Shown piece by piece: positions 1 to 64,000 of a stretch of DNA of 64,000 nt. Numbering within the stretch: the first letter of the stretch is position 1; each line of letters opens with the position of its first letter. This DNA comes from Astropecten irregularis (Eukaryota > Echinodermata > Asteroidea > Paxillosida > Astropectinidae), in the NCBI GenBank assembly GCA_963971285.1, contig OZ020244.1, forward strand, positions 32,116,001 through 32,180,000, given 5' to 3'. The notes under the pieces were generated by a model, which worked only from the letters and a program-made list of their open reading frames with translations, was not told the origin of the DNA and did not search any database. Position numbers and translations under genes: made by a program.

Positions 1-3000
1 ACAAAATCGGGCGACGTTAAGAGTGACAGACGGCTCAGTGAACAGGTTGAAACAAAAACAATTCAGGACTATGATCTCGGCCCAGCGTCTGTAGATGAAC
101 ACCAAGATTCAGAGAAGTCATCCGAGCACAGTGCATCATGTGATGATAAACAACCAAACAGCATTCACAAAGAGTCGTCTGCAGAGACCGATGCTTCTGC
201 CACTCGTCCAACCGAAGGCAGCAGCTTGAAATACGCTCAGACAGATTTCTGGATCAACATCCCATCTTTCCAGGACAGAATCAACAGACTCAAAGCCCCG
301 TTCTGGAAGACAAGTGCTCCCAGTTCTGCATCTGTAGCAGACACCAAGACTTCCCAAGGAGAGCCTGCAAGCACTGATCAATTCAGCAGTTCAGGCCGGA
401 GAGCTCTGTGGCACGACGTCCAGCACAGGCATATAAAATCCCCAGACGCAGATTCTTTGAAGCCTGAAAGCTACAACGTCACTGCCGATTCTGAGCCTCT
501 CACTGATCCACAGTCACAAGAGGTTAAAAATGAAACCATAGTACCTTCCCACAAGAATGGCATCATTAATATCCCAAACGCTGACGTCAAGGAGTCAACT
601 GCCACACAGCGTGTCATCCAATCTCTCCCCAGTCTCAAGACAGCTGAAGAGGGCATGGTAAAAGTCACAGAGGCCAAATCCATGAAAGTACCCGACGACT
701 TTGACGCATTTGACTTGAAGGCTAGCCCCATCTTGTCCATGAACATGGCACTGCTGGATGAATCCAGAGGGAGGACAGGCGAGATTGCCAGGCAGGTATC
801 CCCAGTCAAGGAGACGGTGAAAGAGGCCAAGATGAGGAAAGAAAAGGTCTTGGAAGAAGAAGCGACCGTCAAGAAACCAAGGAAACAGATGAGACCTGTA
901 AGATTTAGACGTGTCTTGAAATTGATTTTGACAGTTAGCTTAAGATAACCCTTTTAGAACATAAACTTAGCATGGTGGTTTTATTGATAATCTGCCCTCA
1001 GCCCTGACACACAGAAAGACTCGAGTCACCCCTACAAGCAAAATTCCAAGGAAAAGTAGCTTTCTGTGCTGCATACAATTGCCAGAAATATCCTAAGGTA
1101 AACTTGCCCCAAGTGCAGAGCTCTAGAACCTCAAACTCTTCCAGCTCCTCATATTAATCACATTTAAGGCGTCATGTCACATTTTGTAAATTTAAACAAC
1201 TTATATGAAAGACACATGCTGTCACCCATCTAGTTCTTTCAGATCTCTTATATGAAGCACAGTGGGAGATTTTGGAGAACTGGTCTTCTAGTCAACAGCA
1301 CGCATGCACTCGCAAAACAACGTGTGCATGCAATTGTGTGCGCGTGCGCTGTTAACTTGAAGACCAGTTTTCCAAAGTCTTCCATTGACCTACCCGGTAA
1401 GCTATGCCGAGTTTTCTGTTCCATTGGTTCACATAAAAGTTATTCCACTTTTGTGATTTTCTTTTCTTCTGATACATAGGTGATATCCAAAAGTTGCATT
1501 GATGATCGGACAAAGAACCTAGCTATTGGAATTTGCAATGCCACCAGTAACTCCATGAGGCTGCTCAAGCTAGAGAGACTAGCCGCTCACTTGATGCAGT
1601 ATCCAGAGTCAAGAGACGTGGCCGTGAAGGTAAGTTGCAAGCTGGTTGTGTAGTTGTGTAGCTTTTATGCTCTAAAGCCCTTGTGTGTTCATGTGAAGGA
1701 GCCTTCCTTTAAGCCCAACATTGTGCACTCACCCAACAGCATGTTCCTTGGACTTGGGGCAGAGGCTGGCCCCAGATAAAGTCACAGTGTCTGAGTCTTG
1801 CAAATCTTACGCCTTCAAAGTCCAACAGTTTAGTTAGTTGAGCCAATTGGCTAAAATCAGTCTTTGTAACACGTTTGCACTGAATAGCCAGGGTTTGCAA
1901 AATAACACAACTACAGCACTGTCATTTGCAATTTGTAGATGAAATGGTTGCACAAAAAATGACAGTAGGGCATCCCACAATATACCCTAGAAGACCTACT
2001 GTAGGTAGACCTCAGGTATGAGCCCAGCTGAAGGCATTCCGTGTTTGTGCCTTGACTCCAGGTGCTGATTTCATAAAACATACGACGCGTCGCAGAGTTA
2101 AGACGCATCCTTTCTCTATGGACTCACCACATAGATGCGACGCGTCGCAGAGTTAAGACGCATCCTTTCTCTATGGACTCACTACATAGATGCGACGCGT
2201 CGCAGAGCTTTATGAAATCGGCCCCAGGTGTGCATATCGCTGCCTCTCATCCTTTTGCTCAAATCTGCTCCATAGACCAGAGTACAGCAGTATTTAACCC
2301 AAGTGTTTGATGTCTCACGATGTTGACTGAATGTTAGCAACGTTTTGGCTGCAGACTGCTAGTCTTTCTAGTCTTCATCAAGTTGAAGAAGACACATGCG
2401 TGGTCCTTTTCCGCTGCACTGGGGAACTTAAGCCAGCAACTCACCATGTTTTCATTTTGTGAATATCTCTGTCTTTTACAAAGAAATGCAAACATGATTT
2501 CTTCAGTACATTTCTTCGGTAGTACATTCTAGCATAGATCTCGTCACATTGTGCAGCTAATGGGAGACTTTGGAGAATCGGTCCTCAAGTCAATAGCGCA
2601 CGTACGCGCAAAACAGCGCGCGCATGCTCACAATTTTGCAAGCTTTGCGCGTGCGCTGTTGAGTTGAAGACCTGTTCTCCAAAGTCTCTCATTGGGCTAA
2701 ATCTGCTAAGCTATTTTCATTGTGAAATAGGCCTAAATGGTCAGAATTAATATGAATACAATATTAGAGTGAAGTGAAAAGTGGGTAGGACTTAAATATT
2801 GAGCCCTGTTAAGCAGTCACCATTATTGGTCTGTCGCATTTTAAGGACCTAATAGTGCACTATCAGAATTGGTGGGTAGAGTCAAGTAGAGGCTTCTGCT
2901 CTAAAACTCAATTGTTTGTTTGTTTATTTGTTTTTACACAAAGGAGAAGCTGATCCCAGCCTTGCTGAAGATCCAGACGTCTTGGGACAGGGTCTTGACT

Positions 3001-6000
3001 GAGCAGGTCAATGAGACACTAGCCCTCTTGGGCTATGCTGCACCAGTCAAGGGGCGGGGACTCAGGATCTTGTCCATTGATGGAGGAGGCACAAGGTTAG
3101 TTTTCAAATGTCTTCACTTCTAATTTTTGTTTTCCTTGTTAGTTTTTAACCTGCGGAGAGAGAGTGCCTGACATCAAATTGTTGGGAAATTTTTTAATAT
3201 ATTTAAATGTGATTCATGAGTTTGAGATCTGGGGCCAATTTCATAGAGCTGCTTTGCACACAAAAATTGCTAAGCACAGAAATTGTCCAATAAAACAAAC
3301 CACCATTGAAAATTGGATTTGATATTTGTGGTCAGCGAACAACAGCCAAAGAACAATTGCAGGTGATACACAACACATGGAAATTTGGTTGCTAATCCTG
3401 TTTTTATTATAAAGACAGAAATGTCATGCTTAGCGAATTTTTGTGCTAAGCAGCTCTGTAAAATTGGCCCCAGATTTTAAAATCTGTATTCTGAAGGAAA
3501 ATATATTAAAGGAGGAATGGCAGGTGTAATAAGCCTACATACTTAGATGCTTGTTGGCCCATATAGTTCAAACATTTCTTATGATTTATTATTCCCAAAT
3601 GGAGATATTTTAAATAATTTGTTTTGTATTCCGCAGACACATTATTGAGGGTGTTATTTTTTTTACAATTACAACACAATTAACTAAAAATGAATCAACT
3701 CATTTTATCATCATAAGGATTAAGGCATTGTTGTGTGGAAAAAGGTCAGGAATTCAGGAGACTTGCCGAAGACTTGTCTTTTTAAAGGTAGTATCATACT
3801 TTGGTAAGAAATCAAAACAGAAATGTTCACAGATTTACGTTTAACTTACAGGGTATGAAGATGGTGGTGGTAGAAACATACCGTTAAAATGTTTCCGCCT
3901 GAAATGGTGTACCGGTATTTATCTAGAAATTAGTAAAACAACGACCGAAAAATCTTTTTGATCTTTTAAAGGATCAAAAATAAACTAGAGAAAATACTTA
4001 CGAAATACTGTTGCTGTTTTTAACTGTTTTCTCAAAAAGTGGGCACCGTATGGAACTGAAATTTTCACAGATGACTGTCACTGTATCTGTCTTGATATGA
4101 ATCTGTATTTCTTGGATAAAAACAAAAGTATGATATTGCCTTTAATTGACTTAAATTCCCTTTTTTTTTTTTTTTAATATTGCCCAACACAAGGCCCGAA
4201 AGGGCCAGTCAAAGGTGAGGACTAAAGGAAAGGAGAGAGAAAAAACAGAGCAATCAGGAAGATCTGTTTGCAAGAAAACTATTAACAGTGGTGTTATGTT
4301 CACTGTTTTATAGTTTGTCTTTGTTAAGCTTTGTCTGGGGTGCGCTTTATATGTATGGGTTATTATCATTATTGCTATTAACTGATGATTTTCCTTTTCT
4401 TTATTCACAGGGGCGTCATGGCCATTGAGACACTGCGTGAGATTGAACGCCGAACCAACAAACCGTGCTGGGCTTTCTCCTGGCCTTCGACAATGCCTCA
4501 CTGGACGAGTGCGAAGAGCTGTACATGGAGCTTAGCCAGGAAGTCTTCAAGAGGAACACTTTCTTGGGCACCAGCAAGTTGGTCCTGAGCCATGCATTCT
4601 ACGACACGGAGGGATGGATCAAGATACTCAAGTAAGGAGCATTGGAACAAAAACTGAGTCCTTGATAATTTTGCTGTTAACGCTCAAACCAGTGTTCTCT
4701 TATCAATTTGCTTTGTCGTTGACATGAAACTGAAGGACTCTGTTGAATGACAATTAAGCCAGGATTATTGACAAGCAATAATAATCATGAATTATGTCTT
4801 GCTGATCCACCTCTGAATCCAATGGCGGGCCGTTTCATTGGCATTTCGGTAGGTCTTCGTCCTGAGTAATGATGAAGATGTGAGAATTTTGGTTTCTCTT
4901 TCTTCAGGTCCCATTCTCTGGGGGATATTCCGATGATATCAACAGCGAGGCAGGCATCTTGTCCAAAGGTGAGTGACCCACCCAGCAACCACCTGTAGAG
5001 AGCTGGCAGACCAGAGATATTTGCTAAGCAGGTTTCGCTAAGCTGACACAAAGTACCAACCAGAGTTTGGTGCAATGTAGGTTGCTTGTAATTCGCTCTG
5101 AAAGAGCCTGAGTATTATTAAATGGGAAGTATGCTCTTGCAATCTACAACAAGATACTGCTGCAAGTCCATAAATGCGTCAGTGATGCTTGGCGGTTCAA
5201 TGTGGCCAGCCTGACAGCCAACCTCCTTGCAACGTACTATCAATCGTAGGACCTATGATGCATTGCAGGCCAACTTAGAAGTCGTAGGATACGATGGGTT
5301 ATCCTTCATATCTCGAGCTACGATCGATCATAGTGCCTCGTGAAGTCGACCCCAGTATTGTTAATGTTATTAATAAAATGCTGAATATTTGTAGTCGTAA
5401 GAACCAAAATAATTTCTAATTGTCACCTGGTGGTATTTTGGTTTTGGTTTGTTTTGGTCCCCACAGGTTGCGGCAGTTGCCACTTTGATGAACGTCGGGT
5501 ACATCAAGGATTTCCTATTCCGCAACTACAATCTCCCGCCTGGTTCCCAGTCTCACTACAGAGGTTCCTGCAAGTATGACTTGTGGCAGGCCGCACGAGC
5601 CTCCTCGGCGGCACCCGGCTACTTCGAGGAGTGCAAGTTGGATGAGAACATCTTTCAGGTTAGATAATCATACTAAGAAAATCTTCTGGAAGCTCACTTA
5701 GAGCAAACTCTTGATTCAGGCGGTTTTGATTGATTGATTAATTCAGTAGTATGTTTCACTGACATTTGGACTCATTTCAGTTGTGTGTTTCAAACCCATC
5801 ACACGATTAAATAAGGTAGCTTTGCGTTGACTCCATGTACAGAACCTCTTAAAGTGTGTGCTTCTGAAAAGAACCAATGGTTGAACTCTCAACGTTCCCA
5901 ACAGTGTGCTCTGTTTGTCTTCAGGAGGGTGACCAGTCATGTTTGGAGTTATAAAAGGGGTTTCAAAACCTGACTTTCCTCAAAGGTTGCCGTGATTCCA

Positions 6001-8155
6001 ACATCATCCCGAAAGTCCTAATCATCACACTGCTTCAATGTGTTGATTGATGTTGCGTCTCTGTTGTAATGTGGTAGATTATTCCAGAGTTTGGCTCAGT
6101 TGACAGAATGCACTGAATAAAACAAAACCTGGGAATTCACCCACCTGACCCCAGCTAGCTCGGTGGCCTAGCGGAATGGCATCTGCACTAGTAAGCAGGA
6201 GGTCGTGGGTTCGAAGCCCACCCGAGCTAGCACATGATTCTTTCATGTGCACTCAACAAGCACTGAGTATGCAGTGCTCGCTGATGAAGGGCAAGCCTAA
6301 TTTGCAAAAACTGGGGTGGCTAGCATTGTGCTTGGTATGATAAAGTAAGGCATTATAATGTCAATTGGGGAAAAATGGATCTAAAAATGTTTAGATTGAT
6401 AATGTGGTAAGTTTCTGTGAAATGAGATTTGAAGATATCAATTCAGGCTTTGCACACGAATGCACAAACGCAAATCTATGATCCCAAGCACATTACAAAG
6501 TAATGGGAGACTTTTGAGAACCGTTCTTCAAGTCAACAGCGCACTTGCACGCAATTGTGAGCATGCGCGCTGTTGCGCGTGCGCTGTTGAACTTGAAGAC
6601 CGGTTCTCAAAAGTCTCCCATTGACTTTAATAAGCATAGATCAAATGTATTCAACCTTTGTCATTCATTTTGGTTGCATGATTCACTCAGGATGGCGGAG
6701 TGCTGACCAATAACCCTTGCGCTCTGGCTATTCACGAGTGCCGTTCGCTCTGGCCCGACACCCCAATCCAGTGTGTGCTGTCGGTGGGCTGTGGCCGCTA
6801 CGACCCAGAGGACAGTCTGCAACCGGAGTACAGCAGTCTCAGAAAGAAGCTGACCAACATCATGATCAGTGCCACGGATACGGAGTGTGAGTCGAGTCCT
6901 TTCCCTTCACTTCCTTCCCCTTTGCTCTTCATTTTCCTCCTCGCTCCAATCCTGTGTTCTTTCCAATACAAGGATGCGATATTTCAGGAAAAATTCTGAT
7001 TTCAGGTTTTCTAGCCTCACTTTGCCAGTACAAAAGTACAAAAAATGTATCATTTTCATTTTTTGGGGGTTATGTTTTCAGTACATTCACAGTCCTGCTG
7101 ATACAAGTGTCCAAAAAGGCACAGATTTTTACTGATATGGGTCCAAACAAGTACAGATTTTTGCAGTTTTCCAGGTTTGGGGAGGATTTGTGATGGTATC
7201 TCACCCACAATCCTCTTTTGAGTTTATAATGACAATACAAGTAGTAAACTGGTCATCAGCCTAACAATGACCTGAAATAAATGCTTGGAGTAAGGCGGGC
7301 CTGACACGTTACGATCCTAGCAGGATCTGTCTTTAGTCTTTGAGAAAGATCATACTAGGATCGGAACGCGTCAGGCCCTCCTAACTCCAAGAGTTAGACG
7401 AAGAGAGACGAAGTTGCATTGAATGGTTAGACAATGAAACGTGGAATCACCATCTTGGGGTATGCAGCCATCGAACCGACAGTTTCAATCTAGTGTGGAT
7501 GTTGACACAAGTAATAAACTGCTGCAAACTGCTCATCAGCCAAACAGTAACCTGTAATTTAGAAAATGCTTGGAGTTAGGAGGGCCTTATGCGTTTCGAT
7601 CCCAGCAGGATCTTTCTCAAAGGCCAAATGGTGTGGATGTTGATTCCTTTTATTTGTTTTACCATTGTCGGACTTAAAGAATTGAATAGCAAGGGGGTTT
7701 TGCAAAGAGGGGTTAGGATTGTTAAACTAGTAGAGTGAAGTTTTTATCAGTCCAGGGGTTTGTTGTTCATGTCCTGGTTTTGTCAAATTTGCATTGAATT
7801 GTCAAAGTGTCCACCATTTGGCACCATATGCAACTCAAGTAGAGATGCCTCCTCTATTACTTTGGTGTGTGATTCCACTTTGTGTCTGCATCTCCCACAC
7901 ACAGCCGTCCACACGGTCCTTCAGGATCTCCTCCCGTCCGGCACGTACTTCCGCTTCAATCCGAGCATCTCGGAGGACTTCCTCTTGGACGAGAACCGAC
8001 CGGAGAAGATCCTGCAGATGCAGCAGGAGGCCCAGGACTACCTGGAGCTGAACGAGCTCAAGCTGATTCAGGCCAGCGGGGTCTTGGCCAGGGAGAAGAC
8101 CGTCGCCCACAAGGCGCTGGACTGGCTGCGCTTACAGCGACAGCTGCGGAGTTGA
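1..8155 (+). CDS. PNPLA8: Calcium-independent phospholipase A2-gamma (patatin-like phospholipase 8), 3' exons; catalytic motif missing
   Basis: Patatin-like phospholipase that in other animals hydrolyses phospholipid acyl chains in mitochondria, peroxisomes and ER. Exons read from splice sites: 1-897 (open from the window edge, so the start lies upstream), 1480-1629, 2944-3095, 4411-4631, 4908-4968, 5467-5658, 6691-6886, 7905-8155 (stop TGA). All junctions keep phase. The first 299 residues are a polar, poorly conserved N-terminal region. The oxyanion-hole loop SIDGGGTRG spans the 3095/4411 junction. SHAFYDTEGW lies in exon 4411-4631. FRNYN, ASSAAPGYF and the catalytic-Asp motif DGG (6691) follow, then SATDTE and GTYFRFNP. 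Odd: in exon 4411-4631 the residues NKP (ending 4465) run directly into the segment starting VLGFLLAFDNASLDECEEL (4465 on, other frame). The roughly 15 codons that should lie between them include the nucleophile motif GVSTG. Read literally, the frame meets a stop at 4588. Pseudogene, allele or assembly error are all possible; family identity is secure. Confidence 0.93.
1261..1387. mobile_element. Foldback MITE family A, copy 1
   Basis: A hairpin-forming element with terminal inverted repeats of about 45 bp, outer end AGTGGGAGATTTTGGAGAAC. It has a GC-rich alternating centre containing GCGCGTGCGC. It lies in the PNPLA8 intron 898-1479. Five further copies are in the window; no coding capacity. 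Confidence 0.85.
2065..2225. repeat. Foldback element with internal tandem duplication
   Basis: Ends are GATTTCATAAA and TTTATGAAATCGGCCCC. Between them a unit of about 66 bp containing GACGCGTCGCAGAGTTAAGA is repeated in tandem. The terminal signature (ATTTCATA.../GGCCCC) is shared with several other repeats in the window. Confidence 0.7.
2339..2382 (-). ncRNA. Decayed hammerhead-ribozyme-like motif, copy 1
   Basis: The minus strand reads CUUGAUGA (2375-2382), a hairpin, GCC, AAAAC, GUU (2339-2346). It matches the arrangement of the clearer copies, but core positions are mutated (CUUGAUGA for CUGAUGA; AAAA for GAAA). Probably inactive. Confidence 0.4.
2559..2694. mobile_element. Foldback MITE family A, copy 2
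   Basis: Starts AATGGGAGACTTTGGAGAAT and ends in the inverted form CAAAGTCTCTCATT. The centre is GCGCGCGCATGC-like. It lies in the PNPLA8 intron 1630-2943. Confidence 0.85.
3231..3471. mobile_element. Foldback repeat family B (GGGGCCAATTTCATAGAGC ends), copy 1
   Basis: Terminal inverted repeats GGGGCCAATTTCATAGAGC and (G)CTCTGTAAAATTGGCCCC, with internal TGCTAAGCACA-type motifs. Non-coding, in a PNPLA8 intron. Confidence 0.8.
3782..4145 (+). mobile_element. TTAA-flanked MITE family C, copy 1
   Basis: Begins TTAAAGGTAGTATCATACTT and ends GTATGATATTGCCTTTAA. The inverted termini are of about 20 bp and both carry TTAA, the target duplication of piggyBac-type transposons. About 360 bp with no ORF. 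In a PNPLA8 intron. Confidence 0.85.
4460..4470 (+). other. Junction lacking the GXSXG codons of PNPLA8
   Basis: The codon CCG (Pro, 4463-4465) and the codon GTG (Val, 4465-4467) of the downstream conserved frame share one base. The gap relative to the family is therefore 3n+1 nt, for example 43 or 46. No intron can hide the missing codons because the two conserved segments are contiguous. Confidence 0.8.
5230..5353. repeat. Foldback repeat family D, copy 1
   Basis: Inverted segments around TCGTAGGACCTATGATGCAT and GAAGTCGACCCC. Related copies are at 24200-24336 and 60037-60180. Lies in a PNPLA8 intron. Confidence 0.6.
6157..6310 (+). mobile_element. tRNA-derived SINE (Thr-like head)
   Basis: Positions 6157-6229 fold as a tRNA: a perfect 7-bp acceptor stem (AGCTCGG/CCGAGCT), D arm GCC...GGC with a GG pair in the loop, T arm GTGGG-TTCGAAG-CCCAC. 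The anticodon region CTAGTAA (6188-6194) would give anticodon AGT (Thr), but an extra A makes the loop 8 nt. The following 80 bp (GCAGTGCTCGCTGATGAAGG, then GCAAGCCTAATTTGCA) recurs near 28690-28765. This fits a SINE rather than a working tRNA. In a PNPLA8 intron. Confidence 0.7.
6502..6623. mobile_element. Foldback MITE family A, copy 3
   Basis: Starts AATGGGAGACTTTTGAGAAC and ends in the exact inverted form; arms are about 50 bp, the centre is GC-rich. In the PNPLA8 intron 5659-6690. Confidence 0.85.
7243..7390. repeat. Repeat family E (GATCCTAGCAGGATC), foldback copy
   Basis: Contains CGATCCTAGCAGGATC, then an inverted arm GATCGGAACGCGTCAGGCCC. The family also contains the phrase CTGCTCATCAGCC. 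Other copies: 7509-7630, 17536-17600, 37784-37905, 44055-44182, 47893-47950. Confidence 0.65.
7509..7630 (+). repeat. Repeat family E, copy 2
   Basis: Reads AGTAATAAACTGCTGCAAAC, then GGAGTTAGGAGGGCC and CGATCCCAGCAGGATC. Same orientation as 44055-44182. Confidence 0.65.
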
Positions 8156-8673
8156 TATCCCTCGCCTTCACACTACCCTTCCACAATTCTACAGAAATGC
8201 TGCATTCTTCCCAGAATGGTGGAACAGTGTACTATCCACATAACTTTCTGGACGAACATAATTTCAAATCAATGACTTGTCAGGAATTGAACAATGAGCT
8301 GTTTTGATCAAAATAATATCAATAGAAAGGAATGGGTTATTCATTGCGTTAGATACAGATAAGAAAAAAAGGTGATCAAAGTCAGGCAATGTCATGTCCA
8401 GCAAGGACCTGTGCTAAGATAAACACACGCAATAGATCTGGCAAGTAATGTCTCACAGCAAATAGAATTAGGCATGTTAGGTGATTGTTTATAATATTGG
8501 CGTGCAATATCTTATTTGAAAGCTAAGAAACTTCGGCGAAATCTGACTCGGAATCAGCCCTGAATGTGATGACAGATGTATCATGAAATTAACCTGAAGG
8601 TAGAGGTGCTTGTCTATGATATTTAAATTCACCCTCCATCTTTATCGGAGGCAGGTGGAGGAGACAGATGGAT

Positions 8674-8803
8674 AGTGGGAGACTTTGGAGAACCGGTCTT
8701 CAAGTCAACAGCGCACGCGTACACACGCGCATGCTCACAATTGTGCAAGCATGGTTTGCGCGTGTGCTGTTGACTCAAGACCGATTCTCCAAAGTCTCCC
8801 GTT
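8674..8803. mobile_element. Foldback MITE family A, copy 4
   Basis: Starts AGTGGGAGACTTTGGAGAAC and ends in the inverted form CTCCAAAGTCTCCCGTTG. The GC-rich centre includes CACACGCGCATGC. Confidence 0.85.
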
Positions 8804-9589
8804 GATCAACAGGATCACCGTGGCTTCGTCTTTGAAGACGTGACCTCTCTGATGACTTACTCATCAGTTGGACAAGTTTCTGGGCTGAAGCTAGGAGTGG
8901 ATACATACAGTGCTGCATTGGAAAACTCATTAAGGGGGGAGAAGTTAAAAGTGAGGAGCTTGAACTCCACCAGGGCACCGCTACTTAATATGCTGCAAGT
9001 CCCAGTCACTACATTGACTTCAAGCAAAGAATAGAAACTGACAATATGTCCCCCAAAAAATACCCATCTTGAAAATGTTACTTTTTTTAACTTGCAATCT
9101 GCAATACATGCACATTTAAACTCAAAGTTTTGTTTGCTCATAGTTTTTTATACTTTCATACAGCTGCATTTTAAAGAAAACTACACCATAAAAGAAACTT
9201 GACTTTTGGATGCCGTCTTTTTAAGTCAAACAAATCAAAATCCTGTATAAGAAATTTTACAAATTCAGTTTGCCCCATATCTTTTTAAGCATTTCAGACT
9301 ACAAGATTGTAGTACAATATATGTGGAAATATTTTGACATTTTGGGCAGAACGTAATGTCTTGGGTAACCCATGACAGTAACAGAGTGCCGTCAGTGGCC
9401 CACTATTATTTAAAAGATATATATAGCTTGTAAATTTTTGGAGAAAGAGCAATGGAATGAAAAATGATATAAGAAAGTTTGCATGGTGAAGGTACATAAG
9501 GATGGAGATTTGCAGTATTTGCATGTATATTATATATGTAAAAATCCTCTTCTTATATGTATGGTTAAGAGAAGAATTGGTTTATGCTT

Positions 9590-9624
9590 GACGTTTCGAG
9601 CAGTATGCTATGTTCATCTTAAGG
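9590..9624 (-). ncRNA. Decayed hammerhead-ribozyme-like motif, copy 2
   Basis: The minus strand has CUCCUUAAGAUGAAC, a weak hairpin, GCUCGAAACGUC. The GAAACGUC side is intact but the CUGAUGA side is altered. Probably a relic. Confidence 0.3.
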
Positions 9625-10681
9625 AGAATGGATGAACAAAAATAGCAGACCTTGGTATATTTTTGAAATTGGACATTTTCAGGGCATGGTGAAAAAGACA
9701 ACAATGCATTAATTACGGCCTAATATTAGAAGATTTTTGACATTTTTCTGTGCCATGTACATGATGTGGATATTAAGCCATATCATGTACAGAAAGAATA
9801 ACGAGTATTATGATAATTGCATCATTGTTTTTATTGGCTGTTGTGACAGGATATTGTATTCAAGACTGACGGGTGTAACCCACTGCTGTTGGGTTTATTG
9901 TGGGGCTGGTTTTGTCAGCCAAGGTTATGATTCGTATCAAATCTGATGTTTTGCATGGTGAAAAGTCATAACGGAAAAAGGAAGTATATGCGGTAGCACC
10001 AAGTAATGGCCAATGGAAACATCTTTTCCATCATGATTCCTGCAAGCTTTCCCGTTTATGGGTGCTTGGATTGGTTTACAAGAACTTCATCACTTTTCGG
10101 AACAACTCTCTAAGTCTCTTTCACTTATCAAGCCAAGTTTGCATTTAAGTCTACAGATTGTAAAATGTATACAAAATCCCTTGAATTGTGCTACAGATTA
10201 TGTGATTGTGCATTCATTATAATACGACGCTCAGGATTAATTGATACAAATTCATTTTGATTAATTATCAGCATTATATAAGAAGAGAACAATACATTTG
10301 AATTATTGTACATGAATGTTATCAAGTTTCTATGTAAAATAAAATTTGATCAATCTAGGTATGAAAATAAACGGTCAGTGGAATTTATTAAGGCCCTATT
10401 AAAAAAAAAGGAATTAAACTCTCATTACTATGGAGTCGGCCATCCGACTTGTTGAGATCTTGAGATAAATTATCTCGGAATGACAACATCTTGACTTAAT
10501 TTATCACGGGATAACTTTTCATAAAGTTAACATTAATTGTTCCATTTTTTGGGAGTAGGTCCCCAGTGTCACCTCTTCCGAATTTCAACATGGCTCAATC
10601 ATGCGCTGCATTCACACTATGCAACAAAATGCCCATCAAGGTGTTCAAACCATTACTCTTGAAATTTTCAACATATACACG

Positions 10682-10965
10682 CAGAAAGATTTGAGGCTTT
10701 GCATGGTGCCAATATTGGTATGTGGATCAGTTTGTGGAAACATCATGTAAGAATCGTTCGTACTTTCGCATTTCTTATTTCGTTCCCACTTATCGTAAGG
10801 CCTCAACGTTTGGACTAGCCTCCTCTGGTCTCCTGATGATTACTAGAGCAGACTAGTCGAAACGTTGAGAAGTTACGATAAGTTCGAACGAAATGAGAAG
10901 TGCGGATCAAAGTACAAACGATTCTTACATGTTGTTTCTGCAAACTGATCCACATATACATTTAG
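10682..10965. mobile_element. Inverted pair of hammerhead-bearing repeat units (Penelope-like terminus)
   Basis: Two copies of one repeat face each other. The left unit reads TTTGCATGGTGCCAATATTG through ACTTATCGTAAGGCCTCAACG; the right unit repeats the same words in inverted form up to AAACTGATCCACATA. They meet at the hammerhead-like core. A single copy of the same unit is at 35699-35880. No ORF. Confidence 0.6.
10829..10870 (+). ncRNA. Hammerhead-ribozyme-like motif, copy 3
   Basis: CUGAUGA (10833-10839), UU, stem ACUAG/CUAGU (10842-10846 with 10853-10857), C, GAAAC (10859-10863), GUU, GAGA. The flank UCUC before CUGAUGA pairs with GAGA after GUU, giving stem I. Stem III is only AC/GU. 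All invariant CUGAUGA and GAAA positions are present; the base next to stem II is imperfect. Confidence 0.55.
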
Positions 10966-11497
10966 GTTAAACCCACCTTACAAATAGGGTTATTGGTTTG
11001 GTCAAGCACTTTACAAGGATCCATACCATGGAAGTGTGAAAAGATCAGCCAAGGCCAAGGCAGAGAAGAGGGCACACCCAACAGACCTGGGATCGGAGAG
11101 GAGGGAGTTGTCACCAGTGTTGGCCTTCTAGTAATAAACCACCCAGGCGTGACCATTGCTGGCCACTGTCTAGCACCCTGGCCTAAAGCACGGTGCATCC
11201 AGAGTGGATGTGTGTGCCTCATTGCTGTGTGTGCACAATGTGCTGGTCTTGAGATGTGACAACTCCGTTCCCAGGTAATACCCAGGAATAATTATTACAG
11301 TAGCAATGCCAACTTTTAGGGCGGTAGTAACGATTAACATGTGTGATAACAAGGTGATTCCCTAATGTAGATAACTTTTGAAGGTAATTGCAGGGTGAAT
11401 GTATAATTGGGATAGAGATCTGTTGTAACACCACAGATATGAGTTCTGGTGAGTTCCCTCCACAAGACTACTTTAAGCACCACTGACCACAGGCTCA
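10966..11497. other. Gene-free stretch
   Basis: Short ORFs on both strands show no recognisable domain. I see no repeat family here and no splice-linked coding. Confidence 0.4.
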
Positions 11498-11967
11498 AGG
11501 GTGCAGACCAATAAATAAATTCCCATTGGCTCCCATGCTGAATAGCCAATTTCAAAAAAATATTAAAAAAACTCAGAAGTTTCTCAGACACTCAAGCTAT
11601 ACACCAAAATGAAGCTGAAAACTTCAATTTTTATTTTCATTTCAATTTTCTATAGGGTAACCAATGACGTTTTGAGGAAAATCCATCCAAAGGAAAATAC
11701 CCTGAAAACGGCCATGTTGACTGGTGCCAGACTAAAAAAATGTACCCCTCCCCTACATGCCCAAGTAGAGCGAGTTTAGGGCCAGAATTCATCCAAACAG
11801 CTCAAAAATGCAAGTCCAAACTCTGGCGACCGGGTTCCATCCATTTTCTTTACAAGACTTCCCATGTAGGGCCCAGCAAATGATTTTATAAAAAAGATTT
11901 TGAGGGTATAAAAAAAATTAATGAGCTCCGCGGACTGATCTGGACCTATTTACTGGTCTGCACCCCT
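11498..11967. mobile_element. Terminal-inverted-repeat element (GGGTGCAGACCA ends)
   Basis: Left end AGGGTGCAGACCAATAAATA; right end TATTTACTGGTCTGCACCCC, its near-perfect complement. About 470 bp, no ORF. Single copy in this window. Confidence 0.6.
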
Positions 11968-12031
11968 CAGCTGAACTCGGGCATTATGCTGAAGATGAAC
12001 AAAACACACCATCTATCGAGTACACCACCAG

Positions 12032-12282
12032 GAGTCAATTTCATAGAGCTGCTTAAGCACCAAACTTTGCTCAAGCACCAAAAAACTTGGTACATAAAAT
12101 CAGTATACCATCCAAAACTCCTTGTGAATGTTATGCTCAGTAAACATTAAACAATGACCTAATACAAGTCAAAAGAAGTCAACATCATATGAACATTTGG
12201 TTGGAAATCCTGTTTGATCAAGGAGGACTTTTCATGATTAAGCATTAATGTTGTGCTTAAGCAGCTCTATGAAATTGGCCCC
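12032..12282. mobile_element. Foldback repeat family B, copy 2
   Basis: Left end AGTCAATTTCATAGAGCTGC, right end GCAGCTCTATGAAATTGGCC. Internal AAGCACCAAA motifs in both orientations. Confidence 0.8.
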
Positions 12283-12329
12283 AGTTCTTCTCAGAACCTT
12301 AAGTACTCACAAAAGAGGATATTTACATG

Positions 12330-12568
12330 GAGCCAATTTCATGGAGATGCTAAGCACAAAAAAATGCTTAGCACAAAAATGTCTTGCCCAATAAAACAAG
12401 CCACCTTTAAAAATTCCATTTGATATTCATGTTAAGCGAACAACAGCCAAAGAACAATCACAAGCGATATAAAACCATGGAAATTTGGTTGTTAACCCTG
12501 TTTTTATTAAGACAGAAATGTCATGCTAAGCAAATATTTGTGCTAAGCAGCGCCATGAAATTGGCCCC
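12330..12568. mobile_element. Foldback repeat family B, copy 3
   Basis: Left end AGCCAATTTCATGGAGATGC, right end GCGCCATGAAATTGGCCCC. It lies about 50 bp after copy 2 and is closer in sequence to the copy at 3231-3471. Confidence 0.8.
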
Positions 12569-12983
12569 TGATGTTTCGCTAATCTCATCCCGAGGCTTCC
12601 TGTAATAAAAAAGACACACGACACATTCGGATTCTGAAAAAGCTTTAAACAAAAACTCCCGTTTATCAAATGTTTCATGCCACTTTTGTGTAACCAATCT
12701 TGTAAAGTTATACCACAGTAAGTGGAAATGTATTCTTTGTACAAAAATAAAATAGAAAATTGCACGATTTTGAATAATTTAAACAATTTCAGTTATGATC
12801 GCATATGAAGTTCAATAAAAAAAAAAGTCAACAAAAACAACCTATTTGCTTTTAAAAAATGAATTAAACTGCTAGGTATAGCTTAACATGTTCCTCTATT
12901 AGTATTTGATTAAAAACCTGCCAAAGTCCCAAAACATTCAAATTTATTTGACCCAAATTTTCAGCAAAAGCATATGGCACATT

Positions 12984-13346
12984 TTAAAGGTAGTATCATG
13001 GCAAGAAACCAAAAACAGAAATGTTCACAGATTTACGTATAACTTACAGGGTATGAAGATGGTGGTGGTAGAAACATACCGTTAAAAATTGTTCTGCCTG
13101 AAATGGTGTATTTATCCAGAAATTAATCAAACAACAACCGAAAATCTTTTTGATCTTTTAATAGATCAAAAATAAAAGAGAGAAAGACTTAAGAAATAGG
13201 CCTATGTTTTACACTGTTTTCTCAAAAAGTGGGCACCATATGGGACTGGAAATTTTCTCACATGACTGTGACTGCATCTTCCCTGATATTTTTGCCCATG
13301 AATCTGCATTCCTTTGACAAAAACCAAAGTATGATATTATCTTTAA
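12984..13346 (+). mobile_element. TTAA-flanked MITE family C, copy 2
   Basis: Starts TTAAAGGTAGTATCATGGCA and ends AGTATGATATTATCTTTAA. It has the same interior as copy 1 (GAAGATGGTGGTGGTAGAAA; AAAAAGTGGGCACC). Confidence 0.85.
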
Positions 13347-13516
13347 GTGCACATGCACCACATACAAAATGGCCCTGCGTGTATGGCTACTATGTATGAT
13401 GTATCAATCTGTTTGCATTTGGTTCAAATTGGACCAGCCTTTACCAATAAAGAAAAATACAAATACCGCTCACCTGTATATGTTCTCTGGTGTCTTTTCA
13501 AGGCACTACTGAATTA

Positions 13517-13871
13517 GAATGCCTTATCACAGTGGCAACACACATTTGGTTGCTCACCTGTATTTTTTCTCATATGTCTCTTCAAGGAACTACTATCTGA
13601 GAATGCTCTATAACAGTGCGTACAAATATATGGCCGCTCTCCTGTATGTGTTCTCATATGTATCTTCAGGTTATCATTCCGTGAGAATGCTTTATCACAA
13701 TAGCTGCACACATATGGCTTCTCACCTGTATGCATTCTCAGGTGCAACTTCAAGGTATCATTGTGTGAGAATGCTTTATGACAGTGGCTACACACGTATG
13801 GCCGCTCACCTGTATGTGTTCTAATATGTGCCCTCAAGGTACTACTATATGAGAATGCCTGATCACAGTGG
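13517..13871 (-). pseudogene. Zinc-finger tail of the PRDM9-like gene, severed by the palindromic insertion
   Basis: Continues the finger array on the far side of the insertion at 13872-14287. On the minus strand it resumes exactly at HCDQAF. Recognition helices of four fingers follow: [37 protein letters not shown] fifth finger begins CDKAF and is stopped by TAA, although the next codons still read FSSALKRHQR and TGER. Linkers are TGERP/TGEKP at 84-bp spacing. The finger SDSSSLKRH ends MRKN, lacking the last His ligand. Removing the insertion would place these codons in frame with the array upstream. Confidence 0.85.
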
Positions 13872-14287
13872 GCAATTCCAGCGTAACGGACATGACAATT
13901 ACACAGTTTTTGCCTTATTCAGAGGATCATAAAGTAGGATTGGCAGTTTGCAAACAATTTTAATTAGGCTTATCAGACACATTTAACTATCAGTGACATA
14001 TGTAGTAAATTTTATGTAATTTCATTGAACAGTTGTAGAGAAAAAGCACTTCTTGTGACCGTAACGGACATGACAACTTAGTGTCATGTCCGTTACGGTC
14101 ACAAGAAGGGCATTTTCTCTACAACTGTTCAATGAAATTACATAAAATTTACTACATATGTCACAGATAGTTAAATGTGTCTGATAAGCCTAATTAAAAT
14201 TGTTTGCAAACTGCCAATCCTACTTTATGATCCTCTGAATAAGGCAAAAACTGTGTAATTGTCATGTCCGTTACGCTGGAATTGCTG
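13872..14287. mobile_element. 416-bp palindromic element inserted in the PRDM9-like finger array
   Basis: A near-perfect palindrome centred at about 14078; each arm is about 205 bp. The outer ends are GCAATTCCAGCGTAACGGAC and its complement. The motif GTAACGGACATGACA occurs at both the outer and inner end of each arm. It is flanked by AGTGG on both sides (13867-13871, 14288-14292), a 5-bp target duplication. No ORF, so non-autonomous. On the minus strand it adds the codons SAIPA and a TAA stop to the zinc-finger frame. Intact arms and duplication suggest a young insertion. I do not recognise the family. Confidence 0.85.
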
Positions 14288-17200
14288 AGTGGTAACACAC
14301 ATATGGCTGCTCACCTGTATGTGTTCTCATATGTGCCTTTAAGTTATTAGCCAGCGAGAATGCCTTATTACAGTGGCTACACACATGTGGCCGCTCACCT
14401 GTATGTGTTCTCATATGACTCTTCAAGTCACTTTTCTGTGCGAATGCCCAATCACAGTGGCTACACACAAATGGCCTCTCACCTGTATGTGTTCTCATCA
14501 CATGTGTCTTCAAAGTACTACTCCGTGTGAATGCCTTATCACAATAGCTACAAACATGACGCCTCTCTTCTGTGTGTGTTCTCATATGTTTCTTCAAGTC
14601 ACCATTCAGTGGGAATGCCCAATCACAGTGGCTACACACATATGGCTTCTCACCTGTATGCATTCTCATATGATTCTTCAAGTTACCACTCTGAATGAAT
14701 GCCTCACCACAATAGCTACAAACATGGCGTCTCTCTCCTGTATGTGTTCTCATATGTCTCTCTAAGTCACCATTCCCTGAGAATGCCTTATAACAGTGAA
14801 TACACACATATGGCCGCTCTCCTGTATGTGCTCTCAGATGTCTTTTCAAGAAACTACTGAATGAGAATGTCTTATCACAGTGGCTACACACATATGGTTT
14901 CTCAACTGTATTGTTTCTCATATGTCTCTTCAAGGCACTTCTATCTGAGAATGCCTTATCACAGTGGCTACAAATATATGGCCGCTCACCTGTATGTGTT
15001 CTCATATGAGTCTTAAGGCTCCTATTCCGTGTGAATGCCTTGGCACAGTGACTACACACATATGGCTGCTCACCTGTATGTAATCTCATGTGTATTTTAA
15101 GGCTACTATTCCGTGTGAATGCCTTGTCACAGTGGCTACACACATTTGGCCTCTCTCCTCTCTCTGTTCCTTCATATTTTGTCAACTGACTGCTCAGTAA
15201 CAACGTTTCATCAGCATGTGCCTTTTTGCTAGTGTGTCTAATTTGGTGAGTTTTGAATATCATAGTTTGGCAATTCCTGTCCTGGGAATGTTTTACCTTG
15301 TCACTGTGAGACCCCATCTGGTGCTCAATCAATTTCACATTAGCTGAGAAAGCCATTCCGCAAAAGTGACAATAGTATTGCCTCGTATAATCTGTAGTGT
15401 TTATACAGGAGTTTTCTTTCTCACAATAAGCTTTCCGACTGTTGTATATTTTCCTCAAAGGCTGTCTTGTGCTAAACGAGTTCTGAACTTGAGAAGCTAT
15501 TTTGGCATTGCATGCACTGATGTTGAATGCGGACACCTTTATCTTCTGAAGCTTAAGGTACTTGTACCACTCGGTAGATGTTCCATGGGAGAACTTCAGA
15601 TGTCCAGCCAGGAACATGTAATCAGAGAAGATCTTGTCACACTTTGGACAAGGATGGCGCAAAGAACCTGAGTAAGAAAGTATGAAAAGGATAATTAAGG
15701 ATCAATTTCATGGAGAACTTTGTGAAGAGGCATATGTATCATGCACATCACCAATGTGGTGTTATGTTGGCGTTGAAGATTTTCCTTTTTTAACTGGCAA
15801 GTTGTCTGTTTAGTTGCCTTTAATTATTTCTCAGTCTATCATTATGTAAATTTACCGACTCATTTTTCATCAAATTCCCATCAGAGAAACTGACTGGATT
15901 AGTTTTTAAGCCGTTGAAAAGTGAACAAAGAAAATTGAACGGAGCAGGATTTGAACCTGTGACCCCTGGAATACCCTACTGGCAATCCCTTTTTGAAGTT
16001 TGAAGGGAGGGACAGGTTTAAAAATCAATTACATTTGCAACTCTATCTGCATTAAAAAAGCCTAACTCAAATGAAAAACGTAATGCGAAAGGTAGTGTCA
16101 TTTGGTCACAATATAAATGGGTGCATTCTAACACAAGTCAGCCCTTACTGGGAATGGTCGTGCTATACTGCACAAAACAAGCGAGAGAATGGGGACGCGG
16201 TTGTCTGGTGTCGACCCGTGTCAGCTAATGCACCCAAAATAATACAGTAGATTAACTGCACAGGCAACGATGCAAAAATAAATCCTTACAAGAAGATTGT
16301 TTAAAAATGAAAATAAAAGATTTTGTTTGGTTACTTTTCATCCTTTGGACGCTGTGAGCTGTCACCGCAATTGCAAGCTCAGTTGCATATTCCTCTCCAT
16401 AGAAGACCAGTAACTCCTGCCCAGGGGAGATTGCCTTGAAGCTCCTGTAGTAAATTTCTCCGCAGTACTGATATGCCACTAGATTCTGTTCGGCTTCACT
16501 GCAAGCACAGTTTAAATAACGCATCCAGTTGCCTTTATTTGGGTTTTGGCCATCCACATAATGGCTTTGACCATCATGATCAAAAATCTGTTCGAAACAA
16601 AATACAAAAAGTTTAGGAAAATTAATTCACAAAATAAACAATTTTCTTGTTTGGAAATTTGAGTGCTGTACAATACACCGACTTTGCTGAAATTGTGAAA
16701 ATCAAATGATACATTGAAATATAGGAGTTAAAAAAAAAAACCTGAATAAAGTGGGATTCGAACCTGCAAGCATTAACCTACCTCCCATGTATAGCCACTG
16801 TCTTGGTAAGCTTCCCCAACTATCTCTCCTCCGTAGGGTCCAAACCGTACACCTTTGGGGAAAGCCTTCTTCGCCCAAACACCAAGACCAGCATTTTCGA
16901 TCCCGGGTTCTTTAACTACCAGTCCGTCGGGAAGGCTTTCCTTGGCTTGTTCTCTGCTTCCCTTTGGGACTGGGGTATCTTTGATGACAGTCAAGGGATG
17001 CTGAGGGCAGTCATTTTCATACAGCTCGTGACAGTCCTCACAATCTGAAAGTTTCAATTTTGAAGAAGTTTGAAGACTTTTCTTTAAAAGGGCATGTACA
17101 ACATTGGTAACAAATAAAAACAGAAATGTGCACAGATCTACATATAACTTTCAGGATATGAAGATGGTGGTGCTAGAAACATACCGTTAAAATATTTCTG

Positions 17201-19804
17201 CCTGAAATGTTGTACTTATCCAGAAATTAGTAAAATAAAGACCGAAAACAGTTTTGATCTCGGGGTAAGATCAAAATCATTGCTTACAGTTTTATAAGAA
17301 AAATTTAGTGGTTTTTTTTTGGTTTTTGCTATTTTCTCGTGACTCAGATGTCAGATTGAGCTCAAATTTTCACAGGTTTAATAATTATTTCATGAACATG
17401 CTGGATCACACAAAGCATAAGTGCTGTTATGTGACCTTTACCAATCATGTATTATATCTTTAATACTAAATCACCCCCAAAACAAAAGAATCTGTGCGAC
17501 TTGAATTATACATCAACATATTATTTCTAAGTTAATGAGTGCTTAAAGTTAGGAGGGCCTGATTTGTTTCGATCCTAGCAGGATCTTTCTCAAAGGATAT
17601 AGGAATTAGTAAAAAAGTTAATGAGAGTAAAAAGGCGTTTTATTTTATGTTCCTACATATGTAATTGTCATCATTTGGTTCATCCAAGTCTTTGTAGTTT
17701 TTCTGGGCACCTTCACGTTGCGGGTATCGGCATTCATTCACTGACCTTTTATCACCTATGAAGTTAAAAATTCAAATCAAGAAAAAAAAATCAAGATGTT
17801 GCATAATATTTCCTTCAAGATGCTTTTATTAATTTATGCCAAGGAAAAAATCATGCAGCAAAGAACAGAAATAAATCAACTCATAATTGAACAAAGAAAT
17901 AAAAGTCTTGTCTTAAAAAATTGACTGGAGTGAGATTTGAACCAGTGACCTCCAGAATGCCGCACCGGCACTCTTACCAACTGAGCTCTCAACTGAGTCC
18001 TATGTTGGTGGTGTCCCTATATTTAGTCAATTATCTTTGTTTGTTTGGCAGTCAGAAGCCATGGCTCATATGTGCAGCATTAACAATTCCGCAATCTGAG
18101 AAACAGTAGGCCTCTACATACATGTATAGGGGATCACTCAAAGAGGATACAGCTTTTTAATCAATATAATCATCAAATAACCACAAGGGAAACTGACTGG
18201 ATTAATTTCAAGTCTTTGTAAAGTGAACAAAGAAAAAATTGACTGGAGCGGGATTCGAACCAGTGACCTCCATAGTGTGTGTGTCATTTTAACAAATTGC
18301 CAGTGTATGAAAATGAAAACATAATTTACTAACCTTGCAAATGCAAATGAACAACTGAAATTTCAACTACTGTATCTTACAAATTCATGAACGCATATTG
18401 AATTTTAAAAACAGACAGTCCTGAGACCACAACTGCTTATCACATTTCAATTTCTGTGCCCAGCCTTTTCAAATGCAAATTTATGCAACCTACCAGTTTT
18501 TCTTGGAGAAGTTCCAGGCTTTGAGTCCACATACTTTGGTTTTCTTTTGCAAAAAGGCCCACTCATAAATTCCGGCTTGGATACAGATAAACCTGAAGAC
18601 AAAATATTAAAGAAGAGATGGAAGAGAGTTTGCATGAAAGGTCGTGTATAAGCAATATCTCATCACTTGTGGTCAATTCATTTATGTTCAATAAATCAGT
18701 CTGTTATTTAAAAAAAAAAAAAAATGCAGCCTTTTAAGGAATAAACTAATTTAATGGTGAGAAAATGACGAATACAACTGATTAAAATTCAAAGCTTGCT
18801 TCTGTGGAAGCGGAAGCAGAGGAGGAAGCGGAAACTGAGGCGGAGGAGAAGGCGGAGGCGGAGGAGAAGGCGGAGGTGGAGGAGGAAGCAAAAGCAGAGA
18901 CAGAGGCAGAGGAGGAGGAAGCGGAGGCAGAGGTGCAGGAGGAAGAAGAGGAGGAAGCGGAGAAGGCGGAGGAGGAAGCGGAGGAGGCAGAAGTGGAGGC
19001 GGAGGAGGAAGAAGAGGAGGAAGCGGAGAAGGCGGAGGAGGAAGCGGAGGAGGCAGAAGTGGAGGAGGCAGAAGTGGAGGCCGAGGAGGAAGAAGAGGAG
19101 GAAGCGGAGAAGGCGGAGGAGGAAGAAGAGGAGGAAGCGGAGGAGGCAGAAGTGGAGGCCGAGGAGGAAGAAGAGGAGGAAGCGGAGAAGGCGGAGGAGG
19201 AAGCGGAGGAGGAAGTGGAGGAGGCAGAAGTGGAGGCAGGAGAGGAAGAAGAGGAGGAAGCGGAGAAGGCGGAGGAGGAAGCGAAGGAGGAAGCAGAGGA
19301 GGCAGAAGTGGAGGCGGAGGAGGCAGCAGAGGAGGCAGAAGTGGAGGCGGAGGAGGCAGAAGTGGAGGCGGAGGAGGAAGCGGAGGCGGAGACAGAGACA
19401 GAGGCGGAGGCAGAGGTGGAGACAGAGGTGGCGGAGGCGGAGGCGGAGGCGGAGCTGGAGACAGAGGAGGAAGCGGAGGAGGAAGCGGAAGAGGAAGCGG
19501 AAGCAGGAGGCGGAAGCGGAGGCGGAGGCAGAGGCGGAGGCGGAAACAGAGGAGGAAGCGGAGGCGGAGGTAGAGGCAGAGGCAAAGGAGGACGCGGAAT
19601 CGGAGGAGGAGAAGGCGGAAGAGGAATTCAATTCAAACTGCTGTTGATTCATTGCACAAGTACAGAACACTCACCAATTTCCACTAGCCTCTCATAATTC
19701 TCCTTCATGTTTTGCAGTCTCAGCTTGTCATATTCTGAAAGTTCTGTGAACTCACTGTCACTGAAGAACTGCTCAATGCCATCTGCGCCACTTGCCTTGG
19801 ACAT
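14271..19804 (-). CDS. PRDM9: PRDM9/Meisetz-like histone methyltransferase with KRAB, PR/SET and C2H2 finger array (truncated)
   Basis: In vertebrates PRDM9 binds DNA through its finger array and trimethylates H3K4/K36 to place meiotic recombination. Exons (minus, 5' to 3'): 19833-19675, 18592-18494, 17755-17657, 17044-16782, 16587-16335, 15667-14271. From ATG 19804-19802 they join in phase to 746 codons. Domains: KRAB (FSDSEFTELSEYDKLRLQNM, residues about 10-44); SSXRD-like segment (YKDLDEPNDDNYIY, about 95-110); zinc knuckle CEDC-x7-CPQH (111-125); PR/SET with FGPYGGEI, GNWMRYLNCA and LLVFYGEEYA, keeping the catalytic Tyr; two isolated C2H2 fingers; then ten tandem fingers with TGE(R/K/Q)P linkers. 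Fingers differ mainly at helix positions -1, 3 and 6. The third array finger lacks its last His. The stop comes from the insertion at 13872-14287. The donor at 16334 (AAAA|GTAACC) was chosen because it keeps phase. A coding exon upstream of 19833 is not excluded. Confidence 0.9.
15888..15975 (-). mobile_element. tRNA-derived SINE fragment
   Basis: The minus strand has a B box AGGTTCAAATCCTGCTCC and the tail words TCTTTGTTCAC and AATCCAGTCAG, shared with 18188-18275. In the PRDM9-like intron 15668-16334. Confidence 0.5.
17084..17463. mobile_element. TTAA-flanked MITE family C, divergent copy 3
   Basis: Begins TTAAAAGGGCATGTACAAC and ends TGTATTATATCTTTAA. The interior shares GAAGATGGTGGTGCTAGAAA with family C but has a different right half (GTGACCTTTACCAATCATG) shared with 19886-20262 and 51597-51984. 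In a PRDM9-like intron. Confidence 0.75.
17536..17600 (+). repeat. Repeat family E, short copy
   Basis: TTAGGAGGGCCTG then CGATCCTAGCAGGATC then TTTCTCAAAGG. Intronic. Confidence 0.5.
17926..18010 (-). mobile_element. tRNA-derived SINE
   Basis: The minus strand contains A-box-like GAGCTCAGTTGGTAAGAG and B-box-like GGTTCAAATC at tRNA spacing, then an AT-rich tail. In the PRDM9-like intron 17756-18493. Confidence 0.6.
18188..18275 (-). mobile_element. tRNA-derived SINE fragment
   Basis: B box GGTTCGAATCCCGCTCCAG on the minus strand, followed by TTTCTTTGTTCAC and AATCCAGTCAG. Same family as 17926-18010. Confidence 0.55.
18808..19626 (+). repeat. ~820-bp purine-only minisatellite in a PRDM9-like intron
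   Basis: The + strand is an almost unbroken run of A and G with a C every 6-12 bases, built from GGAGGC, GGAAGC, GGAGAA and AGAAGTGGAGGC units; higher-order units of about 60 bp repeat. All frames are open over hundreds of codons (Glu/Ala, Arg or Ser/Ala runs), which is a composition effect. It lies inside the intron between exons 19833-19675 and 18592-18494, whose splice sites fit without it. Such tracts can form triplex or G-quadruplex structures. Confidence 0.85.
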
Positions 19805-19863
19805 ATCGTTGTAGTTGTACCTTCTTTGCACAACTGTGAGGGGGCGTGGACACCAATCAAACA

Positions 19864-20778
19864 AGACAAAATAGTTGACCCAATGAAGTTATTAGGTCAC
19901 AGAACAGCACTCATACAATAATAAAGCTGTGAAATTTTGAGCTCAATAATCGGACATATCTGAGTCATGAGAAACAGCGGAAACCCGACTCAGTTTTTCT
20001 CATAAAACGCAAGAATGGTTTTGATCTTACCCCAAGATCAAAACTGGTTTTGGTCTTTGTTTTACAAATTTCTGGATAATACTAGATTTTTAATAGTATT
20101 AGTAGGCCTACTATTAGTAGGTAGGCCTACACCGTTTCAGGTGGAAAATTTTTTTAACAAAATGTTTCTATAATTCTAGGCTACCTGCACGATCTTCAGA
20201 GATACGTAAATCTGTGAACATTTCTATTTGGGTATGTTATAATCCTACTTACCTTTAGTTTAAATGAATTGATTTTCATCTGATTCTGAGCCTGGAAGTT
20301 CAATTCAGTTCTTTAAATCCCCTCCACGATGCTTTGTGTGACACTAACAGTGACAGCCAATTTTTCTGTTTACTTTTTAGTTTTTAGAAAAAGGCTCCTC
20401 CGCGTGCAAGTAACAAAACACAACAAGAGCTATGGCCAAGATGGAAGGGAAAGTCTTGTAATGAGTTGTATCCTACCTTTTATCTTATCTGTTATCAAGT
20501 GAGCTAGCTGGTCAAGTGAACCATGATTTCTTCCTCCATGAGTGAACTAATTAAGACTGAAAATTATGTTAGTGTTACGTGTCAAACGCCAAACTCGACA
20601 CGTTTCGTCTGCTGCCGGATTTTTAATTTTATCAATAAATCGCGCCCCCTCGCGACACAGTGTGGCCAGTTTACACAGCATAGTCTGGTTCCTTGCCCAA
20701 AGATTCCCTGACGACTACACACACAACACTGATCCATTTGGATTATTCGAACTTCGAGTTGAGTTGTTGAAATCAAAC
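19864..20778. promoter_or_regulatory. Head-to-head intergenic interval between the PRDM9-like and MULE-like genes
   Basis: The two genes diverge from this stretch of about 0.9 kb, so their promoters must lie here or overlap. It contains a MITE (19886-20262). On the minus strand there is a donor-like AAAG|GTAAGT at 20253/20252 that could end a non-coding first exon of the PRDM9-like gene. No TATA box stands out. Confidence 0.45.
19886..20262. mobile_element. TTAA MITE family C, divergent copy 4 (truncated left end)
   Basis: Shares GGTCACAGAACAGCACTC and TTTCTGGATAATAC words with 51597-51984. It ends near ATCCTACTTACCTTTAG. It lies between the PRDM9-like and MULE-like genes. Confidence 0.65.
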
Positions 20779-23700
20779 ATGGAAAACATGGAAGAAATTT
20801 CCGACGAAACCAGTGATAATTTGAGCAGCCCAGATGTTGACCTGAAGTGGTGTGAGCACTGTCCATCATGTACACAGAAAGGAAGTTTGGAAGCATTGAA
20901 GGTAATTTTTCGATTGCATATTTTTTTTCTTCTCAGCTCAGTCAGACTTGCAGTTCAGTTGCACTTGCTCAGTCATGTCAGTGTCTTGGAAAATTGAAAA
21001 TTAAACAACGTCAAGTTCAGCATGTTCAATCTTAGACTCAGGCTGTGCATGGGCTGTGTAACATTAGTGTGTAGAACTCAATAGATCAGCGCGGACGCCG
21101 CAGAGTGACTTCATTCCAACTCTCCGACCTTGGAGCCGATGAAAACAAAGAATTAAGTTGTATGGTTTTTAAGGTAACGGTGTACAAGCAGGTCCGATAC
21201 CTAATATAAAGGGAATAAAACTGTTTTGTATGTCTGTTTTGAAGTTTGCAACAAACGGGTAAGAAAATTGTATTTTTACTCTGACATGTCTGAAATGTTG
21301 CACAAAATTCTTCTTCATGTATCTGGGGATTTAAGGACTCAGGAACATTTGCTGAAAGTAAAAAATATCATTTTGGAACAGTTGAAACTATTAAGTTGTT
21401 TTTATTCCCTTTACATGTATCGGACCTGCTTGTACACCGTTACCGTTTTTAAGACATGAAAAAGCTGCCAGAATTGTTTGATATTATTACCGGGTAGGCC
21501 TACTTCAAAGAAGGATATTGTCTGAGGAAAAACTATGACTCGACAATGAAAGTCGTACAGAACACGATTTCTGCTTCTTGACAAAAATATTCGGAAAACA
21601 ATTCTCGACGACGGGCTTTTTGCACGTGATTTGTCCGTAGCTTGCGCCATCTACACGTTAGTTTTCATCGGTTGTCAAGTTATGAGAATGAAAGTACCCA
21701 GATGTCCGCACTGATCTATTACAGGGTACTTCAATGAAGGATTATTGTCTGAGGAAAAAACTATGACACGACAATGAAAGTCGTACAGAAGTAACAGAAC
21801 ACGATTTCTGCTTCTTGACAAAAATATTCGGAAAACTTGGCTCAATTTCTCCTTTGAAAATGCACATCAGCCTCAAGCTCAAACTTAAAAAGGGAAGACT
21901 AGCATTAAATTTGCTAGTTGCGATGATCGTAACCCAAGGTCTGACATTGGGACTGGGATCATAACCCTACCGTACGTCTGACTTGGGGACTGGGACCTAA
22001 GGTCATGTCAGACCTAGGGTTACGATCATCGCAACTGTAAATTTGCATGAAAAAGAAGTGTCGTAAACTTGTAATAGGTAAATCTTGATTCAAAACGACA
22101 AGGCTCAGATTACATTTATCTGCTGTTTTTGTTGATTTTTGTACCGGGCAGGAAACCTTGCCACAAGGGTACCAGTACATATGCTGCCAGCAGGAGACGG
22201 ACACGGAGACAAACATGCCACGAGTGGACTTCCGAGTGAACATCACCAATGAGCACCAGGCCAAAGAGTGGCTGACCAAGTACCAGGAGACCACGCTGGC
22301 GACATGGCGAACGGCCAGAACCTATCCCAACAGAGGCAGTCGGACATTATGTCGTGTGAGTCAAGTTGATAGATGAATTGAGAGTTTGGGGATGTGTGAA
22401 GAAAGTTAAAATGAAGGGATATCTCCTCAATCCCTTTAGCTAGTATTAGGCAAAGTGTCCTGGAGCCCCGGGGCCCATCGGACTGGCCCTTTTAGCATCA
22501 CCCGAGCTCCACCCCACCCGAGCTCTCTCCAACCGGGTGAGCTGGCCCTTTGGAGCCGGAGGTATACAGGAAGATAGGGACAGTTAATGGCAACATTTTG
22601 TACACAACATCCCATAGGCCGACTATCCATCATAGGGATAGGCCAGAAGTGTCCAGGACGATAGATAGAAAATATAATGTGTGACAGTTAATGCCAAAAC
22701 ATCCCATAAGCTGGCTATCCATAGAAGGGTCTACTGATAATGACATACCAGCAATAGCATTATACAGTTATTTCTTTGTTCTTGTCTGATGATAGATCTG
22801 TGAAGGGTTACGATTCATTGAAACACTCATAACTTGAGCTGCCTAGAAATTGTTCACAGTACTTATTAAATATTAATTAAAGGTAGTATCATACTTTGGT
22901 AAGAAACCAAAACAGAAATGTTCACAGATTTACATATAACTTACAGGGTATGAAGATGGTGGTGGTAGAAACATACCGTTAACAATTTTCGCCTGAAATG
23001 GTGTATTTATCCAGAAATTAGTAAAACAACGACCAAAAATCTTTTTGATATTTTAAAAGATCAAAAATAAAAGAGAAAAGACTTAAGAAATACTGTGGCT
23101 GATTTTCACCATTTTCTCAAAAAGTGGGCACCGTATGGGACTGTAATTTTCACAGATGACTGTTACTGTATTTCCCTTGATATTTGTGCCCATTAATCTG
23201 CATTTCTTTGACAAAAACCAAAGTGTGATACAACCTTTAAGTTAGCCTGTTAACCACATTTGTTCCATTTTCAGTTTTGCAGGGCACGGAGAATATAAAC
23301 TTTTCACCAAAGGAAAGCATGCTTTATGGTTTCTGACTGGCAAAAGAACAAAGACAATTGACTATTTGGGACACCGCAAACACAAGTTGGCAGGTTCAAA
23401 TCCTGCTCCAGTCCATTTTTCGTAGTCCACATTTCATTATCATTTGGACAATTTGATTATAATACACAGCTGGAGAAGCGGTGCCAGCACATGACGTTTC
23501 CACGCTCCAAATCGGCCAATCAGCGGAAGGGCTCCAAGAATACCAATTGCCCAGCGGTGTTGATCGTCATCGTCAGGAGGACGGAGTTCAAACGCCATGA
23601 CGGAAGAGACAGAATGTGCAGGTGAGTTGCCCTTGCATTGTTTGAGGGCATTACAGCTCGGAGTAAAGCCGGGCTTGATTTTATATTGTAACTAATAAAG

Positions 23701-26700
23701 CACACAAATTCTACTATCCCTTTATGAATTTGAACATTTTATACATGTTTTGTTTTTTAGTTTATTTGAAATTAATTGTAAACTTTACAAAACATTGCAA
23801 TTATCATTTGTTTGTTTGATAAATGCTCTATTCTGGTATATTAGCAAGGCAAACAAAGAAAGCCACTAAGTTTACTTTTATATTTTGCTTTATTTGGTTA
23901 TAACCCACTAGTAAAATATATGGTATATAATTGGTAATGCCCAAAAGATTATGTAGTTCCAGTGTGAAGGCTTACTGTATACTCAATGAAGTCTTCATAG
24001 TTCACATGCTATGCTTCTGTCTGAAATGTTATCATTGTCTTGCAGACTGCTTCTGAATACCTCTAAAAATGTAAAATTAACAAGGAAAGTTGTTTTGTTG
24101 TTTACTCGAAAACATGCAAATGCATTTTGCAATAATGAATTATTGAATTTGATGTTTTCCTTTATACAACAAATTTGACCAATGATGTACTAGACCTGGA
24201 TTCGATTTCACCAAACTCATCATAACTTACTATCAGTATCACTCATAGGACTTATGATGCATTGCAGCCCTGCATAGGATACTATGGGTTTTCCTTCGTA
24301 ACTCTAGTTACGATTAAGTTTTGTGAAATCGACCCCTGTAATGGTAGGTCAATGTTATAAACAAAACCAGCAAATTATGTTTCTACTGCTTTCATTTTTA
24401 CCTAGTTCATTCAGTTGGCAAATTATTTAATATTAAGTAGCACAGCCGTGCTTTGAACAGGCAAGAGGTGCTTAATCCTTGTGTAAAATATAACCTCACT
24501 TTGAAGTCCCATCAACTTTTCCTTCAGGTCTGAGAATCACCACCTCCCGAAATACCCGATGACCGTCACCCTGAAGCACAACCACAACCACCCTCTGAAG
24601 GCGGCCGGCGTGCTGCGACACCGCGACGTCTCCAAGGATGTGCGCAAGAAGCTGATCAAGCTCTTCCGGGCAGGCCACTCGGCCTCCAGCGCCCTGAACA
24701 TGCACCAGTATGACCTGCAGATGGAGCACGGGGACGACTACGTCTTCCTGAGTGAGGATCGTCATCACAATCCAGACCTGAACTTCACTTGGAGGTACGT
24801 ACGTGCTCTCATCTCAAATTGCCTCGGCCCTATTTCATAGAGCTTCTAATCCCAATCCCCTTAAATTTGCTAAGCACATACATGTAAATGTCTTGCTTAG
24901 CAAAAAAGTAATACAGTCCAAAAATTATGTTTTATGCCAAATAAAAAACATCTTAGTGCTAGTCTTGCACTGTTAGACACAAGCAAAACACATCATGTAG
25001 AATTTTTACGGGCAACCCCTTTTATATAAGCAAGACTTTTGGTGTTGTGCAAATTGATTGGCACTTGATGTGTTGAGACTTGGCACAGAGGTTAGACTTT
25101 GCCATGAATATTAAATTCAAAGGAAAGGGTTGTTCATCGCGGTGGTAAACAGATAAGAAGAAGGGTGATCAAAGTCACGCGATGTCGTGTTGCTGGTAGC
25201 AACGTTTCGGCTGCTGGTACTGATGGCCTTCATCAGGCAACTGAAGAACTGGATGCTGTGGTGTCTGTTATATCCTGTTGGGCGGGATTTGGGTTAACAA
25301 TGCCGTGATCAGCGTAGTGTGGACGGGTCACTGTAGTGGACGTCGTACGGCTCACTGTGCGGTCAGCTGGGTTAGGTTAAATTGCACACAGTCTAGACAC
25401 AGAGGCACTGACAGTTTCAATTTCACCAATTACTATTCATCTTGTCTTTTCAAGCCAGCTCCTTATCAAAGAAAAATTTCTTCAGCATGAACATAACATT
25501 CATTTCTATCCCTCTTGTGTTGATCAAATGAGATTGCCTCTCATAGTGAGTTTGTTTTAAAAAAGGATTTAGTCATTTATTTTTGAACCACTCATGGGCA
25601 TCTTACTTTGCATAAAACCCCCAAAATTGACATACAGTGGAGCGTCACTATAATGAACACTACACCAAACATTTGGCTGTACCGAATATCATCCTTGGCT
25701 CTCAATTTTTGTGTACAATACATACCCAATATGGTTCTTTAAATCACTATAACGAATGACCACTATAGCAGACAATATCTGCGCATTTCGCCATGTTCGT
25801 TAGAGGCGTTCCACTGTAGTGCTTTTTAATGAACTGTGATCACTTCACAGTTATTGTTCATAACCAAATAACGTGAAAGACTAAATGCACTTTTCTTTCT
25901 ATCCATGATCCGTCACATCCGTGTAGGTTGTACACCCAGATATTTGGAAAGTCCAGAACCCACAGCACCAAAAAACAAAAACTCATGACGGATGACGAGA
26001 CCATCAATGAAGATATTGGTAATAGCAAGGACAAGAAGGCCTTCTGTGTCAGCTCCAACATGGACATGGCGGACATGCTGAGGGAGAAGATTGACAAGTA
26101 CAACATGGAGAATGGCGACTGCGTCCGGATGAAAGTGGAGGAGGATCAGTTTGTCATAGCCATCGTCACCCCTCTCATGAAGCGCACCCACACCCTGGTG
26201 AAGTACGCCGGAGAGATGGTGTTCATGGACGCCTCGGGGAACATGAGCCGGCACAACAGCCATGTGTTCCTGATGATGACACCCAGCTTTGCCGGAGGCC
26301 TGCCCTTGGGCGCCTTCATCACCACCAACGACTCCAAGCAACACGTTCAATCTGCCATCCAGCTCGGCCAGGAGATCATGGGCGACACTGCCTTCTACGG
26401 TAGAGGGATGGCGGGACCCGAAGTCTTCTTCACGGATGACCTGGACACCGAAAGGCATGCGCTGGGGACAGTCTACCCGCAGTCGACGCAAATTCTGTGT
26501 ATTTATCAGGTTCTTCAGACCTTCTGGAAGTACCTCTTTGATCCCAAGTTCAAGAACCAGAGAGTGGATGGACCTTACCTCTTCCAGTTGATGAAAACCC
26601 TTCTGTATGCATCTTCAGACAGTGCTTTGGAAATGGCTTATGACAGCATCATCCACGACGAGATTGTAGAGAAGTACTCAGCAGTGAAATCCATGTTTCT

Positions 26701-27565
26701 CCGGATGTATGAGAGGAGAACGGAGTGGGCGCTCTGCTACCTGAACACCTTGCAACTGCAGGGCAACAATACAAGTAACTATTGCGAGTCTGCAATGAGA
26801 ATCCTCAAGGACAAGATTTTCCATCGCGCAAAGACGTACAATGTTGTCCAGCTCGTGGACTTCCTCCTGACCAGAATGGATGAGTACTACCAGAAACGCC
26901 TCCTGGACGTTGCCCACAACAGGCTGAATGAGGCTCTCACGTCCCGGTATGTCTCTAGCGTGAACAGGGTAGCCTGCAGCCCTGCGGACCAGATCATTCA
27001 GGAATCAACGATGGTGTTCCTCGTCCCCCACGAAAAGCCCAGTGAGCCTCATTACCGAGTCGACATGACCGTGGGCCTGTGCACCTGCCGGATCGGCAGC
27101 ACTGGTGGTCCTTGCTGCCACCAGAAGGATGTGCTGATGGCCGTCTACATTCCCTCCTGGAACTTCATTCCGGTCGACGACGAAGCCATGAGCAAACTCC
27201 TGTTCCAAATCGCGGGGAAGCCCTCCGAGGAATCCACCAAGACATTGAAGCGTCTGAGGGATGATTCCGACGTCCCAGACACCGATGACTTTGATTCAAC
27301 GGCAGCACCCTTGTTTGAGGACACGCCGCTCGAAGCAAGGAGAAGCCTCACTAAGGGAGCGTCCAAGACGAAAGTTGCCTCCCCACAGAAGGAATCCCAG
27401 AGGAAGGTGTTGGCAGACCTAGATGCCTTTGTTGCCAAGATCAAGAACGGGTACCTGAACAACCCCTGCGTGTACAAAGACGCGTTTGAGGACTTCGTCC
27501 ACCAGACTAAGAAATTCAAGACAGATGCTGAACTGGTGTGTGCCTTGTATACCTTTGGAGAATGA
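20779..27565 (+). CDS. MULE-transposase-like protein with zinc DNA-binding module and SWIM finger, probably domesticated
   Basis: Five exons joined in phase: 20779-20901, 22152-22355, 23470-23621, 24528-24794, 25927-27565; about 795 residues. The start MENMEEISDE is chosen for its position after a purine-rich leader; the frame stays open upstream to 20566. Exons 2-4 carry a GCM1/WRKY-like zinc module: CQHMTFPRS, NCPAVLIVIV, then LKHNHNHPL. The large exon holds a Mutator-type DDE domain: first Asp in VFMDASGN (26228), second in FFTDDLDTERHAL, then NNTSNYCESAMRILKD. The usual C-x2-H after the second Asp is CIYQ here. A SWIM finger CxC-x8-CxH lies at 27080-27121. The C-terminus is acidic and Ser/Lys-rich. 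Clean introns and an intact frame in a repeat-rich region argue for a host gene; a MULE with introns is the alternative. Its specific role is unknown. Confidence 0.85.
21083..21723. mobile_element. Outer terminal-inverted-repeat element holding a nested foldback
   Basis: Ends ATAGATCAGCGCGGAC and GTCCGCACTGATCTAT are inverted copies. The element at 21173-21444 is inside it. A segment of about 110 bp (TATTGTCTGAGGAAAAA through AAAATATTCGGAAAAC) occurs at 21486-21601 and again directly outside at 21724-21837. In intron 1 of the MULE-like gene. Confidence 0.55.
21173..21444 (+). mobile_element. Foldback element carrying a captured exon-like segment, copy 1
   Basis: Perfect 27-bp inverted termini starting GGTAACGGTGTACAAGCAGG. 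The interior encodes VRKLYFYSDM and, after a short gap, LRTQEHLLKVKNIILEQ. These residues are shared with the element at 33661-34169, whose termini are different. Confidence 0.75.
21916..22036. mobile_element. Foldback MITE family F, copy 1
   Basis: Ends AGTTGCGATGATCGTAACCC and GGGTTACGATCATCGCAACT; internal GGGACTGGGACC. A second copy is at 33325-33470. Confidence 0.8.
22877..23240 (+). mobile_element. TTAA-flanked MITE family C, copy 5
   Basis: Starts TTAAAGGTAGTATCATACTT and ends TGTGATACAACCTTTAA. In intron 2 of the MULE-like gene. Confidence 0.85.
23303..23423 (+). mobile_element. tRNA-derived SINE fragment
   Basis: B box CAGGTTCAAATCCTGCTCCA on the + strand. Upstream head partly decayed. 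Intronic. Confidence 0.5.
24200..24336. repeat. Foldback repeat family D, copy 2
   Basis: TTCGATTTCACCAAACTCAT at the left and TTTTGTGAAATCGACCCC at the right; internal CATAGGACTTATGATGCATT. Intronic. Confidence 0.65.
24827..25090. repeat. Degenerate family B repeat
   Basis: Left end CCCTATTTCATAGAGCTTC and internal TTGCTAAGCACA; the right end is not clear. In intron 4 of the MULE-like gene. Confidence 0.45.
25199..25240 (-). ncRNA. Hammerhead-ribozyme-like motif, copy 4
   Basis: Minus strand: UUGC, CUGAUGA (25236-25230), A, GGC, a 14-nt loop, GCC, GAAAC, GUU, GCUA. All invariant core bases are present. There is one extra A between the core and stem II, and stem III is reduced to AC/GU. Stem I is GC/GC with a mismatch before UU/A. 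The neighbouring sequence 25106-25190 is repeated at 8310-8400. In intron 4 of the MULE-like gene, antisense to it. Confidence 0.6.
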
Positions 27566-28670
27566 AATCTGTACATGTATACCAGATAGCCAGTAAGAAG
27601 CCCAGCAAGTTATATAGCATTGTGTTATATATATCTATATATGTATCCTTTTCAGGGGATTCCCCCAACATTTAGCAGAAAGACTTGATTCTGTATGTTC
27701 ACGTTTGTGCTGGTTTTCAATTGTATGGCTATTATATTGTCTGTGTAACACCCATTCATTGCCAACTCTACTTAAAATCAGTGTGATGAAGATGCACAAT
27801 ACAACGGAAGAAATGGAGACATCTGGGGCCAATTTCACTAACGTTTTGCCGCTTTTGCGATCATCGCTAAAGCCCAAATCCATTGTTAAACAGAAAATTG
27901 CTACACAAAGTAGCGATCGATTTTCCGTTTAGTAGATGAACTCAAAGCGTTACTGAAATCGGCCCCAGGGAAAGTAAGTGTTACTGATTATTGCCATCTT
28001 TGGACAACTTTGACTGTGGCTTCATTTTATTGCATTTATTTGACAGTAGTGGGCATCAATACAGAGGCTTTTGGCAAGGGTTTGGTAGTGGATAGCCAAA
28101 GCCTTTTCAAAACTCTGGCTTTTTGCACTGAATTTGGCTTTAGCTATGACATTGGCTTTGTCTCTGCCATCCAAAAGCTGAAAGAGTGAAAGTCCAGGTT
28201 GTCAATATTTGGTTGAAGTTGTAGCTCCGTTTTCTTTTTCAATGGACCGTTCCGGCTTTGCTCTTAAGCTCCGCCCACCTTAGCAATGCCACGTGTTTTA
28301 CATACCGGTAACCCATGTGGCCAAATTTGACCGAGGTAATGGACGACAATGTCAATACAGCTTATGTTCTTCCAAATCGTACCTAAAAAGCCTCTTTTTA
28401 GTTTAGAAACAGTTTGTCACTTTCTGGATGCAAGAAATGGAGCAGAATAAAATTGGCTGGATCCCATGTCAGTTTTTTCTTTAAACTGAGGGCTCAGTTT
28501 GAACAAGAAAACAAAGTTTAAACTGAAGTTGTATTTTCAGCTTTCTTGTGTTAGATGAAGCATTTATAAGCCTGAAGCCTAAGCCCTGGTTTTGAAAAGA
28601 ACCTGTAATTATTTTGGGCTGAGCAAACATTATCTGACATAATGGGGAAATTGAACCTATTGGCCGTCCA
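27566..28670. other. 3' flank of the MULE-like gene
   Basis: AT-rich, no ORF of note. Holds the foldback repeat 27825-27966. No clear AATAAA was seen close to the stop. Confidence 0.4.
27825..27966. mobile_element. Foldback repeat with GGGGCCAATTTCA ends
   Basis: Left GGGGCCAATTTCACTAACG, right CGTTACTGAAATCGGCCCC; internal GCGATCATCGC and AGTAGCGATCG. A relative of families B and D. Confidence 0.7.
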
Positions 28671-28767
28671 GTTATGCAAAATTATGCAAATTAGGCCTGC
28701 ACTCTGAAGCACCGAGCATGCAGTGCTGATAAATGTCAGTGAAAGGCAAGCCTAATTTGCATAATTC
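28671..28767. repeat. Inverted-repeat unit shared with the SINE tail at 6270-6310
   Basis: AAATTATGCAAATTAGGC at the left and GCCTAATTTGCATAATT at the right, with GCATGCAGTGCTGA between. The same words follow the tRNA-like head at 6157. Confidence 0.55.
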
Positions 28768-28790
28768 TATCACCCTGATGATGAAAAATC

Positions 28791-28929
28791 AATGGGAGAC
28801 TTTTGGAGAGTCGGTCTTGAGTCAACAGCGCAGGCACGCCCAATACAACGTGCGCATGCTCACAATTGCGCAAGCAAGGTTTGCGCGTGCGCTGTTGACT
28901 CAAGACCGACCCTCCAAAAGTCTCCCATT
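28791..28929. mobile_element. Foldback MITE family A, copy 5
   Basis: Starts AATGGGAGACTTTTGGAGAG and ends with the inverted CTCCAAAAGTCTCCCATT. The centre contains TTGCGCGTGCGC. Confidence 0.9.
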
Positions 28930-29525
28930 CCACAACAATGGTCAGTTTTAACACTTTTAGTGCCATACTGACTTAGTTATCTAGCCATTTGATGTTAACC
29001 AACTATTTATGAAATCATTTTTTTTTAATCAAATTTCTATAATAATTTGATGAAATGTACATGCATTTTGAGAACAGGGTACCAACCATATGCCTAGCAT
29101 GGATTGTCTTTGCACAAACTCAATGCTTAATTTATTCATATCTTTTTAATTGGGGAAACATTTGGAGGTACAGAACATATCTTAAAAAGTCTCTTTTTTC
29201 TGCAAAAATCGGACTGTATTTTACAGAACTCCAAGTTGATCATATGTTACTGTGCAACAATTGTAAGATTGATCTACACTGATTAATTTCACTTTAAAGA
29301 CATTAATTTGACATTTGCAATAAACAACAACCAGTCTTTATGATCCACTAAATATTTTTTAAGTATCTTTAATAATTAAATAGTTCTTATCAAGGAGTTT
29401 AATATACCCTCTTTGTGTCCAAAACCCGCTGGGTCGTTTTTTGAAATCTTCTTACTGTAAACATGTCATGTGTAGGATCTGTTTGGGAACTTCATGCACA
29501 CGTAGGATGTTTCACAGGAGGGTGA

Positions 29526-30839
29526 TCAGTTTGAATGTAAATTTCTTGAGGTACTGGGTTGCTGAGAACATCCACCTGCGACGCTACCTGCAAGATCTTC
29601 TATGATAATCTCGTCCTTTTTTGACTCATTCTGTTTAACGTCCTCTTCAATTTCAAATCTCTTCTCATTCCGTTTCTGCATGCGTTCTCTCCTAGAAAGT
29701 GCTGCCGGAGAAGGCTTTGTAGTCCACTTAAACTGGCTTGGCACTACTCCTTTCTTCAACCTTTGCTTCTCCAGTTTCAATCCTGCATTTCCAAATGAAA
29801 GGACATAATTAAAACAAATTAGAAATAATGTCAATCATTCAATCATAGCAACTTCCAAGTGTTTAACAATCAAAAGCCTGCTACATGTTTATCATCATAA
29901 CACTTGAATCAAGTTTTGTCCCTGTAATGTAGCATGTGTCCAAGAACAGGGACCAATTTCTTTACGCGTTAAGTTAAAAAAAAATGCTTAGCATGAAATA
30001 TCTTCCTTAAATAAAAAACAAAACAGGATCAAGAAGCTGTTCACGTCATGTGTATTGTTTGTGACAGGTATTGAACTGTCTTTTGCTTAGCATAAAACTC
30101 AAAATTTCAAGCCAACATGGAGGTTTGGCTCAAAGTGCTTTTATTCAACAATAGTTTTTGGTGCTAAACAAATTTTCATCCACAGCAGGCTTTAGCAGCG
30201 CTATGAACCTATAATTCGAGAACAATGAAAAGTAGGATTCAAACTCAAGGTGGGCTGTTCTGAAAATGTCACCCATTCATTTCACAGACTGTACATAGTG
30301 TGCACAAGAAAGCTTGAAGCAAAATTTGCTTACAACTGCTGAAGCATGAAGAACAGAAATCTCTGGCTGTATGTGCACGTGTGAAGAAAATACATGTAGG
30401 ACTATTAATACATGTATGTATGTGAAGTGTGAACATTAAATTCGGGCCATTTTTTTTTTCAATTTAATCTTTAGATTCACATTGCCGCCCACCTCGATTT
30501 TAATGTCCGATAACACAAAGTGAGGTGAAATTCTTATGTTTGGCGGGGAATATGTGGTAGGCCTTCAAGCAACAGATCTCTTGTCAAAGTATACACTCAG
30601 TCTTTCCCCAAAAATGACAACTTACCACAGACGGCAAACTGCTCGTAATCTGATTCCACAAAGTGAGCTTTGCACACAACGCTGGTTGCAGTGGGCCACC
30701 AAGATCGCTTATTTTTATAACTCGCTCTTCTAATGGCCAATCTCCATAGAATCTGCATTCGTTTGTTCTTGGGGAACATATGTCCTCCCTTACCACCACA
30801 ACCGGACACTGAACAGTATGAACCACCAGGCATTTTCAT
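29526..30839 (-). CDS. THAP-domain protein (two exons)
   Basis: THAP domains are C2CH zinc-dependent DNA-binding modules of P-element-type transposases and of many host regulators. Exons on the minus strand: 30839-30626 and 29782-29526 (stop TGA 29528-29526), joined in phase across TGTG|GTAAGT and GCAG|GA; about 156 residues from MKMPGG. Zinc ligands: C-x4-C in SYCSVSGCG (near the N-terminus) and C-x2-H in VVCKAHF (about residue 58). A conserved Trp lies in ILWRLAI. The closing motif GVVPSQF, the AVPxxF box, lies just after the splice. Downstream is a basic coiled-coil-like run (SRRERMQKRNEKRFEIEED) and an acidic tail. The protein is short, with no transposase domain visible, so a stand-alone THAP regulator or the remnant of a transposase are both possible. 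Confidence 0.85.
29945..30210. repeat. Degenerate family B repeat inside the THAP gene intron
   Basis: GGGACCAATTTCTTTACGC at the left and TTTAGCAGCGCTATGAACC at the right, with internal TGCTTAGCAT. Diverged relative to other copies. Confidence 0.5.
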
Positions 30840-32869
30840 GCCATTATTTACGCCGGTTGTGTTTATTTACGACTACTAGTATTCGTGTATAAAACATGTG
30901 TACATGTAATAATGTATAAATAAAAGCAATGACAACAAAAACGTGAACACACCTTTTCCCCCGTCCCTTTGTGAAGGGCGCCCTCTTGAAATTAACAATG
31001 TTAGTCAAAAGTGTCAAAAGCAAGTCCCAAAAGGATTGAGTTAATATAAGGCCAAACGGAGGTTCAGGCTCCGTCTCAGGCTCTACCTCCATTTCGTGAA
31101 TCCGTTCTGAAATAACGGGTATCAAAATAGAGGCTTTTGGCTGCGGTTCGGAAGTAGATTCTCTGGTTTGAAAAGGGAAACAGAGCTTCAGCTCCAATGA
31201 AAAACCATATGGATGCCAGAGCTGAAGCCTGAGCCTCTGTTTCGTAACTTACGCCCCTAAAGTAGTTGGGATCCATGAGGGGGTAAGGACATTGTACCTT
31301 GAGTTCAGTAAAATAAAAAGGATGAAAAACAGGCCGGTACAAAAAATAATGTAAACCTTTTCTTGTCGAATCTAATAGCCCTCTAATAATCTAGTTATCT
31401 ACGCCGCAGAACTTTGCATCTAAGCATCTAAATTTGATCTAAGCAACCTGACCGAAGGAAGAAGAAAGAAAAAATCAGTTATATGACTAACATTGTGTCC
31501 GTATTACTTAATTTACTTATTATTGATTGTTTAACCCTATTGATAACCTCCTTTTTAATCCTCGAGCTAGACAATTGCCTCGGACGACCGGAGCACAATG
31601 GTCGAAACGTCGAGAACTTATATACTCATCGGTCCTTCTCAGCCGGACAACGCACCTTCCAAAAAGAGTGTCATACATGGTGTCTCCGCAAGTCATATTC
31701 ATAATCATAAGTTACTCATATCAGTTGTTGCAAGTTCCATAATTATACTAGCCTTGTTTTGAAATAATTCTTATTTATCTTTTTGTTTTTTACTTTTATT
31801 TATATAATTTTTATAATTCATATTTGTATTTATTGAATGTTTCCTGTACTTGATGTGGAGTGGCAGGTCTCTGGCCACAGTGATTGTTATCGCTTTTGTT
31901 TCTCCTTTGCCCATCTTGTATTGTGATGTTTTTCATATGGCATAAATAGATATTAAAAATGATAATACTTTCTACCACCTGTCGCCTAGTAATTGGTGCC
32001 AGGCGTGGTAAGTAAAAAAAACTCACTGACTAACTTGATTTTCCATTCTGGGTGTTTTATTTTTCCCAAAAAACTTGAAGTTAATTTCCATGTAGGCCTA
32101 CCTCGAATTAACCATTTCACATCCCCTTTTTAATTCTCAGCTCATCTCAGTCGAGACTTTAAAAAATGTTTCTCGTTTAATTCACGTCAAACTAGATAGG
32201 AGGGCCCTCCCAACATTTCCAATTTACCGTACATTTATCAATACCTGGTGCGATGGAGGGGTATTGTATTGGCCAGATTGGTGTAAGCAAAGATTGGGGA
32301 TCGAGGGGCCGAACTACATTATAAAGTGCATTAAAGTAGAAAACCTACCCAAAACTATTTATTTAGTTGTAAATAATTTCTAATTGTGCTGTCTATGACT
32401 ATGAGTAGAAAATGCAATTAAATAATTGCGCGACTCTTTGACAAGATAATTATGTCATTCGTCACATACTAATTCAGTGTTTCATGGCAATTAGGCTAAA
32501 TTAATTAGCAGCCAAGAGCTTGCTCCATCCAAGGCGGCTGAGGTCAGTAGGCCTATCCATTTAATAATTATTATATCGGTTCACCGGAGTGAATCTCTCG
32601 GTCACCCTCCCCACCCCTTTTTTTGGAAAGGGGGGGGGGGGGGGGAGGTACGCATGGTACCCGGACATACGTAAGCAACGTTTAGTGAACGGCGGATGTT
32701 TGATTTGAGGGTCGGGCGCCCGCTCACCTGTTAGATCGTCTGTTCGTACGTGCAGTGCTATGTACAGTGTACAGTGTACATACAGTGTACATGTACAGTA
32801 TTGTAGGCCTGGTACATTCACGTGAATTGAGTCATTTCCGCATTGGTACATGGTGAGCAGTTATCTCCT
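30840..32869. other. Gene-free stretch
   Basis: No ORF with a recognisable domain. Notable items: a hammerhead-like relic at 31577-31614 and a 16-G run at 32630-32645. TACAGTGTACA repeats occur near 32763-32795. Confidence 0.4.
31577..31614 (+). ncRNA. Decayed hammerhead-ribozyme-like motif, copy 5
   Basis: CUCGGACGACC, loop, GGUC, GAAAC (31604-31608), GUC, GAGA. Stem II (GACC/GGUC) and the GAAACGUC side are intact, but the CUGAUGA box is not recognisable. Confidence 0.35.
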
Positions 32870-32990
32870 GCAGTTTATGCTACGAACCTGACGGTGTTCA
32901 CATACAAGCTGCAATTCTTGCTGAAACTTGTAAGAATTATAGAGTTCTTCTGCAGATTGAGGTCGGTAGCTGGTTTCATCTTGAAGACTT
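32870..32990 (+). other. Possible non-coding first exon
   Basis: A GC-balanced stretch ending in a strong donor, GACTT|GTAAGTAAAT at 32991. No ORF is associated and no acceptor partner was identified. Weak evidence. Confidence 0.2.
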
Positions 32991-33324
32991 GTAAGTAAAT
33001 GACCCTTCTTAAAATTGTTCATCGGGCTTGTAGTTACTAGTTAGTTGTTCCATGGAGCAATAAAACAGCTCCATGGTGAAGTTGTGTATTTTGTGAGTTC
33101 ATTCAAAGTTTGACCGGTGGAGGTATTTCGCTACAGAGTACTACAGCTTACAGTTACACATGTATTTTGGTTGCACAAACTTGTATGTTTTGTACTTGTA
33201 GTGTGATAGTGGTGATAGGGCTTACCGGTACATGGATATGTACGAAAGGGAGACTGACTTTCAAGTGTCACCATTACAATGGCTAATATTCACAATCATG
33301 ACAGTGGCACCATGGAACTTAATT

Positions 33325-33470
33325 AGTTGCGATGATCATAACCCTAGGTCTGACTATTCCCTTCCTCCATGGTCTGACATGGGGACTGGGACCTAACCCT
33401 AGGTCCCAGTCCCCATACTTTTCCTACCTCCATGCATGGTCAGACCTAGGTTTACGATCATCGCAACTAC
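33325..33470. mobile_element. Foldback MITE family F, copy 2
   Basis: Ends AGTTGCGATGATCATAACCC and TACGATCATCGCAACT; internal CCCAGTCCCCAT. Matches 21916-22036. Confidence 0.8.
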
Positions 33471-33660
33471 ATGGATCTATAAGTTTCTGGAATTGTTAAT
33501 AGGGCATAACGTTAATGTATTTTAGTGAGAAAAAGTGTCAAAATCTTACCCACCTATACAGCCAGTCAGTAGTTTAGAATTAGAGTGAGTATGTAAACAC
33601 TTTACAAAAATTCAATGGCTATTTGTGTTTGTTGAATGTCTCCTTTTAAAAATATTGGGG

Positions 33661-34169
33661 ATTGTGGGTTAACGGGTCCTAAAACTATAAAGGAAAGGAA
33701 ACTACTATTTGAAAAGTAACTTACCTACATATACTTTGTTGGTCTCCTCCTCTATATTACCAAGCTTAAATTTTTGGAAAGAGGGCAGGGCTTTGATTTT
33801 TGAGGGAAATTATGGGGTAAAAACAGTAACCAAGATTGTAACATTTCACCGCCGCACGGACGGCCGCAGACGAGAATAGTCTGGTTTCCACTCTGACATT
33901 TTGAGGACTCTTAGTCTGTTGGGTCTGGGCACTAGACTAACCAGACCAGACAAAATGGCCTCACGCGATCAGACGGTCTGTTTTAAAGTTTACAAGAAGT
34001 GCGTAAGAAAATTGAATTTTAACCCTGAAATGTTTAACAAATTTCTTCAATGTAGGCTTTTAAGGACCCAGGAACATTTGCTGAAAGTCAAAAGTATCAT
34101 TTTTGAGGAGTAGATGTTAGTTCAGAGCCAAAAAAATCAATGTGTTTTGGGATCCCGTTAACCCACAAT
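33661..34169 (+). mobile_element. Foldback element carrying a captured exon-like segment, copy 2
   Basis: Inverted ends ATTGTGGGTTAACGGG and CCCGTTAACCCACAAT. Inside, an ATG in good context (AAAATGG at 33952-33958) opens a reading frame MASRDQTVCF...VRKLNFNPEM...LLRTQEHLLKVKSIIF ending in TAG near 34113. The same residues occur at 21226-21390 inside an element with other termini. Confidence 0.7.
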
Positions 34170-34782
34170 CGCCAAAATATTCTAAGTACCGTTTATTTTT
34201 TTTGAATGACCTACCTTTAAGACCAATAAGGGTTGGTTCGATAGTTCTCTGCTAAATCCCAGCATTAGAATTGAAGTATCACAGTCACATGCCTTGCTAT
34301 TGCGCAGATGACGTATGACGAGGAGTTGGCAATTACAAAGCAGCTTGATTGAAATTGATCAAAAGATTTTTTTTTCAGGAAGTAGGCCTACATCATGTGT
34401 GATAAATTGCAGCCTTGTACTGCTGATTGTGTATTATCAGCTCTGTATGTAAGCAGACCACAGACTTGCTGAGTTGTTCATCATAGGAAGTGCACAGAGT
34501 TTTATTTGAGCTGATTTTGTTGTCTCCTTATTTCCTTGTTTCCACATTACCGTATTTCTCTGTTCTTTGTCAAATTCTGTGCCGATTTCGCTCTTTGTAC
34601 AATGTTTCCAACAATGCTGTAATTATTCAGAACTACTGGTAGATTATTTCCAAAAGGTAGGACTTGCCAAAGTAAATTTTTTTGTAATCTGATCATTAAA
34701 GAATCATTTTCACTTTGAAAAAATGTGGAAATGGAATCCAAGCGTCAATAGGCATGACAATCTGAATAATGTGATCATTTTG

Positions 34783-34829
34783 ATCTCGACGTTTCGACCA
34801 GCCTGCTCGATCTAGTCCTCATCAGGAGT
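34783..34829 (-). ncRNA. Hammerhead-ribozyme-like motif, copy 6 (best preserved)
   Basis: Minus strand: CUC, CUGAUGA (34825-34819), G, stem II GACUAG/CUGGUC (six pairs, one G-U) with a 10-nt loop, GAAAC (34795-34791), GUC, GAGAUC. CUC before the core pairs with GAG after GUC to form stem I. Stem III is only AC/GU, the minimal form associated with Penelope-like retroelements, thought to act as dimers. There is one extra G next to stem II. Predicted cleavage is after GUC. Confidence 0.65.
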
Positions 34830-34925
34830 CTCTGTGATTCAGTCTGAATTCGCTGTGAAGACGAAAACAAATTACTTTTCTTGACTCTAGGGGAGTCAGC
34901 TGCAGGTTCTCATTTTTTGGGCCAT

Positions 34926-35291
34926 CTTTGGTGCCAGTACTTCGGTAAGACACCAAAACAGAAATGTTCACAGATTTACATATAACTTACGGGGTATGAA
35001 GATGATGGTGGTGGTAGAAACATACCGTTAAAAATGTTCCGCCTGAAATGGTGTATTTATCCAGAAAATTAGTAAAACAACGACCGAAAATCTTTTTGAT
35101 CTTTTAAAAGATAAAAAATAAAAGAGAAAATACTTAAGAAATACTGTGGCAGTTTTTCACTGTTTTCTCAAAAAGTGGGCACCGTATGGGACTGAAATTT
35201 TCACAGATGACTATTACTGTATCTTCCTTGATATTTTTGCCCATGAATCTGTATTTGTTTGACAAAAACCAAAGTATGATATTACCTTTAA
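34926..35291 (+). mobile_element. TTAA-flanked MITE family C, copy 6
   Basis: The left end is diverged (TTTGGTGCCAGTACTTCGGT); the right end is intact (AAAGTATGATATTACCTTTAA). The interior matches copy 1. Confidence 0.8.
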
Positions 35292-35392
35292 GCATGGAGC
35301 TTTAAGTGAAAGTTTTTGTCATAGTGGCAGGAACCTGCACTGGGAAATCGTTTGGTTTCCTAAATCAATTCATGGTATGGTGGGATTGATGA

Positions 35393-35429
35393 CACATTAC
35401 ACACCACTGTGACAGTGGTGTGTAATGTG
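35393..35429. repeat. Perfect short palindrome
   Basis: Arms of 18 bp (CACATTACACACCACTGT and its complement) flank a one-base centre. Confidence 0.7.
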
Positions 35430-35698
35430 CACCCAGCCATGTCACTGCATTGCATGCATTGCACATGCATGCTAACCATGCGTATCATTGAGGATTAAGT
35501 TTCACTATGTGGAAACATCAAGATATTATGTAGGCCTATATGATGTACAGTATGTGTAACCCTGAATGCTGCATTAGGGAAAAATTCCCATAGAGTTGTG
35601 CACAAAATGTACTTAAATTGATACACTGTATTTTCCTAAAAAAATGGATGGTAAATATGTTTCTTTTAAAATGGTTTCCCCTAACGTAGCTTTCAACA

Positions 35699-35880
35699 AT
35701 GTAATTAATAAGAAAGATTTGAGGCTTTGCATGGTGACAATTGGTATGTGGATCGGTTTGCGGAAACACCATGTAATAATTGTTCGTTTTTTCACGCTTC
35801 TACATCGTTCGCACTTCTTGCAATTCTCAATAACAACGTTTTGACTAGCCTGCTCTAGTCCTCATCAGGAGATGATGTAA
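35699..35880 (-). mobile_element. Single copy of the hammerhead-linked repeat unit
   Basis: Shares AAGATTTGAGGCTTTGCATG and GGTATGTGGATC with 10682-10740, then runs into a hammerhead-like motif at its end. Probably the terminus of a Penelope-like element. Confidence 0.55.
35833..35872 (-). ncRNA. Hammerhead-ribozyme-like motif, copy 7
   Basis: Minus strand CUCCUGAUGAG, stem II GACUAG/CUAGUC (six perfect pairs), then AAAAC instead of GAAAC, GUU. The lost G12 should abolish cleavage. Confidence 0.45.
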
Positions 35881-36481
35881 TTAATATCGGTATAACGTAC
35901 ATGTGGTATTATTGTGGTTTGTTGGTTTATTTGGGGGATGAAGATCAAACTTAAATAATAAATGCGTACAATCATCAAATAACCACAAATTCTTTGCTAA
36001 CCGAAAGTCTTGCTTAATACGGATTCCATGAAATAGATTTCTTGCATAGCAGTGCCCGTGAGCACAAAAGTAGGCCGTAACAGATTCCATGAAATTGGGA
36101 CCCTGGTTGAATGACCCATGATGCTCTGATTGCACCCATGATTCAATCCATATTATACTCAGGAATAGTTCCTACACGTTGCTTAAACAGACCCCAGATT
36201 TCCAATAGTGAATACCATATAGGCCAACCTGTATGCACATTAAATTTTGTTAATCAATGGTGAATGTTGAAACAATACAGATTTTTTTTTGCAACCGTTG
36301 GCTGAATGTTTACTCAGTGAACAGCAAATACCGCTTCTCTTTAAAATTCTGAACCCTTTTTTTCGTTTGTAAATATTATCAGAATACCTCACGCAAAAAA
36401 AAGTGTCGTACCTCTCTGCCAGTAATTTAACTGTCCAGTTCATTTCCATCTCAAATTCCCAAACTTATTGATTCAGCAAAC

Positions 36482-36607
36482 ATGGCGCAGGACCCACGGG
36501 AGGAAATTCTCTTTCAATCGAGTCCCGAACTTTCAATTCTTCTGGCCCAGAAAGTTTTCCACCTTACTGGGGGGTACTGGGGGGAAGTAGAAAAAAATTT
36601 CTTATGA
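36482..36607 (+). other. Short ORF, possible first coding exon or relic
   Basis: ATG in good context (AACATGGCG) opens about 41 codons beginning MAQDPREEILFQSS. No family recognised and no convincing donor. Low support. Confidence 0.2.
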
Positions 36608-37783
36608 TGATGTTTTTAGGAATTGCCGGATATGTTTTCGGCAGCATGCAACATCACGCCTTCATGCATAAATATCTGTCTAGTGTGATCAAACCTGCCA
36701 GTTCCGGCTACAAAATTTGATGAATATGTAGACCTGTACAAACAATGCATCACACAGCAAGATCAGAGCTATAAATACAGCTTTGTTTTACACAGGAAGC
36801 TGCACTGTCTAAAGATAGATCTATGTTATTTTGCAATTCTATTCAGTAATCTTAATTTCACCATCTGAAAAATAGTCTTATAAATGTTTTAAAACCGCTT
36901 GAGTATTTATTCTTGAAGTTGAAAATCTCCTCAAGTAAATGTTATTATAAAAAAGTGCTCATGCATATAAATAGATATTATTTGTTCATACTATTTTTGA
37001 AAAAATGTAATTACCTTAAACATCTAAAAATGTTTTTTTTTTTTAGAAAGATAAAAACCGTACAAGCAAGAATACATTGCCAGTTCAGATTGTCATTTGA
37101 GATTTAAGGATGGTTTCATTTATTCAGCATGTCGTGCATCGCAGTCGCACCTGACTTTAATTCCGCAAGGGACATGATACAGTCATCTGCATCATGAAGT
37201 ACTAAACATGTGACTGTCCATAAAGACAGTGTCTGTTCCTTTATGGGATTTGATTTTGAGTTTGATTTTTTTCTGACAAATCAAATTAAAATTGATTAAT
37301 AACAAACTACACTTGCATTGTGTAGTGCCACTTTGGGTTTATATGCAGTATAGGCCTATTTCTTGCTCTTCCAAATTAATATGCTTGAAGAAAAACAAAA
37401 TAAAAATTGTTTACTCACCAATAAAGTGATAGATTCAGTTTGTATTTAGCATTTTCCACATAAATACACAGTTCAGTGAATAATGTTATCCATTTTCTGC
37501 TTATTTTCAGTCATGTTATTATAAAGTAAGCACGCAATTCTGTTTTTTACATGGACATGTGTTCTTCTTGTGTCTTGTGCTCAGCTGACTTTCGGCTGTA
37601 AAATATTCCAAACAATATTACCCTCATAGTCTTTTTAAAACTGCAGTATGGAAAAATCATTCCTCTGTTTGATACCATTTTATTGGTTAATGTTAGAAAT
37701 TAATATTAAAATATAATTTAATATGCTTGAAATTAATATCAAAATATAATAATTTGCTTGAAATTAATCTTATAAAATATAAT

Positions 37784-37905
37784 AATTTGCTTGGAGTTAG
37801 AAGGAGAAATGTGTCAGGCCCTCCTAAAGCATTTGATACATTTGATATACATGTATTTCAGGTGATTTTGGCTGATGAGCAGTTTGCAGCAGTTTATTAC
37901 TTACA
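37784..37905 (-). repeat. Repeat family E, reverse copy
   Basis: GTGTCAGGCCCTCCTAAAGC, then GCTGATGAGCAGTTTGCAGC and AGTTTATTACTTAC: the complement of the order seen at 44055-44182. Confidence 0.55.
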
Positions 37906-38714
37906 ATTTGGCCGTGAGTTTCTGGATGTATAAAACAAGATTGTTAAAAAACAAATGCTTTAAAAAGTCACTTGAAATAAGAGAAGTCTATTGCCTTAAG
38001 AGAAAAATCTTGCAGCTGGGTCCAAAATGTCTGTCTCTTGTTGCTCCAAGCATGTGATAGAATTTTAGGTCATTATTTTGCAAATTTGCAGTATGTTACT
38101 TGTGTTGAAATTAAAGAGTAAATTGAAGCTTCATATTTATACATGCACATACAATGTATGTACAATTGTACATTATACACAATTGTACATTATACACCTT
38201 AGTTGCCAGTCTAAGGTTTCATATAATTTATGCATAACGACAAAATGGAAAAGGTAAAATTTTTAGATATTGAGATCAAAATTGATCGGAAGGCGGCAGT
38301 AGACCAACGGATATCATATTTAACACCGCAAGATTAACATACGTGTACAGTGTATTAAAATGAAGTTGATTTTAATAGGTGCATGCTCAATCCTGACGCA
38401 CCTTTAGTTTAAGGTCTGTAAATGCATATTGCACGGGCTTTCTCCTTGTGGACTTAATTGGAATTTTATTAAAATGTTGTCGAGTCCTTCTCTGTCTCCC
38501 ACTCTAAAAGCAGGTGAGCACCCACTCCCCCCTCCCTTCTCTTCCCAAGACCCCCCCCCCTCCCCAGCCAATGAGCGTATTCGCTCGCAGACATCGGTAT
38601 GGTCTGCTGATTGAACAGCCACTCAGCCAGTAACCCGAAGACACCGCGAGCCGATCGCACGATTTGGCTGTTAAGTTTCCTACGGTAACCCATCACTGCT
38701 TTTTTTTTGGCAAG

Positions 38715-39098
38715 TGCAATATAAAACCGAGCGTGTTATCACGTCGGCCGACACACTAGAAAGTGTTTGCATCGACTCTGTACAAAAAAAGATTCCTTGG
38801 AGTTGACCGGCATCAAATGTGTGTATCCCATTCGGAGCACTTCTTGGACAAATCCCACTGGTGAATGTATAGTGTGGCTTTCTTCTTCTTTTTTTTTTTT
38901 TTTTATCGCGGTAACAATTTTTTTTTCTCTGCCGGAGAAGGAAAGAGAGGTGGGAGTGATATATAAAAAGGGAGGGAGACGGTTTATGTGGAGGACGAGA
39001 AAGGGTTCGTTGCTTTTCTTGTAGGAGAAGGTTGGCATAGTCTCCCCTGTCATCTCATGTGTTGGGCTGGATATGGTGACTAGCACATTTCAATTTTG
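38715..39098 (+). promoter_or_regulatory. Candidate promoter with TATA boxes and a non-coding first exon
   Basis: AATATAAAACCGAGC near 38719 and ATATATAAAAAGGG near 38960 look like TATA elements. A donor TTTTG|GTGAGTGATAA follows at 39099. No long ORF follows, so a 5'UTR exon of a gene whose coding exons lie outside the window is one reading. Weak evidence. Confidence 0.3.
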
Positions 39099-40422
39099 GT
39101 GAGTGATAACGGTCTTGAGTTTCTTCTTCTGGTCTTTTGTTCTCGGGGGTTTCTATGTACGCAAAATGGGTCAGTGTTCTTTTTTTGTGTTCTTCTTCTT
39201 GTTTCGTTCAATTTCATTCGGGTGAATGAGTCAGATTCTAAGGTATCATATTTTTAGCGTTTAATTTGCACAGTTCACAGTGGAGGCTTTTAAAATGTTG
39301 TGTTTAGTGTTTTTTAGCACAACAAGAGCGTGAGGGCGAGAGCTTTGCTTAAAAGGGGGCGAGGCAGTTGCCCCCCTGTTTCATTTGTCAAAGGGCGCCT
39401 CTAGGAGAGAATACTGAAATGTCAGCTGCGTGTAGAATGTGTCAAGGGGCACTGTGGGAATTGTTGCTTGTTGTGTCGCCTGTCGGCCTGAAGTTTCTGC
39501 CCTGTATCAATTCCCAACGAACTCTTGGCGAGATGGCAGAGCCAGGCTTCGTGAAAGGAATACATCATGGGGGGAAAAATAAGTGGAAGCGTTTCGGAAC
39601 CTGTTTGCAAATGGAACCGTGTTTATTTTTCAGCCCTTATTAAAGCTGTACTTAACCTGAGTCCTCTTTGATATGAAATAATTGCTTGTTTGAAATTTTT
39701 GAAAAATGAAATCACGATTGTTATACAGAATTTCTATGTCTTTCCCTTTTATCCACATGTACGATATTTGCATAATGTGCAATATAACATTTAGGCTAAA
39801 AGTGGTTTTAAAATTTAAATATCTTCAGCATTGTAAACAAATTATAATTGAGAGAAATGAAAATTGAGGTTTGACCAGAGGTTCGACTTTATAGAATTAT
39901 AACCACACACTCAATAAAAGACTTTACCGGTACATGGCATTTCCACAAACCGTATATATCCTATCTAGCACTCTCATCATGCATTATAGCCTCAGGTCTC
40001 TTTTTTCATTTTGATTGAAAATTGAATGCCAGTTATCCATTGCACGTACTGTACAGGTACGCTTGGTGGTCTAGCGGAAAATCCACATGCACTTCTTGTG
40101 ATTAAGAGGCCTCTAGATTCCTGTTTAAACAAGCCCATACATTTATGTCACAGGTGTTCGGAAATACAGAGAACATATGTGTCCGTAGATTGTGAGTTTG
40201 TATTTTGGGTAGCGTGTGGGAAAGCATTGGTTTTTTATTTGAAAATCAGGGAAAAGCGTTCCGCACTAATGACGTCACACCACGCGCGACGCGCCCACAT
40301 ACTTCCTCTCACCACACGTTTGCATGGCCACGTTGCAATGTTTGTCTGAGGTTCGGTACTATTTTTAGCGCAAGTACGCAGCGCTATTAGTCTAGATTTG
40401 TAAAAATCTTGGGAAGCAGTGG
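39099..40422. other. Gene-free stretch
   Basis: No recognisable coding. Near 40060 a tRNA-like A box (TTGGTGGTCTAGCGG) suggests a decayed SINE without a matching B box. Confidence 0.35.
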
Positions 40423-41705
40423 CGTAACTAGGGAAAACGGTACCCGGGGCAAATGCTAAAATTTCGCCTCTAATTCCAACTCCTGATGGCAATGAAAAAA
40501 AGACAATTCAGACAATTTGAAATTTGAATCTTTCTTTGTTCAAAATTCATCGGATTAGATTTCCAATACCTTTATCAGAACAGCTCCCTTTTTAGCTGTT
40601 TCGCATGCAACGGAACAGGTTTTGTTTTTCTTATTTTGTTTTTCTTTTTACCTTTTTACCTTTTTTTTTCTTTTTTTTTCTTTTTCCACTTTTTCCCCAT
40701 AGACATAACACGGGTTTTCTAAGAGCCACTTCTACCATTATGCCAATTCCAATCAACTTCATACTTGGCACGTAGTTAGACCAACACCCCGAATAGTGTC
40801 CCGCGTATGTACGTCATCGTGACGTCATCACGTGCACAATTACATCATCATAAAAGTGCAAATTTTAGGGCTCTTTATCTCCAGAACGGCAATTCCGATG
40901 CAGCTCAAACTTGGTATGTAAGTATATGGGGACGTGTTATAGACAAAAATTGCAGTCACGTGTTGATGACGTCATCATGTGATTTTATACGAATTATTCA
41001 ATTTTTGGACCTTTTCTTTATATCTCATGAACGACAAATCGTATTTTCGAAATTCTTTCGGCAAAATGTTTGTTAGGCTATAGGCATATGCCACAAAATA
41101 CCAAAAAGGTGTGACGTCATGATGACGTCATCAAAAAGCCGATTTTCAGATTCACATATAAGGGAATATCCGATGGTGTTGAAACTTGGTGGGTAGGTAG
41201 GGAATGGCACTACTATCGAACATGTGAAGTGACGTCACGATGACGTCATCGGCTGATTTTTTTATCGATTTTTGAATATTTAATTTTGCCATTTTTTCCC
41301 AGAAACACATATAAGCGAATATCCGATCGTAATGAAACTTGGTGGGTAGGTAGGAAATGGTATTAGTATCCCAAATGCGAAGTGACGTCACGATGACGTC
41401 ATCAACTGATTTTTGATTTTTTTTATAATTAATTTAACCATTTAGAGTCAAAAATAACACAAAACACGGGCTTCGGAACTTTTGGACCGCTGATATGGCT
41501 ATCCGTAGTAGTCGGCCAATTGTGTACACGTAAACGTAGCACGACAACCTAGAAAATTAGTCATTTTGCTGTTTCCGCCGCCCATAAGCACAACCATACA
41601 TACTATGCGCGCTGGCCTATAGTAGACTGCCATTTCTGTGTTTTTTAAAAAGCGGCGCCCGGGGCACGTGCCCCTGTTGCCCCACCCTAAGTTATACCAC
41701 TCTTA
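40423..41705 (+). mobile_element. 1.3-kb hAT-like non-autonomous element with CRE palindrome array
   Basis: Left end CAGTGGCGTAACTAGGG; right end CCCTAAGTTATACCACTC, its imperfect complement. Flanks TTGGGAAG and TTAGCAAG match at 6 of 8 positions, consistent with an aged 8-bp hAT duplication. No transposase. The interior has at least eight TGACGTCA sites (for example near 41111, 41123, 41229, 41241, 41382, 41394), spaced about 12 bp in pairs, and repeated AAACTTGGTGGGTAGGTAGG. Confidence 0.65.
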
Positions 41706-44054
41706 GCAAGGCATTGCAGTCCTGAACTTTTCATTTAGTGAACATCCGAAATGTTTATTTGTAGTTTTCAAGCGACTGGCAAATTTGTCCAAACGGTGGA
41801 CTGGCCATTTCTAAAAAAAAACATATCAAACAGCATTTGCCTGCATGGAAGTGAAGTATTGACATAACTGTGCACATACTGCAATGCCACATGTGTGCAT
41901 GTTTGGGCAGCTCTGTAGGTTGCCAATTAGTTTTTTTCCAGGGAGATTATTTTTGGCAAGCCGCATATGCCGCATGGACACACGGACTGCATATGAAGAA
42001 TTCGGATTTGATAGATGAGCCCTGGGCTCCCATTTGTCATTTTGTATTCAGCCCTGTTTCCCCCACCGTATTGATTCCGCGCCTTGATGAATTGCATCTA
42101 GGAATAAGCGAATACCAATCAGAAGTGCTGCAATCTTCTGGGAGCCGTGCACGCTGCTGCTAATACGGCACCCAGGCAGGTAAATGAGCAACCGGCTTTT
42201 AAGTCTTAGCGTTGCCTGTTTAAAGATGTTACACCGCCTGTTTGATTCCGTCCCTGTAAATTGTTGATTGAAATGGTGTACCCGGTACCGAAATTTGAAA
42301 GGGAATTACATTTAGAGGGGATGGTTTTAATTTTGAAATCAAACCACAGCGCAGTGCACGACGCAATGGACCACTGACCAGTGATGGGACTTAAACCCGA
42401 TATTTGATTAACCAAACCAAAATGACTGTTAGTTTAACTGTCGGTTATTCAAATAAGCCAGTGTGTTAACTGTTGCTGTTAGCAATAAAATGCATACAGT
42501 GTATGTACAAACTTAAATGCAAATTTCCTTGGACAGAAAGATTATTGCACAAACATAAATACAAGTTAAAGTAAAATAGTTCAATTGCGAAAATAAGCTT
42601 TACTTTGATTTTCAATTTAATCAGCGCCGGTCCTATCTCTACCTTGATGTTTTTTGCGTACAAGTACACATGTGCCATTGAAGTTGCAGCGCTGCTATAG
42701 GCCTATATTATCAATCCATTACTCAATGTCTAAGTATTTTTCCTTTCAAATAATTGAGATTTAATGCAGCGACAGCCAAAGCCTTTTAACGAAAACACGT
42801 TGCTGTGGTTACACTACTATGTAAGTCTAAGTGAACTAGATATTGATTTGTGGGATTGGTGGGGGGGGGGGGGGGGGAAGAAGAAAATGCCATGTCAGAC
42901 ATTTTATGATTGTTTTACTTGATATTGCTTTCTGCCCCTGTGCTGAAGTTACCTGATTTGTGTTCGCACTAGTACGTTAAGTTAACAGTATTGATTTCTT
43001 TCTTTTCTTTTTTTCTTCTTTTATTTTGAGACCCATAGGCATAGGTAGGAAAATTTGTTTTTGTATTTCTTAGAGGGAAAAGTGACGGTAGGGGGGCAGT
43101 CGTGCAGGGAAGCATGCAAGCACGGAAGCGTGCGCTGTCCGCAGGCAAGCTGTATGCTGAATGGTAGATAACAAGCAGTCGTACAGTATGTATTAAGATA
43201 TGTGTGAAGTGAGGTATTATAGGTAGACAGAAGGACGAGTATGATGAACGGTATTAACCAGCGTTTGTGGTATTATGCGAGCTGTCTACGCAGGGGAGCA
43301 GTTACGCAGTAGGGTAAGTACATATAGTCATGCAATGCACATGAGTACGTTCATGTATGCTGTTCATATACAGGCAAGGAGATAACAGTCAACAGAAGTA
43401 CAATACAGCATTGTTGTTGTTTTCCGCAGACCAGTTTGTGGATGTTGCTTTTGAGCAATATTTGTTTATACATGACATGTACATTCTATTCATTGGTGGA
43501 GAGAAGGAGTCTAAAAGTCATCGCAGCACAATTGCTGGGCCCTGAAATTGTTGTGAATTCCTCCTGAAAGTTTTGCAGTACGACTCGCTGCTGTTAATGA
43601 CACATTTGTAGTCAAAAGGACTCCGCACTCAAGCTATTTATAGGTTATGCCCTTTATATCGACAGCTATAGTTATCCGGATGCTCAGACAAATTTCATAA
43701 CGTTTATGTGAAAGCTAATTGGGCATTTGGGCAATGTGCAAATTTTTCGTCCGAACATCTGAATGTGACGTCACAAGCGCAGATCGAGTCCCCTATATGG
43801 CATGCACTTTGACATATTTACACATTGTGCAAAGAAAGGACAGCAGTGGTAATTTAAGAAAAACTCATTTTCAATGAAGGTGTAGTAATGGCTTTTAAGA
43901 TTTCAAGGATGTCCTTTGAAAGTATTTAGATAGTTGAAAATGCAGTTGAAATACAAATGTCATTATCGGTTTCATCAAGGGAAGAACACATTAGAGAGAG
44001 GATGAGTTTCAATTTTGAAATCAACATGTTCGTCTCTTTTACTGAAAATGATTA
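41706..44054. other. Gene-free stretch
   Basis: No recognisable domain in any ORF. It holds a 17-G run at 42861-42877 and the dispersed repeat 43618-43792. Confidence 0.4.
43618..43792 (+). repeat. Dispersed repeat G, copy 1
   Basis: AAGCTATTTATAGGTTATGC, then TCGACAGCTATAGTTATCCG. A diverged copy in the same orientation is at 58793-58965. CTATTTATAG resembles a TATA box. Confidence 0.65.
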
Positions 44055-44182
44055 TCAATACAAGTAATAAACTGCTGCAAACTGCTCATCAGCCTAAATG
44101 ACCTGAAATATATCAAATGCTTAAAAGTTAAGGAGGGCCTGACGCGTTTCGATCCTAACAAGATCTTTCTCAAAAGGCAAAC
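44055..44182 (+). repeat. Repeat family E, copy 5
   Basis: AAGTAATAAACTGCTGCAAA, CTGCTCATCAGCC, GGAGGGCCTGACGCG, CGATCCTAACAAGATC. Confidence 0.65.
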
Positions 44183-44390
44183 TGATGGAAGGACAAGAAC
44201 ATGGAAGTGAATGGAAACGCAAATGTATGGATGAGGGAGTCAGGACAATGGGAGAGGGGATTGGTCACACACAGAGGGGTCAGGTAGGCAAGATCAAAGT
44301 TGCCAGACTACAGGGGTTGGGAAGATTGGGAAGATAGGGACAATTAACAAAGAAGGTAATTAGAGGATTAGAGATCAAAATGGAGAAGTA

Positions 44391-44730
44391 AGGCACGTTC
44401 TCACACACCAAAAAGCACGACCCAAATCGCACTGGTAAAGTTTCTATCAAACAGCGCGTACGCAGTGAAGCATGAAGTTGGCATGCATCCTGTGCTAAAC
44501 TTGCGGGCCCGCCTTGCATGATGGGATATTAAAAACCGGTATTTTTTGGTGCACCGTTCACGCAGCAAATAATCGCGTTTATTTGCAAAAAGATACACTA
44601 TTAATGCGATTTGCACTCCAAATCGAAATTATTTGTGTCCCCACACAAATAAGCGTGACTATTTGGGTCGCGCTGCAAATCGCGACCCAAATAGTCACGC
44701 TTTAATTTTCTGGTGTGTAAGAATGTGCCT
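44391..44730. mobile_element. Terminal-inverted-repeat element with inner hairpin
   Basis: Ends AGGCACGTTCTCACACACCA and TGGTGTGTAAGAATGTGCCT (two mismatches). Inside, 44651-44700 forms a strong hairpin with arms AGCGTGACTATTTGGGTCGC. Confidence 0.75.
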
Positions 44731-47149
44731 ATAGAGTACAAAAAGCAGGAGGGATTAGAGAGCACCTGTATTAAATAATTATCTTCAGATCTTACTGAAA
44801 ATGTTAAGTAATGAAATGCAAGACACCCTTTGCAGATAATATCATTGTTTTATTGCTAGTCCTGGGCTAGTTGCAGGATTCAGTGATGCAGTATTTTCTG
44901 TCATATAAACTCTCCACGGGACTTCAAAGGTAGTTCTGCCTCGGCCGTGCATTAATGCATTTTGCATGCAGGTAGATATTTACTGTATTTGGTTAGGGGG
45001 GTTGATCCTCATAAAATGAAAAGCTTTTTTTTCTCTCCCTGCAGTATGTGAAGACTATAACCCCCTTTATTTCCCCGCTCCCCACAAGATGCTGTTAGCC
45101 ATTCATGTCAAGTGCCACATCAGCGGGTTACACTGGGGTCCCCCTCGCAAAAAGGTTTTTAGTGTCTAGGGGAAGGGCAGTAATTCACCTAATGGTTCAG
45201 GAATGGACTTATAATGCCATCATATGATTATGGCCTGTCCAACTAGGGGGGCCCGGGTCTGCAAAGTTGCAGTTTGTCGCTCTTTTTAATACTTTATTTC
45301 GACCCCCCCGGCTCTATCTGTATAGCATTTGCACACCGAAGAATATTTTGACATTTTCTGACATTTTTGACCGTAACATAGCTGTGGGGTTATTGGGGAG
45401 GAAGGGGGGAGGGGGGTTATGGGAGCCAGGGTGCTACTTGTATGCATATTTGGTCGGCGACTGACTGAAGAAGAAGATGACGGATTACTTGATTTTATAA
45501 ATTCAAGTCTGATGTTGTGTGCATTGATTGGGGATTTATAATGTAAACACCAAGTCCATACTGGGAATACTGAGAGTCTGGCTTGTGTGTACAATACATG
45601 TACATAATTTGCAGGATCTACATGTACATGTATTGTACATGTATGCATGTGAAAGTGTGTATATTGAAGATTGCATTACATTGATTGCAAATTGCAATTA
45701 ATGGGATTGCTGTAGTGACACATTAAAGTGATCGTGGTGATGTAGGTGACAATAATGGCATCTTAATTTGTTTGATCAGGGGACAATTTCAGAGTCCTGG
45801 AGCTGCTCCCCTCAAAAAAAGCAAAAAATTGCTCCCTAAGTGCAACAAGGTTTGAACATTAATTAAATGCAAAGATTGGCCATTCCATGCAAATGCATTG
45901 GATGTTTTTGTTGTGCATGTGACATGTACAAAGTGGAGTGTATTTTTGGCACTAACACAAATTTGACAATTTCATGAATTGTTGGTTCTAGTAATTTTTT
46001 GTTAAATTTTTAGCAATTTTGTTTTCAGTCAAGTACCTCCATAAATTAGATCTTTAATACATGTAGGTCAATTTACACTGTAATACATACATACATTACA
46101 CACTGTACAAAAGTATGTACAGGTACAGTGCACATGTACTTAGTAGGTTTGTGATCTTTTGAATTGGGAGCTGACTAAACCTGGTCTGTTTCAGAGACTT
46201 CAATCTCTCATTTGCTTTTACCTTTAATAAATATTACATACACCTTCTGAATATTTTACAAGGACTGGTACGCACTAAAGCAGATTTGTGCACTAGTGTA
46301 TTAAGGTAAAAGAAATTTTTTCTGGGGGCGTGGGTGGGGGGCTTTTTTTTATCAGTAATCGAATACTTAGATAATTTTCTTTTTATTTGTAGGTGATTTG
46401 CATTTGTGTGTACATTTGGGAGCCCCATTTTCTCTAAAAAGCCTCCGTTTCTGACTGGAATCTGGGTGTCTGTCTTTGTTGTGTGCATGCTTTGCTTCAA
46501 CCACTAAATGCAACAGCACGTACCGTGCATAAGATTTACACAGTAATGAGGGGAGCCTGAGTGGTTTGTTGGGAGGACAAGTGCAGTATCATTGTGTAAG
46601 CTGTTGGCACTCCTGCTCAATTAGTTGAAGCGACTTTCTTTGAGGGCTCGTGGTGTTGTCATCATGATTAGATGTCCAGGATTCTCAGACAAACACATGT
46701 AAGGCCTCCACAGGCTTTGGCTTGCAAGGAGAAACCATGTGCACAGATATTTAGTCGGCAGTATCTTTACTTATAAATTGCTGGTCATGGTCAGGGTGGC
46801 CACACTCTACAATGGCAGGTGGGATGTCTGAAAGCTGCCCTGGCACCTCTGCTCATGCCGACACCTGCCATGTGATCATCTACCCATGATCGTTCTAGCG
46901 GGAAAACAAAATTAACGCTAAGTAAATTTATGTGCTAAGCGTAAGCTTCACCAGGAACCTGTCAGGGCCATTGTGAATGATTTGGAGTTTATGGTAATAA
47001 AGGTAACCCATGTTTCTGTGCTTAGTAGACTATAAATCTGTATGAAGTTGGACCCAGTAAATGTCTGTGTGCACCACCTTATACAGATTATTTCATAACA
47101 GGTGTCTTGAAACCACTTGTAATTATTAATTCGCAGATGTGGCCAAATC
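44731..47149. other. Gene-free stretch
   Basis: Low-complexity TACATG/GTACAT-rich DNA, no recognised ORF. A degenerate TGCTAAGC motif of family B lies near 46915. Confidence 0.4.
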
Positions 47150-47583
47150 TTAAAGAGGATGTTCAACACTCAACAAACCTTGCTTAATTTGTTAGAACTA
47201 TTAACCTTAAATTACTTGACATGAGAAAAAATATTAATCTCACACTAAACACCAAGACAGTCTTTTTTGATGATTTTTCTCTCAGCCCGCAAGCTTCCCA
47301 AAATTTAGATTGTCTGAATTTCATCAATGGGGACAGCATACAAATCTGTGTGATTTTGTGACGTCAGCCTTTACTCCCATATCTGATGTCACAAAATCAC
47401 ACAGATTTGTTTGCTGTCCCCATTGATGGAATTCATAGAAGCTAAATTTTGAGGAGCTTGCGGGCTGAGCCTGTTCAGAGAAAAATCAGCAAAAAATACT
47501 TTTTTTCTCATCTCAAGTAATTTAAGGATTATAGTTCTTAACAAATAAAGCGAGGTTTGTCGAATGTTGAACATCCTCTTTAA
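47150..47583. mobile_element. Long foldback element with TTAA ends
   Basis: Starts TTAAAGAGGATGTTCAACA and ends with its exact complement in TTAA. Most of the 434 bp is inverted (for example ACAAAATCACACAGATTTG in both arms). A different family from C, but the same TTAA target preference. Confidence 0.8.
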
Positions 47584-47892
47584 GATTAGAATGCAACCGT
47601 TTCTTTTGAAAATGGGCAGACTTCCACCTGAACCCCCGTACTCTTACTTTCTTATAGTGACTAGCTTATTTCTTCGCCATAGTGCATTCTACCTGCATCT
47701 TTCGTTTGATCTTTACCTGCGTGTCCCTCTGTACCCCCTTGCCACCCTTTCTGTGGCTCAGTCACATCACCTATCACTTGATTCCCTCCTTCAGCCCTGC
47801 TGCAGAATTTAAACTTGTCTCCTGTTGCCTTGGTAATTTGTCTCTCTTTGTTCCGTTCCTCCTGGTAAAAAAAAAACAACAGTACGTATGCC

Positions 47893-47950
47893 TGAGTAGC
47901 AGTATTAAGCCTTTGAGAAAGATCCAGCAAGAATTGAGATGTCAGGTCTT
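47893..47950 (-). repeat. Repeat family E, degenerate copy
   Basis: AAGCCTTTGAGAAAGATCC then AATTGAGATGTCAGGTC. Confidence 0.4.
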
Positions 47951-48638
47951 CCCTTTATTCTTTGTTTCTGTCTGCGTTTCACGGGGGGAAAATACCGCCA
48001 CCCGTGACTTTGTGTCTTTACTTTGATGAGACCGTTGACGGCATCGGCGCGGTGCCTCCCTTTTAAGCGTCCTCTCTAGAGATTGGTTTTTATGTCTTCG
48101 CATTTGTCACTTGACTGATACTGCTGAAGTGTGTAATTGCATAATCAGTCTACAGACGGTGCTGTATGTCATGCGTTGAAAGACTCTATGGGGTGGTGAT
48201 GGCTCATTGCTGAGTGCAGACATTGCAGATCAAGCCAACTGATGAATCTCAAGCACTTGATGGTGTTTGGTCTACAATGATACATGTATGTGTCCACATA
48301 CATGGCTATCTATCTGTCAAGTACACTACTGGATAGACGTTGCTGATTCACAGTTGCACAATGCTCATCCTGCGCACATCGAACAATTTAACATACCAAC
48401 GATAAATGTCGGATCAAATTAAATTCATCATAGAGTATGCCACGGTTGATTCATTGAATAGAATTCAAGTGTTTAACTGTAATATGACATGCATGTCAAG
48501 AAAGCTAATTGGGCCTGTTTGTTAATAAGCCACGAGATCAGTGATCCTGCTGATCCGGATCCCATTTTAGCTTATCCTGCATGGGATGTGGATCTGCAAG
48601 ATCACTGATCTTGTGCCGAAACAAACAGGAAAATCCAC
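47951..48638. other. Gene-free stretch
   Basis: No ORF or repeat family recognised. Confidence 0.35.
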
Positions 48639-48766
48639 AATGGAAGACTTTGGAGAACCGGTCTTCAAGTCAACAGCACACGCGCACACAATTGTGAGCA
48701 TGCTCGCGTTGTTTTGTGTGCGCGTGCGGTGTTGACTAGAAGACCGGTTCTCCAAAGTCTCTCATT
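48639..48766. mobile_element. Foldback MITE family A, copy 6
   Basis: Starts AATGGAAGACTTTGGAGAAC and ends TCTCCAAAGTCTCTCATT; centre ACACGCGCACACAATTGTG. Confidence 0.9.
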
Positions 48767-49110
48767 GCATGTGTGTACCTATCTTGCAAATGATAATCAA
48801 TATGGGCGATTCATTGGCCAATCACAATGTGCAGCAGTAATTGTGTGGACAAATACTGCACATGTGGAAAGATGCCCAGTTTGTAGACAAATTGGCCAAC
48901 GCGTAGCAAACTCATGGTGGCGCACTATTCTGAAACGCCCATGTTAATGTGAAGCATACAAATTTTTCTAAAAAATGAGCTAAAAAACAACACGGTATTT
49001 GGCTGCCATTGCCAGTGAGTAATTGAGGTCTCAATTACCAGTATACTTACATGAGTATTACAATAGCCAATTAGTGTGCATACACATCCATGAACTTGAT
49101 TTCATTCGTA

Positions 49111-49489
49111 GAGTAAAATAAAAAACTAGAGTGCACGTTTCAAATTTAACGTGCGCATTGTCTGCACTCTGGCATGGACACGCAGCTGCCATTTTTCCTG
49201 GTGTAACTTTGCAGGCGCAGTAGAGTCAAAATATCGTACTCGGATGTTACTTGATGAACTGCGCGCACTGTGGATGACGCGACGGATGACGCGACGGATG
49301 ACGCAATGTGTGGAACTTGCATTTTATGCACAGTGCTGCGCGCACGGACAGGGGTAAGAATAATGTACGCACAATTTGAAACAGGACGTGCGCGTTTGCC
49401 CTTATTTGGTTTTCTTAGGCAATGGCGCTGCATGGCCATGGTTGAGTGTATCACACGCAGAGTGCACACTCTAGTTTTTTATTTTACTC
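49111..49489. mobile_element. Terminal-inverted-repeat element with 12-bp tandem
   Basis: Ends GAGTAAAATAAAAAACTAGA and its complement. TGATTTCATT occurs in both flanks. Inside, GGATGACGCGAC is repeated in tandem near 49272-49300. Confidence 0.7.
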
Positions 49490-49618
49490 TTATGATTTCA
49501 TTTCATGGAGACTGAAGAATTCTAGATGGCTTAATATCACAATTCTGTTCTTAGAACAGTGCATGCACAGAGCTTTATAACAAGAAATGCACAGCGGCAT
49601 TCCCTTGTACAATATGTA

Positions 49619-49647
49619 AATTATTATTATTATTATTATTATTATTA
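49619..49647. repeat. (TTA)n microsatellite
   Basis: About nine tandem TTA units. Confidence 0.9.
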
Positions 49648-49852
49648 AAAAAAAAATGAAAGCCAGCATTTTAATGCTGAGTATTGTCAGCATTAAAATC
49701 AGAAATGTCAGAAATGTGTCAAAAGATTGGAGACTTCTGTTATTGTATACATGTCTAGATTCTTTGCAGAATACATGAAATTGGGTGGGCCGTTATCACA
49801 TGATCACATATTCCCGCACAGTCATACCTGAGTTGAGTTGAAATGGCTAGTT

Positions 49853-49872
49853 GGGGGGGGGGGGGGGGGGGG
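49853..49872 (+). repeat. Poly-G tract (20 G)
   Basis: Uninterrupted guanine run. Similar runs of 16 and 17 G are at 32630-32645 and 42861-42877. Confidence 0.9.
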
Positions 49873-50987
49873 AGTGTTAATATTTGATATTGTCTGCATT
49901 TTATACAGTATAATAGAATTACTTCATGCATACATGTGTGCCACATCCATACATTTTCAAGTCGTGTGACATTCATTCCCAGAACGAATGCATCGACATC
50001 AAACCCAGCTGAAATATACAGCACGAAAGGCTTAATTTGCCACGGACTACGATTTTCCAATTTTATTTTCTTACAATGATTTTTGTGCTGCGCTGTAAGA
50101 AGCAAACATATAGCCCTGTTGTCATGAATGGTCACGGAAGATGCATTAAAAAATCTTCGTAATTGGGTGCAGTTATTGAAGATACAGGGCCGTTGGTTTG
50201 ATGGCGGGGACTTGCTCAGTTTGCTGGAAGATAAATAATGTTATTCTGGGAGCCCCATCTCCGGGGACCTGGGAAAAATGTTGTGCATCGTGCATATTTG
50301 TGTCTCATATTTGTGTCTCACGTATGTCTGTGATATGGCCTTCGCCCCATTGCATTAAAGATGCACTGGGGCACCTTTATACACGTAATGTATGTCCCCA
50401 TTCAGTACACTCGCCTGATAATTCTACATGTATTGTGTGCATATTAACTACATGTACATGTCAATATGCACGTTTCAACCTGTTTCAAACCTATTGTAGC
50501 AGTACTTCACGCATTGAATTGAATTGGTTTTTATTCCATTCTTTTGTGGAGAAATTATGAGAAGCTTCTAGCTGGGATTTTTCTGTGATTTGAATTAAAA
50601 TATATAAATTATTTCCTTTGACTGCTAATTTTTTCTTTGCTTGGTGCAATTCTGTTGGGTACACACTTGTGTGATCAAAATAATCTTGATTTATTTAAAT
50701 TTTTGTGCTGTATCTTTTGACTGTCTTCATTTGCCTCATTTTGAAATGAACGGATAGATGTCTATATGCAGGTTGCTGTTTATTCCATTTGTATCCCAAA
50801 ATATTTTTCGAGATTTGTTTATTTCATTTTGAATGCCGCAAACATGTTTGTTTTTCGTGTTTCTTTTAAAAAATTAAGCGATGCCTCAAGAATGTTTTCT
50901 TATAGTGATATTCAAGCGCATTTCATCGTTTTTTTTTTTTTTTTTTTAAATATGTGAACAAAGTATCGGATGCATTTACATGAACGT
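49873..50987. other. Gene-free stretch
   Basis: No recognisable coding or repeat family. Confidence 0.35.
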
Positions 50988-51511
50988 TTAAAGGTAGTAT
51001 CGTGTATCGTACTTTGGTAGCATACCGAAACAGAAATCTTCACAGATTTACTTTTAACTTATACACTTTTACAGTGTATAAAGATGGTGATATTAATAAT
51101 AATAATAATAATAATAATAGAGCATTTATAATGCGCACAGTATCTGGATAATACCATTCAAAGACGCAGGTCTAGGAAGGTTAAAGATGGAAAGCAAGAT
51201 TGAAAAGATGTGTCTTTAGATGGAGTTTGAAGCCTTAGAGGCCAAACATATTGTTAAAATCTCTGCCTGAAATGCTGTATTTATCCAGAAAAGAGTAAAA
51301 CTAGTTATTTGTTATCATTATTTAAAAGATCAAAAATAAAATAGAAAACACTTAAGAAATACTGTGGCTGTTTTTCACGGTTTTCTCAAAAAGTGGGCAT
51401 CGTATATGGGACTGAAATTTTCACAGATGACTGTTGCTGTATCTTCCTTGATATTTTTGTCCATGAATCTGTATTTCTTTGACAAAAACCAAAGTATGAT
51501 ATTACCTTTAA
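50988..51511 (+). mobile_element. TTAA-flanked MITE family C, copy 7, with nested (AAT)n insertion
   Basis: Starts TTAAAGGTAGTATCGTGTAT and ends AAGTATGATATTACCTTTAA. Positions about 51082-51240 replace the usual GGTGGTAGAAAC region with an (AAT)n run followed by AGCATTTATAATGCGCAC, a second nested repeat. Confidence 0.8.
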
Positions 51512-51596
51512 GGTGCATTTGAAACCACCTTCTGACCACCCAGCTGCTTCTAGTTTTGCTATTCTTGATCTTGGCAGAGTAGACATCTGTTCACTA

Positions 51597-51984
51597 TTAA
51601 AGGTATAATACATGATTGGTAAAGGTCACGGAACAGCACTCGCACTTTGTCTGATCCAATGTGCATGAAATAATTTAATTAAAGCCTGTGAAAATCTGAG
51701 GTCAATCGGACATCTGTGTCACGAGAAAATGGCGAAAAACCAACTCAATTTTTTTTTATAAAACATAAAGAATGATTAAAAATGTATCTTGCCCCGAGAT
51801 TAAAATTGTTTTCGGTCTTTGTTTGACTAATTTCTGGATAAATACACCATTTCAGGCGGAAATATTTATTTTAATGGTATGTTTCTACATGTACCAGCAC
51901 CATCTTCATACCCTGAAAGTTATATGTAAAATCTGTCAACATTTTTTGTTCTGGGTATGTTACCAATCCTGCACTGTAACTTAA
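51597..51984. mobile_element. TTAA-flanked MITE family C, divergent copy 8
   Basis: Begins TTAAAGGTATAATACATGAT and ends CCTGCACTGTAACTTAA. Interior as at 17084-17463, in the opposite orientation. Confidence 0.75.
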
Positions 51985-52371
51985 AAACAAAACTCCTTAC
52001 CAATACCATAGTTATGTATGCATTGATATAGCTGTAAAGCCTGGTACATTTACATGTACATGTATTTGAAAGCAAATCCTACATGAATTTTTGGTGAGGC
52101 AACAATCAGTGTACATACTGCATTTCCTTTTGTGATGCACGAAAAAAATTCTTTACTTGGAAATTTCAACTAGTCTTGGCTTCATGAACATGTATGTACA
52201 TATGTTAAATGTATGCATTTACAACGCACTCATGAGGTACATTTATATGTAAAACTAACTTTACTTGAAACTTTCCTACTTTCCTCTAAGGCTTAAACTG
52301 GGGCATACTGAACATGCCGATTGATAGTAACATACAGTGGATTTCCCCATGTATAACATCACCAGTCTATT

Positions 52372-55300
52372 GCATTCAACCTACCCCAGACGGTTACTAC
52401 TATATGCAAATTCCCCTGCGCCAATTTGCTGCTTCGCTGAAAAGACTTGATCAACCGTGGTGCACCCTGACCTCCCACAATGCATACCGACATAGCCGCC
52501 ATGATCGTCCTTCTTTTCTCAGCGCCGCTATGAAACGGACGTGCCCTTCGTGGGCTCTTTCGATTTTCGAGTTTCCGTTTCCCGCTGCTCTTCCAAACTG
52601 TATAGACTTGATATTTTTCCTTTTTACTTATCTGATTAACCGTTACCAATAAACAGTGTTCTCTTGTGCGTTTGTTTTTGGTATTTTTCTCTCTCTTTTT
52701 CTTTGTGCATCCTACAGGTACCGTGATCCTACGTCGTCGCGGTCTATACACCTCTACGTGATGCCGGGGTAACACAGCCGGCTCTGTGCTTACGACCCGA
52801 TGAAAGGCCTATATGCGGGGGGAATGGATGAGAGTTTAACCTCATTCCCTCCGCGGTACAGCAAATCGGAATGGCCGAGTTTGGGTTCGTCCCCTCATTC
52901 CGGGCTACTGCTGCTACCACTGCCAGTCCGAAGGAATTCCGGGCGGTTAGATGCTAGGCATGCCTTGAAGGCTACGTGTCTAATTGTCCCGAAGAGGCCT
53001 ACGGCCGGGGGTAGCTCGATACCACGGTCGCTACCAGAGCGGAGGGAGAACGCTCGCTACCGGAGGCGACGAAGGATGCCGCCGCAACGGAATGACTGGC
53101 CCGGGCGTAACATGCTCCTTTTGTTTAGGAAACATTGTTACGACCCGCTCAACAGAGGCTCGCCCCGGATACGTTTTCCGGTCTCCCGAGCCGATATACT
53201 AGCTGTCTACGGGTAAGAGCCGTGATGACGTGCTTTTGCTCCCCATGTCTGCCGGGCTCGATTGCGGACGTCAGAGAGATGCCCTGTCTGCGTGCAGCCT
53301 CCAGTGGTCCTAGCTTTCATTCTGCACACTCCACGCCTTTGTCCGATGTACAAAGCCTCAGACATCAGTGTATATGAGCAGTGCTACAATCGTACCACTG
53401 CTACGCCCGAGCGAACACCATTGCGGACCTCAGAGAGATGTGTAGAGGCTCGAGCAGCCAATGAGCACCGTGACCCCACGTCCATTGTCTGGCTCTACCC
53501 AGACGGAAAGCCATGGAGAGTTCCATACACGGCTGAACTGCCAGACAGCTACTCCAGCCCGCACCATGCCACCGACTTCAACCCGCTACCATTAGCGGCC
53601 TCCAGTCGCCTATACAGGGCACGGTATGAAGGCTCACCTCGCCGAAGATCATGTGCTATAGCTGTGGGGTGAGAGAAGCGATATGCCTACCACCCCTCAG
53701 TCTGTCGAGCACGATTGCGGACGTCAAAGGGACGCTCCTTTACTACGTGGCCCAGCTGCATAGAGCTGAAAGCTTCAGGGGGTCACACACAACAAGACCC
53801 CTCAACAAGCCACACGGGGCATTACGCACGGCTTTGTTAGCCGCGCTACCATGCCCCCCTTCATTTGATACATAGATTGTCACACGCACATCCTTGCTAT
53901 TGTTGGGCTCTCCCCAAGCGGAAAGATGTGGAGAGATCTACGTACACAGCTGCACGGCCCATCGTCCATACAAGCCAGGTCAACACCGTCGGCTTTGTTC
54001 CGTGATGCATCGGCGGCCACAATCATTTGGACCCAGGCTACAGTACATGTATTACACCGACGTCCAGTGACGATTGCCGCCTGGACGCGCCCACTTATCT
54101 GGCCCTCTCCGCCCAGACCAAGCTCCATGGCGCAGTGTCTCTTTATTATAATAATAATGGACTCTTTTAATGCTTCGGTATCCGCCAAGCATGACGCTCA
54201 TTGCGCATATCTATTATTATCCTTGGTCAGCGGGCCACAATTTACAGCATACATGTAATTCTTAGCTCGAGATGGACTTTATACGAGCCTTTTCCGACCA
54301 TCGCTCAACGAAAGCAGAGAGCCTCAACGCCTGCACCAACTCAGCCGCAATAGCCCTTTACGCAGCCGAGCCCAGCCGACTGTCACCCTTAGAGTCGGAC
54401 TGTACCCGCGGTCGGACTGTCTCAAGTCGAGTCGTTCCACTTCCACGGCCGACTTGTCCTGTCCTATCCATACTGGAATCTGCTATACGCTGTACACGCA
54501 CTTCGTACTGTACATGGATCCCTTCATACTGTCCGGCTTTACTGGAGCGGAAACGATGCCGCCGGCTCGGCCCCAACTGCAGTCGACGCACCTTGGGCCG
54601 AGTTGGCCCGCGGACGACTTAAGGCTAAACTCTATGCTTCCACGGATGCATTGATGGATAATGCCGGTACTTTCTTCCTCGCGGAGCGGAAAGCTGCTAG
54701 GATTCCCATTTGCAGTTTTTTTTACCGCCCAATGGCCATGCCGGTCCGCACTATGTTCTCGGGCTCGGCCGCTTGCAGTCGACCTGCTTCATGGCGAGTT
54801 GTTCCCAGTCGAGTTGTCCAGTGCCCATGGGCCGATAACGCGTCCTACCTTAGCTCGACGCTACGGAGCGGTAACATGTACCCGAGACACGTACACTGAA
54901 TCATCGTTCACCATCGCTACCGGAACGGGAAACTGCGAGAGTCCACACGCACTGCACGTAACTGTTCAACGACCACGCACAATGCACTTCCGGGCGCATT
55001 GTACAACCGTCATTTACGGCTCGCACACTACTACAATGACTACAGCCAAGACCGCTCCGTGGCTCCACATCGGTGACCTCGGCGACCCTGGCAGTCATAA
55101 GTGTACTACATGTATCCTGTTTGGACGCTGGATAATGAATAGAGTGATAAAGGTGATTAAAATGCGAGCCTGCAAATTCGGCTAGCTCACTCGCCACGCA
55201 TGTTGTCCTGAGGTCAAAGGTCATACATGTGATAATACATGTACATGTTTTATACATGTGATAATACTTGTACATGTACTGCTCACCACATAGAGGCCCA

Positions 55301-58300
55301 AAATATATTGGGTACCGGGAGGTGACTAGTCATCCTGATCTTGTTCTACCTCCATGACCTGACGGTGTTACATAGTCTGAGATGAACCATCACTACTTAT
55401 CACGCTTGCAACATCTTCGGATCAGCTGACTTCCTCGCCTTCTCTCATCCTTATGCTTTGAAAAGTGATAAACACTGTACAAAGTATGGTATAGATTGGA
55501 ATTTTCCTCCTTCCTTTCTGTCAAATTCTAGTTACATGACGGCACTTATACAGTACCGAGTCACTACATGCCAAGGCAGGGAAGAACCCAGCATGCGTCA
55601 ACCCAGCCTACCTCCACCGTCAACTCCACAAGCTCACCGCTCGTTGCGGAATAGCTCCCGTTGACGATTGGCAACAACATTGCAGAACTCCGAAGCACCC
55701 CTTTCGGACCTGCGGACTGATTTTCGACGTCCTTGAGGCCTTAAAACCCCCATCGGCGGAAATTACAAGGCAATTTTCTTCTCTATCGGCTCTACCCAGG
55801 ACATTGAAGAATTACCATGAATAGCTGTGGCCACAGTCCCTTCCACGAAGGTCAACATTTCCAGCTTATCATAACTACCAGTATGGCCGGCTCATGCCAG
55901 CCCTCAACACGCTGGCCCTATACCCAATGGGTATGGACCCCGTCTACACGTACCCCGCATCAAACAACCTCTGCGAGCAGGACCGAAGTCGACTCGGGCC
56001 AGCCCAACGGTCCCCAGTTCCTTTCTGCAGATCGCAAACTTGGGGAACACACAGGGATTCCGACGCCTTACGTCTGGCTGTCATTCCACATCATCGGATG
56101 AGTAGGTCATCTCTGCCAATGACCTTACACCTGCTGCCACACACAACAAGACACAGTCCAGAGTTTTTGACTCCTGGTTCCTACAAACCCCTGGAAGATG
56201 TCAAAAACACCCCGCTCAGGATACCCTTAGCATCCTGAGCCTCGTGGCCCACAGGTCTTTATAGAGAATGGCAGTGACCCGACCCAACCAGGTCACATTC
56301 TCCTGGTATATGTAAACTCGCCCACAACGCCTGGCTTCTCGGCCCAGATCTCGGCGAAGGACCGAACTACGTGTTCAAATGGTCCACTCGGAGCAACCAT
56401 TGGACATCACCCACATGACGAACGCTGGACGTCAGTCACATACCCAGCATAGGCGTGAAGTCCCGACTCCAAGAACTCCAACCCCACTACAAGGATCAAC
56501 TTGGAATAGTTCCTGGTGAGGTTTGAACCCGTATCGTCCGGACTGGCGCAACGAGTAGGCCGCCACTCCGTACCAGCAATCGGAACCACAACCACTGTGA
56601 GATTCTTAGTAGCCCTGCAACACATATGCCAGCACTCTCAGTTATACCGAGAGCAAGCAAGAACATCTACACACCTACTCCTGACCTGTCACCCAGAGCG
56701 GATGGGTTGTGCCCCTCTGATCTGCGTCCCCTGGATCATCCAGGGGACGCCGGCAAGGACAACACCTCACTCCACCTTCCACTTCTCGACCGCCAATAAC
56801 GACCCCACAGGTGGTCGCTGCGACCGAGACACTCGTCTGCCCTCCTACATAGCATGTATCATGTACAAGCCATCTTAGGCGCCCCATGTCGCCTCTAAGG
56901 ACAGTACTGGCAGCGACTTACACCACGCACCGGACACACGCCTCCTCGTGCGTACGGGCAGGAAACATCTCACCACCGTCGAGAGGCAAACTAAGGGGCT
57001 CGGCCCGGACCAGTTGCGCAATGACCAGTCAATACTACCCGGGCCCGACACCCTCCACTTCACTTGGCTTGGGGCCTACGGCCCCCAAAACCAACACCCA
57101 ACACGCTGGACATCATACAAGGACCCTCACAGCGGGGCCTCACAACGACGCCTCTGTCATGGCTACCCGGTGACTGTTTATACCTTCCCCGATGTGGTGC
57201 TACGAAGATGCTCCCTCTCCTTCTCCTACTAATACACCACTAACGGCTATGGCGGACCTCTGCCTACGCACCAGCTCCACACCAGGCTCCAAGTTTCTTC
57301 TACCCGCAGCTACAGGTCTGCTTGGACTACACGCGATGTTTTCGAGGATGGCTCTCCCCTCTCAACCCATGTGGCCAATGCACACACCTCCTATGGGCCA
57401 CGTTCTACCGAATGGCCCCTAGCACACTACCGTGCATCTACTAACCTTCCTCCTGTCAGTGGTTACGCCTACGAGGACCAGTAAAATCAGGGCCCTATCG
57501 ATAGCTGAATACGCCGGATGCCACACAGCACTCGACTCCTTCCAACCATAGGCTTCCTCACCAAAACTGATGCCCTGTCTTCGAGCCACCAGACACCTCT
57601 GTATCATCTCGGACATCGCGCTCCGGTGACCCGTCAGGCAAGCTAGGGTGCCACGTCAGGGGTCTGATGTGGCACCTAGCCCAATCTAAGGACTTGAGAA
57701 GGAACCCCTCTCAGCCCTTCGCCACTACCACGAAGCCCAGCGTCGAAAGTCACGTTTATCCGCTGGATCGCCTCGACCGTCAAGTTTGCATGCCCAGTCT
57801 GCCCATCTAAACCGGGCCAGCAAACCCACTGATACATCAAGACCCAAGATGCGAGAACAGTACTCGCATCCTGGTCCTATTTCTGAGTTCTGTCATCAGA
57901 CTTGGACGAGGCAGCATGATGGAAATGTCCCCTCCATTTTCTCCTCTTGCTACCTGAGGGACGTCCTGCGGAGCGACTTAACTCATGTACGACAGGAAAA
58001 TCCTGGCTTCACCGACCTGGAAACCAGGATTCCTTCAGGCCTGCTGACAGATGGGCAAGACCTCCACGGAAGCTCTGCCCATGGCGAACTCACGATGGGC
58101 ATTGTGCCCATTATGCTAACCTGATTCATATCCACCAAACTTTCCTGGCTCTCCATGTAGCCAGCCCACCACCGTAACTCGGTGCCACTCTGCATATAGT
58201 AGTAACCGTCTGGGGTAGGTTGAATGCAGTAGACTCTCCCCCACCTGTTGTGGGTTGAGTCTACTAGTTCATACCTACCCCAGACGGTTGCGTCCCGCCC

Positions 58301-58512
58301 GTCCTCCCCACTTCTGGCCTCGAGCCTCCTGGCTTCGAAAAGAAGGACGATCATGGCGGCTATGTCGGTATGCATTGTGGGAGGTCAGGGTGCACCACGG
58401 TTGATCAAGTCTTTTCAGCGAAGCAGCAAATTGGCGCAGGGGAATTTGCATATAGTAGTAACCGTCTGGGGTAGGTATGAACTAGTAGACTCAACCCACA
58501 ACAGGTGGGGGA
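52372..58512. mobile_element. 6.1-kb GC-rich element with inverted terminal repeats, decayed retroelement-like interior
   Basis: Positions 52381-52520 recur as an exact or near-exact inverted copy at 58335-58474, including ACCTACCCCAGACGGTTACT. Further copies of this terminal motif sit at 58189-58226 and 58265-58287. The interior is clearly richer in GC than its surroundings. It has only short ORFs, many showing protein-like composition in shifting frames. Hints of a retroelement: a zinc-knuckle-like CYSCG (near 53654) and FVLYMDPFILSG (54505-54540), which resembles a reverse-transcriptase YxDD box with one Asp lost. AATAAA lies at about 52649. Inverted termini plus reverse transcriptase would fit a DIRS-like element; this is inference. 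Confidence 0.5.
53262..53735 (+). repeat. Internal degenerate repeat in the 6.1-kb element
   Basis: The phrase ATTGCGGAC(G/C)TCA(G/A)AG recurs near 53264, 53413 and 53713. Confidence 0.5.
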
Positions 58513-58792
58513 GACTTTGGCTCGTATGGAATTTATACATCCTGTAGACACATATTTTACAACCCAATATAAATGGTAATGAGAGATGCACATAAAATTG
58601 ATGCCAAAACAGGAAAACGGTGCCCGATTATGGACCATGGTCGCCAAACTTCTGAGTTTATGGGATGTCATGTTTAAACCATTGGAGGAAGCCTTCCTCC
58701 ATAGTCTTTCCTTCCGCCATGTTTAAACCAACATTGTCAATGTGTGCGTGTATAAATTTGTAGCAAACAAGAAAACAAAAATAACTTGAGTA

Positions 58793-58965
58793 GGGCTTCG
58801 CGCTCGAGCTATTTATAGAATACGCCCTTTGTTATCGACAGCTATAGTTACCTGGATGTTCGGACAAACATCACAACGTTTACCGGTACGTGTAAGTTAA
58901 TGGGGGCCATGTGTGACTTGTTCAGTGTCCGAACTTCTGAATGTGCCGTCACGAGCGTGGAGCCC
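58793..58965 (+). repeat. Dispersed repeat G, copy 2
   Basis: GAGCTATTTATAGAATACGC and TATCGACAGCTATAGTTACC; matches 43618-43792. Confidence 0.65.
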
Positions 58966-58969
58966 TGTA

Positions 58970-59052
58970 ACAAGTTCACCAAAAGTTTGTTTGTTAGTTT
59001 ACCAATAGGCCTATTGGTAAACTAACAAACAAACTTTTAGTGAACTTGTTAC
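58970..59052. repeat. 83-bp near-perfect palindrome
   Basis: Arms of about 41 bp around AGGCCT at about 59010. The outer arm is TAACAAGTTCACCAAAAGTT and the inner part TTAGTTTACCAAT. One-base differences only. Confidence 0.85.
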
Positions 59053-60036
59053 AGATACTAGCTGCTAGGAATACCGGTACCTAGCCCTCAATCCTGTTGA
59101 TTAATGTTGTGGTTTATTTATCTATAATACCAATACTGAGTATTTGAACTGTACTTTATCTTGACATATAATAATAGTGGGTGTTCTGTGGGCTTGAGTC
59201 ACCCTGTTAATTTGACCCGGGTTGAATGACAGTTTGAGCATTGTGTTTGTTCTCATTGTTATGTAAACGATCAGATACTTCACTGGTCCACATGGCGTGT
59301 GCAGTAGTGTGAGTGTCATCCTGAAATGTTGTCCTTTTGCCCTCCAAAAGTATCATTGATCACAGGGAAGATTATAATAGTGTATGAATGGGCAGTGACG
59401 CACACAACGACACAGCACCAGACTAGTTTAGATTTGGTGTACGTGTGTATGTGTATTCCATTAGGTTGTGGCCATTTAAGGAAGTATGCGCTTGATTGAA
59501 CAGACCCACATGCAGTCAGCTGCCAGTGACTAACTAGTGAAGGGGAGTGATGATTCCTGCCTTGTTATTATTATTTGGTGGCACCGATCTTGGGGTAAAT
59601 ATAGAATCAGATGATTAGATTATTCTTAGAAAGTATATAAAACTTATGACTCATTGGAAGATATTCATCTTTGCATATATATGCATATGTACATGTACTT
59701 GCATTACAGAATCAGCTTGAATCAAAACTACATGCAAGTCCAAACTAATTGCCAGTGTAGGCCTACTGAGAACTTATCTCTGTAATAATACATAATACCC
59801 GGTACATAGGTGATAATGTACACACTCATAGCACAAACTTGACAAGGTGGTCGACAACAGTTCTATACATGTAGTGTGTTTCCATTTAGCACATAATCTC
59901 AGTGAAACTGAGTGGACCAGTGTCATCATCAATGCAGCGCAAGGATTAAACCTATCTACATGTACTCCTTACTGCACGTCAGCTCATAGCAGCTTGTAGC
60001 AGTGATTTGGGTAAGTGTCTCAGCATACATGTGCTT
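59053..60036. other. Gene-free stretch
   Basis: AT-rich; no recognised ORF. Confidence 0.35.
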
Positions 60037-60180
60037 GACTTCACGAAGCCCTACGATCGATCATAACTCGAGTTACCGAGGATAACCCCATTGTATGCTA
60101 CGACTTCTACGTGGGGCTGCAATGCATATATAAGTCCTACGATTGATATTAAGTTATGGCGAGTTTGGTGAAATCGACCG
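60037..60180. repeat. Foldback repeat family D, copy 3
   Basis: ACTTCACGAAGCCCTACGAT at the left, GAGTTTGGTGAAATCGACC at the right; internal TAAGTCCTACGATTGAT. Confidence 0.65.
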
Positions 60181-60224
60181 ACCCATGCACATATACACTC
60201 GTACTAACCCAAGCATGACTCTTT

Positions 60225-61170
60225 AAAAAGAATAATTGGCTTTTCCGTGTTCAACGGAAAAGGTATTGTTTTTGTTCTGATTTTTTTTTTTTCTTCCACC
60301 TTCTTCTTCTTCTTCTTCTTGTCGTTGGAATTCCTATAGACAAAGCACATGTGCATTCTCGGTGCCACTTTTGCCACTTTTAAATTGCCGATTTTAATCA
60401 AACTTGGTCAAAACAAAGTCCCTACAGCGTAGTTGGTTGCCGAAACTTTTCATCGTCATGACGTCATCAGGTGTCACGTGACAGTGTCTTAAAGGGGCAA
60501 AATTCAGACATCAATTATGAACGAACCCTACGTCCGATTGAGTTGAAACTTGGTATGTATCTAAGTCGGGAAGTGTTATATCGAAAATTTGCAATGACGT
60601 CATGATGACGTCATTCCCAGATTTTTTATGATTTATTGAAATTTGGGGTCATTAAAGTTCTTTTAACGATATATAGTAAACGAAACAAGATATCTTTGAA
60701 TTTCTTTTTGATAATTCTTCAGCATGCACCATAGATGAACACTGCATAGACAAACAATCGGTGACGTCATCATGACGTCATAAAAAATGCGATTTTTATA
60801 ACGCATAGCAGGAACGGCCAATCACCTTGAAAATTGGTAGGTTGGTAAAATGGAGGTTCGGGATCGTAATTATGAAGTAACGTCAAAACAGCGTCATTTG
60901 TTTGTTTTTTATGATTTTTTAAAATATTTTTCACGCTAGCCCATTGACTTGTACGTAAAAATATTGGTTTTAAATGCAAGGCACGGGTATTCGGTTGATT
61001 GCCTGTGGCCCATAGACTTTGTACACAGATTTTTGTCCGCGGCACTTTGGTTACTTTTAAACAGCCGATATTAACCAAACTTGGTCTGAATGAAGTCCAT
61101 ATAGGGTAGATGTCTCCCAAAACTTTTCATCATCATGACGTCAAAACTTGATTTTATGTGATTTTTAAAA
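60225..61170 (+). repeat. Second CRE-palindrome-rich repeat
   Basis: Shares AAACTTGGTATGTA and paired TGACGTCA sites (60460, 60594, 60606, 60761, 60773) with the element at 40423-41705. Termini not identified. Confidence 0.55.
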
Positions 61171-61289
61171 AATATTTTATAGCCCGTTCACTTTGTACAC
61201 AGATTACGTGAACATGGCCGTTGTACAAAATGAAGCTCGATCAATTTCCCATACACTATTGTACAGTGTACATATAGGCCTACGTACGC

Positions 61290-62230
61290 AATTCACTGTG
61301 TATAACCATGGAGGAAGGAAGAGATGCACATGTCCGATTGCGTGACACAAAACGTCGTTTACAACTTGCCATACATGTAGTTTGCACGTAAGTCCTTTTA
61401 TATATCATTAAATACCAGCACCAAATCTTAATCGAAATGCTATCGATTGGTCGTGTTAAGTATCGAACTATAATCCATCGAGTTTGTCTTTTTGTACGTG
61501 GCAATTTGGTCAGCGCAGTTCTACACATGAAACAAGTAAATGTCACGTCCTTTGCCCTAGACTTTGTAGGCGCCTCTTTCTATACGTGGCAATCAGTTTA
61601 AGACTGAATTTCATTATGGAAGCAAATATGTTCCATGCAATCATGTTCTCCAAATGATTTGTATTCGCAAATGATTTCGTATTCACAAAAGATATCGTCT
61701 TCCAGCAATCATTTGTCGTAGACGATATGCGATTACGCAAAATGATTTTGTATTCGTAAATGATTTTGTATTCGCATATTCGTATTCGCAAACAATTTTG
61801 TATTCGCATTGTGATATCGCCTTCAAGAAAGTCTGAGAAGATCATCATTATAACGACTACAAAATCATTTTGCGTAATAGCAAATGATATCGTCTTCGAC
61901 AAATGAATACGCAAAATGATTACGTAGTCGCATTAAATGATTTTGTTTTCGCAAATGATTTTGTATTCGCTAATGATTTTGTATTTGCAAATGAATTTGT
62001 ATTCGCAAATGATTTTGTATTGGCTAATGATGTTGTATTCGCTAATGATGTTACGGTTATGTTTTTGTATTCGCAAAATGATTTCGTGTCATTTGCATAA
62101 TGATGTATCCTCAAAAGCACTCAGGTTCTCCAACGTCATCATAATGATGTCATCGTATGTCCAACTGAATGACAGGGGCTCTATTATAACCCTGCAACTA
62201 AAATGGGTTAAACCAATTTCTACATTGAGA
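61290..62230 (+). repeat. Segmental direct repeat, unit 1
   Basis: Contains TATATATCATTAAATACCAG, CACGTCCTTTGCCCTAGACT, an 18-bp minisatellite, and ATGATGTCATCGTATGTCCA. The same order is found in unit 2. Confidence 0.65.
61640..62100 (+). repeat. 18-bp minisatellite (ATGATTTTGTATTCGCAA)
   Basis: At least 15 imperfect copies. Positions 61920-62060 are the most regular; some units are inverted (for example near 61895). The + frame reads repeats of NDFVFA by composition only. Confidence 0.8.
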
Positions 62231-62289
62231 TGGTCATGTACAAATTAAAACATATCGACGCTCAATTCCCCACTCACTGTACGTACATG

Positions 62290-63345
62290 TACGTAATTAT
62301 TCACTGTGTATGACATACATGTATGTACGTATGTACATGTACATGCACATGTAATGTCCGAGTGCGTGACTCGTTTACATGTCGCCATACACATTTTTAC
62401 GTTAGTCTTTTTATATATCATTAAATACCAGCACCAAACCTTAATCGAAATGCTATTAATGTAGGGTTGCTCTGAGTACGTGAAAATATTGGTCATTAAA
62501 TAAAACATACGATTTAAACAACATAAATGCAAGGCGCGCTGGGATGGTTGATTGCCTGGATTATATATACCGTTTTTTCATTTACTTCCTTATCATAGTT
62601 AAGTTAGCAGCATAAATGCTGATTTTGACAAGACAAATATGCACGCGCACTAATGCATGATTCCGTGTTCGGAGCGCACGGTTTTGAATTGCGCCCTCTT
62701 TTGATTAAGACGAGATTCTGCGGTGGTGTCAGTATAATTTATGATGTTGTACACCGCCTATCATCATCTTTTATTGAAATATGGGAAGACGGAAAGTCTT
62801 TTATATTACATACCAGCACCACCATCTTAATAGGAATAATATCGATGTAGGTTGCGGAGTATTGTACATCATTTTATGGGTCGTGTTAAGCTTATACATG
62901 TGAAACTTAATACTTGGTAATAGTTATACTGTATATGGAAAAACAGCAATGATCCATAGACTTTGTCTTTTTTTCAAGTGGCAATTTGACGTTTATGAAC
63001 AATTTTAAGTCACGTCCTTTCCCCTGGACTTTGAAGGCATCTAATCTTGTTCTATACGTGGCAATCATTATAAGACTGATGTTCAGTATTCACAAAATGA
63101 TTTCATATTCGCAAATGATTTTATATTCGCAACTGATTTTATATTTTCAAATGATATCATCTTCAATAAATCATTTGCGAAGACGATATCATTAATTTGC
63201 GAATACAGAAAATTATTTTGTATTCGCTAATGATTTTGTATTCGCAATTGGTTTAATATTCGCATCATGATGTCATCGTATGTCCATTGCAATGACAATG
63301 TCTTCAATCAGGGGCTCCATAAACCCTGCAAGTAAATGGTTAATA
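62290..63345 (+). repeat. Segmental direct repeat, unit 2
   Basis: TATATATCATTAAATACCAG (near 62412), CACGTCCTTTCCCCTGGACT (near 63013), the same minisatellite at 63085-63260, and ATGATGTCATCGTATGTCCA (near 63266). Diverged from unit 1. Confidence 0.65.
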
Positions 63346-64000
63346 CTTAAGTTTTCTAAATTGAAACATAAATATGTCTTAATCAAACAAAATCAGCGAT
63401 GTGTATTTAATTTGAGAAATATTTTATATCATTATGCGGAAAAGCCATGTGTTCTGTTTTCAACAGACACAATCTCTAGTTCTATCTTCCTGATGTCACT
63501 GAAGTGTGAAGTTTGAAGGCCAGCAGGAATTCAAAGACTCAACTTGTGGTTGTTGTTTACGCCTCTGCTTTCCGAGAGGTATAATATTACATGTGTTTGT
63601 GGGTCCTAACCATGTGACGTGAACATGCATAAAATTGTGGAATATCACATGGACAGACGTGCTTGTTGTTGTTAAAGTGATCCAGCCCAAAACTTGGCAG
63701 AAAGCCGTACAACTCCAGCGTGGAATCCGGCTACTGAGTTGATCCAGGAAAAGGACTTGTTTTTCCTTTTCGTCACGGAAAAACGGCAGATCTAACTGAT
63801 TGAAAATTCTGATGGGATATCATATTATTATCAGTCTATAAATTGTTGACCCTTCTCAAGGACTACAAAGACTGATGATGATGATGACACCTGGTGATTT
63901 TCTTCTCGATCATTTTTATATGATAGCATTTATGATTCAGTTTGATATTGAATTGCAGTAAAAACCCTGACTAAACAATCGGCATGCATCTATTTCCTGG
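63346..64000. other. Gene-free end of window
   Basis: No recognised coding or repeats. Confidence 0.3.

Follow-up and report, generated by a model that had tools for sequence, protein, structure and literature searches.

Does a mobile element inside a PRDM9-like zinc-finger array alter the target choice of a working hotspot-setting protein, or does it interrupt a copy of lesser consequence? This question is raised by a palindrome in the window, the whole 64,000-nucleotide stretch analysed here (C1:32116001-32180000 in the Astropecten irregularis genome of 475.7 Mb and 168 contigs). The preliminary description had read it as a near-perfect palindromic transposon of 416 bp, bounded by an intact 5-bp duplication (AGTGG) and truncating the array. 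The features of the insertion, in window coordinates, are as follows.

13866..13869, no strand: left target-site copy CAGT, placed by the family rule of a 4-bp duplication and by sequence
13870..14285, no strand: palindromic copy assigned to a MITE family, its last CC missing here (family unit 418 bp, GGGCAATT...AATTGCCC)
13872..14075, plus strand: left arm of the palindrome, 204 nt
14082..14285, minus strand: right arm of the palindrome, 201/204 complementary
14271..14273, minus strand: stop codon TAA from the element
14286..14290, no strand: altered right edge (TG replaces CCC) and the remaining AGT of the target-site copy

The palindrome itself is as described, with arms of 204 nt each that differ at 3 positions and enclose a centre of 6 nt. 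Its RNA fold reached −350.9 kcal/mol (z = −47) and none of 100 shuffles was equally good, indicating that the palindrome is not due to chance. When the genome was searched with one arm, 370 first-look candidates came up and the best 40 of them were scored; the element edges were inspected at 28 loci, all from the best-scoring matches. The element start GGGCAATT, including its GG, was found in 28/28 relatives inspected, although the query itself began with GG and the ranking therefore favours it, so that the left edge alone is not independent evidence. Independent of the query's GG is the right end AATTGCCC (CC), which was present in all 25 relatives having both ends at full spacing. Identical 4-bp flanks enclose 22 of these 25 and the remaining three match at 3 of 4 positions. 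In the window copy the duplication reads CAGT (13866-13869) versus AGT (14288-14290), and the GG at 13870-13871 represents the first two bases of the element. Given that GG is present in 28/28 relatives, the 5-bp match AGTGG is coincidental and the GG belongs to the element; by the same edges, the GG of the target beside the window element is a chance match to the element's own. The 5-bp duplication was thus ruled out by the relatives' edges (4-bp flanks, own GG), and the unit measures 418 bp instead of 416 bp; the empty site before insertion is identical under the 4-bp and 5-bp readings. An arm search had been expected to reveal copies with 5-bp duplications: many copies were indeed found, but the duplications at those inspected are of 4 bp.

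Allowing up to 2 mismatches, the 38-nt terminus gave 222 + 228 = 450 matches in the genome and the reversed control gave 0. The family therefore comprises at least about 225 copies; the number would rise if loss of one end is frequent, and several of the copies listed do lack an end. With terminal inverted repeats and a fixed 4-bp duplication in the family, and a damaged right edge in the window copy, the element is, on sequence grounds, a non-autonomous palindromic DNA transposon (MITE). A 3558-bp relative that shares these ends and is flanked by GTAT left and right (L062, C9:9855750-9859307, within the stretch C9:9855700-9859360) may be a decayed partner of the palindromic MITE; its 182-codon ORF had no Pfam match. 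Shortened or one-armed palindrome copies were also seen (L009, L015 and L028), as though hairpin arms were deletable. Four 10-kb stretches around short or single-arm copies (L029-L032) were aligned in search of a transposase; the ORFs listed for two of them, L030 and L031, looked low-complexity or short. Elsewhere in the window (25928-27565) a 545-codon ORF bears a weak, below-cut-off resemblance to ZSWIM/MULE transposase domains; it had no PDB match, and no link to the palindromic element was made.

To date the insertion, the window copy was compared over 414 positions with 24 full-length relatives, each turned for best fit to the window. The 24 best-scoring copies carry 0-6 differences each from their consensus, a spread that is underestimated because the relatives were chosen for similarity. 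The window copy differs from the 24-copy consensus at 2/414 positions, one common to 4/24 relatives and one private, and its altered right edge falls outside the compared positions. One private substitution in 414 together with this altered edge suggests that the copy is young. Recency had been argued before from the near-identical arms, and the age stands whereas the argument does not: the arms of the 24 relatives likewise differ at 0-5 positions, making arm identity a weak clock, which was dropped in favour of private changes.

On the minus strand, the frame at the insertion runs Cys-Tyr-His and then Ser-Ala-Ile-Pro-Ala-stop, with array finger 11 split between H and C of its CxxC. Ten array fingers precede this stop in the element, and fingers 11 onward are lost from the frame. 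When the flanks were joined by script, Cys-Tyr-His-Cys was restored and the frame regained. The split finger, the five element codons followed by a stop, the truncation of the array and the rejoining upon excision thus all agree with what had been described. The prediction of four more intact fingers held only in part. The joined frame restores finger 11 and runs through two intact fingers, but the next has Asn as its last zinc ligand and the one after it, finger 15, is broken by TAA at 13516-13514. The same His-to-Asn change of the last ligand affects fingers 3 and 14 of the window array; these are the two ligand losses referred to below. By the same search, the arrays of two other copies described below (C20B and C9) show neither ligand loss nor stop, and the sole flag of a third (C20A) is a first, non-array finger. 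By these lesions and the finger comparisons given below, the window array looks stale and damaged, and the copy already aged.

The gene that carries the array lies on the minus strand and was resolved into the following parts.

19673..19804, minus strand: KRAB-like exon, beginning at ATG (19804), conserved in a paralog and without Pfam match
18459..18566, minus strand: piece of one more exon, with partial conservation in paralog C20B and provisional limits
17657..17755, minus strand: exon at the SSXRD position, placed by position and frame, without Pfam SSXRD match
16782..17044, minus strand: PR/SET exon 1
16335..16587, minus strand: PR/SET exon 2
14271..15667, minus strand: last exon, with a PRDM9-type first finger, a spacer with one isolated finger, 10 array fingers and the cut finger 11
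13514..13866, minus strand: array remnant past the element, with the rest of finger 11, fingers 12-13, finger 14 and finger 15

Four exons, from that at the SSXRD position to the last, join in frame through GT-AG introns to the stop at 14273-14271. The exon-joining model covers this part of the gene, and the KRAB-like exon lies upstream of it; the latter is free of frameshifts and stops, as are the four joined exons before the element. A GC after the SET core was considered as a lost splice donor and rejected, as a downstream phase-1 GTAACC donor fits the next exon. A purine-rich tandem repeat with periods of 6 to 78 occupies positions 18806-19611, separating the KRAB-like exon from the conserved piece that follows it.

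The PRDM9-like identity, previously argued from the array, is borne out by the SET core and first finger, whose best solved-structure match is PRDM9 4ijd (E = 1e-46 over 203 query residues), followed by PRDM11 (E = 7e-31) and weaker matches to the other listed PRDMs. In Pfam, with no PRDM9 family in its match list, the best family for the PR domain is PRDM2_PR (E = 6e-45). The HPCPKC finger just after SET aligns with HPCPSC of PRDM9 4ijd, and Tyr is kept in GYTWE, IYYRS and FYGEEY of the window SET; these would be the catalytic tyrosines. Over 44 residues the KRAB-like exon is 80% identical to its counterpart in C20B, and presumably resembles ancestral KRAB. It had no Pfam match up to E = 10, and the SSXRD-position exon had no SSXRD match in Pfam, so that both labels rest on position, paralog conservation and presumed resemblance. 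An ancestral KRAB in the sea urchin PRDM9 ortholog is described in an excerpt of PMC8835667. Judged by its exons, the window gene is a PRDM9 homolog, largely domain-complete. Matches to zf-CW occur at 4 places in the genome and are candidates for the PRDM9 partner ZCWPW1.

A search of the genome with the PR/SET peptide returned 27 matches. Both PR/SET exons were found at four places, accounting for 8 matches: the window, two neighbouring loci on C20 (C20A and C20B) and one locus on C9. First-PR-exon pieces occur at three places on C18 (6 matches), and at each of them one piece or more contains a stop; here lie three PRDM9-like copies with partial PR exons and open arrays of 9, 21 and 22 fingers (L044-L046, C18:16618800-16669900). 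PR fragments were found at five places near C1:1.6 Mb (5 matches), a region of tandem ORFs of up to 1112 codons and up to 34 fingers (L047-L050, C1:1612000-1646700); with a PRDM9 PR-exon fragment running straight into a C2H2 array, these ORFs form an apparent PR-fragment/zinc-finger fusion family. Another 8, weaker matches possibly represent further PRDM genes. A search with the unique stretch of the last exon had 10 matches, at 100% for the window itself only and hence with no second haplotype among them; it also hit C22, where the PR/SET search reported none.

Among the copies with both PR/SET exons, C20B (L042, C20:10782000-10791700) possesses the KRAB-like, SSXRD-position, PR/SET and array parts, while the KRAB of C20A is degenerate. 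The C9 copy (L043 and L053, C9:24473000-24491990) retains its KRAB-like exon only partially, and its SET motif reads GSAWE versus GYTWE or GYSWE in the others, the Tyr being lost; further C2H2 fingers lie upstream of it in the same stretch. In an unrooted four-gene tree the window copy paired with C9, and C20A with C20B (100% bootstrap support, 200 replicates).

Which of these copies looks like a working one can be approached through its fingers. In species with PRDM9-directed recombination, according to parts of PMC5519329, fingers closely resemble one another and the DNA-contact sites show high amino-acid diversity. We therefore scored both properties as relative comparisons, with no cut-off, among PRDM9-family arrays only. 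Finger identity was calculated from strict 84-nt fingers with contact codons excluded (13 in the window, 23 in C9, 18 in C20A and 7 in C20B). Mean identity was 0.800 (0.779-0.821) in the joined window array, 0.820 (0.796-0.843) in C9, 0.877 (0.845-0.909) in C20A and 0.942 (0.924-0.961) in C20B, the last resting on 7 scorable fingers only, with the first array finger one residue short. The C18 arrays gave 0.828-0.835 and one array near C1:1.6 Mb 0.911. The window value is the lowest among 8 arrays, but its interval overlaps those of C9 and the C18 arrays, so that it is not the only stale one. Positions −1, 3 and 6 accounted for 0.266 of the diversity in the joined window array (0.258 for the part ahead of the element), 0.260 in C9, 0.263-0.273 in the C18 arrays, 0.324-0.368 in the C1:1.6-Mb arrays, 0.344 in C20A and 0.417 in C20B, placing the window among the lowest of 11 arrays. 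The nearest finger lay within the same array for 2/13 window fingers, 4/23 of C9, 7/18 of C20A and 4/7 of C20B, and the copies are poorly separated. Turnover and contact-focused diversity are thus low in the window array but high in C20A and C20B; lacking this signature, the window gene was classed as a PRDM9 homolog and not as an active hotspot setter. Constraint is nonetheless visible in its other parts. Against C20B, dN/dS over the KRAB-like, SSXRD-position and PR/SET parts was 0.22 (0.14-0.36), indicating that they were constrained for much of the time since the split; against the sister copy C9, over the parts without KRAB, it was 0.56 (0.31-1.05), a weaker constraint. With the constraint against C20B and splice sites that fit in the model, the window gene is not obviously dead. 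C20B, which has every part sought and the most homogeneous array among those compared, appears the best candidate for a working meiotic PRDM9.

We consider, with a probability of roughly two in three, that a young 4-bp-duplicating MITE in finger 11 of a PRDM9 paralog left 10 fingers with a small effect on hotspots, C20B being the better meiotic candidate. On this reading, a young non-autonomous palindromic MITE inserted into array finger 11 with a 4-bp target duplication. The last exon now stops five codons into the insertion and keeps 10 array fingers, as read directly from the sequence. As this stop lies within the last exon, the messenger should escape junction-dependent decay, and transcription of the gene, if it occurs, would yield a 10-finger PRDM9 that retains its upstream parts. 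C-terminal fingers read the 5' part of the site, and their loss would delete that part of the recognition site. Because the window array is no longer turning over and is eroding, and C20B is the fitter candidate, the effect on hotspot choice would be small. Most likely, these comparisons suggest, the outcome is a shortened paralog that is redundant or losing its role, and the meiotic work would fall to one of the C20 copies. Parts of the salmonid report (PMC11703093) have its authors describing a PRDM9 with a nonsense mutation inside the array as shortened and possibly still functional. The earlier expectation of a changed target choice is accordingly half kept: the array is shortened, but the importance of this is weakened by three other PR/SET copies, two of them with turnover, and by the staleness of the window array. 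The window copy probably matters less than the preliminary description supposed.

The alternatives overlap one another and this reading, and their probabilities are not exclusive. One is a neutral insertion into a gene that had become a pseudogene beforehand. The two His-to-Asn ligand losses, the TAA in finger 15 and the scant turnover would fit such decay, as would a sister C9 whose KRAB-like exon is only partly retained and whose GYxWE motif has lost its Tyr, and a dN/dS against C9 whose interval reaches 1.05; with the KRAB-like exon and the four joined exons open up to the element, however, and a dN/dS of 0.22 against C20B, we hold this to be a minority possibility. It is unlikely, in turn, that the element created a working short-array allele: its 10-finger protein would still direct breaks, at changed targets, and a longer allele may segregate alongside it. 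Exons and splice sites that are intact in the model between the SSXRD-position exon and the array, a conserved SET core, the low dN/dS against C20B and a stop in the last exon would permit such a protein, but its array shows little turnover, has a contact-site share among the lowest of 11 and lost a zinc ligand in finger 3, and function can come from other copies. That a transposon-made, functional short-array PRDM9 allele is segregating in the population we regard as improbable; if true, a single mobile-element event would have reprogrammed the binding of one PRDM9 paralog in a host where hotspot control is divided among, or contested by, several PRDM9 copies.

If expressed, the window transcript would carry a very stable hairpin, and the transcribed 204-bp arms could silence the copy through its messenger by dsRNA processing, editing or nuclear retention. 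The fold energy and z-score given above speak for such a hairpin, but an equal fold is expected of any full family copy and the effect would follow by inference from it; we think silencing of this kind quite improbable. Palindromes are prone to assembly chimeras; an artefact of that sort is scarcely credible here, given that the 418-bp unit recurs at other loci with their own 4-bp duplications (22/25 exact) and 450 termini.

We therefore return to a young MITE in a paralog of limited influence: by its sequence, the insertion is real and of a familiar kind, and the gene it struck is an important one. The insertion alone would be an ordinary MITE hit. Its interest lies in a natural shortening of a PRDM9 array that is both clean and datable, in a host that keeps several PRDM9 paralogs, which span stages from C20B, with its homogeneous, contact-focused array, to C9, with its lost SET-motif tyrosine. 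With copies at such different stages, the genome lends itself to studying how copies decay and which of them governs recombination. Narrow word searches of the literature for a transposon inside a PRDM9 array found nothing.

Compared with known systems, the element resembles palindromic MITEs, which are non-autonomous DNA transposons, in its long inverted repeats, short duplications, hundreds of termini and absence of visible coding capacity; its particulars are a 4-bp duplication and a GGG end, from which no superfamily was matched. The host gene resembles PRDM9 (Meisetz) in a PR/SET and first finger that match 4ijd, with KRAB-like and SSXRD-position exons upstream. Concerted evolution of fingers characterizes metazoan Meisetz orthologs in parts of PMC2779102. 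The window array, by contrast, is stale, cut by a transposon and only one of several paralogs. As far as the parts of PMC11703093 and PMC5519329 cover truncated or array-mutated salmonid paralogs and duplicated vertebrate PRDM9, respectively, the starfish case is like both, with duplication, decay of some copies and a full copy that stays, and it differs from both in that one lesion of the window copy is a MITE inside the array.
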